Both the position numbers and the translations under genes were made by a program. From Streptomyces pactum (GTDB lineage Bacteria > Actinomycetota > Actinomycetes > Streptomycetales > Streptomycetaceae): a stretch of 64,000 bases of DNA. Below, in pieces: positions 1 through 64,000 of the stretch; the stretch's first letter is position 1; every line of letters begins with the position of its first letter. Below the pieces are notes generated by a model. The model was not told the origin of the DNA. It made no database searches and saw nothing but the letters and a program-made list of their open reading frames with translations. The stretch lies in NCBI RefSeq assembly GCF_002005225.1, contig NZ_CP019724.1, forward strand, positions 7,544,001 through 7,608,000, written 5' to 3'.

Positions 1-863
1 CCCGGGACGCCGATGTCGTCGTCGCCGTCCTGGGCGACCGCGCCGGACTGTTCGGCCGCGGCACCAGCGGCGAGGGCTGCGACACCGAGTCGCTGGCCCT
101 GCCCGGCGCGCAGCAGCAGCTCCTCGACGCGCTGCTCGACACCCGCAAGCCGGTGGTGACGGTGCTGCTCACGGGGCGTCCCTACGCTCTCGGACGGGCC
201 GTGGAGGAGTCCGCCGCGATCGTGCAGTCGTTCTTCCCGGGGGCGGAGGGCACCGCCGCCATCGCCGGGGTGCTCGGCGGACGCGTCAACCCCTCCGGCA
301 GGCTGCCGGTCAGCGTGCCGCGCGGAGCGGGGGTCCAGCCGGCCACCTACCTCGGAGCGCGGCTCGCGCACGCCAGCGAGGTGTCCAACGTCGACCCGAC
401 GCCCGCCTTCGGCTTCGGACACGGCCTCACGTACACCACGTTCGCCTGGAGCGACCTCGTGACGCACACCGGGGTAGCGGCGACCGACGGCGAGTTCTCG
501 CTGGCGTTCACCGTCCGCAACACCGGCGACCGGCACGGCACCGAGGTCGTCCAGCTCTACCTGCACGACCCGGTCGCCTCCGTCGTCCAGCCGGTGCAGC
601 GCCTCGTCGGCTACACCCGGGTGCCGCTCGCACCCGGCGAGGCGCGTCGGCTACGCGTCACGGTCCCGGCCGACCTCGCCTCCTTCACCGGCCGCGACGG
701 GCGCCGGGTCGTCGAACCGGGCGACCTGGAGCTGCGGTTCGCCGCGTCCAGCACCGACCCGCGCCTGACGGCCACGGTCACCCTCACCGGCCCGGAACGC
801 CCCGCCGACCACACGCGGCGCCTGCACGCCGTCTTCGGCCGGGCGGACACCGCCGACGCCTGA
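1..863 (+). CDS. Glycoside hydrolase family 3, C-terminal part (partial)
   Basis: The reading frame is open from the left edge (first codon at position 3) and ends in TGA at 861-863, so only the C-terminal part is present. The visible part has the GH3 C-terminal alpha/beta sandwich, with a GEGCD-like segment and the FFPGAEGT and NPSGRLPVSVPR motifs. A fibronectin-III-like domain follows from FGFGHGLTYTTF onward, as is usual in bacterial beta-glucosidases and beta-xylosidases. The enzyme would hydrolyse beta-linked oligosaccharides, but the substrate cannot be told from this part. The N-terminal TIM barrel with the nucleophile lies outside the window. A strong hairpin follows the stop codon. 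Confidence 0.9.
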   Translation, partial: RDADVVVAVLGDRAGLFGRGTSGEGCDTESLALPGAQQQLLDALLDTRKPVVTVLLTGRPYALGRAVEESAAIVQSFFPGAEGTAAIAGVLGGRVNPSGRLPVSVPRGAGVQPATYLGARLAHASEVSNVDPTPAFGFGHGLTYTTFAWSDLVTHTGVAATDGEFSLAFTVRNTGDRHGTEVVQLYLHDPVASVVQPVQRLVGYTRVPLAPGEARRLRVTVPADLASFTGRDGRRVVEPGDLELRFAASSTDPRLTATVTLTGPERPADHTRRLHAVFGRADTADA

Positions 864-876
864 TCCGCCGGCGACG

Positions 877-918
877 ACGAGCGGTGCTCACGGCAACTCG
901 CCCGTGAGCACCGCTCGT
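877..918. terminator. Hairpin terminator after the GH3 gene
   Basis: A perfect 17-bp stem (877-893 with 902-918) with an 8-nt loop begins 13 bases after the GH3 stop codon. No U-tract is present, as is common in Streptomyces. Confidence 0.7.
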
Positions 919-992
919 TGGGTACGGCGTCTGTGGGGCGGAGCGGGCGGGGCGGGCCGCTCCGGCGCCCCGAGCGCTCGTACGATGGGGGC

Positions 993-1352
993 ATGAAGCG
1001 ATGTCCAGCCGGACGCTGCCTCCAGGTCGTCGGTGTGGCACACGGCGCCGTCGGCGCGGTGCTCTACCGAGACGTGCTCGCCGACATGGCGCGCGCGAAC
1101 CCCCTCGGCTCCGTGCCCGACCGGGGCGACCGCGCCACCGCCTTCTGGTTCCTGGCCGCCGCGCCCGCCCTGTGGATGGGCGGCCGGCTGCTGCGGTCCG
1201 CCGAGGAGCACGGGGACATCCCGGCCCAGCGCGCCGCGGGCGTCGTGCTGACCGCCGTGGGGCTGGCGGGCACCGCGGCCGTGCCGAAGGGCGGCTTCCC
1301 CGCCCTGGCGGGGCTCGGCGGCCTCCTGCTGCGCAGGTCCCGGCGCCGCTGA
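993..1352 (+). CDS. Small membrane protein, DUF6463-like
   Basis: This 119-residue protein has several hydrophobic segments: around residues 10-22 (VVGVAHGAVGAVLY), 47-60 (TAFWFLAAAPALWMGG) and 85-110. Length and pattern fit small four-helix membrane proteins annotated DUF6463 in actinobacteria; that family name is from memory. The ATG at 993 follows ACGATGGGGGC, a weak ribosome site. The gene stands alone between the GH3 terminator and a convergent regulator gene. No function is known. The 207-bp stretch after it (1353-1559) shows no gene. Confidence 0.65.
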   Translation: MKRCPAGRCLQVVGVAHGAVGAVLYRDVLADMARANPLGSVPDRGDRATAFWFLAAAPALWMGGRLLRSAEEHGDIPAQRAAGVVLTAVGLAGTAAVPKGGFPALAGLGGLLLRRSRRR

Positions 1353-1559
1353 GCCACAGGGCCGGCGCGGGGAGCTCCTTTCGGCGGACGACGTCTACGG
1401 CGTTCTCGCGCATGGTGCCGGTGAAGGGGGGGCGCAGACGGCGTACTTCGCCGTCACCCAGTGGCCGGGGAACTCCTGCACCCCTCCACTCCCGGGTCTG
1501 CGACCGGAAGCGCACCCGGCACCGCCCGACGCGTTCGCCGGTCGTCCGTCGTGGCGGCG

Positions 1560-3437
1560 TCAGCGGCCGCGCAGCACGTCGAGCACCTGGAGCGCCACGT
1601 GCAGTTCGGTGCGCTGATCGCCCGAGTCGAGGTCCCGGCCGAGCAGCCGCTCGATCGTGCGCAGCCGTTGGTAGACGGTCTCCCGGGAGAGACCGCCGAG
1701 GCGGGCGGTGACGGTCTTGTTGCCGGCGGCCTCCAGATATCCGCGCAGGGTGGTCACCAGGTCGGTGCCGTGGCGGGCGTCGTGGTCGAGGAGCGGGCCC
1801 AGCCGCCGTTGTGCGTAGTCCTGGATCCTGGTGTCGTCGCGGAGCGCGAACAGCAGGCGGCGCAGGCCGATGTCGGACCGTTCGTGGAAGGAGCGGTCCG
1901 GCGGGAGGGGCTCACCGGGCCCGGTGGCCTCGGCCACCCGGGCCGCCTCGCGGAACGAGCGGGCGACGTCGGCGAGGTCCGGGGCCGGGGAGCCGACGCT
2001 CACCGTCGTCCCCGGCGCCGGGGCGAGCGCGACGCGGCTCAGCCGCTCGACGGCCTGCCGCCAGGGCCGGGAGGGGCGCAGCGCCAGCAGAACGCCGAGG
2101 CGGGTGGGGGCGAGGAGTCCGACGAGTGCCTGGTGTCCCGTCGCGTCGAGTTCCTCGGAGAGGCGGGCCTCGGCTCTCGCCGTGTCCTCCCGTGCCGGTA
2201 CGTCCACGAGGACGGCGACGAAGCGGGTGCGGTCCGTGGGCAGCCCCAGCGCCGCGACCCGGGCGCGCGCGTCGGCGGGGGAGCGGTGGCGCTGCTCGAC
2301 CAGGTCCCGCAGGGCGTTCCGGTGTGCCGTGCGCTCCCACGGGGCGGATCGGGTGAGCCGGGCGATGGTGAGGGCCATCGCCGTTCTCTCCAGCACGGTG
2401 ACGTCCTCGGGGCCGAAGGACGGGGCGGCGGTCGTGCCGGGCGGGCCGGGGAGCATGGCCACCCGCCCCCAGCGCTCCCCCTGGTACTCCACCGGGGTCA
2501 CCAGCCAGCCCCCGGGACCGAGGACTTCCGTGTGGTCGGCCGGCGGGGTCGCCCGGGAGCGCCGCTCCCAGCCGGTGAGCGCGGCCTCCACCGTGCCACC
2601 GGAGGGCTCGCAGACCAGTGCCCGGTGGACCAGGTTCTCCAGCACGACCGTGCGTCCGCTCATCTCCGCCGCGGCACGCACCACGTCCTCGGGACCGGCG
2701 CCGCGCAGGGTGAGGGCGGTGAACGCCTCGTGGACGCGCTGGGTCCTGCGCATCGCGTCCGCCTGGTTGCCGAGGATCAGCGCGTGGACGACCTGCGTGA
2801 CCTCCAGGAAGTTGACGTCCTTCGCGAGCGTGACCAGGGGCAGGCCGTGGGCTCGGCAGGCGTCGACGAGGGCGTCGGGCGGCCGGTGGTAGCGGCGTAC
2901 GAGCTCGATGACCAGGGCGGCGGCACCCACGGCGGCGAGTTCGCCCACGTAGCGGCGCACACCGGCGGCGTCGTCGGGCAGGGGCATGCCGGTGGTGAGG
3001 ACGAGTTCGCCGCCCTTGAGGAAGGAGGCCGGGTCCGTCAGTTCGGTGATGTGCACCCACCGGACCGGACGGTCGACGCGGTCCACGCCGGTGACCACCC
3101 GCGGGCCCCCGCCGGCCAGCACGGGCAGTGCGAGCACGTCGGCCACGGTGAGCGGACGGCCTGCCGGGTCCGGGCACCGCACGGCCCTCGGGGCACCGGG
3201 ATCGCCCGCGGCACCGGAGTCGTCCGGGGCACTGCCGGCGCCGTCCGGAGCGCTGGCATCGTCCGGTGTGCTGGGGTCGCCCCGGACACCGGGGCCGTTG
3301 GGGGTGCTGGGGTCGTCCGGGGTATCGGGGCCGTTGGGGGTGCTGGGGTCGTCGGGGGCGCTGGGGCCGTCCGGGGCACCGGGATCGTCCGGGGCGTCGG
3401 AGCCGCGCTCCGGGTCCGGGTGCGGGTTCTCGCTCAC
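1560..3437 (-). CDS. PucR family transcriptional regulator
   Basis: This 625-residue regulator has an N-terminal purine-catabolism (PucR) domain starting near LTVADVLALPVLAGG and a middle GGDEF-like region. It ends in the PucR C-terminal helix-turn-helix (DLVTTLRGYLEAAGNKTVT, then LGGLSRETVYQRLRTIERLL). The GTG at 3437 was chosen because GGGAGG precedes it and the upstream part of the frame lacks family similarity. It is divergent from an aminotransferase and an aldehyde dehydrogenase. In actinobacteria PucR proteins beside such pairs control amine or GABA catabolism, so that is the likely target. Residues 13-85 are an unusual Asp/Pro-rich repeat tract placed before the PucR domain. Confidence 0.88.
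   Translation of the reverse strand: MSENPHPDPERGSDAPDDPGAPDGPSAPDDPSTPNGPDTPDDPSTPNGPGVRGDPSTPDDASAPDGAGSAPDDSGAAGDPGAPRAVRCPDPAGRPLTVADVLALPVLAGGGPRVVTGVDRVDRPVRWVHITELTDPASFLKGGELVLTTGMPLPDDAAGVRRYVGELAAVGAAALVIELVRRYHRPPDALVDACRAHGLPLVTLAKDVNFLEVTQVVHALILGNQADAMRRTQRVHEAFTALTLRGAGPEDVVRAAAEMSGRTVVLENLVHRALVCEPSGGTVEAALTGWERRSRATPPADHTEVLGPGGWLVTPVEYQGERWGRVAMLPGPPGTTAAPSFGPEDVTVLERTAMALTIARLTRSAPWERTAHRNALRDLVEQRHRSPADARARVAALGLPTDRTRFVAVLVDVPAREDTARAEARLSEELDATGHQALVGLLAPTRLGVLLALRPSRPWRQAVERLSRVALAPAPGTTVSVGSPAPDLADVARSFREAARVAEATGPGEPLPPDRSFHERSDIGLRRLLFALRDDTRIQDYAQRRLGPLLDHDARHGTDLVTTLRGYLEAAGNKTVTARLGGLSRETVYQRLRTIERLLGRDLDSGDQRTELHVALQVLDVLRGR
3195..3405 (-). repeat. Degenerate 18-bp minisatellite inside the PucR gene
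   Basis: About eleven imperfect 18-bp units encode a six-residue period of the type APDDPS / TPNGPD / TPDDPS. The repeats stay in frame and produce a flexible acidic proline-rich linker near the N terminus. Confidence 0.75.
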
Positions 3438-3459
3438 GGTGCCTCCCTGCGCGCGCGCC

Positions 3460-3476
3460 CTTGTCACTCTGACAAG
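3460..3476. promoter_or_regulatory. Inverted repeat upstream of pucR-like gene
   Basis: The sequence CTTGTCA-CTC-TGACAAG is a perfect 7-bp inverted repeat, 22 bp upstream of the PucR GTG and inside the divergent promoter region with the aminotransferase gene. It is a plausible regulator-binding site. A TTGACA at 3551-3556 could be the -35 box of the rightward operon, but no clear -10 box follows. Confidence 0.4.
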
Positions 3477-3667
3477 CCTCGCTGACCTGCGCAAGAGCGT
3501 CCGGGCGGCGGACGCCGCGCCTGACGGGCGGTGCACCGCGACCCGGGCGGTTGACACAACGTCCGGACACCGCGGCCCGGCCGGACAGATCACGCGTTGC
3601 CGAAGCCGGGACCGCGGGCATGCTCGACAGACCGCAGCAGAACCGACGAGCAGGCCGGGAGACGAGC

Positions 3668-4936
3668 ATGACCGCACTGTCGCCGCACCTTCGCCAGGCC
3701 ACACCCGTGGTGGCCGTCCGGGGCGAGGGCGTCCACATCCATGGCGAGGACGGCCGCCGCTATCTGGACTTCACCGCCGGTATCGGCGTCACCAGCACCG
3801 GACACTGCCACCCCAGGGTGGTGGCCGCCGCCCGGGAGCAGGTGGGCACCCTGGTCCACGGGCAGTACACGACCGTCATGCACCAGCCGCTGCGCCACCT
3901 CGTCGACCGGCTCGGCGAGGTGCTGCCCGCCGGTCTGGACAGCCTGTTCTTCACCAACTCCGGCAGCGAGGCGGTGGAGGCGGCGCTGCGCCTGGCCCGC
4001 CAGGCCACCGGCCGGCCCAACGTCCTGGTCTGCCACGGCGGTTTCCACGGCCGGACCGTCGCCGCCGCCTCCATGACCACCTCCGGCACCCGTTTCCGGT
4101 CCGGTTTCTCACCGCTGATGAGCGGGGTGGTCGTCACCCCGTTCCCGACGGCCTACCGATACGGCTGGGACGAGGAGACCGCCACCCGCTTCGCCCTCCA
4201 GGAGCTCGACTACACCCTTCAGACGATCTCCTCGCCCGCCGACACGGCAGCCGTCATCGTCGAGCCGGTACTCGGCGAGGGCGGGTACGTCCCCGCGACC
4301 CGCGCCTTCATGGAAGGCCTGCGGGAACGCGCGGACCGGCACGGTTTCCCGCTGATCCTGGACGAAGTGCAGACCGGCGTGGGCCGCACCGGCCGGTTCT
4401 GGGGCCACGAGCACTTCGGTATCACTCCGGACATCCTCATCACCGCCAAGGGCCTGGCCAGCGGGTTCCCGCTGTCCGGGATCGCCGCCTCCGAGGAGCT
4501 GATGCGCAAGGCGTGGCCGGGCTCGCAGGGCGGCACGTACGGCGCCAACGCGGTGGCGTGCGCGGCGGCCTGCGCCACGCTCGACGTGGTACGCGACGAG
4601 AAGCTCGTGGAGAACGCCGAGGCCATGGGGGCACGGCTGCGCCACGGGCTGGAGACGGTGGCGGCCCGGACCCCCGCCATCGGGGACGTGCGAGGGCTGG
4701 GGCTGATGCTGGGCAGCGAGTTCGTCACCGAGGACGGCGACCCGGATCCGCAGACCGCCGCCCGGGTGCAGCGGGCCGCCGTCGACGAGGGCCTGCTGTT
4801 GCTGCTCTGCGGGGCCTGGAACCAGGTGGTCCGGATGATTCCGGCACTGGTCATCGACGAGTCGGCCGTCGACGAGGGGCTCCGGGCGTGGACGGCCGCC
4901 GTCGAGGCGGGCACGTCGGGAGCGGCGGACCGGTGA
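3668..4936 (+). CDS. gabT: Class III aminotransferase (4-aminobutyrate aminotransferase type)
   Basis: This 422-residue PLP enzyme moves an amino group from an omega-amino acid such as GABA to 2-oxoglutarate. It shows the class III signatures: NSGSEAVEAALRLAR (98-111), LDEVQTGVGRTG with D232 holding the PLP pyridine, and the PLP lysine K261 in TAKGLASGFPLS. The ATG at 3668 follows CCGGGAGACGAGC. The next gene is a succinate-semialdehyde dehydrogenase 111 bp downstream, so the two give a GABA-to-succinate route. The divergent PucR protein probably regulates it. The substrate could also be another omega-amine, such as a polyamine product, so the symbol is provisional. Confidence 0.88.
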   Translation: MTALSPHLRQATPVVAVRGEGVHIHGEDGRRYLDFTAGIGVTSTGHCHPRVVAAAREQVGTLVHGQYTTVMHQPLRHLVDRLGEVLPAGLDSLFFTNSGSEAVEAALRLARQATGRPNVLVCHGGFHGRTVAAASMTTSGTRFRSGFSPLMSGVVVTPFPTAYRYGWDEETATRFALQELDYTLQTISSPADTAAVIVEPVLGEGGYVPATRAFMEGLRERADRHGFPLILDEVQTGVGRTGRFWGHEHFGITPDILITAKGLASGFPLSGIAASEELMRKAWPGSQGGTYGANAVACAAACATLDVVRDEKLVENAEAMGARLRHGLETVAARTPAIGDVRGLGLMLGSEFVTEDGDPDPQTAARVQRAAVDEGLLLLLCGAWNQVVRMIPALVIDESAVDEGLRAWTAAVEAGTSGAADR

Positions 4937-4976
4937 CCGCCGCCGCCGTGCGCACGGCGGACCGGTGACCGCCGCC
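4923..4976 (+). repeat. 32-bp direct duplication across the gabT stop codon
   Basis: A 22-base segment starting CGGCGGACCGGTGACCGCC occurs at 4923-4944 and again at 4955-4976, offset by 32 bp. The first copy carries the gabT stop codon. This is a short tandem duplication in the gabT-gabD spacer. Confidence 0.7.
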
Positions 4977-5047
4977 GTGCGCCGGACGGCGGCCCGCGCC
5001 GCGCAGACCGAGCCGGACCCCCGTGCCGGCCGACGAGGAGGGACCTC

Positions 5048-7979
<2,932 letters not shown>

Positions 7980-8008
7980 CCGGTCCCCTCGACACCCGCA
8001 CCGGCAAG

Positions 8009-8042
8009 GGCCGGCTCGACGCCTACGGGCGTCGGGCCGGCC
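8009..8042. terminator. Hairpin terminator after argG
   Basis: A 15-bp stem with one G-U pair (8009-8023 with 8028-8042) closes on a TACG tetraloop and is followed by TCTTCCGTTTT. This is a near-canonical intrinsic terminator 29 bases after the argG stop codon. Confidence 0.8.
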
Positions 8043-8361
8043 TCTTCCGTTTTACCCGTCAGTTTCTCCGCCCGGTGCATCACTTGCGTGCGCTGTGAGG
8101 TTCAGCCGCCGCCTTCACGCCCGGGCGGTGACGACCTGCCAGGCCAGACTCAACGCAAGTGCTCTGCAAACACCGCAAGCTGTTTACGTCCCAAATCCCG
8201 CCGCAACGGGGACCGTTGACAAACAGAAGACGCGATAGAAATCTGATGACGCACTTTCCGCAAAGAATCGACTGCCCTGCTCAATTGGCGCGCATGGTCG
8301 GTACTTTCCCTCGTCGCCGGCCTGTCGCGCTCCCCGACTCCCCACGGAACAGAGGACCCCC

Positions 8362-11300
8362 ATGAGATGGAGATCCCTCGGCCGACGGTCGCTGACGGGC
8401 GCCGTCGTGGCCGGGCTGCTGACGGTCGGGCTGCTCCCGCTGCCCTTCGCGGCCGGCGCGCGGGCCGCGACGGCCGCCGCCGACGTCAACCTCGCCCTCG
8501 GTCGTCCGGCCACGGCGGGCGGCTCGCACGGCGCCTACCCGGCCGGCAACACCACCGACGGCACCCAGGCGTCCTACTGGGAGGGCCCGGCCGGCGCCTT
8601 CCCCCAGTGGGTCCAGGTCGACCTCGGCGAGGCCCGGAACATCGAACGGGTGGTCCTCAAACTGCCCGCCGGCTGGGAGAGCCGCAGCCAGACCTTGTCC
8701 CTGCAGGGCAGCGCCGACGGCTCCGCCTTCCACTCCCTCGCCGGATCGGCCGCACGGGCGTTCAGCCCCGACCGGGCCAACACCGTCGCCGTCGACCTCG
8801 CCTCCCCCTCCGACGCGCGGTACGTCCGCGTCCACGTCACCGGCAACACCGGCTGGAACGCCGCACAGCTCTCCGAGCTGGAGGTGTACGGCGAGGACGT
8901 GGTCACCGAGCCGCCTCCCACCGGCACCAACCTGGCCCGCAACAAGCCGGTCGAGGCCACCTCGTCGGTGCACTCCTACGTCGCGGCCAATGCCACCGAC
9001 GACTCCGCCTCGACCTACTGGGAGGCCGCGGGCCACCCCGCCGACCTCACCGTGAAGCTCGGCGCCGACGCGGACGTCGGCGCCGTGGTCGTCAAGCTCG
9101 ACCCGGACCCCGTCTGGGCCGCCCGGACCCAGAGCATCCAGGTCCTCGGCCGTGCCCGGGGCCAGAGCGACTTCACCTCGCTGCGCGCCCGCGCCGACTA
9201 CTCCTTCAGCCCGGGCAAGGACAACACCGTGACCATCCCGGTCACCGGCCGCGTGTCCGACGTACGGCTCAGGTTCTTCTCCAACACCGGCGCGCCCGGC
9301 GGCCAGGTCGCCGAGTTCCAGGTCGTCGGCACCGCCGCGCCCGCTCCCGACCTGACCGTCACCGGGCTCGACTGGTCACCCGCCGACCCCTCCGAGCGGG
9401 ACGAGGTCACCGTGAACGCCACGGTCCGCAACGCCGGCACCGCGCGCTCGGCGGCGACGACCGCCGAGGTCACCGTGGAGGGAACGGCCGCGGGCAGCGC
9501 GGAGGTTCCCGCGCTCGACCCCGGCGAGTCGGCCGAGGTCGCCGTCTCCACCGGCACCCACGCGGCCGGCAGCTACGCGGTCGCCGCGGTCGCCGACCCG
9601 CGCGACACGGTCGCCGAACTGGACGACACCAACAACAGCCGCACCGCCCCCGGCCGGCTGGTCGTCGACCGGGCCCCCGGACCCGACCTCGAGGTGCGCT
9701 CCCTCACCACCAACCCGGCCGCCCCGGCCGTGGGCGCCCGCGTCTCCTTCACGGTCGCCGTGCACAACCGCGGCACGAGCGCCGTCGGACCCGGCTCGGT
9801 GACCCGGGTCCAGGCCGGCTCCACCACCCTGAACGGCACCACCGGCCAGGTGGCGCCCGGCGCCACCGTGAACGTGCCCGTCAGCGGCACCTGGACGGCC
9901 ACCGGCGGCGGCGTCACGCTCTCGGCCACCGCCGACGCCACCGACATCGTCACCGAGACCAACGAGAACAACAACGTGCTCGCCAGATCCCTCGTCGTCG
10001 GACGCGGCGCCGCCGTGCCGTACACGGAGTACGAGGCGGAGGACGGCCGTCACAACGGCACCCTGCTCACCACCGACGCCAAGCGCACCTTCGGCCACAC
10101 CAACTTCGGCACCGAGTCCTCCGGTCGCAAGTCCGTCCGGCTCGACTCCACCGGCGAGTACGTCGAGTTCACCTCCACCACACCCACCAACTCCGTCGTG
10201 GTGCGCAACTCCGTCCCCGACGCGCCCGGCGGCGGGGGAGCGGAGACCACGATCAGCCTCTACGCCGACGGGGAGTTCGTACAGAAGCTGACCCTGTCGT
10301 CCAAGCACAGTTGGCTGTACGGCAACACCGACGACCCCGAGGGCCTCACCAACCGGCCCGGCGGTGACGCGCGGCGGCTGTTCGACGAGTCCCACGCGCT
10401 GCTGTCGAAGACCTTCCCGCAGGGCACCGAGTTCCGCCTCCAGCGCGACGCGGACGACTCGGCCGCCTTCCACGTCATCGACCTGATCGACCTGGAGCAG
10501 GTCGCGCCGCCGAAGAGCAAGCCGGACAACTGCACGTCCATCACCGAGTACGGGGCCGTCCCCGGCGACGGACTCGACGACACCGACGCCATCCAGCGCG
10601 CCGTCACCGCCGACCAGGAGGGCCGGATCTCCTGCGTGTGGATCCCGGCCGGGCAGTGGCGCCAGGAGCAGAAGATCCTCACCGACGACCCGCTCAATCG
10701 CGGCCAGTTCAACCAGGTCGGCATCCGCGACGTCACCATCCGCGGCGCCGGGATGTGGCACTCCCGGCTCCACACCCTGACCCCGCCGCACGAGGCCGGC
10801 GGCATCAACCACCCGCACGAGGGCAACTTCGGCTTCGACATCGACCACAACACCCAGATCTCCGACATCGCCATCTTCGGCTCCGGCACCATCCGCGGCG
10901 GCGACGGCAACCACGAGGGGGGCGTCGGTCTCAACGGCCGCTTCGGCAAGGACACCAAGATCACCAACGTGTGGATCGAGCACGCCAACGTCGGCGTCTG
11001 GGCCGGCCGCGACTACTCGAACATCCCGGAGCTGTGGGGCCCCGGCGACGGCCTGGAGTTCACCGGCATGCGGATCCGCAACACGTACGCCGACGGCATC
11101 AACTTCGCCAACGGCACTCGCAACTCCACGGTCTACAACTCGTCCTTCCGCAACACCGGCGACGACTCGCTCGCGGTGTGGGCCAGCAAGTACGTCAAGG
11201 ACACCTCCGTGGACGTCGGCCACGACAACCACTTCCGCAACAACACCATCCAGCTCCCTTGGCGGGCCAACGGCATCGCGGTCTACGGCGGCTACGGCAA

Positions 11301-11745
11301 CACCATCGAGAACAACGTCATCTCCGACACGATGAACTACCCCGGCATCATGCTCGCCACCGACCACGACCCGCTGCCCTTCTCCGGGCAGACCCTGATC
11401 GCGGGCAACGCCCTGCACCGGACCGGGGGCGCGTTCTGGGGCGAGGCGCAGGAGTTCGGCGCCATCACCCTCTTCGCGCAGGGCCAGGACATCCCGGGCG
11501 TGACCATCCGGGACACCGAGATCCTCGACTCGACCTACGACGGCATCCAGTTCAAGACGGGAGGCGGTGCGATGCCGGACGTGCGGATCACCGGCGTCCG
11601 CATCGACAAGTCGAACAACGGCTCGGGCATCCTCGCGATGAGCGGCGCCCGCGGCAGCGCCACCCTGACCGACGTCACGATCACCGACTCGGCCGAAGAG
11701 GACGTACGGATCGAGCCGGGATCCCAGTTCAGGATCGACCGGTGA
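8362..11745 (+). CDS. Secreted multidomain GH87 alpha-1,3-glucanase (mutanase/mycodextranase)
   Basis: This 1127-residue secreted enzyme starts with a signal peptide (1-33, RR near the N terminus, LLTVGLLPLPFAAGARA). Two discoidin/F5-8C domains (about 40-180 and 190-325) and two CARDB domains (about 330-440 and 445-550) follow. Then come a CBM6/35-like module opening EYEAEDG near 555 and a right-handed beta-helix from about 725 to the end. In the helix, D911 (YADGINF) and D934-D935 (GDDSLAVW) have the 23/24-residue spacing of the three catalytic aspartates I recall for GH87. It would cut alpha-1,3-glucan of fungal walls or dental glucans. AGAGGA precedes the ATG. The gene overlaps the end of a convergent gene by 17 bp. 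Confidence 0.88.
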   Translation: MRWRSLGRRSLTGAVVAGLLTVGLLPLPFAAGARAATAAADVNLALGRPATAGGSHGAYPAGNTTDGTQASYWEGPAGAFPQWVQVDLGEARNIERVVLKLPAGWESRSQTLSLQGSADGSAFHSLAGSAARAFSPDRANTVAVDLASPSDARYVRVHVTGNTGWNAAQLSELEVYGEDVVTEPPPTGTNLARNKPVEATSSVHSYVAANATDDSASTYWEAAGHPADLTVKLGADADVGAVVVKLDPDPVWAARTQSIQVLGRARGQSDFTSLRARADYSFSPGKDNTVTIPVTGRVSDVRLRFFSNTGAPGGQVAEFQVVGTAAPAPDLTVTGLDWSPADPSERDEVTVNATVRNAGTARSAATTAEVTVEGTAAGSAEVPALDPGESAEVAVSTGTHAAGSYAVAAVADPRDTVAELDDTNNSRTAPGRLVVDRAPGPDLEVRSLTTNPAAPAVGARVSFTVAVHNRGTSAVGPGSVTRVQAGSTTLNGTTGQVAPGATVNVPVSGTWTATGGGVTLSATADATDIVTETNENNNVLARSLVVGRGAAVPYTEYEAEDGRHNGTLLTTDAKRTFGHTNFGTESSGRKSVRLDSTGEYVEFTSTTPTNSVVVRNSVPDAPGGGGAETTISLYADGEFVQKLTLSSKHSWLYGNTDDPEGLTNRPGGDARRLFDESHALLSKTFPQGTEFRLQRDADDSAAFHVIDLIDLEQVAPPKSKPDNCTSITEYGAVPGDGLDDTDAIQRAVTADQEGRISCVWIPAGQWRQEQKILTDDPLNRGQFNQVGIRDVTIRGAGMWHSRLHTLTPPHEAGGINHPHEGNFGFDIDHNTQISDIAIFGSGTIRGGDGNHEGGVGLNGRFGKDTKITNVWIEHANVGVWAGRDYSNIPELWGPGDGLEFTGMRIRNTYADGINFANGTRNSTVYNSSFRNTGDDSLAVWASKYVKDTSVDVGHDNHFRNNTIQLPWRANGIAVYGGYGNTIENNVISDTMNYPGIMLATDHDPLPFSGQTLIAGNALHRTGGAFWGEAQEFGAITLFAQGQDIPGVTIRDTEILDSTYDGIQFKTGGGAMPDVRITGVRIDKSNNGSGILAMSGARGSATLTDVTITDSAEEDVRIEPGSQFRIDR

Positions 11746-12430
11746 GCCGGCCGGCGGTCCAGCCCGGGACCGCCGGCAGCACCCGCTCGGCGACGCGGAG
11801 GACCAGCGCGTCGTCGGGCGGCATCCCGTCCTCGCGCCAGACCGAGAGCTCGTAGGAGCCGCCGCTGTCCTTCGCGTCCCCGGCGACCACCAGGCTGCGG
11901 GCTGTGCCGCCGGGGCCGGCGCCCGCACCGTCACCGCCGAAAGTGATGGCGATGGTCTGGTTCGAGTAGAGCACCGCCGCGCGTCCCAGCACCTGCTTCA
12001 CCTCCGCCACCTCGCCCAGGAGGTCGGCCGTCCCGGCGACCGGGAGATCGTCGTAGGACGCCGTGAGCTCCACCGTGTAGGTCTCGAACCTCACGGTCGC
12101 CCCGGGCGTCGGGATCTGCCTGCCGCCGGCCAGTTCGGTCGAGCTGTCGTTGCCGTAGGCGTTCCGCGCCGGCTCCTCGGGCGTTCCCAGGAGCGCCGGC
12201 AGGTCCGGTCGGTTCAGCGCCGTGCACAACTGAGCCCCCGACAAGCGCTTCGACGGCGGGGCGTCGCCCGTGTCCGAGCAGGTGGCCGGCTCGCGTGCCG
12301 CGGAGCCCTGCGCGTCGGCCCGCGCCAGGGTCCACATACCGCCTGCCAGCGCGCCGACCAGGACCACCGCGGTGATCGCCTGGGCTGCCGCGCCCATGCC
12401 CCTCTCGGGTCTCGCGGAATCGTCCGCCAT
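11729..12430 (-). CDS. Membrane-anchored hypothetical protein (DUF6215-like)
   Basis: This 233-residue protein has one N-terminal transmembrane helix (about residues 17-36, AITAVVLVGALAGGMWTLA) and an extracytoplasmic remainder. It contains a pair of cysteines (CSDTG and LCTALN) and a C-terminal part rich in beta strands. The pattern resembles proteins called DUF6215 in Streptomyces; that assignment is from memory. The gene ends inside the last codons of the GH87 gene and is separated by 5 bp from the next minus-strand gene upstream, so it is probably co-transcribed with the PLC-like gene. No function is known. Confidence 0.7.
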   Translation of the reverse strand: MADDSARPERGMGAAAQAITAVVLVGALAGGMWTLARADAQGSAAREPATCSDTGDAPPSKRLSGAQLCTALNRPDLPALLGTPEEPARNAYGNDSSTELAGGRQIPTPGATVRFETYTVELTASYDDLPVAGTADLLGEVAEVKQVLGRAAVLYSNQTIAITFGGDGAGAGPGGTARSLVVAGDAKDSGGSYELSVWREDGMPPDDALVLRVAERVLPAVPGWTAGRLTGRS

Positions 12431-12435
12431 GTCCC

Positions 12436-14691
12436 CTACCCCCCGTCTGACGTGCGCGTTCCTCGCGCGTCGCGGAGCCTATCCGGTGATCGTCCGGCGG
12501 GGAAGCGGGAATCGTCCTCGAGTCGTTCGGCGTTGAGTTCGCGGACCGCGCCGAGCGCGTCGCCGATCGTGGCGTAGTCCACCGCGATGAAGTTGACCGG
12601 GCTGCCGCGCTGTCGCTCGCAGGTGTGGGCCCGCTCCAGCACCCGCTGCCGGGAGTTGACGAGCCCGGCGTCCAGCCGCAGTCCGCCGCCGGCCGTGACG
12701 AAGTGGTTGAGCAGGAACAGCCGCTTGTCCGTGCCGCCCCGGTTCGGCAGGCAGGACATCTCGTCCGGGCTGCGGAACGCGAACGGGGTCTCCATGCCGT
12801 ACCGGTAGAGGTTCCGGTACCACGGGGCGGGCCCGTCGGCCTTCTCCGCGAAGACGACCAGGCGCCGGCCGTCGTCGATCATGTCCTTGAGCTTCGGCCA
12901 CGGGCGGCCCGGGTCCGGGTCCGGCTCGTACAGCAGATCGGTCAGTCCGGCCTCCAGGAAGGCGCTCTGGCTCGCCACGGAGCCGATGCCGTCCTGCAGG
13001 ATCAGGGTGACGACCTCCGTGGGGTTCGCGCGCAGCCAGTCACCGATCTGGCGGAGCGCGGGCACCAGCTCGAGGGCGCCGGCGCCGCACACCGAGTGGC
13101 ACAGCCACAGGCCGGGGTGAGGCGGGTTCACCCGCTCCAGGAGCCCGGTGAGCCGGCGGCGCAGGGCCGGGGAGAAGTCCGAGGTGCTCAGCCGGTCCGC
13201 GACCTCCTCGGGCCGTTCCCAGCGGTGGGTGTCGAGGAGTAGGACGCGCACCCCGGCGTTGAGCTGGCCGACGATGTCCGGGTCCTGCAGGGGGCCGATG
13301 AACCGGTCCGCCGTCGTGGCCATCGCGTTGTGCGACGCGAGCTGGGCGATCTCGTCGTAGCGGGCGTCGCACAACTCGGCGCTGCCCTGGCAGATGCGCG
13401 GTGAGGAGCCGGTGATCGCCACCGGCGCGAGCATCGTGCCGACGAGCGCGCACGCCGTGACGGCGAGGGTCAGGGCCGGACCGTGACGCGGATCGGTCAG
13501 GACCGGCACGCCTGGCCTGGTCTGCCAGACCCATCCGACGGTGATCAGCAGGGCGCCGGCGGCGAGCAGGATCACCGCGACGACGGTGGCCGTGGTCAGG
13601 AGCCGGTCGAGGGCGGTGGCCTGGACGTCGCCGAGGAGCTCCGACGCCGCCGGGGGCCACGAGGACGGGGTGCCGAACAGCGCGTCCCCCAGGGTGAGAC
13701 GCAGGAGGAGCACCGTCAGGGCCAGCAGCGAGGCGGCGGCGGCCGGTACCCAGCCGAGGGGCATCAGCCGGCGCTTGGCGGGCGAGGGCGTGGAGAACCA
13801 CAGCAGGGTGAGCGCGGCGGCGCAGAGCACCGCGGCAGCCGGTTCCACCACCTCCTGGAAGAGCCGGGTGACGCCACGTGCGCGGTCCACCGGGGCCAGC
13901 GCCTCCTGCGAGGGGTCGAGTTCGACGGTGATGACCCAGGTGCCCTGGTTCGCCTCCCGCAGCAGCTCCGCGGCGGCTGCCCGGACCTGGTCCGTCAGTG
14001 CGACCGGTGCGATCGCGGCCAGGGCCGGGACCACGTCCCCGCGGTCCAGTGCCGTCTGCACGGTTGGTCTGACGTCGGCGCGTGCGGCCCGGGGCACCAG
14101 CCGCATCAGCGCGTCCGTGGCCGCGACCGCCTGGGCGTGGCTGAGCGGCAGGGACGGCAGGCCCTCCAGCGGCGCCTCGCCGGCCACCACCTGCGCCGTC
14201 AGTTCGGACAGGCGTTGCACGAAGGCCTGGAAGTCGGGTTCGGACCGCTGCTGCAGGGCGGCGACGGCATCACCGAAGTAGGCCCGGCTGAGCCGTTCGA
14301 CGTTGGCGACGACGGGCTCGAGGTCGACCGTGATCCGCAGCCGGTCGCGGTCGCCCTCCAGATAGTGGATCATCTCGGTGATCTGCCGGTCCCCCATGGC
14401 CCGCAGCGTCTCCGGAGGGATCACGACCTTGAGGTTGGAGGTGATGGTGGACTGCGGAACGGGCAGCCGGTCCAGCAGTTCGCGGGCCAGTGGCGTACTG
14501 CCCGGGTCGACCAGCACCTCGTCGTAGAACCGCTGGTAGGCCCGCTCGTCCTCCAGTACCTGCCCGTAGAACTTCGGATCGAGCACGGTGCTGCGCACGA
14601 CGGCGGCCGAGGCCAGAACGGTCAGGCTCAGCACCGCGACGCACCAGACCAGCACCTCGACCCAGGGCGAGCGCCGAACCAGTCCGTCCAT
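12436..14691 (-). CDS. Membrane protein with PI-PLC-like phosphodiesterase domain
   Basis: This protein of about 751 residues has an N-terminal helix (VEVLVWCVAVLSLTVLAS) and three more membrane segments in the middle (near 280-300, 310-330 and 370-395). A C-terminal domain follows with the phosphatidylinositol-specific phospholipase C X-box pattern. H454 in ASHNAMATT and H532 in LCHSVC are the candidate catalytic histidines, and LLLDTHRWE lies between them. It would cut a phosphodiester outside the cell, but no substrate is evident. The start at 14691 gives a short cytoplasmic tail before the first helix; an in-frame ATG at 14760 is possible and neither has a strong ribosome site. Confidence 0.78.
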   Translation of the reverse strand: MDGLVRRSPWVEVLVWCVAVLSLTVLASAAVVRSTVLDPKFYGQVLEDERAYQRFYDEVLVDPGSTPLARELLDRLPVPQSTITSNLKVVIPPETLRAMGDRQITEMIHYLEGDRDRLRITVDLEPVVANVERLSRAYFGDAVAALQQRSEPDFQAFVQRLSELTAQVVAGEAPLEGLPSLPLSHAQAVAATDALMRLVPRAARADVRPTVQTALDRGDVVPALAAIAPVALTDQVRAAAAELLREANQGTWVITVELDPSQEALAPVDRARGVTRLFQEVVEPAAAVLCAAALTLLWFSTPSPAKRRLMPLGWVPAAAASLLALTVLLLRLTLGDALFGTPSSWPPAASELLGDVQATALDRLLTTATVVAVILLAAGALLITVGWVWQTRPGVPVLTDPRHGPALTLAVTACALVGTMLAPVAITGSSPRICQGSAELCDARYDEIAQLASHNAMATTADRFIGPLQDPDIVGQLNAGVRVLLLDTHRWERPEEVADRLSTSDFSPALRRRLTGLLERVNPPHPGLWLCHSVCGAGALELVPALRQIGDWLRANPTEVVTLILQDGIGSVASQSAFLEAGLTDLLYEPDPDPGRPWPKLKDMIDDGRRLVVFAEKADGPAPWYRNLYRYGMETPFAFRSPDEMSCLPNRGGTDKRLFLLNHFVTAGGGLRLDAGLVNSRQRVLERAHTCERQRGSPVNFIAVDYATIGDALGAVRELNAERLEDDSRFPAGRSPDRLRDARGTRTSDGG

Positions 14692-14786
14692 GGCCCCATT
14701 CTCGTGTCGGCCGACCGTCGTGCGACCCGGCGTCCGAGCGGAGAACGCCACCACACTCATGCCCCGGCCCGGTCGGCCGATGCCGG

Positions 14787-15058
14787 TCAGCCTCCGCTCG
14801 GCGACGCCTCCTGCGCGACGGTGCTCCGCTGAGGGTGTACGCAGTGCCAGCGATGTCCCGCGGTACCGTCCGTCACCGCCGGGAAGGCGGTGGCGCACGC
14901 GTCGTCCGCCTTTCAGCAGCGGGTGCGGAACGGGCAGCCGGACGGTGGGTTGGCGGCCGAGGGCACCGGGCCGTGCAGGACGATCCGCTCGGTGCGCTCC
15001 GGCAGGCTCGGCGTGGCGGAGAGCAGGGCCTCGGTGTACGGGTGGCGCGAGGCGCCGG
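14787..15058 (-). pseudogene. C-terminal remnant of an oligopeptide-type ABC transporter ATPase
   Basis: The minus strand reads [18 protein letters not shown], then [18 protein letters not shown] and PFRTRC. This is the C-terminal tail typical of OppD/OppF/DppF-like ATPases. An in-frame TGA at 14915-14913 stands where family members have Trp, and the frame continues with KADDACATAFPAVTDG and GHRWHCVHPQ to the natural stop codon at 14787. The whole ATP-binding core is missing: the frame meets a nanE fragment of opposite orientation near 15058. It is a dead remnant. Confidence 0.8.
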
Positions 15059-15488
15059 AGCCCCGACGGCAGTACCTTCGCCGACCTGGTAGCGGCGGTC
15101 CACGCGGCCGGTGCCCAGGTCATGGCCGACGTCTCGACTCTGGAGGAGGGCCGGGAGGCCGCCGCACAGGGCGCCGACCTGGTGTCGGCGACCCCGTCCG
15201 GCTACGTCCCGGGCTCCCCGCGGCAGTACGCGCCCGATCTGCGGCTCGTCGCCGAACTGGGCCGCCGCGGTCCGCGTCGCGGTGGTCGCCGAGGGCCGTG
15301 TAGCGACCCCCGCCCGGGCCGCCGAGGGCCGTATAGCGACCCCCGCCCGGGCCGCCGAGGGCCGTATAGCGACCCCCGCCCAGGCCGCCGAGGCGCCGGC
15401 CGCGGGCGCGTCGAGCGTCGTCGTGGGCACCGCCGTCACGGCGTCGACCGCGCTCACCCGGCTTTTCGTGGACGGTCTCACGTCCTGA
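15059..15488 (+). pseudogene. nanE: nanE (N-acetylmannosamine-6-phosphate 2-epimerase) remnant
   Basis: The frame begins abruptly with [19 protein letters not shown] and MADVSTLEEGREAAAQGA, the C-terminal half of the NanE TIM barrel. An extra G in the run at 15259-15261 shifts the frame. In the corrected frame the sequence continues ELAAAVRVAVVAEGR and ends in ASSVVVGTAV and LTRLFVDGLTS. The N-terminal half is deleted, and the AEGRIATPARA segment, single in intact enzymes, is present three times. NanE converts ManNAc-6-P to GlcNAc-6-P in amino-sugar catabolism, which here is no longer encoded. Confidence 0.85.
15288..15386 (+). repeat. Three tandem 33-bp units inside the nanE remnant
   Basis: Units at 15288-15320, 15321-15353 and 15354-15386 differ by only one or two bases. 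Each encodes AEGR(I/V)ATPA(R/Q)A, so the expansion is in frame. Confidence 0.92.
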
Positions 15489-15496
15489 CCCGGCAC

Positions 15497-15539
15497 GCGC
15501 GAGGGGCGGTGGGACACGACGTCCCACCGCCCCTCGCGC
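15497..15539. terminator. Bidirectional hairpin terminator between nanE remnant and gap
   Basis: A perfect 19-bp stem (15497-15515 with 15521-15539) with a 5-nt loop lies between the convergent nanE remnant and the GAPDH gene. Confidence 0.85.
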
Positions 15540-15553
15540 ACATCCGCCGCGGA

Positions 15554-16999
15554 TCAGACCGCCGGGGCCGGGTACGTCGGGTACTCCACCCCGGAGACGT
15601 GCTGCACGACCCGCACCACCTGGCAGGAGTAGCCGAACTCGTTGTCGTACCAGAGGTAGAGGATCGCGTTGTCGCCCTCGACCTTCAGCGCACCGGCGTC
15701 GACGATCGAGGCGTGGCGCGAGCCGATGAAGTCGCTGGAGACCGCGTCGGGGGCGCTGATGAAGTCGATCTGGCGCTTGAGCGGCGAGGTCAGCGACACG
15801 TCGCGCAGGTGGTCGAGGACCTCCTCGCGGCCGGCCTCGCGGGCCAACTGGAGGTTGAGGATCGCGATCGACACGTCCGGCACGGGGACGCGGATCGAGC
15901 TGCCGGTGATCTTCGCCTTGAGGTCCGGGAGGGCCTTGGCGACGGCGGAGGCGGCACCCGTCTCGGTGATGACCATGTTCAGCGGTGCGCTGCGGCCGCG
16001 GCGGTCCGACTTGTGGTAGTTGTCCAGCAGGTTCTGGTCGTTGGTGAACGAGTGGACGGTCTCCACGTGGCCGCGCAGCACGCCGTACTCGTCGGCCATC
16101 GCCTTCAGCGGCGGGACGATCGCGTTGGTGGTGCAGGACGCGCAGGACAGGATTCGCTCGTCCGGCTTGATGGTGTGGTGGTTGACGCCGTGGACGATGT
16201 TGGGGACGTCGCCCTTGCCCGGCGCGGTCAGGACGACCTTGTCGATGCCGGGACGCAGGTGCTTGGACAGGCCCTCGCGGTCACGCCACTTGCCGGTGTT
16301 GTCGATGAGGATGGCGTTCTTGATGCCGTACGCCGTGTAGTCGACCTGCGTCGGGTCGTCGGCGTAGATCACCTTGATCGCGTTGCCGTTGGCGAGGATC
16401 GTGCTGTTGTCCTCGTCGACGGTGATCGTGCCCTGGAACTGGCCGTGCACGGAGTCCCGGCGCAGCAGTGAGGCGCGCTTGACGAGATCCTGTTCGCCGC
16501 CGCCCCGGACCACGATGGCGCGCAGCCTGAGGCCGTTGCCCGAGCCGGCCTTCTCGATGAGCAGGCGGGCGACGAGCCGGCCGATGCGGCCGAAGCCGTA
16601 CAGGACGACGTCGCGCCCCTCGCGCCGGTCGATCTTGTTGGCGCCCGTGGCCCCGGCGACGGCGTCGGCGGTGAACTCCTCGACCGTGAGCCCGCGGTCG
16701 TCGCTCTTGTAGGTCGCGGCGAGCATGCCGATGTCGATCTGCGAGGGGCCGAGGTCGAGCGTGGTGAGGGCCCGCAGGAAGGGCATCGTCTCGGTGACCG
16801 ACAGCTCCGCACCGGCGATCTGGCGGGCGAAACGGTGGGTCTTGAGGATGCTGACCACAGACTTGTTCACCAGGGAACGGCTGTGCAGCAGGATCGTGAC
16901 GTCCTGCTCCCGGTGCAGCTTCCCGATCATCGGGATCATCGATTCCGCGATCTCTTCGCGGTTCTTCCAGTTGGTGAACGAGTCGTCGTTGGCAGTCAC
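15554..16999 (-). CDS. gap: Glyceraldehyde-3-phosphate dehydrogenase, long actinobacterial form
   Basis: This 481-residue enzyme oxidises and phosphorylates glyceraldehyde 3-phosphate to 1,3-bisphosphoglycerate. The first 125 residues are an extension not found in the common 335-residue GapA. The Rossmann motif VVLYGFGRIGRLVARLL follows, then the active-site C289 in SCASCTTN and the C-terminal YDNEFGYSCQVVRVVQH. The ATG at 16999 opens MTANDDSFTNWKNREE. It is probably a second GAPDH isozyme; I cannot see which direction it favours. It ends at a shared bidirectional terminator. Confidence 0.93.
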   Translation of the reverse strand: MTANDDSFTNWKNREEIAESMIPMIGKLHREQDVTILLHSRSLVNKSVVSILKTHRFARQIAGAELSVTETMPFLRALTTLDLGPSQIDIGMLAATYKSDDRGLTVEEFTADAVAGATGANKIDRREGRDVVLYGFGRIGRLVARLLIEKAGSGNGLRLRAIVVRGGGEQDLVKRASLLRRDSVHGQFQGTITVDEDNSTILANGNAIKVIYADDPTQVDYTAYGIKNAILIDNTGKWRDREGLSKHLRPGIDKVVLTAPGKGDVPNIVHGVNHHTIKPDERILSCASCTTNAIVPPLKAMADEYGVLRGHVETVHSFTNDQNLLDNYHKSDRRGRSAPLNMVITETGAASAVAKALPDLKAKITGSSIRVPVPDVSIAILNLQLAREAGREEVLDHLRDVSLTSPLKRQIDFISAPDAVSSDFIGSRHASIVDAGALKVEGDNAILYLWYDNEFGYSCQVVRVVQHVSGVEYPTYPAPAV

Positions 17000-17106
17000 G
17001 TCTCTATCTTTCGAGCTAGGCGGCGCTCATATGCTAACCCGACCACTCTTCTGATCGATCAAGTGGGCCCTCCGGTGATCAGATGAGTGCCGTTAGGGTG
17101 GTTCAC

Positions 17107-17577
17107 ATGCACTCGACCCGGGTCTCCTGTCGTGTGAACGCCCCGCGCTCCGCCGTGTACCGCGCGCTGCTGGACGCGGACGCCGTCGCGGCGTGGCGGG
17201 CCCCGGACGACATGACGGCGCGGGTGCACGCGTTCGACGCCAGTGAGGGCGGTGCCTTCCGCGTCTCGCTCACCTATGAGGAGCCGACGCGGGCCGGGAA
17301 GTCCGGTGCGCGCACCGACACCTACCACGGGTACTTCGCGCGGCTCGTCCCGGACGAACAGGTCGTGGAGGTCGTCGAGTTCGAGTCGGCCGACCCCGCC
17401 TTCCAAGGGGCCATGACGATGACCACCACGCTCACCGAAGCGGACGGTGTCACGGAGGTGGTCGTGGACCACGACGGCCTCCCCGATGCCGTGCCCGCCG
17501 CGGACAACGAGACGGGCACGCGCATGGCCCTGGCCAAACTGGCCGCACTGGTGGAGGCCGGCGGGCGTCCGGAGTGA
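17107..17577 (+). CDS. SRPBCC (START/AHA1-like) domain protein
   Basis: This 156-residue protein opens with VSCRVNAPRSAVYRALLDADAVAAW, the typical first strand and helix of SRPBCC polyketide-cyclase or AHSA1-like folds. It ends in the long C-terminal helix ETGTRMALAKLAALVEA. Such proteins bind hydrophobic ligands or act as small stress-related factors; no ligand can be inferred. The ATG at 17107 is preferred to the in-frame ATG at 17083 because family similarity starts right after it. It is divergent from gap. Confidence 0.8.
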   Translation: MHSTRVSCRVNAPRSAVYRALLDADAVAAWRAPDDMTARVHAFDASEGGAFRVSLTYEEPTRAGKSGARTDTYHGYFARLVPDEQVVEVVEFESADPAFQGAMTMTTTLTEADGVTEVVVDHDGLPDAVPAADNETGTRMALAKLAALVEAGGRPE

Positions 17578-17596
17578 GGCCGCCGGGCCTCGGGTC

Positions 17597-18190
17597 TCAG
17601 CGGGTGCCGCTCCAGGAGTGGGCGACGTCCACCACGACGCGGCCGTCCAGTGCCAGCACCCGGAAGGGCAGCCGGGCGCGGACCCCGAGCCCGATCTGTG
17701 TCTCGCCCTCGAAGCTGCCGGCGAACCGGGTGTCCCTGAAGGTGCGGTATCCGGTGAGGTCGACACCCGGCAGGGGTCGGCCGGCCCGGCCCGGATACGT
17801 GGCGGCGCCGGTCTCGGGGCGGTATCCGGGCGCGGCGACCCGGACCTCCAGGACGGCCCCGCCGCCCACCGCGATCGGGCGGCCGGAGCCGTCCTGGTGC
17901 AGCCGGTCCGCGTACCGGACGAAGTGGCCGAGGCGGTCGGCGCTCGCCCCGGGCACGTCGACGACCAGCCGGTCGAAGCACGCGTGACGCCCGGTCCTCA
18001 CGTCCTTCACCGGCGTCGTCGTGCCCGCGACGCGGGCCTTGTCGCGGCTGTCCCAGCCGGTGGGGCAGGCCGTGGTGTGCGCGGCGCTCCGCGCGTCGGC
18101 GACCGGGGCCGCGTCGGCCGCGGCCGTGGCCGTCCCCAAGGCGGTGCCCGCGAGCACCACCGCCACCCATGCCGCTCTGCTTCGTCGCAT
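17597..18190 (-). CDS. Secreted AMIN-like domain protein
   Basis: This 197-residue protein has an N-terminal signal peptide (MRRSRAAWVAVVLAGTALG, cleavage near AADAAPVADA). The mature part contains two cysteines (CPTGW and HACFDR) that may form a disulfide. The pattern DRLVVDVPG, DGRVVVDVAHSW and GVDLTGYRTFRD matches AMIN-like proteins, which are widespread in actinobacteria and of unknown role at the cell surface. GGGGGA precedes the ATG at 18190. It stands 19 bp from the convergent SRPBCC gene. Confidence 0.75.
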   Translation of the reverse strand: MRRSRAAWVAVVLAGTALGTATAAADAAPVADARSAAHTTACPTGWDSRDKARVAGTTTPVKDVRTGRHACFDRLVVDVPGASADRLGHFVRYADRLHQDGSGRPIAVGGGAVLEVRVAAPGYRPETGAATYPGRAGRPLPGVDLTGYRTFRDTRFAGSFEGETQIGLGVRARLPFRVLALDGRVVVDVAHSWSGTR

Positions 18191-18558
18191 TGTGTCCCCC
18201 GGGGTTGCCTGTGCCGGTATTGGATGAGACGAGCGGATTGACCGGAAGGTTGCGGTGCGAGCGGGCGCTTCGGGTGTTCCTGGGGGGCGCGTGCGTCGAC
18301 CGTGCGCCACCCCCGGGGCCCCGGGGGTGACGCGGCACCGCTTGCTCCAAGGTGGCACGGTCACCTCGCGCGGCTGCCGAAAATGGTCAGGTTTGCCGCC
18401 TGTGCGGCCTTGTCCATCGAATTGGCCCGAACTCTCGATTGCCTCAGCGCCCGGCGTCGAACATGATTGCGCCAAGGACGATCGGGTACGCGAGCCTGAA
18501 CCGCCCCGTGGCCGATCATCGGGGCGGGCACCACCACCGCCGCTACCAGGGATCTGCC

Positions 18559-18960
18559 ATGGAAACACCCGCGAACGACAACACCGTCTCGCCCGCCCAG
18601 CGGGCGCTGGACGTACTCGCCGAGAACACCGAGGACACGGCGGCGCTCGACACGCTCGCGAGCAGCGACGTCCTCGTCCCGGTGCCCGACGACGCGAACG
18701 CCCAGGACGCCGCCGACCCCGGGATGCTGGCACTGCCGGTACTGGAACAGCAGGGCGGCCGCCAGGTGGTGCCCGTGTTCACCTCGGAGCTGGAGATGGC
18801 CGACCTGCTGCCGTACGTCTCCCGCTACCGCATGGTGCCGCTGGGCGCCCTCGCAGCGCAGTGGCCCGCCGACGACCTGTCCCTGTCCATCGACGCGGGC
18901 TCGGAGCACCGCCTCACGCTCACGTCGGACGGCGTGCGCACCCTGCTGGCCCGCCCCTGA
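18559..18960 (+). CDS. SseB family protein
   Basis: This 133-residue protein contains the SseB N-terminal domain pattern. DVLVPVPDDA is followed by a Leu/Pro strand, VPVFTSELEMADLLP and the PLGALAAQWPADDLSLSIDAGS block. The ATG at 18559 with AGGGATCTGCC upstream begins METPANDNTVSPAQRALD. Related proteins in actinobacteria are of unknown function. It is convergent with the MarR gene 16 bp downstream. Confidence 0.78.
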   Translation: METPANDNTVSPAQRALDVLAENTEDTAALDTLASSDVLVPVPDDANAQDAADPGMLALPVLEQQGGRQVVPVFTSELEMADLLPYVSRYRMVPLGALAAQWPADDLSLSIDAGSEHRLTLTSDGVRTLLARP

Positions 18961-18976
18961 GGGCGGGGGCCTCTCC

Positions 18977-19384
18977 CTAGGGGCGCAGGTCCTCTTCGTC
19001 GCCGAGCATGCGGGCCAGCGCGGCCCGCTGCAGCGGCAGTACCTCGGTGTGCAGGTCCCGGCCGGTTCGCGTCAGGGTGACGTACACACCGCGCCGGTCC
19101 TCCGCGCACATCGAGCGCTCCACCAGCCCGTCCTTCTCCAGCCGGGCGATGAGCCGGGACAGCGCGCTCTGACTCAGGTGGACGCGGCCGACCAGGTTCT
19201 GCACCCGGCACTGGGCGCCCTCCTCGGGCGCCTCGGTGACGAGGATGTCGAGCACCTCGAAGTCGCTCGCGCCCAGACCGTGCGGGTGCAGCACGCGGTC
19301 GATCTCGCACATCGTGCGCGCGTGCACCGAGAGGATCTCCCGCCACCGCTCCTCGAGCCGCGCACCGGCCGTCTTGACTGCCAT
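18977..19384 (-). CDS. MarR family transcriptional regulator
   Basis: This 135-residue regulator has the winged-helix core. The recognition-helix region is VHLSQSALSRLIARLEKDGLV and the wing contains CAEDRRGVYVTLT. The ATG at 19384 (MAVKTAGARLEERW) was chosen because the upstream extension is arginine/proline-rich and not conserved. A 31-bp imperfect palindrome lies 30-60 bp upstream and is a good autoregulatory operator. Its core is shared with the big palindrome in front of fadH at 43482. Confidence 0.9.
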   Translation of the reverse strand: MAVKTAGARLEERWREILSVHARTMCEIDRVLHPHGLGASDFEVLDILVTEAPEEGAQCRVQNLVGRVHLSQSALSRLIARLEKDGLVERSMCAEDRRGVYVTLTRTGRDLHTEVLPLQRAALARMLGDEEDLRP

Positions 19385-19413
19385 ACCTGCACGGTAGCAC
19401 CGAAGCGGCTGTT

Positions 19414-19444
19414 CCTTGAGTGTGCAACTAGTGTGCGCGCAAGG
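19414..19444. promoter_or_regulatory. Putative MarR operator
   Basis: CCTTGAG at one end and GCAAGG at the other flank a central TGTGCAACTAGT. The same 12-base core and CCTT...AAGG flanks occur in the perfect palindrome at 43482-43519. Confidence 0.55.
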
Positions 19445-19880
19445 ACCAAGGGGCCGGTGGAGAGGGCGAGGGGCCCCGCTCAGCCGAGCCCGCTCCACCG
19501 GCTCCGTCGGCGGTACCGCCGCCGGGTCGTCCCCGCCGATCCGGACCGGCGGTACCCGGACCATCTCCGCGCCCGCCGCCGGACCCGCTACCGGCGCGAC
19601 GAGGTGCGGATCGCCGAGGTGGCGCGGGATCGCCGAAATGGCGCGGGATCGCCGAGGTGGCGCGGATGTTCGAGAAGGGCTGATGGAGCGGAGGCCGCGC
19701 GCGGCCCCCCGGAGGAGTGACCCGGGGCCGGGCCGGCGTTAAGCTGACCTCAGCCGCGGCCCTGGTGCCCGCGGCGCGGCGGTGGGGCCCGCCGTACCCG
19801 AACCGCGGCGGTCGCCGCCAACGGTCCCTACTTGCGAACGGGGGCATTCCCCTGCCCGGCGAGTAGGAGACGTACGACCG
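19445..19880. other. Intergenic stretch with short repeats, no clear gene
   Basis: Apart from the 19-bp repeats, this region holds only GC-rich sequence. A possible decayed frame (HLRARRRTRYRRDEVRIAEV) runs into the repeats. I looked for a fluoride riboswitch before crcB and did not see the conserved core. Confidence 0.5.
19608..19664 (+). repeat. Three tandem 19-bp units
   Basis: Units of GGATCGCCGAGGTGGCGCG at 19608-19626, 19627-19645 (two changes) and 19646-19664. Removing two units would give an uninterrupted frame ending DEVRIAEVARMFEKG and a stop codon at 19681-19683. Confidence 0.88.
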
Positions 19881-20324
19881 ATGACAGCCCCGAACACCGA
19901 GAGCGTCGCCGTCCGGCCCGCCTGGCGCGTCCAGGCACCGGTCGTCCTGGCGATCTCCGCCGGTGGCGGCACGGGCGCCGCCGCCCGTTACGCGGCCTCC
20001 CTGTGGTGGCCGACGCACACCGGTGGCTTCCCCTGGACGACCTTCTGGGTCAACGTCGCCGGCTGTGCCGTGATCGGCGTGTTCATGGTGGTCATCACCG
20101 AGGTGTGGGTGGCCCACCGCCTGGTCCGGCCCTTCTTCGGCACCGGAGTGCTCGGCGGCTTCACCACCTTCTCCACCTACGCCGTCGGCAGCCGGAACCT
20201 GTTCGCCGCCGACCAGGTCCGCACGGGCCTGGCCTACCTCGCCGCGACCCCCCTCGCGGCACTCACGGCGGTGTGGCTCGCCGCATGGGCGGCCCGCCGC
20301 GCCCTGAAGTGGAAGCAGCCATGA
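19881..20324 (+). CDS. crcB: Fluoride channel subunit CrcB/FluC (first copy)
   Basis: This 147-residue membrane protein has four hydrophobic helices and the Fluc signatures [30 protein letters not shown] and [19 protein letters not shown]. It exports fluoride through a dimeric channel. The N terminus is about 20 residues longer than the second copy. The ATG at 19881 follows GTAGGAGACGTACGACCG. It overlaps the next gene by ATGA. Two unequal CrcB copies in one operon usually form a heterodimer of opposite topologies. Confidence 0.92.
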
Positions 20325-20710
20325 CGAGGCTGACCGGCGCAGCTCTGCGCGTCACCGTCTTCGTCGGCGAGAACGACACCTGGCACCATCGCCCCCTGTA
20401 CTCGGAGATCGTCCACCGGGCCCACGCGGCGGGCCTCGCGGGCGCCAGCGTCTTCCGCGGCGTCGAGGGCTTCGGTGCCTCCTCGCTGATCCACACCACC
20501 CGGCTGCTGTCCCTGAGCGAGGACCTGCCGGTGGCCGTCGTCATCGTCGACACGGAGGAGCGGGTACGGGACTTCCTGCCGCGGCTCGACGAACTCGTCA
20601 CCGAGGGCCTGGTCATCCTCGACGACTGCGAGGTCATCAGATACGTCGGCCGGAGCGGGACAACCGCCGGGACCGGCGAACCGGAGACGAAGGGCAAGAG
20701 GCCGTCGTGA
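20321..20710 (+). CDS. DUF190 protein, fluoride-channel associated
   Basis: This 129-residue soluble protein has the DUF190 pattern: [19 protein letters not shown], then [15 protein letters not shown] and [14 protein letters not shown]. The fold resembles PII-like proteins. Its ATG overlaps the crcB stop codon (ATGA) and its own stop codon overlaps the next GTG (GTGA), so it is translationally coupled between two channel subunits. The family is often found with crcB; its role is unproven and could be regulatory. Confidence 0.88.
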
Positions 20711-21081
20711 ACTGGCTGCTGGTCGTCGTGGGCGGCATGGTGGGCGCCCCGCTCCGCTACCTCACCGACCGAGCGGTGCAGTCCCGGCACGGTTCGGTCT
20801 TTCCCTGGGGCACCTTCACGGTGAACGCCGTCGGCTGTCTGGTCCTCGGCCTGCTGTCCGGCGCGGCACTCGCGGGGGCCGCGGGCTCCGACCTGCGGCT
20901 ACTGCTCGGGACCGGGCTGTGCGGTGCCCTCACGACGTACTCGACCTTCTCCTACGAGACGCTCCGGCTGACCGAGACCGGAGCCCGCCTCCTGGCCGCC
21001 GTGAACGTGGCGGCGAGCGTGGCGGCCGGTCTGGGGGCGGCGTTCGCGGGGGTGACACTGGCCGACGCGCTCCGGGCCTGA
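20707..21081 (+). CDS. crcB: Fluoride channel subunit CrcB/FluC (second copy)
   Basis: This 124-residue membrane protein has [33 protein letters not shown] and [19 protein letters not shown], the standard Fluc motifs. The GTG start at 20707 overlaps the DUF190 stop codon. With the first copy it should form the two-fold channel pore; the Thr/Ser-rich TTYSTF segment is the fluoride track. Confidence 0.92.
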
Positions 21082-21119
21082 CGCCAGGCACCGACGCGCG
21101 TGTAGTAGGACTGGCCGGA

Positions 21120-21194
21120 GGAGACCTGGCCGCGGAAGACCTGGCCGCGGGAGGTCAGGTCACGGGAGGCCAGGTCGCAGGAGACCTGACCGCG
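21120..21194. repeat. Five tandem degenerate 15-bp units
   Basis: Units begin at 21120, 21135, 21150, 21165 and 21180, each a variant of GGAGACCTGGCCGCG. They lie in the crcB-uppP spacer and read as pentapeptide repeats in several frames. No ribosome site supports translation. Confidence 0.8.
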
Positions 21195-21288
21195 CAAGAC
21201 GGGGGGCGTCGGAAACCTGGCCACCGGATGACCGGCTCCCGCCACGGCTGTCGCCCCGCGTCCGCAGCCCCGAGCAGAACGGGATCCC

Positions 21289-22125
21289 ATGAGCGTCATC
21301 AGCATCGGCCAGGCCGTCGTCCTCGGAGCCGTCGAGGGGGTGACCGAGTTCCTTCCGGTCTCCTCCACCGGCCACCTCAAGATCGTCGAGGGGCTGATGG
21401 GCATCCCCGTCGACGACGACGCCGTCGTGGGGTTCTCGGCGGTCATCCAGGTCGGTGCGATCGCCGCCGTGCTGGTCTACTTCTCCAAGGACATCACGCG
21501 GATCCTCACCGCCTGGGTGCGCGGGCTGACCGACCGCGAGGAGCGCTACCACCACGACTACAAGTTCGCCTGGTGGGTCATCTTCGCGACGATCCCGATC
21601 GTGCTCGTGGGCCTGGCCGCCAAGCCGCTGATCAAAGGACCGCTCGCCTCGCTGTGGGTGGTCGCCGGTTCGCTGATCGTCGGCAGCGGCGTGATGTGGG
21701 TGGCGGACCGCACGGGGCGGCACAAGCGGGGCGAGGACGACACCTCGTTCAAGGACGCGATGCTGGTCGGCGGCTCCCAGATCCTCGCCCTGCTCTTCCC
21801 GGGCTTCTCCCGTTCCGGTGCCACCATGTCCACCGCCCTGATGCTCGACCTGGACCGGGTGGCCGCCACGCGGCTCTCCTTCTTCCTCGGCATCCCGGCC
21901 CTGACCGGCGCCGGCCTGTACGAGCTGAAGGACGCCCTGGGCACGGGGGCGGGCGCGGCCCCCCTCGCGGTCGGCACCCTGGTGTCGTTCGTGGTCGCCT
22001 ACGCCTCGATCGCCTGGCTGCTGAAGTTCGTCGCCAAGCACTCCTTCAACGCCTTCGTCCTCTACCGGATCGCGGTCGGCGTCCTGCTCTTCGGGCTGCT
22101 CGGCGCGGGCGTGCTGCGGAGCTGA
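21289..22125 (+). CDS. uppP: Undecaprenyl-diphosphatase
   Basis: This 278-residue membrane enzyme dephosphorylates undecaprenyl diphosphate to recycle the cell-wall lipid carrier. The two catalytic motifs are present: EGVTEFLPVSSTGHL (16-30) and PGFSRSGATMSTAL near 170-183. Seven to eight hydrophobic helices are visible. The ATG at 21289 follows GAACGGGATCCC. It lies 207 bp after the fluoride genes. This family also gives bacitracin tolerance when overproduced. Confidence 0.93.
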   Translation: MSVISIGQAVVLGAVEGVTEFLPVSSTGHLKIVEGLMGIPVDDDAVVGFSAVIQVGAIAAVLVYFSKDITRILTAWVRGLTDREERYHHDYKFAWWVIFATIPIVLVGLAAKPLIKGPLASLWVVAGSLIVGSGVMWVADRTGRHKRGEDDTSFKDAMLVGGSQILALLFPGFSRSGATMSTALMLDLDRVAATRLSFFLGIPALTGAGLYELKDALGTGAGAAPLAVGTLVSFVVAYASIAWLLKFVAKHSFNAFVLYRIAVGVLLFGLLGAGVLRS

Positions 22126-22160
22126 CCGCCGTGCGCCGGCACCCGGCCCGCCCTCGCCGC

Positions 22161-23231
22161 TCAGCGGGCGTCGCGCAGCGGTTGCCCGACGCTCCTGAGG
22201 TGCCGCAGCGCCTCACGGTGCGAGGCGAGCAGGCCCGTCTGGCAGTACGGGACGCCCAGCTCGGCGCAGTACCGCTCGGTGATGACCTGGGCCCTGCCGA
22301 GGGCGGGCGTCGGCATGCTGGGGAACAGGTGGTGCTCGATCTGGTAGTTGAGGCCGCCCATGAAAGCGTCGACGAGTACACCACCGCGGACATTGCGGGA
22401 GGTGAGGACCTGGCGGCGCAGGAAGTCGAGCCGCGTGCCCTCCTCGATCATCGGCATGCCCTTGTGGTTGGGCGCGAAGACCGAGCCCAGGTAGATGCCG
22501 AACAGTCCCTGGTGCACGGCGATGAAGGCGAGCGCCTTGCCGGGGGAGAGGACCGTGAACAGCCCGCCGAAGTACAGGACGAAATGCGCGACGAGCAGCG
22601 TGCCCTCGAGAACCGGCCGCTTCATGGACGGGCTGCGCAGTGCCCTGAAGCTGCTGAAACTCAGATTGAGGCCTTCCAGCGTCAGCAGCGGGAAGAACAG
22701 GGCGGCCTGGTGTTTCCCGACGAAGCGGGGAAGCCCCTCGGCCTTGCTCGCCTGACGCCGTGACCACACCAGGATGTCGGGGGAGACGTCCGGGTCCTTC
22801 CCCTCGTGGTTGGGATTCGCGTGGTGGCGCGTGTGCTTGTTCATCCACCAGCCGTAGCTCATGCCCAGCAGCAGGTTGGCCACCAGGAGGCCGCCGGTCT
22901 CGCTGGGACGCCGGCGCGAGAAGACCTGCCGGTGGGCGAGGTCGTGGGCCGCGAGTCCGAGCTGGCCGAAGACGACGGCCAGCGCCACCGCGACGAGGAG
23001 CTGGCTCCAACTGTTCCCCAGCGTGAGAAAGGCGGCGACACCGCCCCCGAGCGCGAGGGCGACGGCACCGAAACGGAGCGTGTAGTAAAGCGGGCGGCGC
23101 CGGAGCAGCCCCGCGTCGGTAATACGCCGTGAGAGTTCGGAAAAGTCGCTTCCCTTTTCGCGTCCGTTCTCGTGTCCCTTTTCCCGCTCGCGGGTGGGCA
23201 GGCTCTCGATGAGCACCGTTGGATTCGCCAT
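22161..23231 (-). CDS. Acyl-lipid fatty acid desaturase
   Basis: This 356-residue membrane di-iron enzyme introduces a double bond into an acyl chain. Three histidine boxes are seen: H96-DLA-H100, H133-TR-HH137 and NYQIEHHLFPSMP near 312. Membrane helices lie between residues 55-95 and 205-260. The ATG at 23231 (MANPTVLIESLPTRERE) follows CTGAGGTAC. The first 45 residues are charged and cytoplasmic. The HxxxH/HxxHH/QxxHH-like layout places it with membrane desaturases of the DesA3/front-end type; regiochemistry cannot be read. Confidence 0.88.
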   Translation of the reverse strand: MANPTVLIESLPTREREKGHENGREKGSDFSELSRRITDAGLLRRRPLYYTLRFGAVALALGGGVAAFLTLGNSWSQLLVAVALAVVFGQLGLAAHDLAHRQVFSRRRPSETGGLLVANLLLGMSYGWWMNKHTRHHANPNHEGKDPDVSPDILVWSRRQASKAEGLPRFVGKHQAALFFPLLTLEGLNLSFSSFRALRSPSMKRPVLEGTLLVAHFVLYFGGLFTVLSPGKALAFIAVHQGLFGIYLGSVFAPNHKGMPMIEEGTRLDFLRRQVLTSRNVRGGVLVDAFMGGLNYQIEHHLFPSMPTPALGRAQVITERYCAELGVPYCQTGLLASHREALRHLRSVGQPLRDAR

Positions 23232-23327
23232 GTACCTCAGTATGTGAACGGCGCCCCGGCCGCAGAATGGCGTCTGCCCCCGAAGGCGGGGTGTGGCTAG
23301 CACCACCCCCGGTCCCGCGGTCCTGCC

Positions 23328-23357
23328 TTGACAGCTCTCCGGCCCGGCCCACAGGAT
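23328..23357 (+). promoter_or_regulatory. Promoter of the FadR-ansA operon
   Basis: TTGACA at 23328-23333 and CAGGAT at 23352-23357 are separated by 18 bp. The start of transcription would fall on or next to the GTG at 23364, suggesting a leaderless mRNA. Confidence 0.6.
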
Positions 23358-23363
23358 CGACCC

Positions 23364-24095
23364 GTGAACCTGTCAGACAGCCATACAGGTGGCTCGGTCC
23401 CGCGGCGCGTCAGCGCCATGGAAGCGGTGCTCGGCCACCTCCGCGGCGCCATCGAGCGCGGCGAGTACGCGATCGGTGACAAGCTCCCCTCGGAGGCGGA
23501 GCTGTGCCGCACCCTGGAGATCTCCAGACCGGTACTGCGCGAGGCGCTGCGCGCCCTGCAGACCATGGGGCTGACCGTCTCCAGGACCGGCAAGGGCACC
23601 TTCGTCGTGGCCAGTGCCGTCGAGGACCCCACCTTCGGCGACTACACGGCCGGCGACCTGCTGGAGGTACGCCGCCACGTCGAGATCCCGGTGGCCGGCT
23701 ACGCGGCCCGGCGCCGCACCCCGGAGAACCTCGACCACCTCGCCCACCTCCTGGACCGCATGGAGCGGGAGACGGACACCACCGCGTGGGTCGCGATGGA
23801 CACCCTCTTCCACCTCACGGTGGCCGAGGCCGCCCAGAACCCGGTCTTCCGCCGGGTCATCGAGGAGATCCGCGACGCGCTGGCCCGCCAGTCCGCCTTC
23901 CTCAACGAACTGGGCGGCCGGCGCGACCAGTCCAACCGGGAACACCGGGCCATCGTCGAGGCACTGCTCGACGGCAGCGACCACGATGCGGAACGGGCCA
24001 TGGCCCACCACCTCGACCGCGTCGAGACCACCCTGAGCGACATCGTGCGCCCCACCCGCACGGACACCCCCACGGAAGGCGCACCCGAGGCGTGA
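23364..24095 (+). CDS. FadR/GntR family transcriptional regulator
   Basis: This 243-residue protein has an N-terminal GntR winged helix (LPSEAELCRTLEISRPVLRE, then ALRALQTMGLTVSRTGKGTFV). The C-terminal FCD all-helical ligand domain follows, with metal-site candidates in LFHLTVAEAAQNPVF and NREHRAIVEALLDGD-like helices. The GTG at 23364 is set by the promoter position and AGGA upstream. The stop codon overlaps the GTG of the asparaginase gene (GTGA), so it probably regulates that gene, with aspartate or asparagine as a possible ligand. Confidence 0.88.
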   Translation: MNLSDSHTGGSVPRRVSAMEAVLGHLRGAIERGEYAIGDKLPSEAELCRTLEISRPVLREALRALQTMGLTVSRTGKGTFVVASAVEDPTFGDYTAGDLLEVRRHVEIPVAGYAARRRTPENLDHLAHLLDRMERETDTTAWVAMDTLFHLTVAEAAQNPVFRRVIEEIRDALARQSAFLNELGGRRDQSNREHRAIVEALLDGSDHDAERAMAHHLDRVETTLSDIVRPTRTDTPTEGAPEA

Positions 24096-25165
24096 GCGAG
24101 CACCGACAGACGCAGGCGACCGCGCCGGCCCCCGACCCCCGGGCCGTGGCATACGGCGGTTCCCCCGCGGACCCGCCCCCCGTCCGCGAACCCCTCCACA
24201 CCCCCGTCGCCCACCTGGTACGCGGCGGTGTCGTCGAGGGCGTCCACTACGGCTCCGTCGTCGTCCTCGGCCCGGACGGAGAGATCCGGCTGCGGCTCGG
24301 GGACGTCGAGGCCGCCTGCTACCCGCGCTCCGCGCTCAAGCCGGTCCAGGCCGTCGCCATGGTCCGCGCCGGGCTGCCGCTGGACGGCGAACTGCTCTCG
24401 CTCGCCGCCGCCAGCCACTCCGGCGAGGAGCGCCACCTCGCCGGCGTCCGGCGCGTCCTCGAACTCGCCGGACTCACCGAGAGCGACCTGCGCAACGTCC
24501 CCGACCTGCCCTTCGACCCGGTCGTCCGGGACTCCTGGGTCGGGCAGGGCCGCCTCCCGTCCCGGCTCGCCCAGAACTGCTCCGGCAAGCACGCCGCCAT
24601 GCTCTACACCTGCGTGCTCAACGGCTGGTCCCTGGACGACTACCTCGACCCCGGCCACCCGCTCCAGCAGGCGATCGCCGAGATCGTCGAGGACCTCACC
24701 GGGCAGCGCGTCGCCCGGGTGACCGTCGACGGCTGCGGCGCGCCCCTGTTCGCGGTCTCCCTGCACGGTCTCGCCCGCGCCGCCGCCCGCCTCACCACCG
24801 CCGTCCCCGGCACCCCGGAGGCCCGGGTGGCGGACGCGATGCGGGAGCACGCCGAGATGGCCTCCGGATCCGGCCGGGACGTCGCCGCCTTGATGCGGGC
24901 CGTGCCCGGGCTGCTCGCCAAGGACGGCTTCGAGGGAGTCCAGGTCGCCGCCCGGCCCGACGGCAGCGCGATCGCCGTGAAGATAGCCGACGGGGCCGAC
25001 CGCGCCCGCGTCCCGGTCGCCGCGGCGGCACTCGCGCGGGCGGGTGTCACCCCGGAACTGCTCACGGAGTTCGCGGGTGCGCCGCTGCTCGGGGGCGGGG
25101 AGCCGGTGGGATGCCTACGTCCGGTGCCCGCACTGGACCCCGCACCGCTCGCCTCGTGCGCCTAG
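24092..25165 (+). CDS. Class 3 L-asparaginase (Rhizobium AnsA / ReAV type)
   Basis: This 357-residue enzyme hydrolyses asparagine to aspartate and ammonia. It belongs to the asparaginase II family of Rhizobium etli. The expected sites are all present: the Ser/Lys pair S80-K83 (YPRSALKP) and the zinc-site residues C163-K166 (NCSGKHAAM) and C215 (VDGCGAPLF), with spacings close to those I recall for ReAV. The first 35 residues are a non-conserved proline-rich extension. Translation is coupled to the upstream regulator. Confidence 0.85.
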   Translation: MSEHRQTQATAPAPDPRAVAYGGSPADPPPVREPLHTPVAHLVRGGVVEGVHYGSVVVLGPDGEIRLRLGDVEAACYPRSALKPVQAVAMVRAGLPLDGELLSLAAASHSGEERHLAGVRRVLELAGLTESDLRNVPDLPFDPVVRDSWVGQGRLPSRLAQNCSGKHAAMLYTCVLNGWSLDDYLDPGHPLQQAIAEIVEDLTGQRVARVTVDGCGAPLFAVSLHGLARAAARLTTAVPGTPEARVADAMREHAEMASGSGRDVAALMRAVPGLLAKDGFEGVQVAARPDGSAIAVKIADGADRARVPVAAAALARAGVTPELLTEFAGAPLLGGGEPVGCLRPVPALDPAPLASCA

Positions 25166-25305
25166 GCTGGCGCGGATATGCGGGGGCGGCCGGGCCGCTG
25201 CCGGTGCGCGCACCGGGAGAGGCCGCTCGCCGCACGTGACGGGGCCGCGATCCCACCTGTGTGCGGCGTGCCGCGACCCGGTCTGCGCCCGGCGTGCCGC
25301 ACCCC

Positions 25306-25635
25306 GCCTGCCGGGGCCCGGCCCTGCGCGCGTCGTGCGCGACCCGGCCTGCGCGTCGGCTGCCGGGGCCCGGTCTGCGCGCGGGCCTGCCGGGGCTCGG
25401 TCTGCGCGCGGGTCTGTCGCGACCACATCTGCGTGTGGCCTGCCGGGGCCCGGCCTTGCGTGCGTCGTGGGCGACTCGGCCTGCGCGTCGGCTGCCGGGG
25501 CCCGGTCTGCGCGCGGGCCTGCCGGGGCTCGGTTTGCGCGTGGGTCTGTCGCGACCGCATCTGTGTGTGGCCTGCGGGGGCCCGGCCCTGCGCGCGTCGT
25601 GCGCGACCCGGCCTGCGCGTCGGCTGCCGCAACCC
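25306..25635. repeat. 132-bp tandem repeat, 2.5 copies
   Basis: Copies start at 25306, 25438 and 25570 (the third about half length), each opening GCCTGC(C/G)GGGGCCCGGCC. Copies one and two differ at only a few bases. Each unit itself contains shorter GGGCCCGG(T/C)CTGCGCGCG sub-repeats. No stop codon occurs in several frames on both strands, but no ribosome site or protein family supports a gene. Confidence 0.88.
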
Positions 25636-25964
25636 ATTCGCGCTCCACCTGCCGCCCGGCGCGGCAGAGGCACCCTCGCCGAGCGCTGCGCCGACGGCAT
25701 CACCGCCGGCACCGAGGTGCCGCCCGCGACCGTCGATGACTCGACGGGCATGGCCACCGCGCTCGATCCGCGCCCCGGCGGTACGGCGGCGGCCGAGATC
25801 GCCGAGAGGGCCGTGCCGAGCGGGCGCGGGGTCGCCGAACCCGTGCCGGGGCGGGCCCGCGGCCTCCCCGGTCGGCTCACCGCCCTCGCCGCGGCCGGAG
25901 GGTCCTGGCGGGCGAACGGCACCACGACCGCCCGGCCGCGCGCCGGAACCGGCCCGGAGGAAGA
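25636..25964. other. GC-rich spacer before glsA, possible decayed coding sequence
   Basis: The plus strand reads GTLAERCADGITAGTEVPPA and DDSTGMATALDPRPGG without a stop codon, which has a coding flavour. I recognise no family and see no start site. Only the ribosome site of glsA at the end is certain. Confidence 0.4.
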
Positions 25965-26897
25965 ATGGCGATCATGAGTACGCGGACGACCTTCCAGCCG
26001 GTCCTCGAGCGCATCGCCGAGGAGATCGAGCGGACCCCCGGCAGCGGCCGGCCCGCCGACTACATCCCGGCGCTGGCCGCCTGCGATCCGCGCCGCTTCG
26101 GCATGGCGGTCGCCGAGCCGGACGGCACGGTGTACGGGGTGGGGGACTGGCGCGAGCCCTTCTCCGCGCAGTCCATCACCAAGGTCTTCACCCTCGCCCT
26201 CGACCTGTCCCGCGAGGGCGACGCCCTCTGGGAGCACGTGGGCCGCGAACCGTCCGGCAACGCGTTCAACTCCCTGGTGCAACTGGAGTACGAGAACGGC
26301 ATCCCGCGCAACCCGTTCATCAACGCGGGCGCCCTCGTCGTCACCGACCGCCTGCACACGCGTACCTCGGACGCGGCGGGCGAACTGCTCGCCTTCCTGC
26401 GCGCGGAGAGCGGCAACCCGGAGCTGACCTACGACGAGGAGGTCGCCGCCTCCGAGACCGCGCACGGCGACCGCAACGCCGCCCTCGGCCACTTCATGGC
26501 GTCGTACGGCAACATCGACAACCCCGTGCCCGTCCTGCTGGAGCAGTACTTCCGCCAGTGCTCCGTCGCCGCGTCCTGCGCGGACCTGGCCCTGGCGACC
26601 GGGTTCCTGGCCCGGCACGGCATCCGCGCCGACGGCACCCGGCTGCTGAGCCGCAGTCAGGCCAAGCAGGTCAACGCGGTGATGCTGACCTGCGGGACGT
26701 ACGACGCGGCCGGCGAGTTCGCCTACCGGGTGGGGCTGCCGGGCAAGAGCGGGGTCGGCGGCGGCATCATCGCGGTGGTGCCGGGCCACTGCACGCTGTG
26801 CGTGTGGAGCCCCGGACTGGACGAGCGGGGCAACTCGGTGGCCGGGGTGGCGGCGCTGGACCGCTTCACGACGCTCACTGGGCTGTCGGTCTTCTGA
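25965..26897 (+). CDS. glsA: Glutaminase
   Basis: This 310-residue serine-dependent glutaminase hydrolyses glutamine to glutamate and ammonia. The S70-ITK73 pair lies in FSAQSITKVFTLALD. FINAGALVV and GLPGKSGVGGGI complete the beta-lactamase-like active site. GGAGGA lies just before the ATG at 25965; the in-frame ATG at 25974 is about equally likely. Together with the asparaginase upstream it suggests amide-nitrogen use, but a repeat region of 800 bp separates them. Confidence 0.92.
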   Translation: MAIMSTRTTFQPVLERIAEEIERTPGSGRPADYIPALAACDPRRFGMAVAEPDGTVYGVGDWREPFSAQSITKVFTLALDLSREGDALWEHVGREPSGNAFNSLVQLEYENGIPRNPFINAGALVVTDRLHTRTSDAAGELLAFLRAESGNPELTYDEEVAASETAHGDRNAALGHFMASYGNIDNPVPVLLEQYFRQCSVAASCADLALATGFLARHGIRADGTRLLSRSQAKQVNAVMLTCGTYDAAGEFAYRVGLPGKSGVGGGIIAVVPGHCTLCVWSPGLDERGNSVAGVAALDRFTTLTGLSVF

Positions 26898-26915
26898 ACG
26901 GCCGCCCGGGCAACG

Positions 26916-28097
26916 TCAACTCTCCTCCACCCGCACCAGCTTGAGCCGCAGGGCCAGCGCCATGACCCCCGCGCCGAGCCCGGCGACGCCCACGATCGCA
27001 CCGGTCTCCGGCCAGCCCGGGTCGTCCCGCGCCGGCCGCACCGCCGTGGCCGCCGCGGGCACGGCCTCCGGCCCCTGCCGGGGGCGGACACCCCCGCGTG
27101 CCAGCGAACCCACCGGAGCGACGTGCCCGGCCGCCTCGAACCCCCAGTCGAGCAGCGAGCGGGCCTCCTCGTACACGGCGAGGCCGCCGCCCTCCTGGGG
27201 GTTCATCACGGTCACCACCAGCGTCCGCCCGGCACGGCGTGCCGCGGCGATCAGGGTGTTGCCGGCCTTGCTGGTGTAGCCGTTCTTGACGCCGATCAGC
27301 CCCGGGTACGGCTCCACGCCGTCCGCCCCGGTGAGCAGCCGGTTGGTGTTCATGATCCCGTACGCGTCCCCGTTCCGGCCGGGGAACATGGCGTCGACCT
27401 TGGCGCAGTACCGCGCGAAGTCCGGGTTCCGCAGCCCCGCCCGGCCGAAGACCGCCAGGTCGTACGCCGACGACACCTGACCCGGCGCGTCGTAGCCGTC
27501 GGGGGAACGCACGTGGGTGTCGCGGGCGCCGAGGGAACGGGCCTCGGCCTGCATCCGGGCGGCCGTGGCGCTCCAGCCGCCGGTGAGCGAGGCGAGGACG
27601 TGGACGGCGTCGTTGCCGGAGTTGAGGAAGACGCCGTTCCACAGGTCGGAGACCTGGTATGTGCCCCCCTCGACGACACCGACCAGGCTGCTGCCGGGGC
27701 CGATGCCGGACAGCTCGTCCGTGCTCACCTCGTGGCGGATGCCGCCCGGCAGGACCGGCAGCACGGTGAGCGCGAACAGGGCCTTCAGGGTGCTGGCGGG
27801 CGGCAGCTCGCGATGCGCGTCGTGGGCCGCCAGGACGTCGCCGGTTTCGGCGTCGGCGACCACCCAGGACAGCGCCGAGACATCGGGGACCCCGGGCGCC
27901 CCGGGGCGGGGCCGGACCTGGGTACCGGAGCGGTACAGCAGCGCCGGTTGCGGCGCCGCCGCCCGTGGACCGCCGGACGGGCCCGGGTCCGGCCGCCCCG
28001 CACGGGCGGCCGCGGCGGCGGGCATGAGCGTCAGCAATCCGGCCACGCAGAGGACGCAGGTGGATCGAGCCGCCCGGGCTGAGAATCCGATAGTCAT
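26916..28097 (-). CDS. D-alanyl-D-alanine carboxypeptidase (PBP5-like)
   Basis: This 393-residue exported enzyme trims the terminal D-Ala of peptidoglycan stems. It has a signal peptide (residues 1-33) and the S11 peptidase triad motifs: S102-TLK105, S160-GN162 and K271-NG in GVKNGYTS. A C-terminal transmembrane anchor (AIVGVAGLGAGVMALALRL) ends with a short cytoplasmic tail. The KTG box is KNG here, which occurs in some family members. The gene is monocistronic and convergent with glsA. Confidence 0.92.
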   Translation of the reverse strand: MTIGFSARAARSTCVLCVAGLLTLMPAAAAARAGRPDPGPSGGPRAAAPQPALLYRSGTQVRPRPGAPGVPDVSALSWVVADAETGDVLAAHDAHRELPPASTLKALFALTVLPVLPGGIRHEVSTDELSGIGPGSSLVGVVEGGTYQVSDLWNGVFLNSGNDAVHVLASLTGGWSATAARMQAEARSLGARDTHVRSPDGYDAPGQVSSAYDLAVFGRAGLRNPDFARYCAKVDAMFPGRNGDAYGIMNTNRLLTGADGVEPYPGLIGVKNGYTSKAGNTLIAAARRAGRTLVVTVMNPQEGGGLAVYEEARSLLDWGFEAAGHVAPVGSLARGGVRPRQGPEAVPAAATAVRPARDDPGWPETGAIVGVAGLGAGVMALALRLKLVRVEES

Positions 28098-28212
28098 ACC
28101 GCAAACGTAGGAACGGCCCCTGGGAACGCCACGCTGCCCGGGCCGAGTCGCGCTCGCAAGTACCCGGATGCCGTAGGGATGACCGGCCGGGCCCGTCGGG
28201 CGGCGGCCGGCG

Positions 28213-29349
28213 TCAGTCGGCGGGCAGCGTCGGCTGGACGTGCCGCAGGAACGTGGCGTTGTCCGGCGTCTGGCGCATCCGCTCCAGCAGCGTCTCCACG
28301 CCGGACTGCCCGTCCCTGGACCCCAGGGCCCGCCGCAGCCCGCGTACGGCGGTCGACTCGGCGGCGGACAGCAGGAGCTCCTCGCGGCGGGTGCCGGAGC
28401 CGGTCAGGTCCACGGCCGGGAAGACCCGGTGGGAGGCGAGCTCCCGGCTCAGCCGCAGCTCCATGTTGCCGGTGCTCTTGAGCTCCTCGAAGTAGAAGTC
28501 GTCGGCACGCGAGCCGGTTTCCACCAGGGCAGTGGCGAGGATGGTGAGGGAACCGCCCTCCTCGGCCTTCCGGGCGGCACCGAAGAACCGCTTGGGCCCC
28601 AGCAGCGCCCCGGCGTCGACACCGCCGCTGAGCGTGCGGCCGCTGGAGGAGGCGGCGTTGTTGTGCGCCCTGCACAGCCGGGTGAGGGAGTCCAGCAGGA
28701 TGACGACGTCCTCGCCGGTTTCTACGAGCCGCTTGGCCCGTTCGATCACCAGCTCGGCGAGTGCGACGTGCTGCTTGGCGCTCTGGTCGAAGGTCGAGGA
28801 GTACACCTCGCCCCGCACGGAGCGGCGCATGTCGGTGACCTCCTCGGGCCGCTCGTCGAGCAGCACCACCATCAGGTGGGAGCCGGGGTGGTTGCCGGCG
28901 ACGGCGGCGGCGATCTGCTGGAGGAGGACGGTCTTGCCGGTCTTCGGCGGGGCCACGATCAGGCCGCGCTGGCCCTTGCCGACCGGGGCGATCAGATCGG
29001 CGACCCGCCCGGTCAGGCCGGCCGCCGGGTGTTCGAGGCGCAGCCGCTCGTGCGGGTGCAGTGGTGTCAGGTCGTGGAAGTGCCGCCGGCCGCCCTGCCG
29101 GTCGGGCGTGCGGCCGTTGACGCGGACGATCTCGGCCAGGGCGCGGTCGCCGCGCACGCCCTCGACCAGGTCGCCCTTGCGCAGGCCGTGGCGGCGGATC
29201 AGCGCGGGGGAGAGGGAGAGGTCGGACGGCTCCGGCTGGAGGCTCCTGCCCCGTAGCTGGCCCTTCCCGCCCGCGTCGATGTCCAGGACACCGGACGCGA
29301 TCTCGGCCGGGGACTGCTCTACGGGGGGACGTTCGAGTGTGGTGGTCAT
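28213..29349 (-). CDS. rho: Transcription termination factor Rho, short form
   Basis: This 378-residue Rho has the primary RNA-binding OB fold (about 18-100), the Walker A APPKTGKT (133-140) and the Walker B region [28 protein letters not shown] and [16 protein letters not shown] (R-loop region) are also present. It lacks the N-terminal helical domain and the long Arg/Asp/Asn-rich insert of the main actinobacterial Rho, which is usually above 600 residues. It is therefore probably a second Rho. The ATG at 29349 follows AAAGGA. It would terminate untranslated transcripts. Confidence 0.9.
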
Positions 29350-29712
29350 GGTGTTCGGTCCTTTCGAGGACACGGGCACGGGGCATGCGGAAGGAGGGGG
29401 AGAGAAGCCGTGCGAGGGGTCGGACGACACGCCTCCGGACGGCGGGAACAGCACCTCGGGTACGGCGGGGGACGACCCTGCTCACGAGGTTGTGCTGAGA
29501 AGCGGACGCGCCAGTCGCACCAGGACGGGCGGGTCGGCGAACCGAAAGGGAAACTGGCACCGGCGCCCGACGAGGGCGTACACAAGTGCTGACCGCACCT
29601 TACCACGGGTCGCGGTGAATGGGTGGCGGAGTGGGGCGGACGGATCCGTCCCACCCCGGTCAGCAAGTCGGAGGTTCCGCTTGTTCCTTCTTCCGCATGG
29701 GCCGGGCCGGAC
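29350..29712. other. Upstream region of the short rho gene, no gene seen
   Basis: This 363-bp stretch holds the presumed rho promoter and leader. I saw no conserved ORF. It is less compact than other spacers, which would suit a leader under autoregulation, but no defined structure was found. Confidence 0.45.
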
Positions 29713-30123
29713 TCAAAGGCCCGAACGGTCCTGCGCCTGCTGAGCCTCCCGGGCGATCTGTTCGAACTGCGCGCCCATCGCCGCCTGCAGCGCCTGCGCG
29801 CCCGACAACGGGCGCACCATCACCGTGAGTTCGTCGATGCGGCCGGACTCGTCGAGGTGCAGGAAGTCGCAGCCGCCGATCTCGCGGTCGCCGACCCGTG
29901 CCGTGAAGACGAGGGCGTGGTCGCGGCCGTCCGCGTCGCCGATGACGCGCTCGTAGCGGAAGTCCTCGAAGACGCGGGCGACCCCGCGCAGGATCGCGGC
30001 CGTGATCGCCTTGCCGTGGTACGGCTTGAACACGACCGGACTGGTGAAGACGACGTCCTCGGCCAGCAGCGCTTCGACGGCGTCGAGGTCGTGGGCCTCG
30101 ATCGCCGAGCGGAATGCCTGCAT
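29713..30123 (-). CDS. NTF2-like (SnoaL-type) protein
   Basis: This 136-residue protein has the cone-shaped NTF2 pattern: [20 protein letters not shown], then [17 protein letters not shown] and a final strand [10 protein letters not shown]. Such proteins are small enzymes or ligand binders. The ATG at 30123 is divergent from a PadR regulator with an AT-rich 74-bp spacer between them, so PadR very likely represses it. Confidence 0.82.
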
Positions 30124-30197
30124 CGCGGCTCCTCAGAGGTAGTGAACTATTTGAATATGTGCGAATGAGATTATCCTCTACTTGCTAGCGTGTCGAC

Positions 30198-30794
30198 ATG
30201 TCTCTCAAGTACGCCGTCCTGGCCGCCCTGCTGGAGGGCGAGGCCTCGGGCTACGAGCTGTCCAAGGTGTTCGACGTATCGCTCGCCAACTTCTGGCCCG
30301 CCACGCCGCAGCAGCTCTACCGGGAGCTGGAGCGTCTCGCGGGAGACGGGCTCATCGAGGCGCGCACGGTGCCGCAGGAACGCAGGCCCACCAAGCGGCT
30401 GTTCTCGCTCACGGAGGCCGGCCGGGAACAACTGGGTGCCTTCGCCGCCGAGCCGACCCGGCGCCCCACCGCCATCCGCGACGAGTTCCTGATCAAGATG
30501 CAGGCCATGGACGGCGTGGCCCCGGAGCGGGTCCGCGCGCTGGTGGAGGAGCGCAGGTCCTGGGCCCTGGGGAAGCTGGCCCGCTACGAGCGCGTCCGCG
30601 AGCGCCTCCTCGACGGCCGTACCGAGGAGGAGCACCTGCGGGACTCCGACCGCGTCGGGCCCTACCTCACGCTGCTCGCCGGGATCACCTTCGAGCGCGA
30701 GAACGCCCGCTGGTGCGAGCGCGTCCTCGCGGTGCTGCGGGAGCGGCGCGCCCCCGCCGGGCCCGCCGGGCCCGCCGGGCAGCCTCTAGGCTGA
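30198..30794 (+). CDS. PadR family transcriptional regulator
   Basis: This 198-residue PadR has the N-terminal winged helix (YAVLAALLEGEASGYELSKVF, then QQLYRELERLAGDGLIEART) and the C-terminal dimerisation helices of the Vir/PadR type. It ends in a PAGPAGPAG repeat. The divergent spacer (30124-30197) contains AACTATTTGAATATGTGCG, unusually AT-rich for this genome and the obvious place for the operator. A methyltransferase gene follows after 4 bp and is likely co-transcribed. Confidence 0.88.
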   Translation: MSLKYAVLAALLEGEASGYELSKVFDVSLANFWPATPQQLYRELERLAGDGLIEARTVPQERRPTKRLFSLTEAGREQLGAFAAEPTRRPTAIRDEFLIKMQAMDGVAPERVRALVEERRSWALGKLARYERVRERLLDGRTEEEHLRDSDRVGPYLTLLAGITFERENARWCERVLAVLRERRAPAGPAGPAGQPLG

Positions 30795-30798
30795 CCGG

Positions 30799-31524
30799 AT
30801 GTTCAGTCCCGAAGGCCCCACCCTGCGCGAACTCGCCGTCCAGGCGCTGTCGTCGGTCGAGCGCGGCTACGACCTGCTCGCCCCGAAGTTCGAGCACACC
30901 CCGTACCGGACCCCGGACCGGGTGCTCGACGCCGTGGCCTCGGCGCTGACGCCGTCGGGGCCGTTCGGCGCCGGACTCGACCTGTGCTGCGGTACCGGCG
31001 CGGGAGTGGGCGTGCTGGCCAGGGTGTGCCGGGAGCGCGTGACGGGGGTCGACTTCAGCGCGGGCATGCTGGAGGCGGCCCGGGGGCGCGTCGTGCCCGA
31101 GGGACCGGCGGTCTCCTGGGTGCGTGCGGACGCCCGCGCCCTGCCCTTCGGTCCCGCGTTCGACCTCGTGGTCAGCTTCGGGGCGTTCGGGCACTTCCTG
31201 CCCCGTGAACTGCCGGGCCTGTTCACCCAGGTGCACTCCGTGCTGCGACCGGGCGGCTGCTTCGCCTTCCCCGTGGGGGCGCCACCCCGCCCCGGCTCCC
31301 GCGGCTACTGGACGCTGCTCGGCTTCGACGCCGCGATGCGGGTGCGAAACGCGCTGTGGCGGCCGCCGTTCGTCATGTACTACCGGACGTTCCGGCTCGG
31401 GGACGTGGGCCGGGAGTTGGCGCGCGCCGGTTTCCGGACGGACCTGCACGCCCTGCCGGAGTTCGGGCGCCGGCCCGACGGCAGCCCGCGGGTCCGGATG
31501 GTCGTGGCCCGGCGGCTGCCCTGA
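30799..31524 (+). CDS. Class I SAM-dependent methyltransferase
   Basis: This 241-residue methyltransferase shows motif I GLDLCCGTGAGVGVLARV, motif II VTGVDFSAGMLEAAR and motif III ADARALPFGPAFDLVVSFGAF. These are typical of the Methyltransf_11/25 group acting on small molecules. The acceptor is unknown. It starts 4 bp after padR. It ends 31 bp before a convergent GntR gene with a G-rich tract between. Confidence 0.88.
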   Translation: MFSPEGPTLRELAVQALSSVERGYDLLAPKFEHTPYRTPDRVLDAVASALTPSGPFGAGLDLCCGTGAGVGVLARVCRERVTGVDFSAGMLEAARGRVVPEGPAVSWVRADARALPFGPAFDLVVSFGAFGHFLPRELPGLFTQVHSVLRPGGCFAFPVGAPPRPGSRGYWTLLGFDAAMRVRNALWRPPFVMYYRTFRLGDVGRELARAGFRTDLHALPEFGRRPDGSPRVRMVVARRLP

Positions 31525-31528
31525 CGGT

Positions 31529-31554
31529 GGGCGGGGGCGGGGGCGGGGGCGGGG
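31529..31554 (+). other. G-quadruplex-forming tract
   Basis: Five runs of three to five G separated by single C bases fill the spacer of two convergent genes. This fits a strong G-quadruplex on the plus-strand transcript and could act as a roadblock or terminator. Confidence 0.7.
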
Positions 31555-32298
31555 TCAGCCGGCCGCCGGCAGTGTGAACTCGTAGACCAGCGCGTCCTGT
31601 CGGGCGTCCACGAGGAGGTCCGTTATCTCCAGGGGGCGCGCGTACTGGTCGCGCACCCGGCGGACGACCCGCACCGACGGCGTGTCCGCGAGGCGGCTGA
31701 TCGTGTCGCGGTGATGCAGGGTCAGGCCCGCGCGGCGCATCCAGTCGTAGGCCCGCCGCAGTTGCGCCGAGGCGGTGCCGTCGGCGCGGTCGCGGTACCT
31801 GGCCAGCTCCTCGACCTCGGCGAGCGCCACGGCCGAGAAGGAGGTCAACGCGGTCCGCCGGGCGGTTCCGTCGGCGGTGGCGGACGTGTAGCGGTGCACC
31901 AGCGTCGGCCGGCCGGGCGCCAGTCCCAGCGCCGCGGCATGCTCCGGCGGCGGAGCCTCCCAGGCGACGGTGGCGCGGTCGCCGGTGCACGGCCGCGCCG
32001 GCCCGGCGCCGACCGGGAAGGTGAGGGACGCCGGGCTCTGCGCCGGCGGGCCGGGCAGGGCGGCGTGGCTGCCCCGCCGGTCGGTGGCGAGCAGGCCGTC
32101 CCGGCGCAGCACCTCCAGGGCCTGCCGAACTGTCTCGCGGCTCACTCCGTAGTGCTCGGCCAGCCGGCGTTCGCCCGGCAGCCGGGTGCCCGGCGGGACG
32201 GTCCCGTCGCGCAGCTCGCCGAGCAGCTCTGCGGCCACCCGCCAGTAGAGGGGCTGGGCTTCGGTGAGGGGATGGTCGTGCGAAGTGGTGCGGGCCAT
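31555..32298 (-). CDS. GntR/HutC family regulator with UTRA domain
   Basis: This 247-residue regulator has a GntR helix-turn-helix (LPGERRLAEHYGVSRETVRQ, then ALEVLRRDGLL) and a UTRA ligand domain ending EITDLLVDARQDALVYEFTL. The family includes DasR and NagR, which bind phosphorylated amino sugars. A DasR-like operator lies 65 bp upstream of the ATG, so it is probably autoregulated or is itself under DasR control. Confidence 0.88.
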   Translation of the reverse strand: MARTTSHDHPLTEAQPLYWRVAAELLGELRDGTVPPGTRLPGERRLAEHYGVSRETVRQALEVLRRDGLLATDRRGSHAALPGPPAQSPASLTFPVGAGPARPCTGDRATVAWEAPPPEHAAALGLAPGRPTLVHRYTSATADGTARRTALTSFSAVALAEVEELARYRDRADGTASAQLRRAYDWMRRAGLTLHHRDTISRLADTPSVRVVRRVRDQYARPLEITDLLVDARQDALVYEFTLPAAG

Positions 32299-32362
32299 GC
32301 CGCGCCCTCCTGTTGGTGACGTGCGGTAGCCGCGCGGGCTCGGTGCGCCACCAGAATTATCA

Positions 32363-32376
32363 TTGGTCTAAACCAA
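32363..32376. promoter_or_regulatory. DasR-like (dre-type) operator
   Basis: TTGGTCTAAACCAA is a near-perfect dyad. Its centre TGGTCTAAACCA differs at one base from the TGGTCTAGACCA core of DasR/HutC-class operators (recalled consensus). It lies between the HutC-type gene and the serine hydrolase gene. Confidence 0.6.
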
Positions 32377-32440
32377 CCGGGAAGGGCGGTCCGCCGGTTC
32401 GGCCGAAACCTCACCCGCGCGTCGACCGTCCGTCACCCCT

Positions 32441-33607
32441 TCACAAGGCGCTGTACAGCGCGTCCACCAGCGCCGTCTTCCGTGGGTCGTCGGCGATGCG
32501 CGGCCCCATGCGGTTCATGACGTAACCCAGTGAGACTCCGGCGTCCGGGTCCGCCAGACCGCAGGAGCCGCCGAAGCCGTCGTGTCCGAAAGCCCGCGGA
32601 TTGGGGCCGTAGGAGCCATTGGGGCCGCTGAGCCACAGCCCCAGTCCGGCCTCGGTCTCGTGCGCGAAGCCGGCACCCAGGACCAGGTCGCGGCAGGAGC
32701 CCTGTCCCTCGCGCACCCGCTCGGCCGCTTCCGGGGACAGCACGCGGTGGCCGCCGTACGCGCCCCGGCCCGCGAGGATCCCGTACAGCGCGGCGACCGC
32801 CCGGGCGGTGCCGTGTCCGTTGGCCGCCGGTATCTCCGCGGCCCGCCACGCGGCGCCGTTGGCCTCCGTGGCGCCCACCGGAGGATTGGCGAGCGCCGCC
32901 ACGGCCGCGGGCGCCAACCGGGCGAAGAGCGCGGCCTGCTCGCTGTCGGAGGCCACCCGTGGGTGTACCAGCTCGGCCGCCCGCCCCGCCTCCTTCTTCG
33001 GCAGCCCGATGGTGAAGTCGACGCCGAGCGGCCCGGTCACCTCCCGCTCCAGGAACGCTCCGGGCAGCAGTCCCGACACCCGCCGCACGACCTCCCCGAC
33101 CAGGAAACCGTAGGTCATCGCGTGGTATCCGGACCGGGTTCCGGGCTCCCACCAGGGCTCCATGGCCGCGAGCCGCTCGGTGGTCAGCCTCCAGTCGTAC
33201 AACTGTGCCGCCGAGTGCGGCTCCCGCAGCCCGGACAGGCCGGCGCGGTGCGACAGCAGATGCCGTACGAGGACCTTCTCCTTGCCCGCCGCGGCGAACT
33301 CGGGCCAGTACGCGGCCACCGGTGCGTCGAGGTCCAGCAGGCCGCGGTCGGCGAGTATGTGGGCGCACAGGGCGGTCGGGCCCTTGGACGTCGACCAGAC
33401 GTTGACCAGTGTGTCCCGTTCCCACGGCCGCGTGCGGGCCGCGTCGGCCCATCCGCCCCACAGGTCCACCACCGTCGCGCCGCCCACGGTGACGGCCACG
33501 GCGGCGCCCAGCTCGCCCCGGTCCCGGAAGTTCTCCTCGAACGCCGTACGTACCGCCGCGAAGCGGGTGTCGCAGTGGCCGTGGACCTGCGCCTGGTGCT
33601 CGGACAT
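32441..33607 (-). CDS. Serine hydrolase of the class C beta-lactamase/EstB type
   Basis: This 388-residue enzyme has the catalytic S72-TSK75 in NVWSTSKGPTAL, the tyrosine motif in SGYHAMTYGFLVGE and a C-terminal FGHDGFGGS segment that replaces KTG. No signal peptide is visible, so it is cytoplasmic and more likely an esterase than a beta-lactamase. The ATG at 33607 opens MSEHQAQVHGHCD and sits after GGAGGGCCC. It is followed by the GntR gene on the same strand. Confidence 0.85.
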   Translation of the reverse strand: MSEHQAQVHGHCDTRFAAVRTAFEENFRDRGELGAAVAVTVGGATVVDLWGGWADAARTRPWERDTLVNVWSTSKGPTALCAHILADRGLLDLDAPVAAYWPEFAAAGKEKVLVRHLLSHRAGLSGLREPHSAAQLYDWRLTTERLAAMEPWWEPGTRSGYHAMTYGFLVGEVVRRVSGLLPGAFLEREVTGPLGVDFTIGLPKKEAGRAAELVHPRVASDSEQAALFARLAPAAVAALANPPVGATEANGAAWRAAEIPAANGHGTARAVAALYGILAGRGAYGGHRVLSPEAAERVREGQGSCRDLVLGAGFAHETEAGLGLWLSGPNGSYGPNPRAFGHDGFGGSCGLADPDAGVSLGYVMNRMGPRIADDPRKTALVDALYSAL

Positions 33608-33786
33608 GGGCCCTCCGTCGTCCGCCGGTGTCCGGGCCGCGAGGGTGCGGCCCGGACCTGAACGTACCGACTGGTCGGACTGGGCGGTAGCCCGCGGACA
33701 CGGCCGTGGCGGGTTCGCGTCGGGGCTCCCGGTCGCCTGGGTCTCCGGGGCCGCCAGGGCAGCCGGGGCCGGCGGGGCCGGCGGGC

Positions 33787-34755
33787 TCAGAGACGCGAGC
33801 GCAGCCAGCGCAGCTTGGCGGCCTGCTGGAAGGGCCCGCCGCCCTCGTGGTCGTTGAAGTCGTAGACCTCGATCGACTTGTCGTCGTGCGCCCAGGCGTT
33901 GAACGCCGCGAAGACGGTGGACGGCGGGCAGGTCTGGTCCTCCAGGGCCGCCGAGAACAGCGCCGGCGCTCGGCCGCGCGCCGCGAAGTGCACGCCGTCG
34001 AAGTAGGACAGCGTGCGCAGCGCGTCCTCGGTGCGGCCGCGGTGGGTCTTGAGGTACAGGCCGATCTCCCGGTAGGGGTGCCGGTCGGTGAGCGTGGTCG
34101 CGCGCGGGAAGTCGCTGAGGAACGGCACGTCGGGCGTGACGGCCGTCAGGTCCGGCACCAGGCCGCCGACGGCGATCGCGATGCCGCCGCCCTGGCTCCC
34201 GCCGAGGGCCACCGTGCGGGCCGGGTCGGTCAGCGGATGCGAGCGGGCCGCCTCGACGGCGCGCACGGCGTCGGTGAAGACGCGGCGGTAGTAGTAGTTC
34301 CCGGGTGCGTCCAGGCCCCGGGTCATGAAACCCGGGTACGAGGGCGTGCCGCCGACGGGGTCCGCGGTCCCGCCGCCGCCGCCCCAGGCGCTGCCCTGGC
34401 CGCGGGTGTCCATCACGAAGTGCGCCCGCCCCGTGGATGCCCACAGCAGGTGCTCGTGCGGCAGTCCGCGCCCGCCGCCGTACCCGACGAACTCCACGAC
34501 CAGCGGCAGCGGTTCCCTGGCCGCGGCCGGCAGGATCAGCCAGCCCTTCACCGGGTGGCCGCCGAACCCGGCGAACGTCACGTCGTGCACCCGCACCGTG
34601 GACAGTCCGGTGTCGACCGGTTCGAAGCGGGCGTCCAGTTCGTGCGCCCGGGCTTCCTCGAGCGTCTCGTTCCAGAACGCGTCGAAGTCCTCGGGCTCGG
34701 CCGACGCGCTGCGGTACGCGCGGAGTTCGTCGAGCGGAAGGTCGAACAGGGCCAT
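33787..34755 (-). CDS. Acetylxylan esterase / cephalosporin-C deacetylase (CE7)
   Basis: This 322-residue alpha/beta hydrolase has the CE7 signatures RGQG (118-121), GGSQGGG with nucleophile S187, D273 in LEDQTCPPSTVF and H303 in NDHEGG. It removes acetyl groups from xylo-oligosaccharides or cephalosporin C. There is no signal peptide, which matches the intracellular CE7 enzymes. The gene stands 179 bp upstream of the serine hydrolase on the same strand. Confidence 0.92.
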   Translation of the reverse strand: MALFDLPLDELRAYRSASAEPEDFDAFWNETLEEARAHELDARFEPVDTGLSTVRVHDVTFAGFGGHPVKGWLILPAAAREPLPLVVEFVGYGGGRGLPHEHLLWASTGRAHFVMDTRGQGSAWGGGGGTADPVGGTPSYPGFMTRGLDAPGNYYYRRVFTDAVRAVEAARSHPLTDPARTVALGGSQGGGIAIAVGGLVPDLTAVTPDVPFLSDFPRATTLTDRHPYREIGLYLKTHRGRTEDALRTLSYFDGVHFAARGRAPALFSAALEDQTCPPSTVFAAFNAWAHDDKSIEVYDFNDHEGGGPFQQAAKLRWLRSRL

Positions 34756-34959
34756 CGAGAACCGCCTTCGCGGGGAGACAGTGCGGGACCGTGCGGATGA
34801 TCACACCGTACGTGAATGGTCGGAGGACTCGCCAGATCGCCGACGGGCGGACCATCAGCGGGCCACCAACCTGACCTGCGGTTCGACGGATCGAACGTCG
34901 GCGGAGGCCGCACGGGCGCCCGGCGGCCGGGCCGGGTGGTCGGGTCACCGGCGCCTGGG

Positions 34960-35544
34960 TCAGGCCCGGCGGTGTGTCCACTGCGGCTCGGTGAGGGCCC
35001 AGTCGCGGTCCCACTCGGCCATCCGGCGCCGGAGGGCGACCTTGCGTACGGCGCAGTGGGCGAGGAGCACGGTGAGCGCCGTCCCCAAGGTGGTGCACAC
35101 ACCGATGGTGACGCTGTGCTGCCAGATCGCGGAGGGGTCCGTCGGCGGTGGCACGCTCCTGCCCCGGGAGTCCAGCCACACGTCCACCCTGTCACCGTGC
35201 CGGGTGCCGGCCGGGACACGGGCCGAGGTGCTCCGGTCGGTGCCGTCCGGCGTACTCCAGTGGACGGTCGCGCGGTACGAGTGCTGCCCGCCGGTCTGTA
35301 CCGACGGCAGGGTGTCGGGAGTGCGGCCGACCACCTCGGCGCTGACCCGGTGCCGTTCGGCGCGCTGCTCCGCGGCGACCGCCCGGGCCTGCTGGTGGCT
35401 CCACCAGCCCGTGGCGGCTCCGAGCAGCGGCGCCCCCACGACCAGCAGGATCGCGACGACCAGCACGGTCCACGCTTCGACGACGTCCGACCGGCGTCGC
35501 AGCGGATTGCGCCGCACGCGCCAACCGCGCACCCCGGTTCGCAT
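34960..35544 (-). CDS. Rv1733c-like membrane protein
   Basis: This 194-residue protein has two transmembrane helices (about 24-46, AWTVLVVAILLVVGAPLLGA, and about 150-172, VTIGVCTTLGTALTVLLAHC) with an extracytoplasmic beta-rich domain between them. This is the layout of mycobacterial Rv1733c and its many Streptomyces relatives. AGGAGG precedes the ATG at 35544 with 5-bp spacing. Its function is unknown. The gene appears to stand alone. Confidence 0.82.
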   Translation of the reverse strand: MRTGVRGWRVRRNPLRRRSDVVEAWTVLVVAILLVVGAPLLGAATGWWSHQQARAVAAEQRAERHRVSAEVVGRTPDTLPSVQTGGQHSYRATVHWSTPDGTDRSTSARVPAGTRHGDRVDVWLDSRGRSVPPPTDPSAIWQHSVTIGVCTTLGTALTVLLAHCAVRKVALRRRMAEWDRDWALTEPQWTHRRA

Positions 35545-35852
35545 CTCGACCTCCTCGCGATCACGGCGATCGGAGGCCCGGGCGGACGGCCGTACGAGAG
35601 CGGGGGCCGCCGTGTCTCCGCATCGCGCCACGCGTGCGAGTGCCCACACAGTTCTGGTACCCGTCCGGCGCCTCTCGCTCACCCCGTCGCCCGCCCCGGA
35701 ACGCCGGACGACCGTACCGTGCCGAGGACAGGTGCCCGGCGGGGTGCGGGTGAAACCGGGCCCCGCCGGGACGCTTTCGGGCCGGGGTTCCTCCGGGGCC
35801 GGGGTACGCCCGCCGGTGGAGCGGGTCCCGCCGGTCGCGACCGGTCCCGGGG

Positions 35853-36629
35853 TCAGCCGAAGCGTTCGATCCGGATCCGGTGCACCGGCTGGCCGGCCGC
35901 CACCAGCAGCCGCGAGGCGTGCTCCGCGAAGGAGTTGGAGCCGCACACGTAGGCCTCCCAGCCGTCGGCGGGCGCTTCGGCCAGAAGCGGTGCCAGGTGT
36001 GCGGTCGTCATCCGGCCCACCGGCGTGCCGGCCGGGGCGCTGCGGGTGAAGACGGGCGTGGTCTCCGCGCCGAACTCGCGGGTGTAGATCAACTCCTCGG
36101 GAGCGCGCGCGGACACCAGCAGCCGCAGCGGCACCGTCAGACCCCGCGCCCGGTGGTGCCGCACCATCGACATCAGCGGGACGACCCCGGAGCCCGCGCC
36201 CAGCAGCAGGGCGGGCCGGTCGCCCGGCCAGGCGAAGAAGCCGCTCAGCGGGCCGCGCACCTCGATCCGGTCGCCGGGCCGGGCGACCGTGTGGAACCAG
36301 CCGGACACCTCGCCGTCCTCGACATGGTCGAGGGTCAGCTCGATGTGTCCGGAGTCGTCCGGCGCGGATGCCAGCGAGTAGTGGCGCTGCGCCACGTACC
36401 CGTCCCCGGCGGTCAGCCGCAGCATCAGGTGCTGGCCGGGCAGGTGCCCCGCCCAGTCCGGCACGGCGAACCGGAAGGTGGACGCGCGGGGCGTCTCGCG
36501 GCGGATCTCCGTGAGGGTGGCCGTCCGCCACGTCCCGGCCGCCTGGCCGTTCACCTCGATGCGCCCGGGCACGGCGAACCGCGTCGGGGGAGTGAAGGAC
36601 TTCGCCGTGTGCGTCGCTGTCTCAGTCAC
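35853..36629 (-). CDS. FAD/NAD(P)-binding ferredoxin-reductase-type oxidoreductase
   Basis: This 258-residue flavoprotein has the FAD motif RHYSLASAP, the NAD-ribose motif LLLGAGSGVVPLMSMVRH and the C-terminal YVCGSNSFAEHASRLL. It lacks a 2Fe-2S domain. The GTG at 36629 overlaps the stop codon of the molybdopterin oxidoreductase gene by 8 bp, so the two are made together. It is the likely electron donor or acceptor for that enzyme. Confidence 0.88.
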   Translation of the reverse strand: MTETATHTAKSFTPPTRFAVPGRIEVNGQAAGTWRTATLTEIRRETPRASTFRFAVPDWAGHLPGQHLMLRLTAGDGYVAQRHYSLASAPDDSGHIELTLDHVEDGEVSGWFHTVARPGDRIEVRGPLSGFFAWPGDRPALLLGAGSGVVPLMSMVRHHRARGLTVPLRLLVSARAPEELIYTREFGAETTPVFTRSAPAGTPVGRMTTAHLAPLLAEAPADGWEAYVCGSNSFAEHASRLLVAAGQPVHRIRIERFG

Positions 36630-37227
36630 CGGAGTACCGCTGCTCCTGCCAGGGGTTGCCGCGCGCGTGGTAGCCGTTCCGCTCCCAGAAGCCCGGTTCG
36701 TCGTGGTCGAGGAGTTCCAGGCCCGCGACCCACTTGACGCTCTTCCAGAAGTACAGGTGCGGCACCACCAGCCGCGCCGGGCCGCCGTGCTCGGGGGCGA
36801 GCGGGCGCCCGTCGTACTCCCACACGATCCACGCACGCCCGCCGGTCAGGTCCGCGAGCGGCAGGTTCGCGGTGTAGCCGGTGTGCGAGTAGGCGACGGC
36901 GTGCGTGGCGGACGGCAGCGGGCGCGCCGCGTCCAGGAAGGCGTCCAGGGACACGCCCCCGAACCGCACGCCGAACTTCGACCAGCCGGTCACGCAGTGG
37001 ATGTCGCCCGAGTAGGCCGACGCCGGCAGCCGGCGGGCCGCGGCCAGGTCCCACGTGCGGGTCCCGGCCACCAGTCCGCCCACACGGAAGGTCCAGTCGC
37101 CGGGCGACAGGTCGGGCGTGACCTCGGCGGACAGCACGGGCCAGTCGTCACCGGCGTCGTACTGGCCGGGCGGCAGCCCCGGCCGGGCGGCGCGCGGGCG
37201 CCCGGTGAAGCCTCGGGTGGTGTTCAT
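36622..37227 (-). CDS. Sulfite-oxidase-like molybdopterin oxidoreductase
   Basis: This 201-residue protein consists of the SUOX molybdopterin fold alone. The molybdenum ligand is C78 in GDIHCVTGWSKFGV, and GGPARLVVPHLYFWKSVKWV follows. It has no Tat signal, unlike MsrP/YedY, so it should be cytoplasmic. Substrates could be sulfite or an oxidised sulfur or nitrogen compound. Its partner reductase is encoded by the overlapping next gene. Confidence 0.88.
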   Translation of the reverse strand: MNTTRGFTGRPRAARPGLPPGQYDAGDDWPVLSAEVTPDLSPGDWTFRVGGLVAGTRTWDLAAARRLPASAYSGDIHCVTGWSKFGVRFGGVSLDAFLDAARPLPSATHAVAYSHTGYTANLPLADLTGGRAWIVWEYDGRPLAPEHGGPARLVVPHLYFWKSVKWVAGLELLDHDEPGFWERNGYHARGNPWQEQRYSGD

Positions 37228-37320
37228 GTGGTGGAGCCTTTCGGGCCGCCGCGAGAGGACGCCCGCGGCGGGCGTGATCAGTGCCTACGCGGTCAACCGT
37301 ACGTGTCCCGGGGACGGACC

Positions 37321-37815
37321 TCAGCCCTGGTCCTCGCCGGAGGCGGCGCCCTGCCACGCGTTGTACCGCTCCAGATACGCGGCGAAGCGGATCAGGTCCT
37401 CCTCGGGCCAGTCGGCGAGCCGCTCCCGGAAGGCCGTCCGGCGGCTCTCGGTGACCTGGGCCAGGATCCGCCGCCCGGCCCGCGTCAGGTGCAGGACCTG
37501 CACACGGTGGTCGTCCGGAGTGACGCGCCGCTCGACGAGTCCGGCGTGCTCCAGGGCGGACACCTGGCGGCTGACGGTGGACTTGTCCAGGGCGTAGTGG
37601 GCGGCCAGGTCGGTGGCCCGGCAGCCGTCCCGCTCCTCCAGGTGGCCGAGCAGCGTGTACGACACCAGCGAGAGTTCGGGGTGCATGCGGCCCGCCGAGG
37701 CGCGGGCGCGGCGGGCGAAGGCCGTCATCTCCCGCTGGATGGTCTCCACGGCCGCGTCCGCCGGGCGGTCGCCGCGGGTGACGGTCGTCTCATCGGGCAC
37801 CTCGGCTGCCGTCAC
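37321..37815 (-). CDS. MarR family transcriptional regulator
   Basis: This 164-residue MarR has the winged helix (CRATDLAAHYALDKSTVSRQ, then VSALEHAGLVERRVTPDDHR) preceded by a 25-residue tail. Its divergent neighbour is a broken membrane protein gene, and a perfect dyad lies in the 51-bp spacer. The original role was probably control of that exporter-like gene. Confidence 0.9.
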   Translation of the reverse strand: MTAAEVPDETTVTRGDRPADAAVETIQREMTAFARRARASAGRMHPELSLVSYTLLGHLEERDGCRATDLAAHYALDKSTVSRQVSALEHAGLVERRVTPDDHRVQVLHLTRAGRRILAQVTESRRTAFRERLADWPEEDLIRFAAYLERYNAWQGAASGEDQG

Positions 37816-37835
37816 GGGTCCTCCTCCTCATCGCT

Positions 37836-37852
37836 AGTTGTGTAGCACAACT
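37836..37852. promoter_or_regulatory. MarR operator palindrome
   Basis: AGTTGTG-TAG-CACAACT is a perfect 7-bp inverted repeat with a 3-bp centre, in the divergent spacer between marR and the disrupted membrane gene. Confidence 0.7.
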
Positions 37853-37866
37853 CGAAAGAGGGTTGT

Positions 37867-38761
37867 ATGAGCCAACTGCCTGTCGCCGTCGAACCGGCCG
37901 ACCGGACCAGTCATGGGAGGACGCCGTCGACCTGCTGACGGCCCGCGACATCACCGGCGCCTACGTGCCCGGTGGCAAGACACCCGAGGTCGTGGTGGCC
38001 ACCGCCGCCTCCGACATGGGCGCCATGGCCGCGGAGCGGGTCTTCACCCCGCTCGCCACGCAGCGGGGCGACCCGCTGAAGGTGACCGACGTGGCCACCC
38101 CGGTCGACGACGACCCACCGGCCAGGGCCAGTTCTTCCTGCTGATCGCGGTCAGCATCGGCTCCTACGCGTCCGTGGCCGCCCTCGGCGCCGCCGGTGCC
38201 CGCCTGCCGATGCGCGTGCGGGCCCTGCTCGCCCTCGGCGTCCCCGTCGTCGTCAGCGGTGTCGGCGCCCTGCTCGCCGGGCCGGTGTTCCACCTCGCCC
38301 ACCACGACCTGGCCGGTCTGTGGGGCCTCGGCTGGCTCTACGCCGCCGGCATCCTGTTCATCGGCGTGGGCCAGCACACCTTCCTCAAGCGGTGGACCAC
38401 GCTCGCCATGATGGTGCTGTTCGTGACGCTCAACTTCACCAGCTCCGGCGGCCTGTTCCGGCCGGAACCGCAGAACGGCTTCTTCGGCACCCTGCACGCC
38501 TTCTGGAACGGTGCCGGATTCGTCGAGGGCGCCCGCGGCCTGCTGTACTTCGACGGCGACGGACTGGGCCGCGGCGTGTGGACGCTGATCGCCTGGCGGC
38601 TCCTCGGACTGCTGGTGACGGCGGCCGCCGGCCTGCGCGAGCGGAGCGGCCCGGCCCCGGTGTCGGCCACCGCTCCCCGGCACGCGAGGCCGGGCGGGCG
38701 GGAGGCCGGCCCCACGGCGCAGGAAGCGGAGGAGGAGGCCGAGGAGGTCGTCGGCGTCTGA
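37867..38761 (+). pseudogene. Disrupted YhgE/ABC-2-permease-like membrane protein
   Basis: The frame starts MSQLPVAVEPADRTSHG, then jumps into sequence from the extracytoplasmic part of such proteins (ITGAYVPGGKTPEVVVATAA). The first membrane helix and about 100 residues are therefore deleted. A single-base loss near 38115 (DDDP to TGQGQFFLLIAV) shifts the frame again. The rest contains about five hydrophobic helices (SYASVAALGAAGARL, LYAAGILFIGVGQHTFL) and an acidic tail ending at 38761. It was probably an exporter controlled by the divergent MarR. Assignment to YhgE/Pip is by general pattern. Confidence 0.72.
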
Positions 38762-38818
38762 TCATTGGGGTAAGGTGACCGACGGCCGAGGACAGCCCCG
38801 GCCGCCGAACGCCTGGGA

Positions 38819-38926
38819 GGTGAGACCCATTACCGCTGTGTCGGCCCTGGTGCTCTCACCTCACGGCAGTGCGGTCCCCGCCAACGGGTGACCGTGAGAG
38901 CGCCCTTCGGTTCTCGAAAGGCTCTC
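38819..38926 (+). promoter_or_regulatory. Attenuator-like leader of the PrmC-related methyltransferase gene
   Basis: Four segments can form alternative stems. A (38819-38825) pairs with B (38854-38860), 7 bp. B (38849-38859) pairs with C (38894-38904), 11 bp with one G-U. C (38896-38901) pairs with D (38921-38926), extended by TTCG/CGAA inside. The C-D hairpin covers GAAAGG (38916-38921), the likely ribosome site of the gene. This is the logic of translational attenuation. Confidence 0.6.
38829..38891 (+). CDS. Possible 20-codon leader peptide
   Basis: A strong ribosome site GGGAGGTG (38815-38822) stands 6 bases before ATT at 38829, which opens a 20-codon frame reading ITAVSALVLSPHGSAVPANG, stop codon at 38889-38891. 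An in-frame GTG at 38820 would make it 23 codons but lies inside the ribosome site. The frame crosses segment B of the leader, so ribosome position could decide which hairpin forms. It is not proven to be translated. Confidence 0.4.
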   Translation: MTAVSALVLSPHGSAVPANG

Positions 38927-38933
38927 GGCTTCC

Positions 38934-39755
38934 ATGCCTCAGCTCTTCTCCACCTCTCGCTTTCCCTCCCCCTTCTCCACCGCCTTCCCGACGCGTGACT
39001 CCGTCGTGGCCGCGCTCCGCGCCGCGGGCTGCGTCTTCGCCGAGGACGAGGCGGAACTGCTCCTCGACGCCACCCGCACCGCCGAGGAGCTCACCGTCCT
39101 GGTGGACCGCCGCGTCACCGGCCTGCCCCTCGAACTCGTCCTGGGCTGGGCGGAGTTCCGCGGACTGCGCATCGCCGTCGCCCCCGGCGTCTTCGTGCCC
39201 CGCCGCCGTACCGAGTTCCTGGTGACCGAGGCTCTCGCGCAGGCGCCGGACGCGGCCGTCGTCGTGGACCTGTGCTGCGGCTCCGGCGCCGTCGGTGCCG
39301 CCCTGGCCGCCGCGCTCGACCGGCCCGAGGTGCACGCCGCCGACGTCGACCCGGCCGCCGTGTGCTGCGCCCGCGGCAACCTCGCGGACGCCGGGGGCCG
39401 GGTGTACGCCGGTGACCTGTTCGCACCGCTGCCCGCCGCGCTGCGCGGCCGGGTGGACGTCCTCGCGGCCAACGTGCCCTACGTGCCCACCGGCGAGGTC
39501 GCCCTCCTGCCCGCCGAGGCACGGGACCACGAGCCGCTGGTCGCCCTGGACGGCGGCACCGACGGCCTCGAAGTGCTGCGCAGGGTCGCCACCGAGGCGC
39601 CCCGCTGGCTCGCGCCCGGCGGCTGCCTGCTGGTCGAGACGAGTGAACGCCAGGCACCGGCGGCCGTCGAGGCCTTCACCCGCGCCGGCCTGACGCCCCG
39701 CCTCGCGGTCTGCGAGGAGCTGTACGCCCATGTGGTGATCGGCGTCAGGGAGTGA
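38934..39755 (+). CDS. PrmC-related protein N5-glutamine methyltransferase
   Basis: This 273-residue SAM enzyme has motif I VVVDLCCGSGAVGAALAAAL and the catalytic motif ANVPYVPT in place of the NPPY of HemK/PrmC. This is typical of a second actinobacterial PrmC-like family. The N-terminal helical domain (residues 15-65) should bind the substrate protein. The true target is unknown; release factors are the targets of PrmC itself. The ATG at 38934 lies 12 bases after a GAAAGG that can be hidden in a hairpin. Confidence 0.85.
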   Translation: MPQLFSTSRFPSPFSTAFPTRDSVVAALRAAGCVFAEDEAELLLDATRTAEELTVLVDRRVTGLPLELVLGWAEFRGLRIAVAPGVFVPRRRTEFLVTEALAQAPDAAVVVDLCCGSGAVGAALAAALDRPEVHAADVDPAAVCCARGNLADAGGRVYAGDLFAPLPAALRGRVDVLAANVPYVPTGEVALLPAEARDHEPLVALDGGTDGLEVLRRVATEAPRWLAPGGCLLVETSERQAPAAVEAFTRAGLTPRLAVCEELYAHVVIGVRE

Positions 39756-39769
39756 CGGCGCGGCCCGGG

Positions 39770-41854
39770 CTACGCCCCCTCCGGCGGCGTGGCCCGGGCG
39801 ATCAGCAGGGCCACGTCGTCGGCGTTCTCCGGCTCGTGCAGCGTGCGCAGAAGCAGGTCGCAGACCTCCTCCAGAGGGCGGTCGGGGCCCTCCAGCAGGG
39901 CGAGGAGCGCGTCCAGCCGCTCGTCCAGCGGATGCCGGCGCGTCTCGACGAGACCGTCGGTGTAGAACACCAGCCGGTCGCCCGGGTCCAGGTCGACGGT
40001 GGTGGTCGAGAAGGCGACACCGCCCACCCCGAGCGGCACCCCGGTGGGCAGGTCCAGCAGCTCCGGCGGCCGCCCGGCGCGCAGACGGACCGGCGGCAGG
40101 TGCCCGGCGTTGGCGATCCGGCACTGCCGCCGGTGCGGGTCGTGGACGGCGTAGAGGCAGGTGGCGATGGCCTGGTCCAGGCCGGCCGTGGTCCGGTCGA
40201 GGTGTTCGAGCAGGAACGCCGGATCGAGGTCGAGCGCGGCCAGGGTGTTCGTCGCGGTGCGCAGCCGGCCCATGGAGGCCGCCGCCGCGATGCCGCTGCC
40301 CATCACGTCGCCCACCACGAGCGCGGTCTTGCAGCCCTCCAGCTCGATCACGTCGAACCAGTCGCCGCCGACCTCGCTGGTCGCCTCGGCCGGCTGGTAG
40401 CGGGAGGCGACCTCCAGCCCGCCCGTCACCGGCGGGTGGCTCGGCAGCAGGCTGCGCTGGAGGGTGAGTGCGGCGTCGCGGGCGTTCTGGTACCAGCGGG
40501 CGTTGTCGATCTGCACCGCCGCGCGGGCGGCCAGCTCCCGGGCCAGCAGCAGATCGTCCTCGTCGAAGGGCAGCGGATTGCCGACCCGTTTGAGGTCCAG
40601 GGCGCCGAGCACCTCGCCCCGCGCGATCAGCGGCATCGCCAGGTAGGAGTGCACACCCGCCCGGCGCAGCAGCTCGGCCGCCTCCGGTGAACGGGCGATA
40701 CGCGGCAGGTCCTCGTCCGTCACCTGGGCCACCAGAACCGGCCTGCCGGTGCGCACGCACTCGGTGACCAGGCGGTCCGGCCCGTACCGGGCGACCTGGC
40801 CGGGCGGATCGGCCGCCCGCAGCGCCCGAGGGGCGTCGTGCGCCTGCACGGCCAGGGCCCGCATCACCGCGGGCTCGGCCGGGCCCAGGGTGCTGCGCCG
40901 GCCCTTCACCACGGCCTCCAGCAGGTCCACGGCCGCGATGTCGGCGAGGTCCGGCACGGCCACGCCGGCCAGCTCGTGCGCCGTACGGTCCAGCTCCAGC
41001 GTGGTGCCGATCCGCGCGGAGGCGTCCGCGACGGCGGCCAGCCGGCGCCGCGCTGCCTCCGCCTCGACGCCCGCCCGGTACTGCTCGGTGACGTCCACCA
41101 CCGAGACGGCCACGCCCAGTACCGCGCCGACGGCGTCCTCCAGCCGGTACAGCGAGAGCGACCAGGTGTGCTCCTCGTCCGGGTCGGCGGGGGTCCGCCC
41201 GGTCGCGGACTGGCCGACGATCGGCCGTCCGGTCTCCAGCACCCGGCGCGCCGCCTCCTCCAGGGGGGCCGCCTCGACCAGGGGCAGCACCTCGCGGACC
41301 GTGCGGCCGAGGTGGTCCTCGGCGGACATGCCGTTCATGTTCTCCAGAGACGGGTTGACCGAGACGTACCGCAGCTCGGTGTCCAGGACCGCCAGCCCGA
41401 TCGGCGACTGCCGGATCACCCGCGTGGACAGCGCCACGTCGTGCTCCAGTCGGCGCACGGTGGACCGGTCGACGGCGAGGCCCAGCGCGTAGACGTCCCC
41501 ACGGTCGTCCAGGAGGCGCATGTTGCGGAACTCCACCAGCCGGGTGGTGCCGTCCTTGCGGCGGATGGGGAACGCACCCGCCCAGCTCTGTCCGGTCTTC
41601 ATGACGTCCGCGAACAGCTTCACGACCAGGTCGAGATGGCGTTCGTGGACCATGATGCGGGCGGCGTACTGCCCCAGCGCCTCCGGCGCGGTGTATCCGA
41701 ACAGCTCCTCGGCCTGCGGGCTCCACAGCACGATCCGGCCCTCGGTGTCCAGTACGACCGAGGCCACGTTCAGCACGTCGAGCAGCCCGCTGGGCCGCTC
41801 CGGCCCGCGCGGCGACGCGTCGCCCCCGAACCCGGCAGACCCGGCTGCACTCAT
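39770..41854 (-). CDS. SpoIIE/RsbU-type phosphatase with PAS-PAS-GAF sensor domains
   Basis: This 694-residue protein has two PAS domains (about 25-140 and 150-265), a GAF domain (about 275-440) and a C-terminal PP2C phosphatase. The phosphatase carries EVGGDWFDVIEL and VVGDVMGSGIAAAASM for metal binding. Such proteins dephosphorylate anti-sigma-factor antagonists and so release a stress sigma factor. No kinase domain is present. The ATG at 41854 gives MSAAGSAGFGG. The partner STAS proteins may be those at 60-61 kb. Confidence 0.9.
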   Translation of the reverse strand: MSAAGSAGFGGDASPRGPERPSGLLDVLNVASVVLDTEGRIVLWSPQAEELFGYTAPEALGQYAARIMVHERHLDLVVKLFADVMKTGQSWAGAFPIRRKDGTTRLVEFRNMRLLDDRGDVYALGLAVDRSTVRRLEHDVALSTRVIRQSPIGLAVLDTELRYVSVNPSLENMNGMSAEDHLGRTVREVLPLVEAAPLEEAARRVLETGRPIVGQSATGRTPADPDEEHTWSLSLYRLEDAVGAVLGVAVSVVDVTEQYRAGVEAEAARRRLAAVADASARIGTTLELDRTAHELAGVAVPDLADIAAVDLLEAVVKGRRSTLGPAEPAVMRALAVQAHDAPRALRAADPPGQVARYGPDRLVTECVRTGRPVLVAQVTDEDLPRIARSPEAAELLRRAGVHSYLAMPLIARGEVLGALDLKRVGNPLPFDEDDLLLARELAARAAVQIDNARWYQNARDAALTLQRSLLPSHPPVTGGLEVASRYQPAEATSEVGGDWFDVIELEGCKTALVVGDVMGSGIAAAASMGRLRTATNTLAALDLDPAFLLEHLDRTTAGLDQAIATCLYAVHDPHRRQCRIANAGHLPPVRLRAGRPPELLDLPTGVPLGVGGVAFSTTTVDLDPGDRLVFYTDGLVETRRHPLDERLDALLALLEGPDRPLEEVCDLLLRTLHEPENADDVALLIARATPPEGA

Positions 41855-42101
41855 CCCACGCCCCGCCTTCGCCGTTCCACGCGGCACGCCCTTTTGATGC
41901 CGACTCCCTTGTTCTACCGCGTTCCACCGCGCACAGGGCCGATTCTCCGAGGCCGCTGCCGTCTCCTTCCAGCATCACCCGGCACGGCGGCCGCCGCCGC
42001 ACGGAGCGCGGCCGATGTTGGCCTGTACATGACCGCGTGGGCGGGACAGACTGTGCGCCGAGTGCCGCACCACCCACCCCCCCCCATCGAGGAGCCCGCC
42101 C

Positions 42102-43010
42102 ATGCCCCTGCGCGCCTGGCAACGTTGTCACGCGGCCCTGACCGGACTCGCCGCCCTCGCCCTCGCCGTCGGCCTCGCCGGTCCGGCCACCGCGGCCACC
42201 GCGGCCACCGCGGCCACCGCGGCCGCCCTGGCCGCCGGCACCTGGACCGAGGTGGGCTCCGACCGCGCCGATCCGCTGACCGAGAGCCAGGGTCTGGCCT
42301 CGGTCGAGGTCCCGGCGGGCAGTCCCAACCGCTACACCGGCATCGGCACCATCCCCCTGAGCCTCAGCGGCCGGGGCTGGAACCACGTCGGCGACCCCGA
42401 CGCCTCCTACGACGGCCACTACGTCGAGCCGTACCAGCGGGACGACGGGAACACCAAGATGTTCCGCGTGCAGGCGCCGGACGGCCGCTGGTCGGAATAC
42501 GTGCACACGCTCAGCCCCGGCGAGGCGCTGAACAACTCCTGGTCCGCCATCTCGCCGAACGGCCAGTGGATGCTCTCGGGTGAGTGGGGCACCATGAACC
42601 GGCTGCTGGTCTTCCCGACTCCCGGCGTCAACCCGAGCACCTCGCCCTCGGCGAACCTCCCGCAGGCGGCCACCGTCCGCCTGGACCACGCCGTGCGCGA
42701 CGTCCAGGGCTGCGACTTCCTCGACGCGACCACGCTGCTGTGCTCCTCCGACGACCCGGCGGGCACCCTCTTCGGCGTCACCAAGCCCCTGCTGCGGATC
42801 GACCTGTCCGCCGCGCCGAACGGCACCGCGGACGTCACCGGCCACGTCACCGCCCTGCGGCAGTTGCCCCTGCGCAGCGCCTGTTCCGGCACCTTCGAGG
42901 CGGAGGGCATCGACTACGACCGCCGTACCGGCACCCTGCGCGTGATCGTCGTCTCGCCGGGCTTCTGCGTACTGACGGACAGCAAGACGTACCGCTTCAC
43001 CCGGAGCTGA
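42102..43010 (+). CDS. Secreted protein of unknown function
   Basis: This 302-residue protein has a signal peptide (residues 1-31, LTGLAALALAVGLAGPATA). A short ATA repeat (AATAATAATAA) encoded by four 9-bp units at 42185-42220 follows. The mature part has repeated WxxV/GRW strands (GRWSEYVHTLSPGEALNNSW, SPNGQWMLSGEW) that suggest a beta-propeller, and four cysteines (GCDF, LLCSS, SACSG, GFCVL) that could pair. I do not recognise a defined family. Confidence 0.78.
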   Translation: MPLRAWQRCHAALTGLAALALAVGLAGPATAATAATAATAAALAAGTWTEVGSDRADPLTESQGLASVEVPAGSPNRYTGIGTIPLSLSGRGWNHVGDPDASYDGHYVEPYQRDDGNTKMFRVQAPDGRWSEYVHTLSPGEALNNSWSAISPNGQWMLSGEWGTMNRLLVFPTPGVNPSTSPSANLPQAATVRLDHAVRDVQGCDFLDATTLLCSSDDPAGTLFGVTKPLLRIDLSAAPNGTADVTGHVTALRQLPLRSACSGTFEAEGIDYDRRTGTLRVIVVSPGFCVLTDSKTYRFTRS

Positions 43011-43080
43011 CCCGCCCCCTTCGCGCCGGGCCCGAAGTGGTGCTTTTCTGGGGGTACGGGCCACGAGAGGAGCTATCACG

Positions 43081-43449
43081 ATGGACGCTGAGCGATTGCA
43101 TCCGGAGTCCGTCTCGGTGGAGCTGAGCGGGTGCAGCAAGGAGGACGCCCGGACCGTGTTCGAGGCCCTGTGCGCGTGCTACTCGTCCGACCGGCGCCCG
43201 GACGAGGTGCCCCGGACGTACCACGAGGTGCGCCCCACCGTGTGGCTCGGCACCTTCGACGTGGCCGAGGCCCGGGGCGGGTGCGACCCGGCCCGGCTCT
43301 CGGCGTCCGTCGAGGCCGATGCGCAGGGCGGCTACTGGGCGATCGAGCGGTTCCGCACCACGCTGGACTCCCTGTTCACCGTGCACGACCTGAGCGCGGC
43401 CTCCGGGGACCAGGAGCGGGAACTGCACGTACGGCTGGAGAGCCACTGA
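43081..43449 (+). CDS. Conserved hypothetical protein
   Basis: This 122-residue soluble acidic protein begins 70 bp after the secreted protein gene, with ACGAGAGGAGCTATCACG before the ATG. The segment VSVELSGCSKEDARTVFEAL and the terminal ELHVRLESH suggest an alternating strand/helix fold. I recognise no family or motif. It ends just before the 38-bp palindrome of fadH. Confidence 0.7.
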   Translation: MDAERLHPESVSVELSGCSKEDARTVFEALCACYSSDRRPDEVPRTYHEVRPTVWLGTFDVAEARGGCDPARLSASVEADAQGGYWAIERFRTTLDSLFTVHDLSAASGDQERELHVRLESH

Positions 43450-43481
43450 CCGAGGCCCGCCGGGTGCGGTGTGTGGTGTGC

Positions 43482-45578
<2,097 letters not shown>

Positions 45579-45655
45579 CGGCGCGTGGGGCGCAGGGCGC
45601 GTGGGGCGGGGGCACGTGGGGCGGGGGGCACGGGGGCCGTCCCTAGGATGACCCC

Positions 45656-46225
45656 ATGTCACTCCCGCACGCGATCCTCACCGCCCTGGTCGAAAAGCCG
45701 TCGTCGGGGCTGGAGCTGACCCGCCGTTTCGACAGGTCGATCGGCTACTTCTGGTCGGCGACGCACCAGCAGATCTACCGCGAGCTGGGAAAACTGGAGG
45801 CGGACGGCCTGATCCGCGCGCTGCGCGACCAGCAGCCGGCCCGGGGGCAGAAGAAGTCCTACGAGGTCCTGCCCGCGGGCCGCGCCGAACTGGCCCGCTG
45901 GGCCGCCGCCGCACAGGACCCCAAGCCCCTGCGGGACACGATGCTGCTGCGGCTGCGTGCCGCGGCCGTGGTCGGCACCACCGGCATCGAGGCGGATCTG
46001 CGCCGCCATCTGGAGCTGCACCAGAGGCAGTTGGCCGAGTACGAGGAGATCGAGAAGCGGGACTTCCCGCCCGGGAGGGACAGCACCGAGGACCGGCTGC
46101 GGCACCTGGTGCTGCGCGCCGGCATCGACCTGGAGACCTTCTGGACGCAGTGGCTCAGGCATGCCCTCACGGAGTTCGCCGCGCTGTCCGGTGACACCGA
46201 GCCGCCGGGTGACGAGCGGGCGTGA
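45656..46225 (+). CDS. PadR family transcriptional regulator
   Basis: This 189-residue PadR has the winged helix SLPHAILTALVEKPSSGLEL, then QQIYRELGKLEADGLIRAL, and the C-terminal helices of the Vir family. The ATG at 45656 follows CTAGGATGACCCC. It lies 77 bp after fadH in the same direction across a run of short GGGGCG(G)GGGCACGTG-like repeats, so it may be part of the fadH operon. Confidence 0.88.
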   Translation: MSLPHAILTALVEKPSSGLELTRRFDRSIGYFWSATHQQIYRELGKLEADGLIRALRDQQPARGQKKSYEVLPAGRAELARWAAAAQDPKPLRDTMLLRLRAAAVVGTTGIEADLRRHLELHQRQLAEYEEIEKRDFPPGRDSTEDRLRHLVLRAGIDLETFWTQWLRHALTEFAALSGDTEPPGDERA

Positions 46226-46238
46226 GCACCTCCACGGC

Positions 46239-46790
46239 TCAGAACCGGTACGGCTTCGAGCGACGGCGCAGGAACCAGGCCGCCGCGATGACGCCGGTGC
46301 CGGCCAGCGCGCCGCCCGCCACGAGGGTGACCGTGCCGTAGTCCTGCACGGCTCCGCCGAGACCGCCCAGGACACCGCGTGGGGACGCGGAGGGGGAGGG
46401 GGAGGCGGATCGGCTGGGCGAAGGAGAGGGCGCCGCGGAGACGATGACGGTCTGGGTGCCGGCGGTGCTGTTGTTCGAGCACATGACGATGACCGTGTAC
46501 GTGCCCGGGCTGATGCCCGACCAGGTGGCGGACTGCCCGGAACTCGTCCCGGACAGCGCCACCTGGCGCCCCTGGGCGAAGTCCCCCTGGCTGCCGGTGA
46601 GCAGTGAGGCGGTGCCCCAACTGCCGTTGAGCTGGGCGCAGGCGGTGGTCGTGACCGACACGGTGGTCCCGGTGGTGCTCACGGAGATCCCCGGGCCCGC
46701 GGCGGCCGGCCCGGCGGCCAGTGCGACGGGCAGCGCGGCGACGGCTGCCACGGTCAGGCCGGAGCGGAGAAGTGGCGATGAGATGCGCAT
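46239..46790 (-). CDS. Secreted, C-terminally anchored surface protein
   Basis: This 183-residue protein has a signal peptide (MRISSPLLRSGLTVAAVAAL to AAGPAAA) and a small beta domain with two cysteines (TTTACAQL and VIVMCSNN). A SPSPSRSASPSPSASP linker, a C-terminal helix (VTLVAGGALAGTGVIAAAWF) and the basic tail RRRSKPYRF complete it. No LPXTG is present, so it is membrane-held. GGAGGG precedes the ATG at 46790. It is convergent with padR. Confidence 0.82.
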   Translation of the reverse strand: MRISSPLLRSGLTVAAVAALPVALAAGPAAAGPGISVSTTGTTVSVTTTACAQLNGSWGTASLLTGSQGDFAQGRQVALSGTSSGQSATWSGISPGTYTVIVMCSNNSTAGTQTVIVSAAPSPSPSRSASPSPSASPRGVLGGLGGAVQDYGTVTLVAGGALAGTGVIAAAWFLRRRSKPYRF

Positions 46791-46959
46791 GTGGACTGCC
46801 CTCCGGCGGCACGGTCGGCGGTACATCCGGTTGCGCCGCCGGGATCGGAAACGCCCGTGCTGCCTCACGGGCAGCCAACAGGTCGGCGGCCGTGCCCGCA
46901 TGCCGAGCGCGACCGCCCAGGTGACGCGTTCCCCGCCCCGGCGCACCACCGCCTCGACG

Positions 46960-47964
46960 TCATCCGTCCCCGCCCGTGGTCACCTTCCGCTCCGCCGACA
47001 ATCCGCCCCAGGTGCCGTCGGACAGCCTGGCCCGGACCCGCACCCGGTGCGTCACCCCGGCCTCCGGTCCCGCGTAGAAGCTGTACTCCGCCCGGTCGCG
47101 CGGCGCGTCGGCGCCGTAGACGAGTGATGTCGCCGGGCGGCCGTCCAGGTGGATCTGGTACTCGGTGACCAGGCCGTCGGTGCGCGGCGGGATCCAGGTG
47201 AGGTCGATGTAGTACGCGCCGTCGGCGCGGTGGGAGGCCGCGCGCAGGGCGGTGGGCGCGGTGGCGTGGCCGTCGCCGGAGCCCGAGGTGGTGAGCCGGA
47301 CGGTGGCGCCGGCGGGGGAGACGTTGTCGGCGGCGTCCCGCGCCCGGACCGTGAAGGAGTACCGGGTGCCCGCGCGCAGTCCCGTGACCACGGCCGTCGT
47401 CTGGCCGCCCCCGACGCTGTGCACCTTCGTGACGCCCTGGTAGATGTCGTACGACACCACCCCGCGGTCGTCGGTCGAGGCGGACCAGGTGAGCTGGACC
47501 GCCCGGCTGCCCGCGGCCCGGCCGTGGGCGTCCGCCGGGCGCGTCGGGGCGGAGTCGTCGGCGACGGCGGCCGGAGTGGTCGTCCTCACCTCCCGGCTGT
47601 GCGGCCCCAGCCGCCCGTCGGCGTCGCGTGCCCGCACGGTGAAGGCGTAGGCGGTCGAGGGGCGCAGCCGGGTGACGTCCACCATGCGGTCGGACGCCGC
47701 CACCTCCGTCACCAAGGTGCCGCCGCGATGGACCTCGTAGCTCTCGACGCCGTCGACCGCGTTCCACATCACGTGCACGGTCGTGGCGCTGCCCGCTTCG
47801 GCGGTGACGCCGGTCGGCGCCCCGGGCGGCGCGCCGCTCCCGTCGCCGTCGTCGCCCGTGCCCCAGCCGCAGGACGTGACCAGGGCGAGCGCGCCGCAGA
47901 GCAGGGCGGAGCGGCGCAGGACGGAGACGGGGGCGGTGACGGCGGGAACGGACGCGTCTCGCAC
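46960..47964 (-). CDS. Lipoprotein with three fibronectin type III domains
   Basis: This 334-residue protein has a lipoprotein signal (SALLCGALALVTSCGW, lipobox LVTSC). Three FnIII repeats of about 85 residues follow: PPGAPTGVTAEAGSATTVHV, RAVQLTWSASTDDRGVVSYD and APTALRAASHRADGAYYIDL. No catalytic module is attached. The GTG at 47964 has GGGAGG upstream. FnIII modules in streptomycetes commonly accompany chitin and other polysaccharide hydrolases, and the divergent neighbour is a chitosanase. Confidence 0.85.
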   Translation of the reverse strand: MRDASVPAVTAPVSVLRRSALLCGALALVTSCGWGTGDDGDGSGAPPGAPTGVTAEAGSATTVHVMWNAVDGVESYEVHRGGTLVTEVAASDRMVDVTRLRPSTAYAFTVRARDADGRLGPHSREVRTTTPAAVADDSAPTRPADAHGRAAGSRAVQLTWSASTDDRGVVSYDIYQGVTKVHSVGGGQTTAVVTGLRAGTRYSFTVRARDAADNVSPAGATVRLTTSGSGDGHATAPTALRAASHRADGAYYIDLTWIPPRTDGLVTEYQIHLDGRPATSLVYGADAPRDRAEYSFYAGPEAGVTHRVRVRARLSDGTWGGLSAERKVTTGGDG

Positions 47965-48044
47965 GGCTCTGCCTCCCGGGCGGCGTGGATGCGGCTCCGG
48001 CTCGGCTACGGAGCGGCTTCGTGCCGGCTTCGACTCAACAGTAA

Positions 48045-48081
48045 TGGTCCGGACCAATATGGCGCCTGTGATGCGATCACA
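48045..48081. promoter_or_regulatory. Two operator-like palindromes between the lipoprotein and chitosanase genes
   Basis: TGGTCCGGACCA (48045-48056) is a perfect 12-bp palindrome matching TGGTC-N2-GACCA of DasR-type sites. TGTGAT-GCG-ATCACA (48067-48081) is a perfect 6-bp inverted repeat of CRP-like character. They lie 81 and 103 bp upstream of the lipoprotein GTG and about 370-400 bp upstream of the chitosanase. The rest of 47965-48447 shows no gene. Confidence 0.5.
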
Positions 48082-48447
48082 TCAAGAGGGCCGTGGTCGG
48101 CGGCCACCGGGAAGCATTACGTATGCTGAAGCTCCTCGTGGCCGAAGTCCCGGTAGGAACGCGGGAGTTCGGGCGTCGGCGCGGACCGCTGTCGTCGCTG
48201 ATGCCGCGCCGGCGCGGGCGGCCGGGCGGGCCGGCGCTGGTACGGGCCCGGCCTGCCCGCCCCTGGTCGCGCCAGGCGCTCCTGGTCGCGTCGGGCGTCC
48301 TCGGCCCCGCGCCAGGGAGCGCACCGCCCCGGCACCCGCGCCGGGGCGCGGGCGTGCACCGTCTGGCCCACAAAAGGTGGCCGGGTGCGCGATTCGGGGA
48401 CAGATGTGGCCGAGTGACCGTCCATGTCCCCCAGGAGAGGCCACATA

Positions 48448-49296
48448 GTGCGTGTCCAGTCGCTGACACTGGTCGCGGCCAGCGCCGCCCTGCTCGCCCC
48501 CACGGCGTTCCCCGGTGCGCCGCCCCCGCCCCGTCCCGGCCCCCAGGCCCAGCCCGGGGCCGGACACCAGCACCAGGCCTGGCCGGTCCGCGCGGGCAGG
48601 TCCGGTGCCCGGATCGGACCGGTGCCGCGGGACCAGGCGGGACCCGTTCCACCCTCCGGGATGCGGCCCGGCGCCGGCGCCGGTGCCGGGGTGAAGGAGG
48701 CGCGGCGGGAGGGGCCCGTCCGCGCCGCCGACCTGCTGGCCAGGGCGCGGGGCTGCGACCCCGTCTCGCGCGGGCGCTACCGCACCGACGCCGGAGCGCC
48801 GGCGGACATCCCGGTCTGCGGTACGCGGGACGCCGTGTACTGGAAGGCCGACCTGGACGTCGACTGCGACGGCCGGCCCGGCGACCACTGCAACGGCGGC
48901 ACCGACCCGCACTTCACCGCTGCCACGGCCTACACCCAGTCGGACGGCCGCGCTCTGGACGCCGAACGCCTGCCCTACGTCGTCGTGCCCGAGCCGAGCG
49001 ACATCTGGGACCACCGCGAGCACGACGTCCGGGGCGGGTCGGTCGCGGCCGTCGTCCACGGGGACCGGGTGCGCTACGCGGTCGTCGGCGACATCGGCCC
49101 GCGCGATCTCATCGGCGAGGCCTCCTACGCCGCCGCTCGCTCGCTCGGCATCCCGGCCGACCCGCACGCGGGTGGTACCGCGTCCGGGGTGACGTACATC
49201 GTCTTCAAGGGCAGCGAGGTCGAGCCCATCGAGGACGAGGCCGCCGCCGAGAAGGCGGGGGAGCGGCTGGCGCGGGAATTCCTGGACGCCGGCTGA
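48448..49296 (+). CDS. Secreted GH75 chitosanase
   Basis: This 282-residue enzyme has a signal peptide (VRVQSLTLVAASAALLAPTA) and a long Pro/Gly/Ala-rich linker to about residue 95. The GH75 domain follows with YWKADLDVDCDGRPGDHC, FTAATAYTQSDG, YVVVPEPSDIWD and VVGDIGPRDLIGEASY. It hydrolyses chitosan. The GTG at 48448 follows AGGAGAGG with normal spacing; an in-frame ATG at 48424 has none. The acidic residues in DLDVDCDG and GEAS are the candidate catalytic sites. Confidence 0.88.
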   Translation: MRVQSLTLVAASAALLAPTAFPGAPPPPRPGPQAQPGAGHQHQAWPVRAGRSGARIGPVPRDQAGPVPPSGMRPGAGAGAGVKEARREGPVRAADLLARARGCDPVSRGRYRTDAGAPADIPVCGTRDAVYWKADLDVDCDGRPGDHCNGGTDPHFTAATAYTQSDGRALDAERLPYVVVPEPSDIWDHREHDVRGGSVAAVVHGDRVRYAVVGDIGPRDLIGEASYAAARSLGIPADPHAGGTASGVTYIVFKGSEVEPIEDEAAAEKAGERLAREFLDAG

Positions 49297-49326
49297 ATCC
49301 GCCCGCGCCCCGTGGGTCCGGGTGTC

Positions 49327-49389
49327 TCAGACGGCGGACCAGCCGTCGTCGACGGGCAGGATCGCGCCGTTGATGTTGCTCGCGTACGG
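49327..49389 (-). pseudogene. C-terminal remnant of a short-chain dehydrogenase
   Basis: The minus strand reads GQPYASNINGAILPVDDG followed by WSAV and a stop codon at 49327, the usual last strand of SDR oxidoreductases (SxxNGxxLPVDxGW). Only about 21 residues remain before the sequence turns into the tail of an oppositely oriented TetR gene near 49390. Confidence 0.6.
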
Positions 49390-49674
49390 CTGACCCGCAC
49401 CGAACCGGGCCTGCGCGCGGTCTGGCTGCAGACCTACGACGAGGCCGAACCGGCGTTCGCCCGCGCCCTCGCCGAACGGGCCGGGCTGCCCGCGGACGAC
49501 CTGCGGCCCGCGATCCGGGCGGCCATGTTCGACGCGGCGCTGCGCGCGGCGGTCGAACACCACGCCTGGCACACGGCCCACACCCACGCCCGCGCCGACG
49601 ACGCGACGGCGCGGGCGGAACTGGCCACGACCCTGCGTACCGCTCTCCGGGCCGCCGCGGACGGCCTCACCTGA
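49390..49674 (+). pseudogene. C-terminal remnant of a TetR family regulator
   Basis: The frame reads RTEPGLRAVWLQTYDEAEPA, then FARALAERAGLPADDLRPAI and AMFDAALRAAVEHHAWH to the stop codon at 49674. This is the C-terminal ligand domain of a TetR protein (TetR_C type). No DNA-binding domain or start codon precedes it. It abuts the SDR remnant. Confidence 0.72.
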
Positions 49675-49768
49675 CGCGGGCACGCCGACGGCGTAGCCGG
49701 CCGGGCGAAGCCCGCGGGGGCGGCGAGGGGGCGCCCTCCCGCCGCCCTCGGGGCACCGGACCTCGTGG

Positions 49769-50179
49769 CTAGGCCTTCCGGTAGGAGTACGCCTCCACGG
49801 CCGCCGCCTCCACGGCCGCGAGGTCGGCGCCCGTCGCGGCCGTCACGACCGCCGCCACCGCGCCCTCGACGAACGGGGCGTCCACCAGACGGGTGTTCTC
49901 GGGGAGTTCGTCGCCCTCGGCGAGCAGCGCCTTGACGGTGAGCACCGCACTGCCGAGGTCGGTGAGGACGGCGACCCCCGCGCCCCGGTCCACGGACGCG
50001 GCGGCGGCGGACACCAGCTCGGAGCTGGTGCCGAACCCACCGGACGCGGTCCCGCCCGCCGGCGCGACCGGCACCGTCACACCACCGCCCGACAGGGCCT
50101 GCGCCAGCCCGGCCACGGACGCGGCGACCTCGGCGCTGTGCGACACCAGCACGATTCCGACCAGCTTGCCGTCACTCAC
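49769..50179 (-). CDS. dhaM: Dihydroxyacetone kinase phosphoryl-donor subunit
   Basis: This 136-residue protein is the EIIA-mannose-like domain. The phospho-accepting histidine H14 is in VLVSHSAEVAASVA, and AVLTDLGSAVLTVKALL follows. It passes phosphate from PTS HPr to DhaL. The gene overlaps dhaL by 8 bp, so the three subunits are coupled. Only the EIIA part is present, without the fused HPr and EI domains of E. coli DhaM. Confidence 0.93.
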   Translation of the reverse strand: MSDGKLVGIVLVSHSAEVAASVAGLAQALSGGGVTVPVAPAGGTASGGFGTSSELVSAAAASVDRGAGVAVLTDLGSAVLTVKALLAEGDELPENTRLVDAPFVEGAVAAVVTAATGADLAAVEAAAVEAYSYRKA

Positions 50180-50771
50180 CGGACGCCTCCTCCAGCGCCG
50201 CGACGAGCAGCGCCGCCGAGGTCGCCCCGGGGTCCTGGTGCCCGATACTGCGCTCGCCCAGATAGCTCGCCCTGCCCTTGCGGGCCTGCATCGGCACGGT
50301 GGCCTCGGCTCCCTCCTCGGCCGCGGCGCGGGCCTCGGCGAACGAGCCGCCGAGGGCGTCCACGGCGGGGACCAGGGCGTCGATCATGGTCTTGTCGCCC
50401 GGCGCGGCACCCCCGAGTGTCCGTACGGCGTCCACTCCCGTCCGCAACGCCTCGGCCAACTGCTCGGGACTCACCTCGGCGGCGTCCCCGAGCGCCTTGC
50501 CGGTACGGCGCAGCAACGTCCCGTACAGCGGGCCCGAGGCACCGCCGACCGTGGAGATGAGCTGGCGTCCGGCGAGCGTCAGGATCGCGCCGGGCGTGTC
50601 GGGTGCCTCCTTCTCCAACGTGGCCGTCACGGCCGTGAACCCGCGCTGGAGGTTGCTGCCGTGGTCGGCGTCGCCGATCGGCGAGTCGAGGGCGGTGAGC
50701 CGTTCCGCCTCGCGGTCGACCAACGCGGCGGTCGCCGTCATCCAACGGCGGAAGAAGTCGGCGTCGAGCAC
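50172..50771 (-). CDS. dhaL: Dihydroxyacetone kinase ADP-binding subunit
   Basis: This 199-residue DhaL carries the metal-binding aspartates D34 and D36 in PIGDADHGSNLQRGF and the VGGASGPLYGTLLRR and GDKTMIDAL segments that hold ADP. It transfers phosphate to dihydroxyacetone on DhaK. It lies 49 bp after dhaK and overlaps dhaM. Confidence 0.95.
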   Translation of the reverse strand: MLDADFFRRWMTATAALVDREAERLTALDSPIGDADHGSNLQRGFTAVTATLEKEAPDTPGAILTLAGRQLISTVGGASGPLYGTLLRRTGKALGDAAEVSPEQLAEALRTGVDAVRTLGGAAPGDKTMIDALVPAVDALGGSFAEARAAAEEGAEATVPMQARKGRASYLGERSIGHQDPGATSAALLVAALEEASGE

Positions 50772-50820
50772 TGGGTCTCCTTGCTTGGTAGGTACGTTGC
50801 TACTCCTTCCCCGTGCGCCG

Positions 50821-51813
50821 TCACATGCCCCACCTCAGACCCGGTGTCCTCACCGGCGCGTCCCACAGCCCGAGCAGCTCCTCGTCGATCTCGCACAGGG
50901 TGACCGAGGCCCCCGCCATGTCCAGCGAGGTGACGTAGTTGCCGACGAGGGTGCGGGCCACGGCGACACCTCGCTCGCCGAGCACGCGCCGCACCTCGGC
51001 GTTGAAGCCGTACAGCTCCAGCAGCGGCGTCGCGCCCATACCGTTGACCAGGACCAGGACGGGATTGCGCGGGTCGAAGTCGGACAGGACCGCATCCACG
51101 GCGGCCTCGGCGATCTCCCCCGAGGTCATCATCGGGCGCCGCTCCCGGCCGGGCTCCCCGTGGATGCCGATGCCCAGTTCCAGTTCACCGGCCGGCAGGT
51201 CGAAGGTGGGGCTGCCCTTGGCGGGCGTGGTGACGGCGCTCAGCGCGACACCGAAGCTGCGGGAGCTGTCGTTCACCTGGCGGGCGATCGCCTCCACCCG
51301 CTCCAGCGGCCGGCCCTCGTCGGCCGCGGCCCCGGCGATCTTCTCCACGAACAGCGTCGCCCCCGTACCGCGCCGCCCGGCCGTGTAGAGGCTGTCCGTC
51401 ACCGCCACGTCGTCGTCGACCAGCACCTTGGCGACCTGGATGCCCTCGTCCTCGGCCAGCTCGGCGGCCATGTCGAAGTTGAGCACGTCACCGGTGTAGT
51501 TCTTCACGATGAACAGCACCCCGGCCCCGCTGTCCACGGCCGCCGCCGCCCGCACCATCTGGTCCGGCACCGGGGAGGTGAACACCTCACCCGGACAGGC
51601 CGCCGACAGCATCCCGGGACCCACGAACCCGCCGTGCAGCGGCTCGTGCCCGGATCCGCCCCCCGACACCAGGGCGACCTTCCCGGCCACGGGAGCGTCC
51701 CTGCGCACGATCACCCGGTTCTCGACATCCACGGTCAGCTCGGGATGGGCGGCCGCCATACCACGCAGCGCGTCCGCGACCACGGTCTCCGGGACGTTGA
51801 TGAGCATCTTCAT
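50821..51813 (-). CDS. dhaK: Dihydroxyacetone kinase substrate-binding subunit
   Basis: This 330-residue DhaK binds dihydroxyacetone covalently through H218 in LGIGIHGEPG, the same residue number as in E. coli. VSGGGSGHEPLHGGFVGPGM (49-68) is the other signature. It heads the dhaKLM operon. The product is dihydroxyacetone phosphate for glycolysis. The ATG at 51813 has TAGGAGATACCC upstream. Confidence 0.95.
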   Translation of the reverse strand: MKMLINVPETVVADALRGMAAAHPELTVDVENRVIVRRDAPVAGKVALVSGGGSGHEPLHGGFVGPGMLSAACPGEVFTSPVPDQMVRAAAAVDSGAGVLFIVKNYTGDVLNFDMAAELAEDEGIQVAKVLVDDDVAVTDSLYTAGRRGTGATLFVEKIAGAAADEGRPLERVEAIARQVNDSSRSFGVALSAVTTPAKGSPTFDLPAGELELGIGIHGEPGRERRPMMTSGEIAEAAVDAVLSDFDPRNPVLVLVNGMGATPLLELYGFNAEVRRVLGERGVAVARTLVGNYVTSLDMAGASVTLCEIDEELLGLWDAPVRTPGLRWGM

Positions 51814-51835
51814 GGGTATCTCCTAGGCAGATTAG

Positions 51836-52337
51836 CGGATGGACCTCTGACATGCGTTCTGGCTGTTCAGGGGTGGGGGTGGGTAGTTCGTGATCTTGGC
51901 GGTCCGGGGCGGTCGTGAGCGGGTTCTGGCGTTACTGATGCTGACTCAATGCTGTCTTCGGTGACGGTCGTCAGGTTGTTCCGGCGGTCGGGCAGGTCTC
52001 GGTCGGGGCGCCGCTGTCGGCAGTATCGGCCTTGCGGCAGCGAAGGTCACGCGAGAGGACGACTTGGGCGCGCCCTGGTCGGCGTGCATGACGTGATGCG
52101 GCGAAAGTCGAGGCATCGCAAGGTGGGGGTAGAGCTGCGGCGGCTGAGCGGGTGCTGCGTTATCCGGCTTCTCCGCAGCCCTTCGGGCGTCCGGTTGCTG
52201 CTGCTGGCGGCCCACTCGGTGGGAGTGACGTGGTCGATCGGGGCTTGGACGAGCGGTCCCCGGGAGCGGTGCGGGAACGCCTGCCAGGCAGCCGACCGGC
52301 CGCACGAGCACACTCCCCGGTGCGTAATACTCTCCGG
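51836..52337. other. Unassigned 500-bp stretch at the edge of the low-GC island
   Basis: No supported gene is seen on either strand. Short open frames exist but lack ribosome sites and known motifs. It may be debris of a mobile element, since the neighbouring island contains one, but I found no transposase motif here. Confidence 0.4.
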
Positions 52338-52826
52338 ATGAGTTCGCGCACTTCCCCGGTCAGCCGGGCGATCACGATACGGCGGGCCGTCGCACGGGAT
52401 GCCAAACGGCTCACGCGGCTCGTGCGTGGCTCGAGTGCCTACGAGGGCAAGTACGCAGCCGCAGTCGCGGGCTACCGGGTCGGTCCCGATTACATCGAGG
52501 CCCACCGCGCCTTCGTAGCCGTCGGCGGCGACGAGCATGGAGGCCGGGTCCTCGGGTTCTACTCGCTCGTCCTCGATCCACCGGAGCTCGATCTGCTGTT
52601 CGTCGCCGACGAAGCGCAAGGGCGGGGTATTGGACGACTGCTCGTCGCACACATGCGGTCCGAGGGCCGTGCCGCCGGGCTCGACCGTGTCAAGGTCGTG
52701 TCGCATCTTCCCGCCGAGGACTTCTACCACCGCGTCGGTGCAGTACGGACCGGGACCGCGCCGGCGAACCCGCCCGCCGTGCCGTGGGACCGTCCCGAAT
52801 TCGAGTTTCGCATTTCTTCGGAATGA
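52338..52826 (+). CDS. GNAT family N-acetyltransferase
   Basis: This 162-residue protein has the GNAT fold with the acetyl-CoA loop LLFVADEAQGRGIGRLLVAH (R/QxxGxG/A) and the C-terminal VKVVSHLPAEDFYHRVGAV strand-helix. The ATG at 52338 follows TCTCCGG. The acceptor is unknown. It is the first intact gene of the low-GC island, on the opposite strand from the RiPP genes. Confidence 0.85.
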   Translation: MSSRTSPVSRAITIRRAVARDAKRLTRLVRGSSAYEGKYAAAVAGYRVGPDYIEAHRAFVAVGGDEHGGRVLGFYSLVLDPPELDLLFVADEAQGRGIGRLLVAHMRSEGRAAGLDRVKVVSHLPAEDFYHRVGAVRTGTAPANPPAVPWDRPEFEFRISSE

Positions 52827-52959
52827 CGCGGTGTGCCGGTTCGCGGGGCACCGGCTTCGCCTGCACGGTGGGGGCATGCGGGAGTCGCTGGACGCCGGGC
52901 GCTCTGTGTGTGCCGTCGTCTCAGCCCTGGCGGGGGATCGCCTGGCCTTTCCTGGCGAC

Positions 52960-53390
52960 TCCCTCACCACAGTCCTTGCCCCGTGGAGCTTGGCCGGCGG
53001 GCGTCGGTGCGGCCGGGGGAGGAGCCGGCCCACATGCCATCGGATCCACCGCGTGGATCGCCCGTCCACGGTTCGCCGGGCCGGTCCGCCGTCCGGCGCT
53101 GGCCCGGGGCACCCGTCAGCTCCTCCAGGACGGCGTCGAAGACGGTGGAGTCGTTGACGTTGCCGGGCATGACGTCGCGGCCAGGGGCAGGCCGCGATCG
53201 TCGTTCCGGTAGGTCACACCACGGAGCACCGGTCCGCAACCGCCACAGCACCCCGTTGATCACCTGCAGGTGATCCCGTCACGGCCGCCCACGACCGTCA
53301 ACCCTCGGTAGCAGAGGTGCTGTCCGCTCCCACGCCGCATCCGTCAGCTCACCACGGCCCACCACGAGATCGATTATCAGGAAAGTGACC
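52960..53390 (-). mobile_element. IS5-family transposase remnant
   Basis: The minus strand reads GELTDAAWERTAPLLPRVDG, RGRP, an in-frame stop codon, then [20 protein letters not shown], the N terminus of IS5-type DDE transposases. It jumps straight to a piece of the catalytic part ([20 protein letters not shown]), so the middle is deleted. No complete ends were found. It lies directly downstream of the HExxH gene. Confidence 0.75.
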
Positions 53391-53441
53391 TCGCCTCACA
53401 CCGAGATCATCACGATGCGGGACAAGGACCGAAGCCGACTC

Positions 53442-54566
53442 TCAGAACACGGCCTCGTGGTTCGCCGCTACCTGTTCCTGCAGATCTCCGAGCGCATCCA
53501 GCAAGTCGCCGTTCACCTGGTCGACATAGGGCTTGATCAGTTGAGTGAGCGGTTCCTTCAGGAAACCGCACAAGGCTGCCTGTCGCCTCTCGAGCGCCCG
53601 CGCAGTCCCGAACGCCCCGGTTTCCGCTGCCGCCGACCAGAAGTTGAACAGGCCATACCACACGAAGCAGGCTTGCAGGAAAGGCCTGACCGGCAGTCGG
53701 CGACCGGTCCACGGACTGGGAACCATCGGTTGCATGCTGTACAAGGAGTCGTCGAGCACCCAACTCTCCTGCATTTCGTGCATGTACAGAAATCCGTGGA
53801 TCGACTCGTGGACCACACCTTCAGCGACGAAAGCCTGATCCACGGCCGAGAACTGCGGATTTCCCAGAACCGAGCGTCCGACGTACTGGGCACAGGATCC
53901 CGAAGAGAAGACTCGCTCCCGGTCATCCCGGAGGAGCACCAGGGCCTTGGTGAATCTTGCGACGAACGCTGACGTTTCGCTGCTCACCGAAGCGATTCCG
54001 TCGATGGCTGCCGACAACTTCGCCAGCGCTTCCTCCCTCTCCCGCCCTGCCAACGGGGCTCTGCCCTCGGGCTGGGTGAAGCGCATCCCTTGTACATCGA
54101 TGCCAAGGGCATAGGGACTGTCGAGATCGAGAGCTGCCACGCCCTTGATAGAGGGCCCCTCGACGACCTGGCCGCCGGGAAGGATCTGAGTGTCCCCCAA
54201 GGCCGTCCAGAGCGGCTCCACGACGGGCTGTGCGACGCTGCCCTCGCGCGCCATCTCCGCCTGCACGGATCGAATGAGGAATTCGGTTGCCGCCGAAGCA
54301 TCTCGCGCGGGGTCGGGCCACATCAGCAGTCGCGTCGTCTCGGGCGCCAGCAACAGCCTGGTGAGCGACTCGTCGCTCAATCCGGTCAGCTTGGCGACGA
54401 TTTCCGCTTCGACATCGGGGCGGGTAGACCTTACCTCGGTAAGGAACTGCCCCAGGTGCCGCCCCACCAAATCGGAGTAGCCACGGTGGATCTCATCGCA
54501 CACTTCACTTGTGCCACACCAGCCAAGTGCCTGATGCAGTCTTTTGAGGGGTGACAAGTCCTTCAT
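53442..54566 (-). CDS. HExxH-motif RiPP modification protein (probable peptide beta-hydroxylase)
   Basis: This 374-residue protein contains H253-ESI-H257 in FVAEGVVHESIHGFLYMHEM, and a conserved Tyr/Trp-rich segment (FLQACFVWYGLFNFWSAAAE) follows. It matches the HExxH putative peptide-modification family that accompanies radical SAM/SPASM maturases. From memory, related HExxH domains fused to radical SAM enzymes have been shown to hydroxylate the beta carbon of peptide residues using 2-oxoglutarate, so the metal site need not mean a protease. The ATG overlaps the stop codon of the radical SAM gene (ATGA). The N-terminal 200 residues are helical and may bind the precursor. Confidence 0.85.
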   Translation of the reverse strand: MKDLSPLKRLHQALGWCGTSEVCDEIHRGYSDLVGRHLGQFLTEVRSTRPDVEAEIVAKLTGLSDESLTRLLLAPETTRLLMWPDPARDASAATEFLIRSVQAEMAREGSVAQPVVEPLWTALGDTQILPGGQVVEGPSIKGVAALDLDSPYALGIDVQGMRFTQPEGRAPLAGREREEALAKLSAAIDGIASVSSETSAFVARFTKALVLLRDDRERVFSSGSCAQYVGRSVLGNPQFSAVDQAFVAEGVVHESIHGFLYMHEMQESWVLDDSLYSMQPMVPSPWTGRRLPVRPFLQACFVWYGLFNFWSAAAETGAFGTARALERRQAALCGFLKEPLTQLIKPYVDQVNGDLLDALGDLQEQVAANHEAVF

Positions 54567-55810
54567 CCCGAGATCGATTGTGCGACGGCGTTGTTTGATC
54601 GAGAAGTGACGGCGTGAAAGGCCATTTCCTTCCGAACGGTACCGACGATGTGTTCGATCACCGCGAGCAGGGATTCGCAGTGCACGCTCGGGTTGGAGAA
54701 CGCGTTTTTCTTCGACCATCGGTGCGGCATCTCGCCGCCGCCACACAGCCCGTAGACAGGGCATCGCAGACAATCGTTCGGCAGAATTTCCTGGTTCCTC
54801 AGCCCCATGCGATAGAGCTCTGTCTCCCGCAGCCTCTCGATCGGGTGCCTGCGGACATCAAGACCCGTGAGCGTCATGCCGTCACCGCAGATCCGAAGCA
54901 TGTCCAGGGGTTCCAGGCTGCCATCGGTTTCCACGACCACATCGGTCACCGGCTGGGCACCCAATGCGCTGATCTGTGATTCACCGCCCAGGATCAGATG
55001 AAGCAGCGCTTCGAACCATCTGATCCGCACGCCTGGATCCGCATTACCGTACCACTCGTCGAACAGATCGATATAGTATTTGCCGAGAAGGTCAGCGTTC
55101 CAGGGCGGCCCTTCCTCATGGTGGTAGTCCGGCCAGAGGAAATCCATGTTCCGGACACCGATATCGAGCAAGTGACGGAACACCTCCGTCCCAGGGAATC
55201 GCGGGTCGGCCACGACGAGGATTCCCCAGGGAGGCGATTCGGCGCCTTGAGTCACCAGAAGGTCGATCGCTTTGCGGACGCGGCTGTAGCTTCCCTTTCC
55301 CTGGTGGTTCACTCGATGACGATCGTTCCAGACTGCCGGCCCGTCGAGGCTCACTCCGACCTGGACTCCATGGCTCGCGAACAGTGAGAGCCAGTCCGCA
55401 TCCATGAGAACGCCGTTGGACTGCAGGGTAACGGAGAGCCGCACGTCTGCCGGCGCCATTCTCCTGACATCGTCCAGAAAGCGCGTCATCCAGGGCTTGC
55501 CGACCAGAAGCGGCTCTCCTCCGTGAAGTGCGACTACCGCTTCGGTGATGCCGTTCCGGGACGCATACTCCGTAATCTCCCGAATGGCGGCTCGGGCGAC
55601 CTCCAAGGACATGACCCGGGGGCGGGTCAGATGGGTCGTATCACCCTTGTTGTAGATGTAGCAATAGGTGCAGTCCAGGTTGCATCTCGAAGAGATCTTG
55701 AGGATGCAGGAAACAGGAAGAGCAATTCCTGTAGATCGCCGTTCAGGAAACGAATCCTCTTCACCAGAAGGGCGTCGAAACGCGCGATCTCGCATACGAG
55801 ATGAAATCAA
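54563..55810 (-). CDS. Radical SAM/SPASM peptide maturase (cyclophane-forming type)
   Basis: This 415-residue enzyme has the radical SAM cluster C43-NLD-C47-TY-C50 and the SAM-binding ALHGGEPLL. A C-terminal SPASM domain (about 345-375: DCLRCPVYGLCGGGEMPHRW, then NPSVHC) provides auxiliary cluster ligands. The CGGG-PHR-W/Y-NPSV-C pattern is that of FxsB-like maturases, which link an aromatic ring to a nearby beta carbon. The TTG at 55810 is preferred because AAGGGG stands 7 bases before it; the ATG at 55795 has no ribosome site. Codons such as AAA, TAT and TGT are frequent, unlike neighbouring chromosomal genes. Confidence 0.9.
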   Translation of the reverse strand: MISSRMRDRAFRRPSGEEDSFPERRSTGIALPVSCILKISSRCNLDCTYCYIYNKGDTTHLTRPRVMSLEVARAAIREITEYASRNGITEAVVALHGGEPLLVGKPWMTRFLDDVRRMAPADVRLSVTLQSNGVLMDADWLSLFASHGVQVGVSLDGPAVWNDRHRVNHQGKGSYSRVRKAIDLLVTQGAESPPWGILVVADPRFPGTEVFRHLLDIGVRNMDFLWPDYHHEEGPPWNADLLGKYYIDLFDEWYGNADPGVRIRWFEALLHLILGGESQISALGAQPVTDVVVETDGSLEPLDMLRICGDGMTLTGLDVRRHPIERLRETELYRMGLRNQEILPNDCLRCPVYGLCGGGEMPHRWSKKNAFSNPSVHCESLLAVIEHIVGTVRKEMAFHAVTSRSNNAVAQSISG

Positions 55811-55886
55811 GGACCAACCCCTTGCCGATTCTGTTCAACGTTCCGGACTGACCGATCCCACTACCGTCCAGCAGCGGCGCGGTTTC

Positions 55887-56090
55887 CTACATCTCCGGAA
55901 TTTCGTTCCAGCTCCTGCTGAAAGTGAGGCGGTTGTACCCGACGGTTACAGGCGGCTGCCCGCCTTCGGTGACCTCAAGCGCCGCGCGAAGAATGGGATT
56001 GAGGTTTCCGACGGCGTCCCTGAGAGCGCCAAGGTCCTTGATGGGGACTCGCACCTCTGCCTGCTGGGGCTTTTGCGCGCCATTTTCCAT
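55887..56090 (-). CDS. RiPP precursor peptide (candidate)
   Basis: This 67-residue peptide has a leader (AEVRVPIKDLGALRDAVGNL, NPILRAALEVTEGG) with hydrophobic helix spacing and a C-terminal core ending VTVGYNRLTFSRSWNEIPEM. GGAGGG precedes the ATG at 56090 and the radical SAM gene begins 76 bp downstream, so position and ribosome site support a true gene. The core holds three aromatic-X-charged triplets: Y53-N-R55, F58-S-R60 and W62-N-E64. It has no cysteine and no FxSxx terminus. Three-residue cyclophanes would be the expected products. Confidence 0.82.
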   Translation of the reverse strand: MENGAQKPQQAEVRVPIKDLGALRDAVGNLNPILRAALEVTEGGQPPVTVGYNRLTFSRSWNEIPEM

Positions 56091-56474
56091 GATGCCCTCC
56101 GAATTCCGAGATTGAGCGAATCAACGAGACTCGCGAGTGGGTCCGACGCTAGCCAGCCTGTGGCTTCATGGCCATCGAGACATTCCAGGGTTTGCTCCAA
56201 CGGTGGTTTCGTCCACCCGAGCAGCCGTATCGACAACGACGGTCAGGCAGGGACTGACACGCTTCCTGTCGATGGGCTGACAGCGGTTGACTGCACGGGG
56301 CATGGCGTTGACAGGCGCCGCATGCGAGCGCGCTCGGGAGGACCTACCGCGGATTCCGGTCGGTGCTTGAGTCGACGGAGGGCGCGGTCATGGCGGTCTT
56401 ATGCTGCAGCGCGCCGCCGGCCACGGCACGGTCGTCGAGCGGCCGCTGCCGGTGGCACGGCCAAGGGCGAGATC
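56091..56474. other. Upstream region of the RiPP operon
   Basis: This spacer should contain the RiPP promoter on the minus strand. A TAGCGT at about 56150 on that strand could be a -10 box, but no clear -35 partner is visible. No gene is supported. Confidence 0.4.
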
Positions 56475-56906
56475 GTGCTGGAAGGAACGGACCGGAGCGG
56501 CGGAGTGAAGCGGCCGCACACCTTCCGGGCCGAGACGAGCGCAGCCGTCTTCCGCCGTCGACTCCTCGACGGTGGCGGCCATGGCTGGCTCCCGCAGCCC
56601 GCCGACGGCACGTGGCGGTGCGACCGACGTGGACGAGAGCGACGAGGACAAGGGGAAGGCGGGGCAGTGGGCCTCTTTCTGCTGCAGATGAGCGACGACT
56701 CCGAGATGATCCTCACCGCGGGCCGAGCCACACGCACGGACACCGGAGAAGTCGGGTTCGAGAGGATCGACGCCCGCGGCAACCGGTCCCACTTCTGCAC
56801 GATCGCCGGCGGGCAGATCAAGGCCGCCAACGCGCGCAAGACCGACGACAACGGCGCGGAACGCTGGGAGCCCCAGCCGTCCACCGGACGCTGGTGGGCG
56901 TACTGA
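56475..56906 (+). CDS. Hypothetical protein, start uncertain
   Basis: The frame reads LEGTDRSGGVKRPHTFRAET, later FLLQMSDDSEMILTAGRATR and ends RWEPQPSTGRWWAY at 56906. Charge and composition look like a real small protein, especially the last 80 residues. Starts are uncertain: GTG 56475 has little upstream, while GTG 56667 follows AGGGGAAGGCGGGGCA. I recognise no family. It may also be a decayed gene at the island edge. Confidence 0.35.
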   Translation: MLEGTDRSGGVKRPHTFRAETSAAVFRRRLLDGGGHGWLPQPADGTWRCDRRGRERRGQGEGGAVGLFLLQMSDDSEMILTAGRATRTDTGEVGFERIDARGNRSHFCTIAGGQIKAANARKTDDNGAERWEPQPSTGRWWAY

Positions 56907-56958
56907 CCGCCGGCAGGACGGGCCCCACGCCGGGAGAGGGCCAGGCCCTGCCTCGCCT

Positions 56959-57384
56959 CTACCGTTGGGTCAGCTTCCTGTCGGACTCCGCCTCGAGTCG
57001 TCGCTGCAGTGTGGCGGCGAAGTCCTCGGCCATCGTCAGGCGCGCGCGCAGCGTCTCGCAGCGCGCGTCGGCCACCTTCCGGTAGGAGTCCAGGCGCTCC
57101 CGCAACCGCTCCCTCTCCTCGCCGGTCGGCGAACCGTCGGGAGTGGCGAGCCGGTCGGTGATGTCCAGCAGGTCCCGCATCTCCTCGAGGGAGAAATCGA
57201 GCGGCTTCATGCGGCGGATCACCATGAGCCGTTCGAGATCGGCCTCCGTGTAGAGGCGAAAGCCGCCCTTGCTGCGCGTCGAGGGAATAACGAGGCCGAC
57301 TTCTTCGTAGTGACGGATGGTGCGCAGCGACAAACCGGTCCGTTCGGCCACCTCGCCGATCTGCATCTGCCGCTGTTCCGTCAT
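56959..57384 (-). CDS. MerR family transcriptional regulator
   Basis: This 141-residue MerR has the winged helix MQIGEVAERTGLSLRTIRHY and GLVIPSTRSKGGFRLYTEAD, then a coiled-coil dimerisation helix (residues 85-135). No metal-binding cysteine pair is present. The ATG at 57384 (MTEQRQMQ) was chosen because similarity begins right after it. A perfect GTGAACCAGTTCAC dyad lies 49 bp upstream, and a SulP transporter is encoded divergently 400 bp away. Confidence 0.9.
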   Translation of the reverse strand: MTEQRQMQIGEVAERTGLSLRTIRHYEEVGLVIPSTRSKGGFRLYTEADLERLMVIRRMKPLDFSLEEMRDLLDITDRLATPDGSPTGEERERLRERLDSYRKVADARCETLRARLTMAEDFAATLQRRLEAESDRKLTQR

Positions 57385-57432
57385 CGTCCTGCCATCTCCC
57401 TCTGTTGTCCGCCTGGGCTTCGAAACGGTTAA

Positions 57433-57446
57433 GTGAACCAGTTCAC
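57433..57446. promoter_or_regulatory. Palindromic operator upstream of merR
   Basis: GTGAACCAGTTCAC is a perfect 14-bp palindrome 49 bp upstream of the MerR ATG, the natural place for its autoregulatory site. Confidence 0.6.
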
Positions 57447-57506
57447 GTGAGGTCAATCACAGGATCTTGGGTGCTGTTTACCTGCGCTTCACAAGCCGCA
57501 CCTCGC

Positions 57507-57527
57507 ACTCTGCCCTCACGTCAGAGT
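57507..57527. promoter_or_regulatory. Dyad in the merR-sulP spacer, repeated after sulP
   Basis: ACTCTG-CCCTCACGT-CAGAGT is a 6-bp inverted repeat. A related site CTACT-GTCACGTTAG-AGTAG lies at 59783-59802, and the two share TCACGT(C/T)AGAGTAG. Spacing and TAACGT/GACGTGA content are typical of MerR-class promoters. The rest of 57385-57787 shows no gene. Confidence 0.5.
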
Positions 57528-57787
57528 AGACTGTTCACGTGCTCGCCTTGGCCGTCAATCGCAGGGTAGAGGCGAAACCGCAGTGGTGTCGGCCCCGATC
57601 GGGTCTCTGGCGGCACTGAAGACTTCCGGGCAATGATGCCCGACCGGCGACCCGAGGGTTGCCGCCCTGTCCGGCAAGGCCCCCGCCGAGGCGGCTGGGC
57701 TGCCGGACGATTCCTCGTCGGAATCACGTACGCCGAGCGCGTGTGTCCAGCGGCAACGGACGCGTGCGCCTGAACAGAAACGGTTGC

Positions 57788-59290
<1,503 letters not shown>

Positions 59291-59519
59291 GGGGCCGGTC
59301 GCCGGCCCCGCGTCACACCACGGAACGCGGGGCGGCGGCCTTCTCACGTGCGGGCCGGGTCCGGAACAATGCGCCGACGAGCCCATGGCCCCGACCGCGT
59401 CAGCAGGATCCCCCAAGACATCCGGAGTCGGTCGAAGGGGGAACACCGAGCCGCCCCGCCAAGCGTCTTCCGACCGGCGCTCCAGCTCGGCCTTCCACTC
59501 CTGTCACCCCCTCCTCCGG

Positions 59520-59630
59520 GCAGCGCTTCCACGGCCGGCGGATCGTCGCCTACAGCGCGCTCGCCATGGCGATGACGGCGCCCGGTCAGACCACCGGCGT
59601 CTCGGTCTTCATCGACCCCCTCATCTGGAT
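59520..59630 (+). pseudogene. N-terminal remnant of an MFS transporter
   Basis: The plus strand reads RIVAYSALAMAMTAPGQTTG and VSVFIDPLIW, which matches the first helix and loop of MFS transporters (APGQTTGVSVFIDPLI). It breaks off near 59630 and no further MFS sequence follows. Surrounding sequence (59291-60131) holds no intact gene. Confidence 0.5.
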
Positions 59631-59756
59631 CTCCTTGGCGGTCCGCTCGATGGAGGCACCGAGCCGCTCCCGTTCCCGCTCCAGCAGACGTACCGGCTCG
59701 GCCAGGTGCTGCCGCTCTTGCTCTTCGTCTCGTGTCTGCAGGTCCGTCAAGGCCAT
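59586..59756 (-). CDS. Possible 56-residue coiled-coil protein or regulator fragment
   Basis: A minus-strand frame from ATG 59756 reads ALTDLQTRDEEQERQHLAEP, then LLERERERLGASIERTAKEI, a charged coiled coil like the C-terminal helix of MerR proteins. A MerR-type dyad (59783-59802) lies just upstream. The last eight residues are the antisense of the MFS remnant, so it is probably a truncated fragment. Confidence 0.3.
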   Translation of the reverse strand: MALTDLQTRDEEQERQHLAEPVRLLERERERLGASIERTAKEIQMRGSMKTETPVV

Positions 59757-60131
59757 GTCCGGTTCACACGCCAGCGCGCAATCTACTGTCACGTTAGAGT
59801 AGGGTATTCGGACGCGGTGAAGCGGGCAGTGGTCGACATCCGCACCGACCTCCTCGTCCGGCGGACCACCAACGCCCTCCGGTGAGCCGAACCGGCGGTG
59901 TATACGTGTGCCTGGTGTGCACATGCCGTTCAAGGCCGCCTGCTATGGGGCCAGGCGGGTCTCGCTGTGCGACGATGGCAGGACACGAGACCGACCGGTA
60001 CCGCGGGTGCCGGTCTTTGGGTTCTGGGCGTTGCCCCCTTCCAGGGCATCCAGCTCCCGCCATCGTCGGCCCGCCCCCGAGGGGCGCTTCGCCTTTGGGC
60101 TCCGCACCCCTGGAAAGGGGGCTCGCCCACC

Positions 60132-60473
60132 ATGCACTTCACGATGCGCATCGACGGCACGGCCGCCCGGGTCACCGTGCACGGAGACATCGACTACACC
60201 ACACTGCCCACGCTCCGTGCCGCCGCTGCTGGACTGCCGCCGCAGGTGACCGAGCTGGTCTGGGACCTGCATGACGCCCGCTTCATGGACGTCGCCGGTC
60301 TCCACCTGCTCTTCGAGCAGCCGTCGCAAGGAGGCTCGCCCCGCAAGACGACAGTGACCAACCTCGCGCCCCAGCCGCTGCGGCTGTTGGTCCTCGCCAC
60401 CGAAGTGAACCCCGCCCTCGAACTCGCCGACCTGCTCCCCGACACACCCCCGGCCGCCTCGCTTGATGACTGA
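60132..60473 (+). CDS. STAS domain protein (anti-sigma factor antagonist type)
   Basis: This 113-residue protein has a STAS fold: MRIDGTAARVTVHGDIDYTT, LVWDLHDARFMDVAGLHLLF. The usual phospho-acceptor Ser of antagonists (DSxG) is replaced by DVAG, so it may not be switched by phosphorylation. GGAAAGGGGG lies upstream of the ATG. No anti-sigma kinase gene is adjacent. Confidence 0.82.
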   Translation: MHFTMRIDGTAARVTVHGDIDYTTLPTLRAAAAGLPPQVTELVWDLHDARFMDVAGLHLLFEQPSQGGSPRKTTVTNLAPQPLRLLVLATEVNPALELADLLPDTPPAASLDD

Positions 60474-60809
60474 GCGGGGCGCAGCGCGGCTGTTGTGTCC
60501 GCGCCGGATCGGCCGGACTCGGCGGGGCCTCTGGCATGGGGCGGGGGCGTCCTGGCGCAAGTCCAGGCAGCAACGCAGACGGAAACCAGGCTGGCCGGGA
60601 CCACGCGTGGTGCGATCGGCGGTAGCGGTGGCCCGCCGGGGGCCGACGCCTGCTGCTCCTGTCGCAGGAGCCGGTCGGCGAACGCATCACCGCACGCCTC
60701 GCCCGGTCCGACACCCGTAAGCCGCCACCGCACGCCGATAGACGCCCGCACGGCACGGATGTCCCTGCACGTCGCGGTCCGCCACAGGCTCAGCGGCCTG
60801 GTGCCATGT
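60474..60809. other. Spacer between two STAS genes, no gene seen
   Basis: Frames are open on both strands because of high GC, but none has a ribosome site or a recognisable motif. Confidence 0.5.
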
Positions 60810-61166
60810 TCAGCCGTCGACCGCCATCTCACGCTGAGCCTCGGCGACGGAGCCGTACATCCGCAGAACGCTGTCCACCCCGGTCAGGGTCAGCGTCCTC
60901 GCCACTTGCGGGCGCGCGCAGGCGAGTACCAGCACAGCCCCGGCCCCTTCCACCTGGCGCCAGGCCCACAGCAGCACGCTCACCCCGGCAGAATCGCAGA
61001 ACGGCACCGAGGACAGGTCCAGCACCACACATCGCGGACCCCGGGCGATCTCGCCCAGAAGACGGTCACGGAAATACGGCGCGGTCCGCCAGTCCATGTC
61101 CCCGCCGAACTGCACGGTCAGGCATACACCCGACACCCTCGCAACAACTGAGGGACCTTCGGTCAT
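60810..61166 (-). CDS. STAS domain anti-sigma factor antagonist
   Basis: This 118-residue protein has the full antagonist signature VVLDLSSVPFCDSAGVSVLL, in which the serine of DSAG is phosphorylated by an anti-sigma kinase and dephosphorylated by SpoIIE-type phosphatases. The ATG at 61166 (MTEGPSVVARVSG) opposes the first STAS gene. It is a plausible substrate for the PAS-GAF-PP2C protein at 39770-41854. Confidence 0.88.
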   Translation of the reverse strand: MTEGPSVVARVSGVCLTVQFGGDMDWRTAPYFRDRLLGEIARGPRCVVLDLSSVPFCDSAGVSVLLWAWRQVEGAGAVLVLACARPQVARTLTLTGVDSVLRMYGSVAEAQREMAVDG

Positions 61167-61461
61167 GACACTCTCCCCACCCGCCTCATCGGGAGACGCA
61201 ACCGACTGTGATGATGAGCCTATCGACTCCCCTCACAGCACCCTCACGTCGGCCACGAGCCCGGCGGATGCGAGTGGTGACGCGACCCTCTCGTGGTCTG
61301 TGCGCCGAATTCGGCATGCGTCGGTTCGCGGGGCCCGGTGTACGGCGCGGTTGCTGATGCAGTGCGAGGCCGACCTGCCACAGAGCCGTCCGGGTGAGGT
61401 TGCCTAGCATGATCGCACCAGTACGGGTGACACCCATGGGTCCGAGGGAGGACGGGAAGCT

Positions 61462-62238
61462 GTGTCCCACGACGCCGCTGAAGCCGAAGACATGCACGTC
61501 GCCGCAGAGCACCGTGCAGACGGGCCGCCCTGCCGGTCACAAGGTGACGACGCGGGGAAGAGCGCTCACTCGGTTGGCGCTCTGGTGGAGCGAGCGGCTG
61601 ACCTGGCTGAACCGATCAAGCCGAGGTTGCGTGGCTGGCTCCATGCCGGGATGGTTCCCGCTTCCCTGATCGCAGGCACCGTACTCATCTGCTTGGCTCG
61701 CACCCCGCAGGCGGTCCTGGCCTGCTCCGTGTACTCGGTCACCGCCTGGCTGCTGTTCGCAACGAGTGCCGTCTACCACCGCGGCACCTGGGGGCCGCTC
61801 GGCGAAGCTCTTCTGCGACGGCTCGACCACGCCAACATCTTCCTGATCATCGCCGGTACCTGCACCCCCCTGGCCGTAGTTCTCCTCTCACCGGGCCAGC
61901 GGTCGCTGCTGCTCTGGATAGTGTGGGCGGGTGCGTTGGCCGGCATCGCCTTCCGGGTCCTATGGGTCACCGCTCCGCGCTGGCTGTACACCCCGTGTTA
62001 CCTGGCCCTGGGGTGGGCGCCGGTGCGCTACCTGCCCGACTTCCTGCACACCGGCGGGGCAGCCGTACTCACCCTGATCGTCGCCGGCGGTCTTCTCTAC
62101 AGCGCGGGGGCGGTCGTCTACGCCCTGCAGCGTCCCGACCCCTCACCGCGTTGGTTCGGCTTCCACGAGGTCTTCCACGCCCTGACCGTGGCAGCGTTCA
62201 CCGCGCACTACATCGCCATCTCGCTCGCCGCCTACTGA
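61462..62238 (+). CDS. Hemolysin III / PAQR family membrane protein
   Basis: This 258-residue protein has seven hydrophobic segments and the PAQR metal-site motifs: Ser/His in FATSAVYHRG, the Asp of RRLDHANIFLIIAGTCTP and the histidines of FHEVFHALTVAAFTAHY. Residues 1-50 are a hydrophilic extension. The GTG at 61462 follows GGGAGGACGGGAAGCT. The family is linked to membrane homeostasis; haemolytic action is not established for actinobacterial members. Confidence 0.9.
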   Translation: MSHDAAEAEDMHVAAEHRADGPPCRSQGDDAGKSAHSVGALVERAADLAEPIKPRLRGWLHAGMVPASLIAGTVLICLARTPQAVLACSVYSVTAWLLFATSAVYHRGTWGPLGEALLRRLDHANIFLIIAGTCTPLAVVLLSPGQRSLLLWIVWAGALAGIAFRVLWVTAPRWLYTPCYLALGWAPVRYLPDFLHTGGAAVLTLIVAGGLLYSAGAVVYALQRPDPSPRWFGFHEVFHALTVAAFTAHYIAISLAAY

Positions 62239-62579
62239 CCGACGCAAGGATTCCGTCCCGCGCCGCCCGCCGCAGGGCGCCGAGGTATCGCGCGGCTCGC
62301 GCAAGCCGTCCGTCCCCCCGCGGCCCCGAGGAACGACCCAGGCGCGGCATCCGGAACAGTCCTCGAGCCGTCGCCCCGCCAGGTGACAGGCGTGGACTCT
62401 CGCCTCCGCTCGCCATGCCCGGGTCCGTGGGTGACGGTGGCGCCGGCCGTGAGGCGACGGGCCATGTGCCGGCCGAGACGCCCTCGCGGTTGGCCTTCGA
62501 CCAGGCAGGTAACGCTTACGGGCGCAAAAGCGGCAGAATCACAGGATCTGCGAATGGAGTAAATCTGCCATGACCGCTG
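62239..62579. other. Spacer after the hemolysin III gene, no gene seen
   Basis: GC-rich sequence without a supported ORF. It ends at the promoter of the small HTH gene. Confidence 0.5.
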
Positions 62580-62608
62580 TAGACATCGGGGAGAGTGGAA
62601 GCTAGGGT
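62580..62608 (+). promoter_or_regulatory. Promoter of the small HTH gene
   Basis: TAGACA (62580-62585) and TAGGGT (62603-62608) are separated by exactly 17 bp, close to the vegetative consensus. Transcription would start near 62615, about 207 nt before the HTH start codon. Confidence 0.65.
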
Positions 62609-62614
62609 TGTCCG

Positions 62615-62821
62615 CGTAGCCAAGAAGTCGAAGGGCCCGGGCAGAGATGAACTGCCCGGGAGAGCAGGTCAAGCAGGTGCGGCCCGGCAGCCCTGCCCTC
62701 CCAGGCGGGACCTGCGGACACAAAGGCCGGCGCAGTCAGCCGGTTGATGGTGGTGAAAGCTCGGGGCCCGGGCGCCAGTGGGCGTCCGGGCCCTCCGACG
62801 CGTCCCCGGAAGAAGAGGTCT
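62615..62821 (+). promoter_or_regulatory. Long structured 5' leader
   Basis: Two strong hairpins are visible. One is a perfect 9-bp stem (62636-62644 with 62652-62660, 7-nt loop) and the other a 13-bp stem with one G-U (62764-62776 with 62781-62793, loop AGTG). The second ends 28 nt before the start codon. An ATG at 62647 opens a 71-codon upstream frame that overlaps the HTH start. Confidence 0.5.
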
Positions 62822-63151
62822 ATGCCCCCTGCCAGTACCCGCCCCACCACACCTCTCGATGACGACGACTACCCCGCCTACACGATGGGCCGGGCCGCCG
62901 ACATGCTCGGCACCACCCCCGCCTTCCTCCGTGCCCTGGGCGAACACCGACTGATCACCCCACTGCGCTCCGAAGGCGGCCACCGCCGCTACTCCCGCTA
63001 CCAGTTGCGCATCGCCGCCCGCGCCCGCGAACTCGTCGACGCCGGCACCGCCGTCGAAGCCGCCTGCCGCATCATCATCCTCGAGGACCAACTCGAAGAA
63101 GCCCAGCGCATCAACGAGGAACTCCGCGCGGCACACGACCCCGCCCAGTAG
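62822..63151 (+). CDS. MerR-type helix-turn-helix protein
   Basis: This 109-residue protein has a MerR/HspR-like winged helix: YTMGRAADMLGTTPAFLRAL and LRSEGGHRRYSRYQL, then a C-terminal helix IIILEDQLEEAQRINEEL for dimerisation. GAAGAGG precedes the ATG at 62822. The unusually long structured leader suggests post-transcriptional control. Such proteins are often stress-response regulators in streptomycetes. Confidence 0.85.
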   Translation: MPPASTRPTTPLDDDDYPAYTMGRAADMLGTTPAFLRALGEHRLITPLRSEGGHRRYSRYQLRIAARARELVDAGTAVEAACRIIILEDQLEEAQRINEELRAAHDPAQ

Positions 63152-63254
63152 TCGAAGCCCTCGGCCTGACACCTGCTCCACGGCCGGCACCAGGCAGGTG
63201 GATCATTCACCCGCGTTCTCGCTGCGGCGGGCCGACTGCGTCCCGGCAGGAGTC

Positions 63255-63731
63255 CTACGGGGGCGGTATCGAGCGGCCCGCCCAGTCCGGAGCCGGTTCG
63301 GTCAGGTCGGTGAAGCGGTGCCGGACCGTGTCGGGGAACTCGGCGGCCCGGCCCGCCCGTTGGTCGACATGGACCGCGAGCAGCTCGGTGGTCGCCACCG
63401 GGGCCGCCTCGGGCGTCGGCTCCGTCTCCGGTTCGGACACCACGTACATCTCGTGCACGAAGTGGGTCTTGCGCGCCGCCGCTCCCAGCACACGCGTGCG
63501 TATCGACAGATGGGCGGCCTCGGGCACGTCCCGGAGAAAGCGGATGTGGGACTCGACCGTGTAGAGGGAGCAGCCCGTGGACTCGCGGTAGCCGGAGTCC
63601 AGGCCCGTCTCGATCATCAGCGCGTCCGTGGCATGGCCGAAGACGAGCACGTAGAACGCCTCGCTCATATGGCCGTTGTAGTCGATCCACTCCCGGCGGA
63701 CCGTGCTGTGGAACAGAGGGAGTCTCGTCAT
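63255..63731 (-). CDS. Hotdog-fold acyl-CoA thioesterase
   Basis: This 158-residue protein has the 4HBT pattern VRREWIDYNGHMSEAFYVLVF and a long central helix ATDALMIETGLDSGYR. It overlaps the upstream dehydrogenase gene by ATGA. In carnitine catabolism a thioesterase of this type partners L-carnitine dehydrogenase, acting on 3-dehydrocarnitine or betainyl-CoA. That role fits the neighbour. Confidence 0.88.
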   Translation of the reverse strand: MTRLPLFHSTVRREWIDYNGHMSEAFYVLVFGHATDALMIETGLDSGYRESTGCSLYTVESHIRFLRDVPEAAHLSIRTRVLGAAARKTHFVHEMYVVSEPETEPTPEAAPVATTELLAVHVDQRAGRAAEFPDTVRHRFTDLTEPAPDWAGRSIPPP

Positions 63732-64000
63732 CGGGAGTCCTCCTCGCGGTCCAGGCGGCCGGTGGCGCGCAGTACTTCGATGACGCCCCGGTCGCGTTCG
63801 GTCACCAGGTCCGCGATGGAGCGGCCGTCCGCCGCCTCGTCGCAGCCCGCCACCACGGCGTCGTACAGCTCCTTGTCCAGCTCCGGCGCTTCGAGGCGGG
63901 TCCACGGCGACTTCAGGGACGGTCCGAAGTGGTCCAGCATGTGCGCCATGCCGCCCTCGCCGCCCGCGAGCGCGAACGTCAGCATCGGCCCCATCACCGC
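63728..64000 (-). CDS. L-carnitine dehydrogenase / 3-hydroxyacyl-CoA dehydrogenase, C-terminal part (partial)
   Basis: The gene enters from the right edge, so its N-terminal Rossmann domain is not in the window. The visible part reads MGPMLTFALAGGEGGMAHML and DHFGPSLKSPWTRLEAPEL, the helical C-terminal domain of carnitine 3-dehydrogenases. It would oxidise L-carnitine to 3-dehydrocarnitine with NAD. Coupling to the thioesterase supports this. Confidence 0.85.
   Translation of the reverse strand, partial: AVMGPMLTFALAGGEGGMAHMLDHFGPSLKSPWTRLEAPELDKELYDAVVAGCDEAADGRSIADLVTERDRGVIEVLRATGRLDREEDSR

Follow-up and report, generated by a model that had tools for sequence, protein, structure and literature searches.

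A conserved three-gene locus of Streptomyces pactum encoding a triad-bearing peptide, a radical SAM/SPASM maturase and a stand-alone HExxH protein

Organization and conservation of the locus

The window, a 64,000-nucleotide stretch of Streptomyces pactum DNA, carries on its minus strand a tight array of open reading frames for a 67-residue precursor, a radical SAM/SPASM maturase and a HExxH protein (Table 1). The initial annotation had described this array, with its strong ribosome site, CxxxCxxC motif, SPASM cysteines and ATGA overlap, and this description was confirmed by the ORFs and by the presence of the same trio, at 89-97% protein identity, in two Streptomyces records (L010 and L011). 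Because it recurs at this identity, the trio is regarded as more than a chance association. Conservation of the DNA between the window and the two records stops where the HExxH gene ends and extends upstream to about 140 bases (L011) or 200 bases (L010) before the precursor, and the flanks of the conserved block are unrelated among the three loci. Since conservation is bounded in this way, the whole unit consists of three genes, in support of the earlier view of a compact RiPP trio. As that view also held, the gene content of the conserved block includes no transporter, protease or FxsC/TPR gene; the nearby GNAT and MerR genes of the window fall outside it. The three-gene unit is rare and self-contained and probably makes a small peptide that is ring-bearing and then oxidised. 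No published description of the trio was found in the literature searched, which was mostly open-access.

Rfam at gathering thresholds gave no match in positions 52000-58000 of the window, and a promoter scan of the locus found none. The single terminator-like match was a small hairpin over the ribosome site of the maturase gene, and its fold was no better than that of shuffles in the window (z 0.55). A plasmid search with the precursor returned no match, and the 17 pattern matches in viral contigs included no relative.

Table 1. Features of the three-gene locus (coordinates in the window)
Feature	Coordinates	Strand	Basis
Precursor gene, 67 aa, ATG start	55887..56090	-	ORF; conserved in L010, L011
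Precursor ribosome site GGAGGG, four bases before ATG	56095..56100	-	Sequence
Triad 1, Tyr52-Asn53-Arg54 (YNR)	55929..55937	-	Invariant in three loci
Triad 2, Phe57-Ser58-Arg59 (FSR)	55914..55922	-	Invariant in three loci
Triad 3, Trp61-Asn62-Glu63 (WNE)	55902..55910	-	Invariant in three loci
Leader element Asn31-Pro-Ile-Leu34 (NPIL), possible enzyme-recognition site	55989..56000	-	Likeness to YhhA-type and fxs leaders
Inverted repeat GGTGG-ACGAAA-CCACC, candidate operator	56202..56217	-	Conserved upstream region; unchanged in window, L010, L011
Radical SAM/SPASM maturase, 415 aa, TTG start, AAGGGG upstream	54563..55810	-	ORF, profiles, PDB match
Extra SPASM cysteine Cys308	54887..54889	-	Present in 10/24 aligned radical SAM proteins
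Stand-alone HExxH protein, 374 aa, putative alpha-ketoglutarate peptide beta-hydroxylase	53442..54566	-	TIGR04267; ChlH profile match
HESIH metal-binding motif, residues 253-257	53796..53810	-	His, Glu and His the same in all 8 aligned proteins, that of the window among them
SPWTG loop, residues 284-288, distinguishing this HExxH branch	53703..53717	-	Alignments

The precursor peptide

The precursor consists of a leader (about residues 1-50) and a core (about residues 51-67, GYNRLTFSRSWNEIPEM). The core VGYNRLTFSRSWNEIP is invariant in the window, L010 and L011, as is nearly the whole peptide, and the 67-residue ORF, whose lack of conservation in related genomes would have refuted the initial annotation by its own criterion, is conserved in both records. 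The precursor is under purifying selection: differences at codon positions 1/2/3 numbered 1/1/11, 3/1/9 and 2/2/8 for the three pairwise comparisons of loci, with dN/dS values of 0.05-0.17. At a limit of E 10, the precursor matched no NCBIfam or Pfam profile, nor the YhhA profile (NF041705) or the FxSxx-COOH profile (TIGR04268).

The precursor has only three aromatic residues, which all fall within its last 16 positions and form three non-overlapping aromatic-X-X triads, an arrangement reached in 0.29% of 200,000 shuffles in a test that was framed after the pattern had been seen. Such triads beside a SPASM maturase are the substrate form of triceptide (three-residue cyclophane) enzymes, and the precursor fits this form; since it has no Cys, thioether chemistry does not apply. 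Comparable triads stand beside related enzymes, namely YDR-x-H[HN]R-HNR in YhhA, YDK-HTS-N-HLR in a Rhodococcus peptide, YNR-T-YHR-HNR in Nitrospira and HDQ-T-HSE in Rhizobium. The leader element NPIL resembles NPA[IL], present in 4/7 aligned YhhA-type leaders, and HPVL, present in 9/9 precursor candidates from those fxs loci in which the HExxH gene is separate.

According to passages of a review (PMC11002830), YhhB crosslinks both Tyr and His with Arg, Tyr being attached to the C-beta of Arg, while XncB joins Trp to Arg/Asn and OscB joins Trp to Asn/Asp. Phe-to-Arg and Trp-to-Glu links are absent among the pairs named in these passages, and triads 2 and 3 may therefore stay open. Closure of only one or two triads (e.g. 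YNR alone), with the rest of the core serving as a recognition element, is a real though minor possibility; Tyr-to-Arg is the sole one of the three pairs that the same passages name, and a Y-[ND]-[RK] triad recurs in the YhhA, Rhodococcus and Nitrospira peptides. Against it stands the invariance of all three triads in the three loci, a point tempered by the invariance of nearly the whole peptide.

The radical SAM/SPASM maturase

The TTG start of the maturase gene is preferred because the nearby in-frame ATG is a Lys codon in L011. The CxxxCxxC motif comprises Cys43, Cys47 and Cys50, and further cysteines lie at positions 35, 308, 347, 350, 356 and 378. The best PDB match was ChlB (9gm3, E 1.8e-60), which supports the kinship to cyclophane formers claimed earlier. 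FxsB (TIGR04269) was the best NCBIfam profile, with 320.6 bits against a cut-off of 370, and the YhhB profile (NF041707) gave 305.3 bits against a cut-off of 445. In the tree, the maturase fell outside the FxsB/Haa clade and grouping with that clade was rejected (p-AU 0.005), as was a position inside the YhhB clade (p-AU 0.016). Among the 24 aligned radical SAM proteins, Cys308 is absent from all FxsB/Haa and YhhB rows, from Paraburkholderia and from XyeB, and it is also absent from ChlB. PADLOC returned similarity to viperin models only (5.6e-11). By profile score and tree position, the maturase is a separate branch outside the named families tested.

These results speak against the claim of the initial annotation that the locus is an fxs variant. 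It is highly improbable that an ordinary fxs locus gave rise to the trio by loss of its other genes, even though FxsB is the best profile of the maturase and a separate HExxH gene is found, by sequence pattern, in 13 of the 40 fxs loci examined; the FxsB cut-off is missed, there is no FxSxx match, the FxsB/Haa grouping is rejected, the maturase has the extra Cys308 and the HExxH protein belongs to another branch. An ordinary FxSxx peptide elsewhere, which had been named as evidence to the contrary, was not found in the genome itself among the 23 of 431 first-look candidates that were scored.

Of 199 genomes sampled from the genus, 123 had a match above the FxsB cut-off. From the matches listed, 40 fxs loci were hand-picked: 20 have a maturase ORF of more than 700 codons, and in the other 20 the ORFs measure 397-539. 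For L063, a shorter stretch was used than for the other loci. The sequence pattern identified a separate HExxH gene in 13 loci and found none in 27. Of the loci with the separate gene, 9/13 showed an FxS-type precursor candidate, as did 20/27 of those without it, leaving out candidates of other types (those ending in FYA in L052 and L059, and second candidates elsewhere). As read by eye in the last 30 residues, the leader element [NH]P[VIA][LI] occurred in 9/9 candidates with a separate HExxH gene and in 0/20 without one; since these fxs loci are related among themselves, this contrast is a lead only. Asn or Asp in the middle of a triad was also considered as a mark of a HExxH partner and showed no clear association (7/9 with versus 11/20 without).

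The HExxH protein

The start of the HExxH gene overlaps the stop of the maturase gene by four bases (ATGA). Its product scored 44.6 bits against TIGR04267, the peptide beta-hydroxylase family, which is 4.6 bits above the cut-off of 40 (46.1 bits in the genome search), in keeping with the earlier proposal of a partner from this family, and its best solved relative is ChlH (8s5f, profile E 9.5e-20). The HESIH motif lies inside the stretch that TIGR04267 matches. The SPWTG loop sets it apart from ChlH, the YhhB-fused proteins and nearly all listed fxs-type proteins, which have PWR in its place. In the tree, it sits with proteins from Rhizobium plasmids and away from ChlH and the fxs-type proteins, and the use of alpha-ketoglutarate by this SPWTG-loop branch is putative. 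According to a passage of PMC13060819, peptide hydroxylases of the HExxH type became known only recently, and the reactions they carry out are not yet predictable. A profile of HExxH relatives, run over 396 genomes of the phylum with the best candidates per genome scored, gave partial matches in 4 genomes besides its own, and PADLOC returned nothing for the protein. Gln298 was considered as a changed metal ligand (His in ChlH, Rhizobium and Nitrospira) and dropped because, in a wider listing, His and Gln were both common at this position, with Val in Rhodococcus. A structure model built from 5 sequences was too poor for use (mean pLDDT 40.9).

A zincin-like motif, weak astacin matches (E 0.25-0.35) and a conserved block without a protease would also suit a peptidase that removes the leader and fills the role of the missing protease while the maturase makes cyclophanes. 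We consider this improbable, as the protein passes the TIGR04267 cut-off, has ChlH as its best solved relative and matched no Pfam family, peptidase or other. The protein might instead both hydroxylate and cut the backbone oxidatively, as reported for PflC and PosC, so that the trio would trim its own product without a protease. Relatives are described in a passage of PMC12636437 as cleaving oxidatively at a C-terminal tetrapeptide, and the precursor has a short tail, IPEM, after its last triad in a block that lacks a protease; the tail is not ARMD-like, however, the literature searched gave no characterised protein from this HExxH branch, and we hold oxidative cutting to be quite improbable.

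Proposed pathway and significance

The leader contact, the positions and number of the rings, the order of steps, and the hydroxylation with its site are inferred. The maturase would bind the precursor leader, probably via the NPIL stretch, and would crosslink Tyr52 to Arg54, Phe57 to Arg59 and Trp61 to Glu63, in each case from an aromatic ring carbon to the beta-carbon two residues on, to give a triceptide with as many as three three-residue cyclophanes. At least one core residue, most likely Asn53 or Asn62, would then be beta-hydroxylated by the stand-alone HExxH protein, a presumed iron/alpha-ketoglutarate enzyme of zincin-like descent, and the leader would be removed and the product exported by enzymes encoded elsewhere in the genome. 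The likeliest product is a beta-hydroxylated triceptide containing at most three rings. Overall, we favour, with reasonable but by no means full confidence, the complete account in which the trio is a whole three-gene RiPP operon for triceptide formation and beta-hydroxylation.

The locus is a minimal case, with one short Cys-free substrate, one maturase and one stand-alone HExxH enzyme, both enzymes belonging to branches outside the named families tested, and it could be used to find out whether Tyr, Phe and Trp of a single peptide are all cyclised by one maturase and whether alpha-ketoglutarate use persists in the SPWTG branch. A bolder reading makes the trio the first recognised representative of a third lineage of cyclophane-plus-HExxH RiPPs, common to Streptomyces and Rhizobium plasmids and defined by a maturase with the extra SPASM cysteine and a stand-alone SPWTG-type HExxH enzyme; Tyr-Arg, Phe-Arg and Trp-Glu cyclophanes would be formed in one peptide, the HExxH enzyme would oxidise and cut the backbone, and the three genes would be a self-sufficient pathway. 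We regard this as a long shot.

Comparison with known systems

Judged by sequence comparison, the locus is not fxs, yhh or chl. ChlB/ChlH of Chlorogloeopsis is a fusion of a cyclophane-forming radical SAM part with a peptide beta-hydroxylating, alpha-ketoglutarate-dependent HExxH part (Morishita et al. 2024, as described in a passage of PMC12636437). It likewise brings the same two enzyme types to one peptide and provides the nearest solved structures for both proteins; however, the two parts are fused there, whereas two ORFs overlapping by four bases are found here, also in L010 and L011. In addition, ChlB groups with YhhB and lacks Cys308, and ChlH clusters with the HExxH portion of the YhhB fusions and has PWR where SPWTG is found here. 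YhhA/YhhB/YhhC is likewise compact, with a precursor gene followed by those of maturase and oxygenase, and it shares Tyr-X-Arg triads and a similar leader element, but the maturase described here falls below the YhhB cut-off and outside its clade, no YhhC-like gene lies in the conserved block, and YhhA and the precursor are only weakly alike by profile comparison (hhalign E 0.03, probability 1.7%). The FxsB/FxSxx-COOH loci have a related maturase, and some have a separate HExxH gene and the HPVL leader element; they differ in that the FxsB cut-off is missed here, the precursor is another one and both enzymes lie in other branches.

The Rhodococcus sp. DMU1 plasmid locus (L028) has the same order of a 65-residue peptide, a radical SAM protein with the extra cysteine and a stand-alone HExxH protein. 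It differs in its peptide core (YDKHTSNHLRN), in the lack of SPWTG and in an adjoining caspase-like gene, and its HExxH protein is weakly placed beside that of the window (82/49). Two Rhizobium plasmid loci (L015 and L017) combine an extra-Cys radical SAM protein with a stand-alone SPWTG HExxH protein of the same branch. Their radical SAM proteins lie apart from that of the trio in the best tree, with a joint grouping unrejected (p-AU 0.071), and their likely substrates, unlike the short precursor here, are proteins of 632 and 380 residues with 13 and 8 copies of H-x-Q-[TN]-H-S, respectively. These Rhizobium relatives suggest that a similar enzyme pair can act on a many-repeat protein.

Conservation of the three genes as one unit

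The window comes from a complete 8.55 Mb genome, and the precursor, radical SAM/SPASM and HExxH genes that the initial annotation had described there were found at the positions it gave, on the minus strand (see the table of features). The whole trio is also present in Streptomyces sp. sk2.1 (L010) and S. harenosi (L011), and the nearest named kin of the maturase are Streptomyces records with 94% and 92% identity, which makes a Streptomyces host very probable. When the window was compared with these two loci, an almost gapless block of conserved DNA, mostly 80-100% identical per 60 bases, ran from about 56233 (about 56290 against L010) to the end of the HExxH gene, with background identity beyond both edges. 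No transporter, protease or regulator gene lies in this block, as had been said of the set. The 67-residue ORF, whose conservation had been left to be checked, is kept in both relatives: residues Leu30-Pro65 are identical across the three loci, differences between the genes are mostly at third positions, and pairwise dN/dS was 0.05, 0.17 and 0.17, compared to 0.16-0.22 for the maturase and 0.25-0.30 for the HExxH protein. Because of the bounds of the block and these dN/dS values, we conclude that the trio is a single selected unit. An inverted repeat (GGTGG-N6-CCACC), the same in all three loci, is a possible operator. In the window, and likewise in L010 and L011, the TTG start and ribosome site of the radical SAM gene are covered by a small hairpin, whose folding energy is not unusual.

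The trio is rare. Searches of 392 genomes sampled from the window's genus, in which only the top candidates from a permissive first screen were scored, recovered the precursor in a single genome, that of the window. The same was true of a full-length HExxH match; partial HExxH matches (E 1e-4 to 7e-4) came from 4 of the remaining 391. Insertion-sequence remnants or copies lie downstream of the trio in all three loci (IS110-like in L010; DDE_3, about 0.9 kb away, in L011), which fits a unit that may move.

Features of the trio and of related loci
Feature	Position	Strand	Remarks
Precursor gene	56090-55887	minus	ORF
Radical SAM/SPASM gene	55810-54563	minus	ORF
HExxH gene	54566-53442	minus	ATGA overlap with radical SAM gene
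Inverted repeat	56202-56217		upstream conserved region
Hairpin	55808-55824		
IS4/5-type transposase-like fragment	52964-53263		just downstream of HExxH gene; below Pfam's cut-off
Second TIGR04267 protein, same genome	G000:C1:2182100-2182570		L003
Rhizobium conjugative plasmids	L015:2661-4559; L017:3402-4544		repeat protein directly upstream of radical SAM and HExxH genes
Rhizobium etli plasmid	L016:4273-9091		HExxH and longer radical SAM genes
Nitrospira group	L013:1461-4273; L014:2050-4892		yhhA-type loci
Rhodococcus plasmid	L028:7231-8283		caspase-domain gene beside the HExxH gene

Aromatic triads in the precursor core

The only aromatic residues of the precursor are Tyr52, Phe57 and Trp61, and it has no His or Cys. 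All three fall in the last 16 residues with two residues after each (YNR-LT-FSR-S-WNE-IPEM). Of 200,000 shuffles, a test devised once the pattern was known, 1.3% placed all three aromatics within the last 16 residues and 0.29% did so as non-overlapping triads. Three-residue cyclophane formers are reported in a review to join residue i to i+2: YhhB links Tyr/His to Arg, XncB Trp to Arg/Asn and OscB Trp to Asn/Asp, and Phe to Asn/Ser links are also described (PMC11002830). Since YhhB links Tyr to Arg, there is direct precedent for the first triad, but neither Phe-Arg nor Trp-Glu figures among the pairs cited above.

Similar arrays occur in YhhA (YDRMHHRHNR), in Vibrio YhhA (YDRTHNRHNR), in the Rhodococcus plasmid trio (YDKHTSNHLR) and in the peptides of the two Nitrospira-group loci (YNRTYHRHNR), both of which match YhhA, and a single Thr/Ser recurs as spacer between triads among peptides beside related enzymes. 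Not all related peptides match the pattern as neatly, the small ORFs beside the Calothrix, Gloeobacter and Spirosoma maturases being the examples. Large proteins encoded directly upstream of two Rhizobium radical SAM/HExxH pairs carry 13 and 8 copies of H-x-Q-[TN]-H-S and are likely multi-site substrates. In the Nitrospira-group loci the peptide, maturase and oxygenase genes are followed by a stand-alone HExxH gene, so that each locus has two different oxygenases; YhhB and YhhC matches were found in L013, the locus scored.

Placement of the maturase

Against solved structures, the maturase matched ChlB first (E 1.8e-60), followed by anaerobic sulphatase-maturating enzymes. Among NCBIfam profiles, FxsB was top with 320.6 bits (cut-off 370) and YhhB second with 305.3 bits (cut-off 445); by comparison, 123 of the 199 genomes sampled from the genus contain an FxsB match above the cut-off. 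A 25-maturase tree placed the trio on a branch by itself (100/100). It lies outside a 14-row branch, starred (95/94), made up of FxsB/Haa, YhhB and ChlB rows plus one Paraburkholderia row; there was no settled deep order outside this 14-row branch. Grouping the trio with FxsB/Haa was rejected (p-AU 0.005), as was grouping it with YhhB (p-AU 0.016), while holding it together with the Rhizobium pair, a grouping absent from the best tree, was not (p-AU 0.071); these groups were chosen after the first tree had been inspected, and XyeB is a long outgroup. With the maturase below the FxsB cut-off and the FxsB/Haa grouping rejected, the proposed reading of the trio as a compact fxs variant is not supported.

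Of 24 aligned maturases, 10 have a SPASM-domain cysteine at residue 308, namely those of the trio, two Rhizobium, Rhodococcus, Calothrix, Gloeobacter, Spirosoma and Polymorphobacter. It is missing from the 13 aligned rows of the 14-row branch, from XyeB and, in a separate alignment, from ChlB. As an independent character, this distribution agrees with the tree in placing the trio outside the 14-row branch. The Calothrix, Gloeobacter and Spirosoma maturases are adjoined by small ORFs, with no HExxH gene annotated nearby.

The HExxH protein

The HExxH protein scored above its profile cut-off (TIGR04267, 44.6 bits, cut-off 40). It matched ChlH with E 9.5e-20 using an eight-sequence profile that included the window's protein, and 2e-4 using the single sequence. 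When 31 HExxH regions were placed in a tree (several long rows; midpoint root for drawing only), the trio joined three proteins from Rhizobium plasmids (99/97), and ChlH with the YhhB fusions (98/99) and the fxs-type proteins (90/96, not starred) formed separate groups. All six members of the trio and Rhizobium branch have SPWTG after the HExxH motif, where PWR stands in ChlH, the YhhB-fused and nearly all fxs-type proteins listed (exceptions L069, PWS, and L082, PWK), PWQ in Nitrospira and SPA in Rhodococcus. The second TIGR04267 protein of the same genome (179.8 bits) groups with the fxs-type.

On the Rhizobium etli plasmid, a same-branch HExxH gene is accompanied by a JmjC-domain gene, a 77-residue peptide and a radical SAM gene that is longer and of a different kind; this pairing suggests that the HExxH gene switches partners. 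The Rhodococcus plasmid has a trio in the same order, its HExxH gene meeting a caspase-domain gene tail to tail, and other relatives have NACHT, Piwi or TIR-like genes nearby.

Proposed pathway

Judged from sequence, the mechanism is most likely of an already-known kind, a triceptide pathway with an added hydroxylase. The maturase would act on the leader-bound core, closing rings at its triads. The HExxH enzyme would act second, hydroxylating a beta-carbon by analogy with ChlH, which reportedly works on a preinstalled cyclophane scaffold (PMC12636437). Reported HExxH enzyme sites are His, Asp, Phe, Gln and Pro (PMC13060819) and also Asn (PMC12636437), so Asn53 and Asn62 are candidate sites, although this is a guess. 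Leader removal and export would be supplied from elsewhere, unless the HExxH enzyme also cleaves the backbone, as the HExxH enzyme PflC does (PMC12636437).

Comparison with known systems

ChlB and ChlH are the best solved relatives of both trio enzymes, but ChlB lacks Cys308 and ChlH has PWR for SPWTG. YhhA has like triad arrays, whereas the trio maturase scores below the YhhB cut-off and that grouping was rejected. The maturase likewise scores below the FxsB cut-off, and fxs-type HExxH proteins lie in another branch. The Rhizobium pairs have Cys308 in common with the trio, and their HExxH proteins share its SPWTG branch. Overall, by the sequence tests run, the trio falls outside the fxs and yhh loci and the chl fusions, and it is new as a variant because its maturase, HExxH protein and precursor are all distinct.
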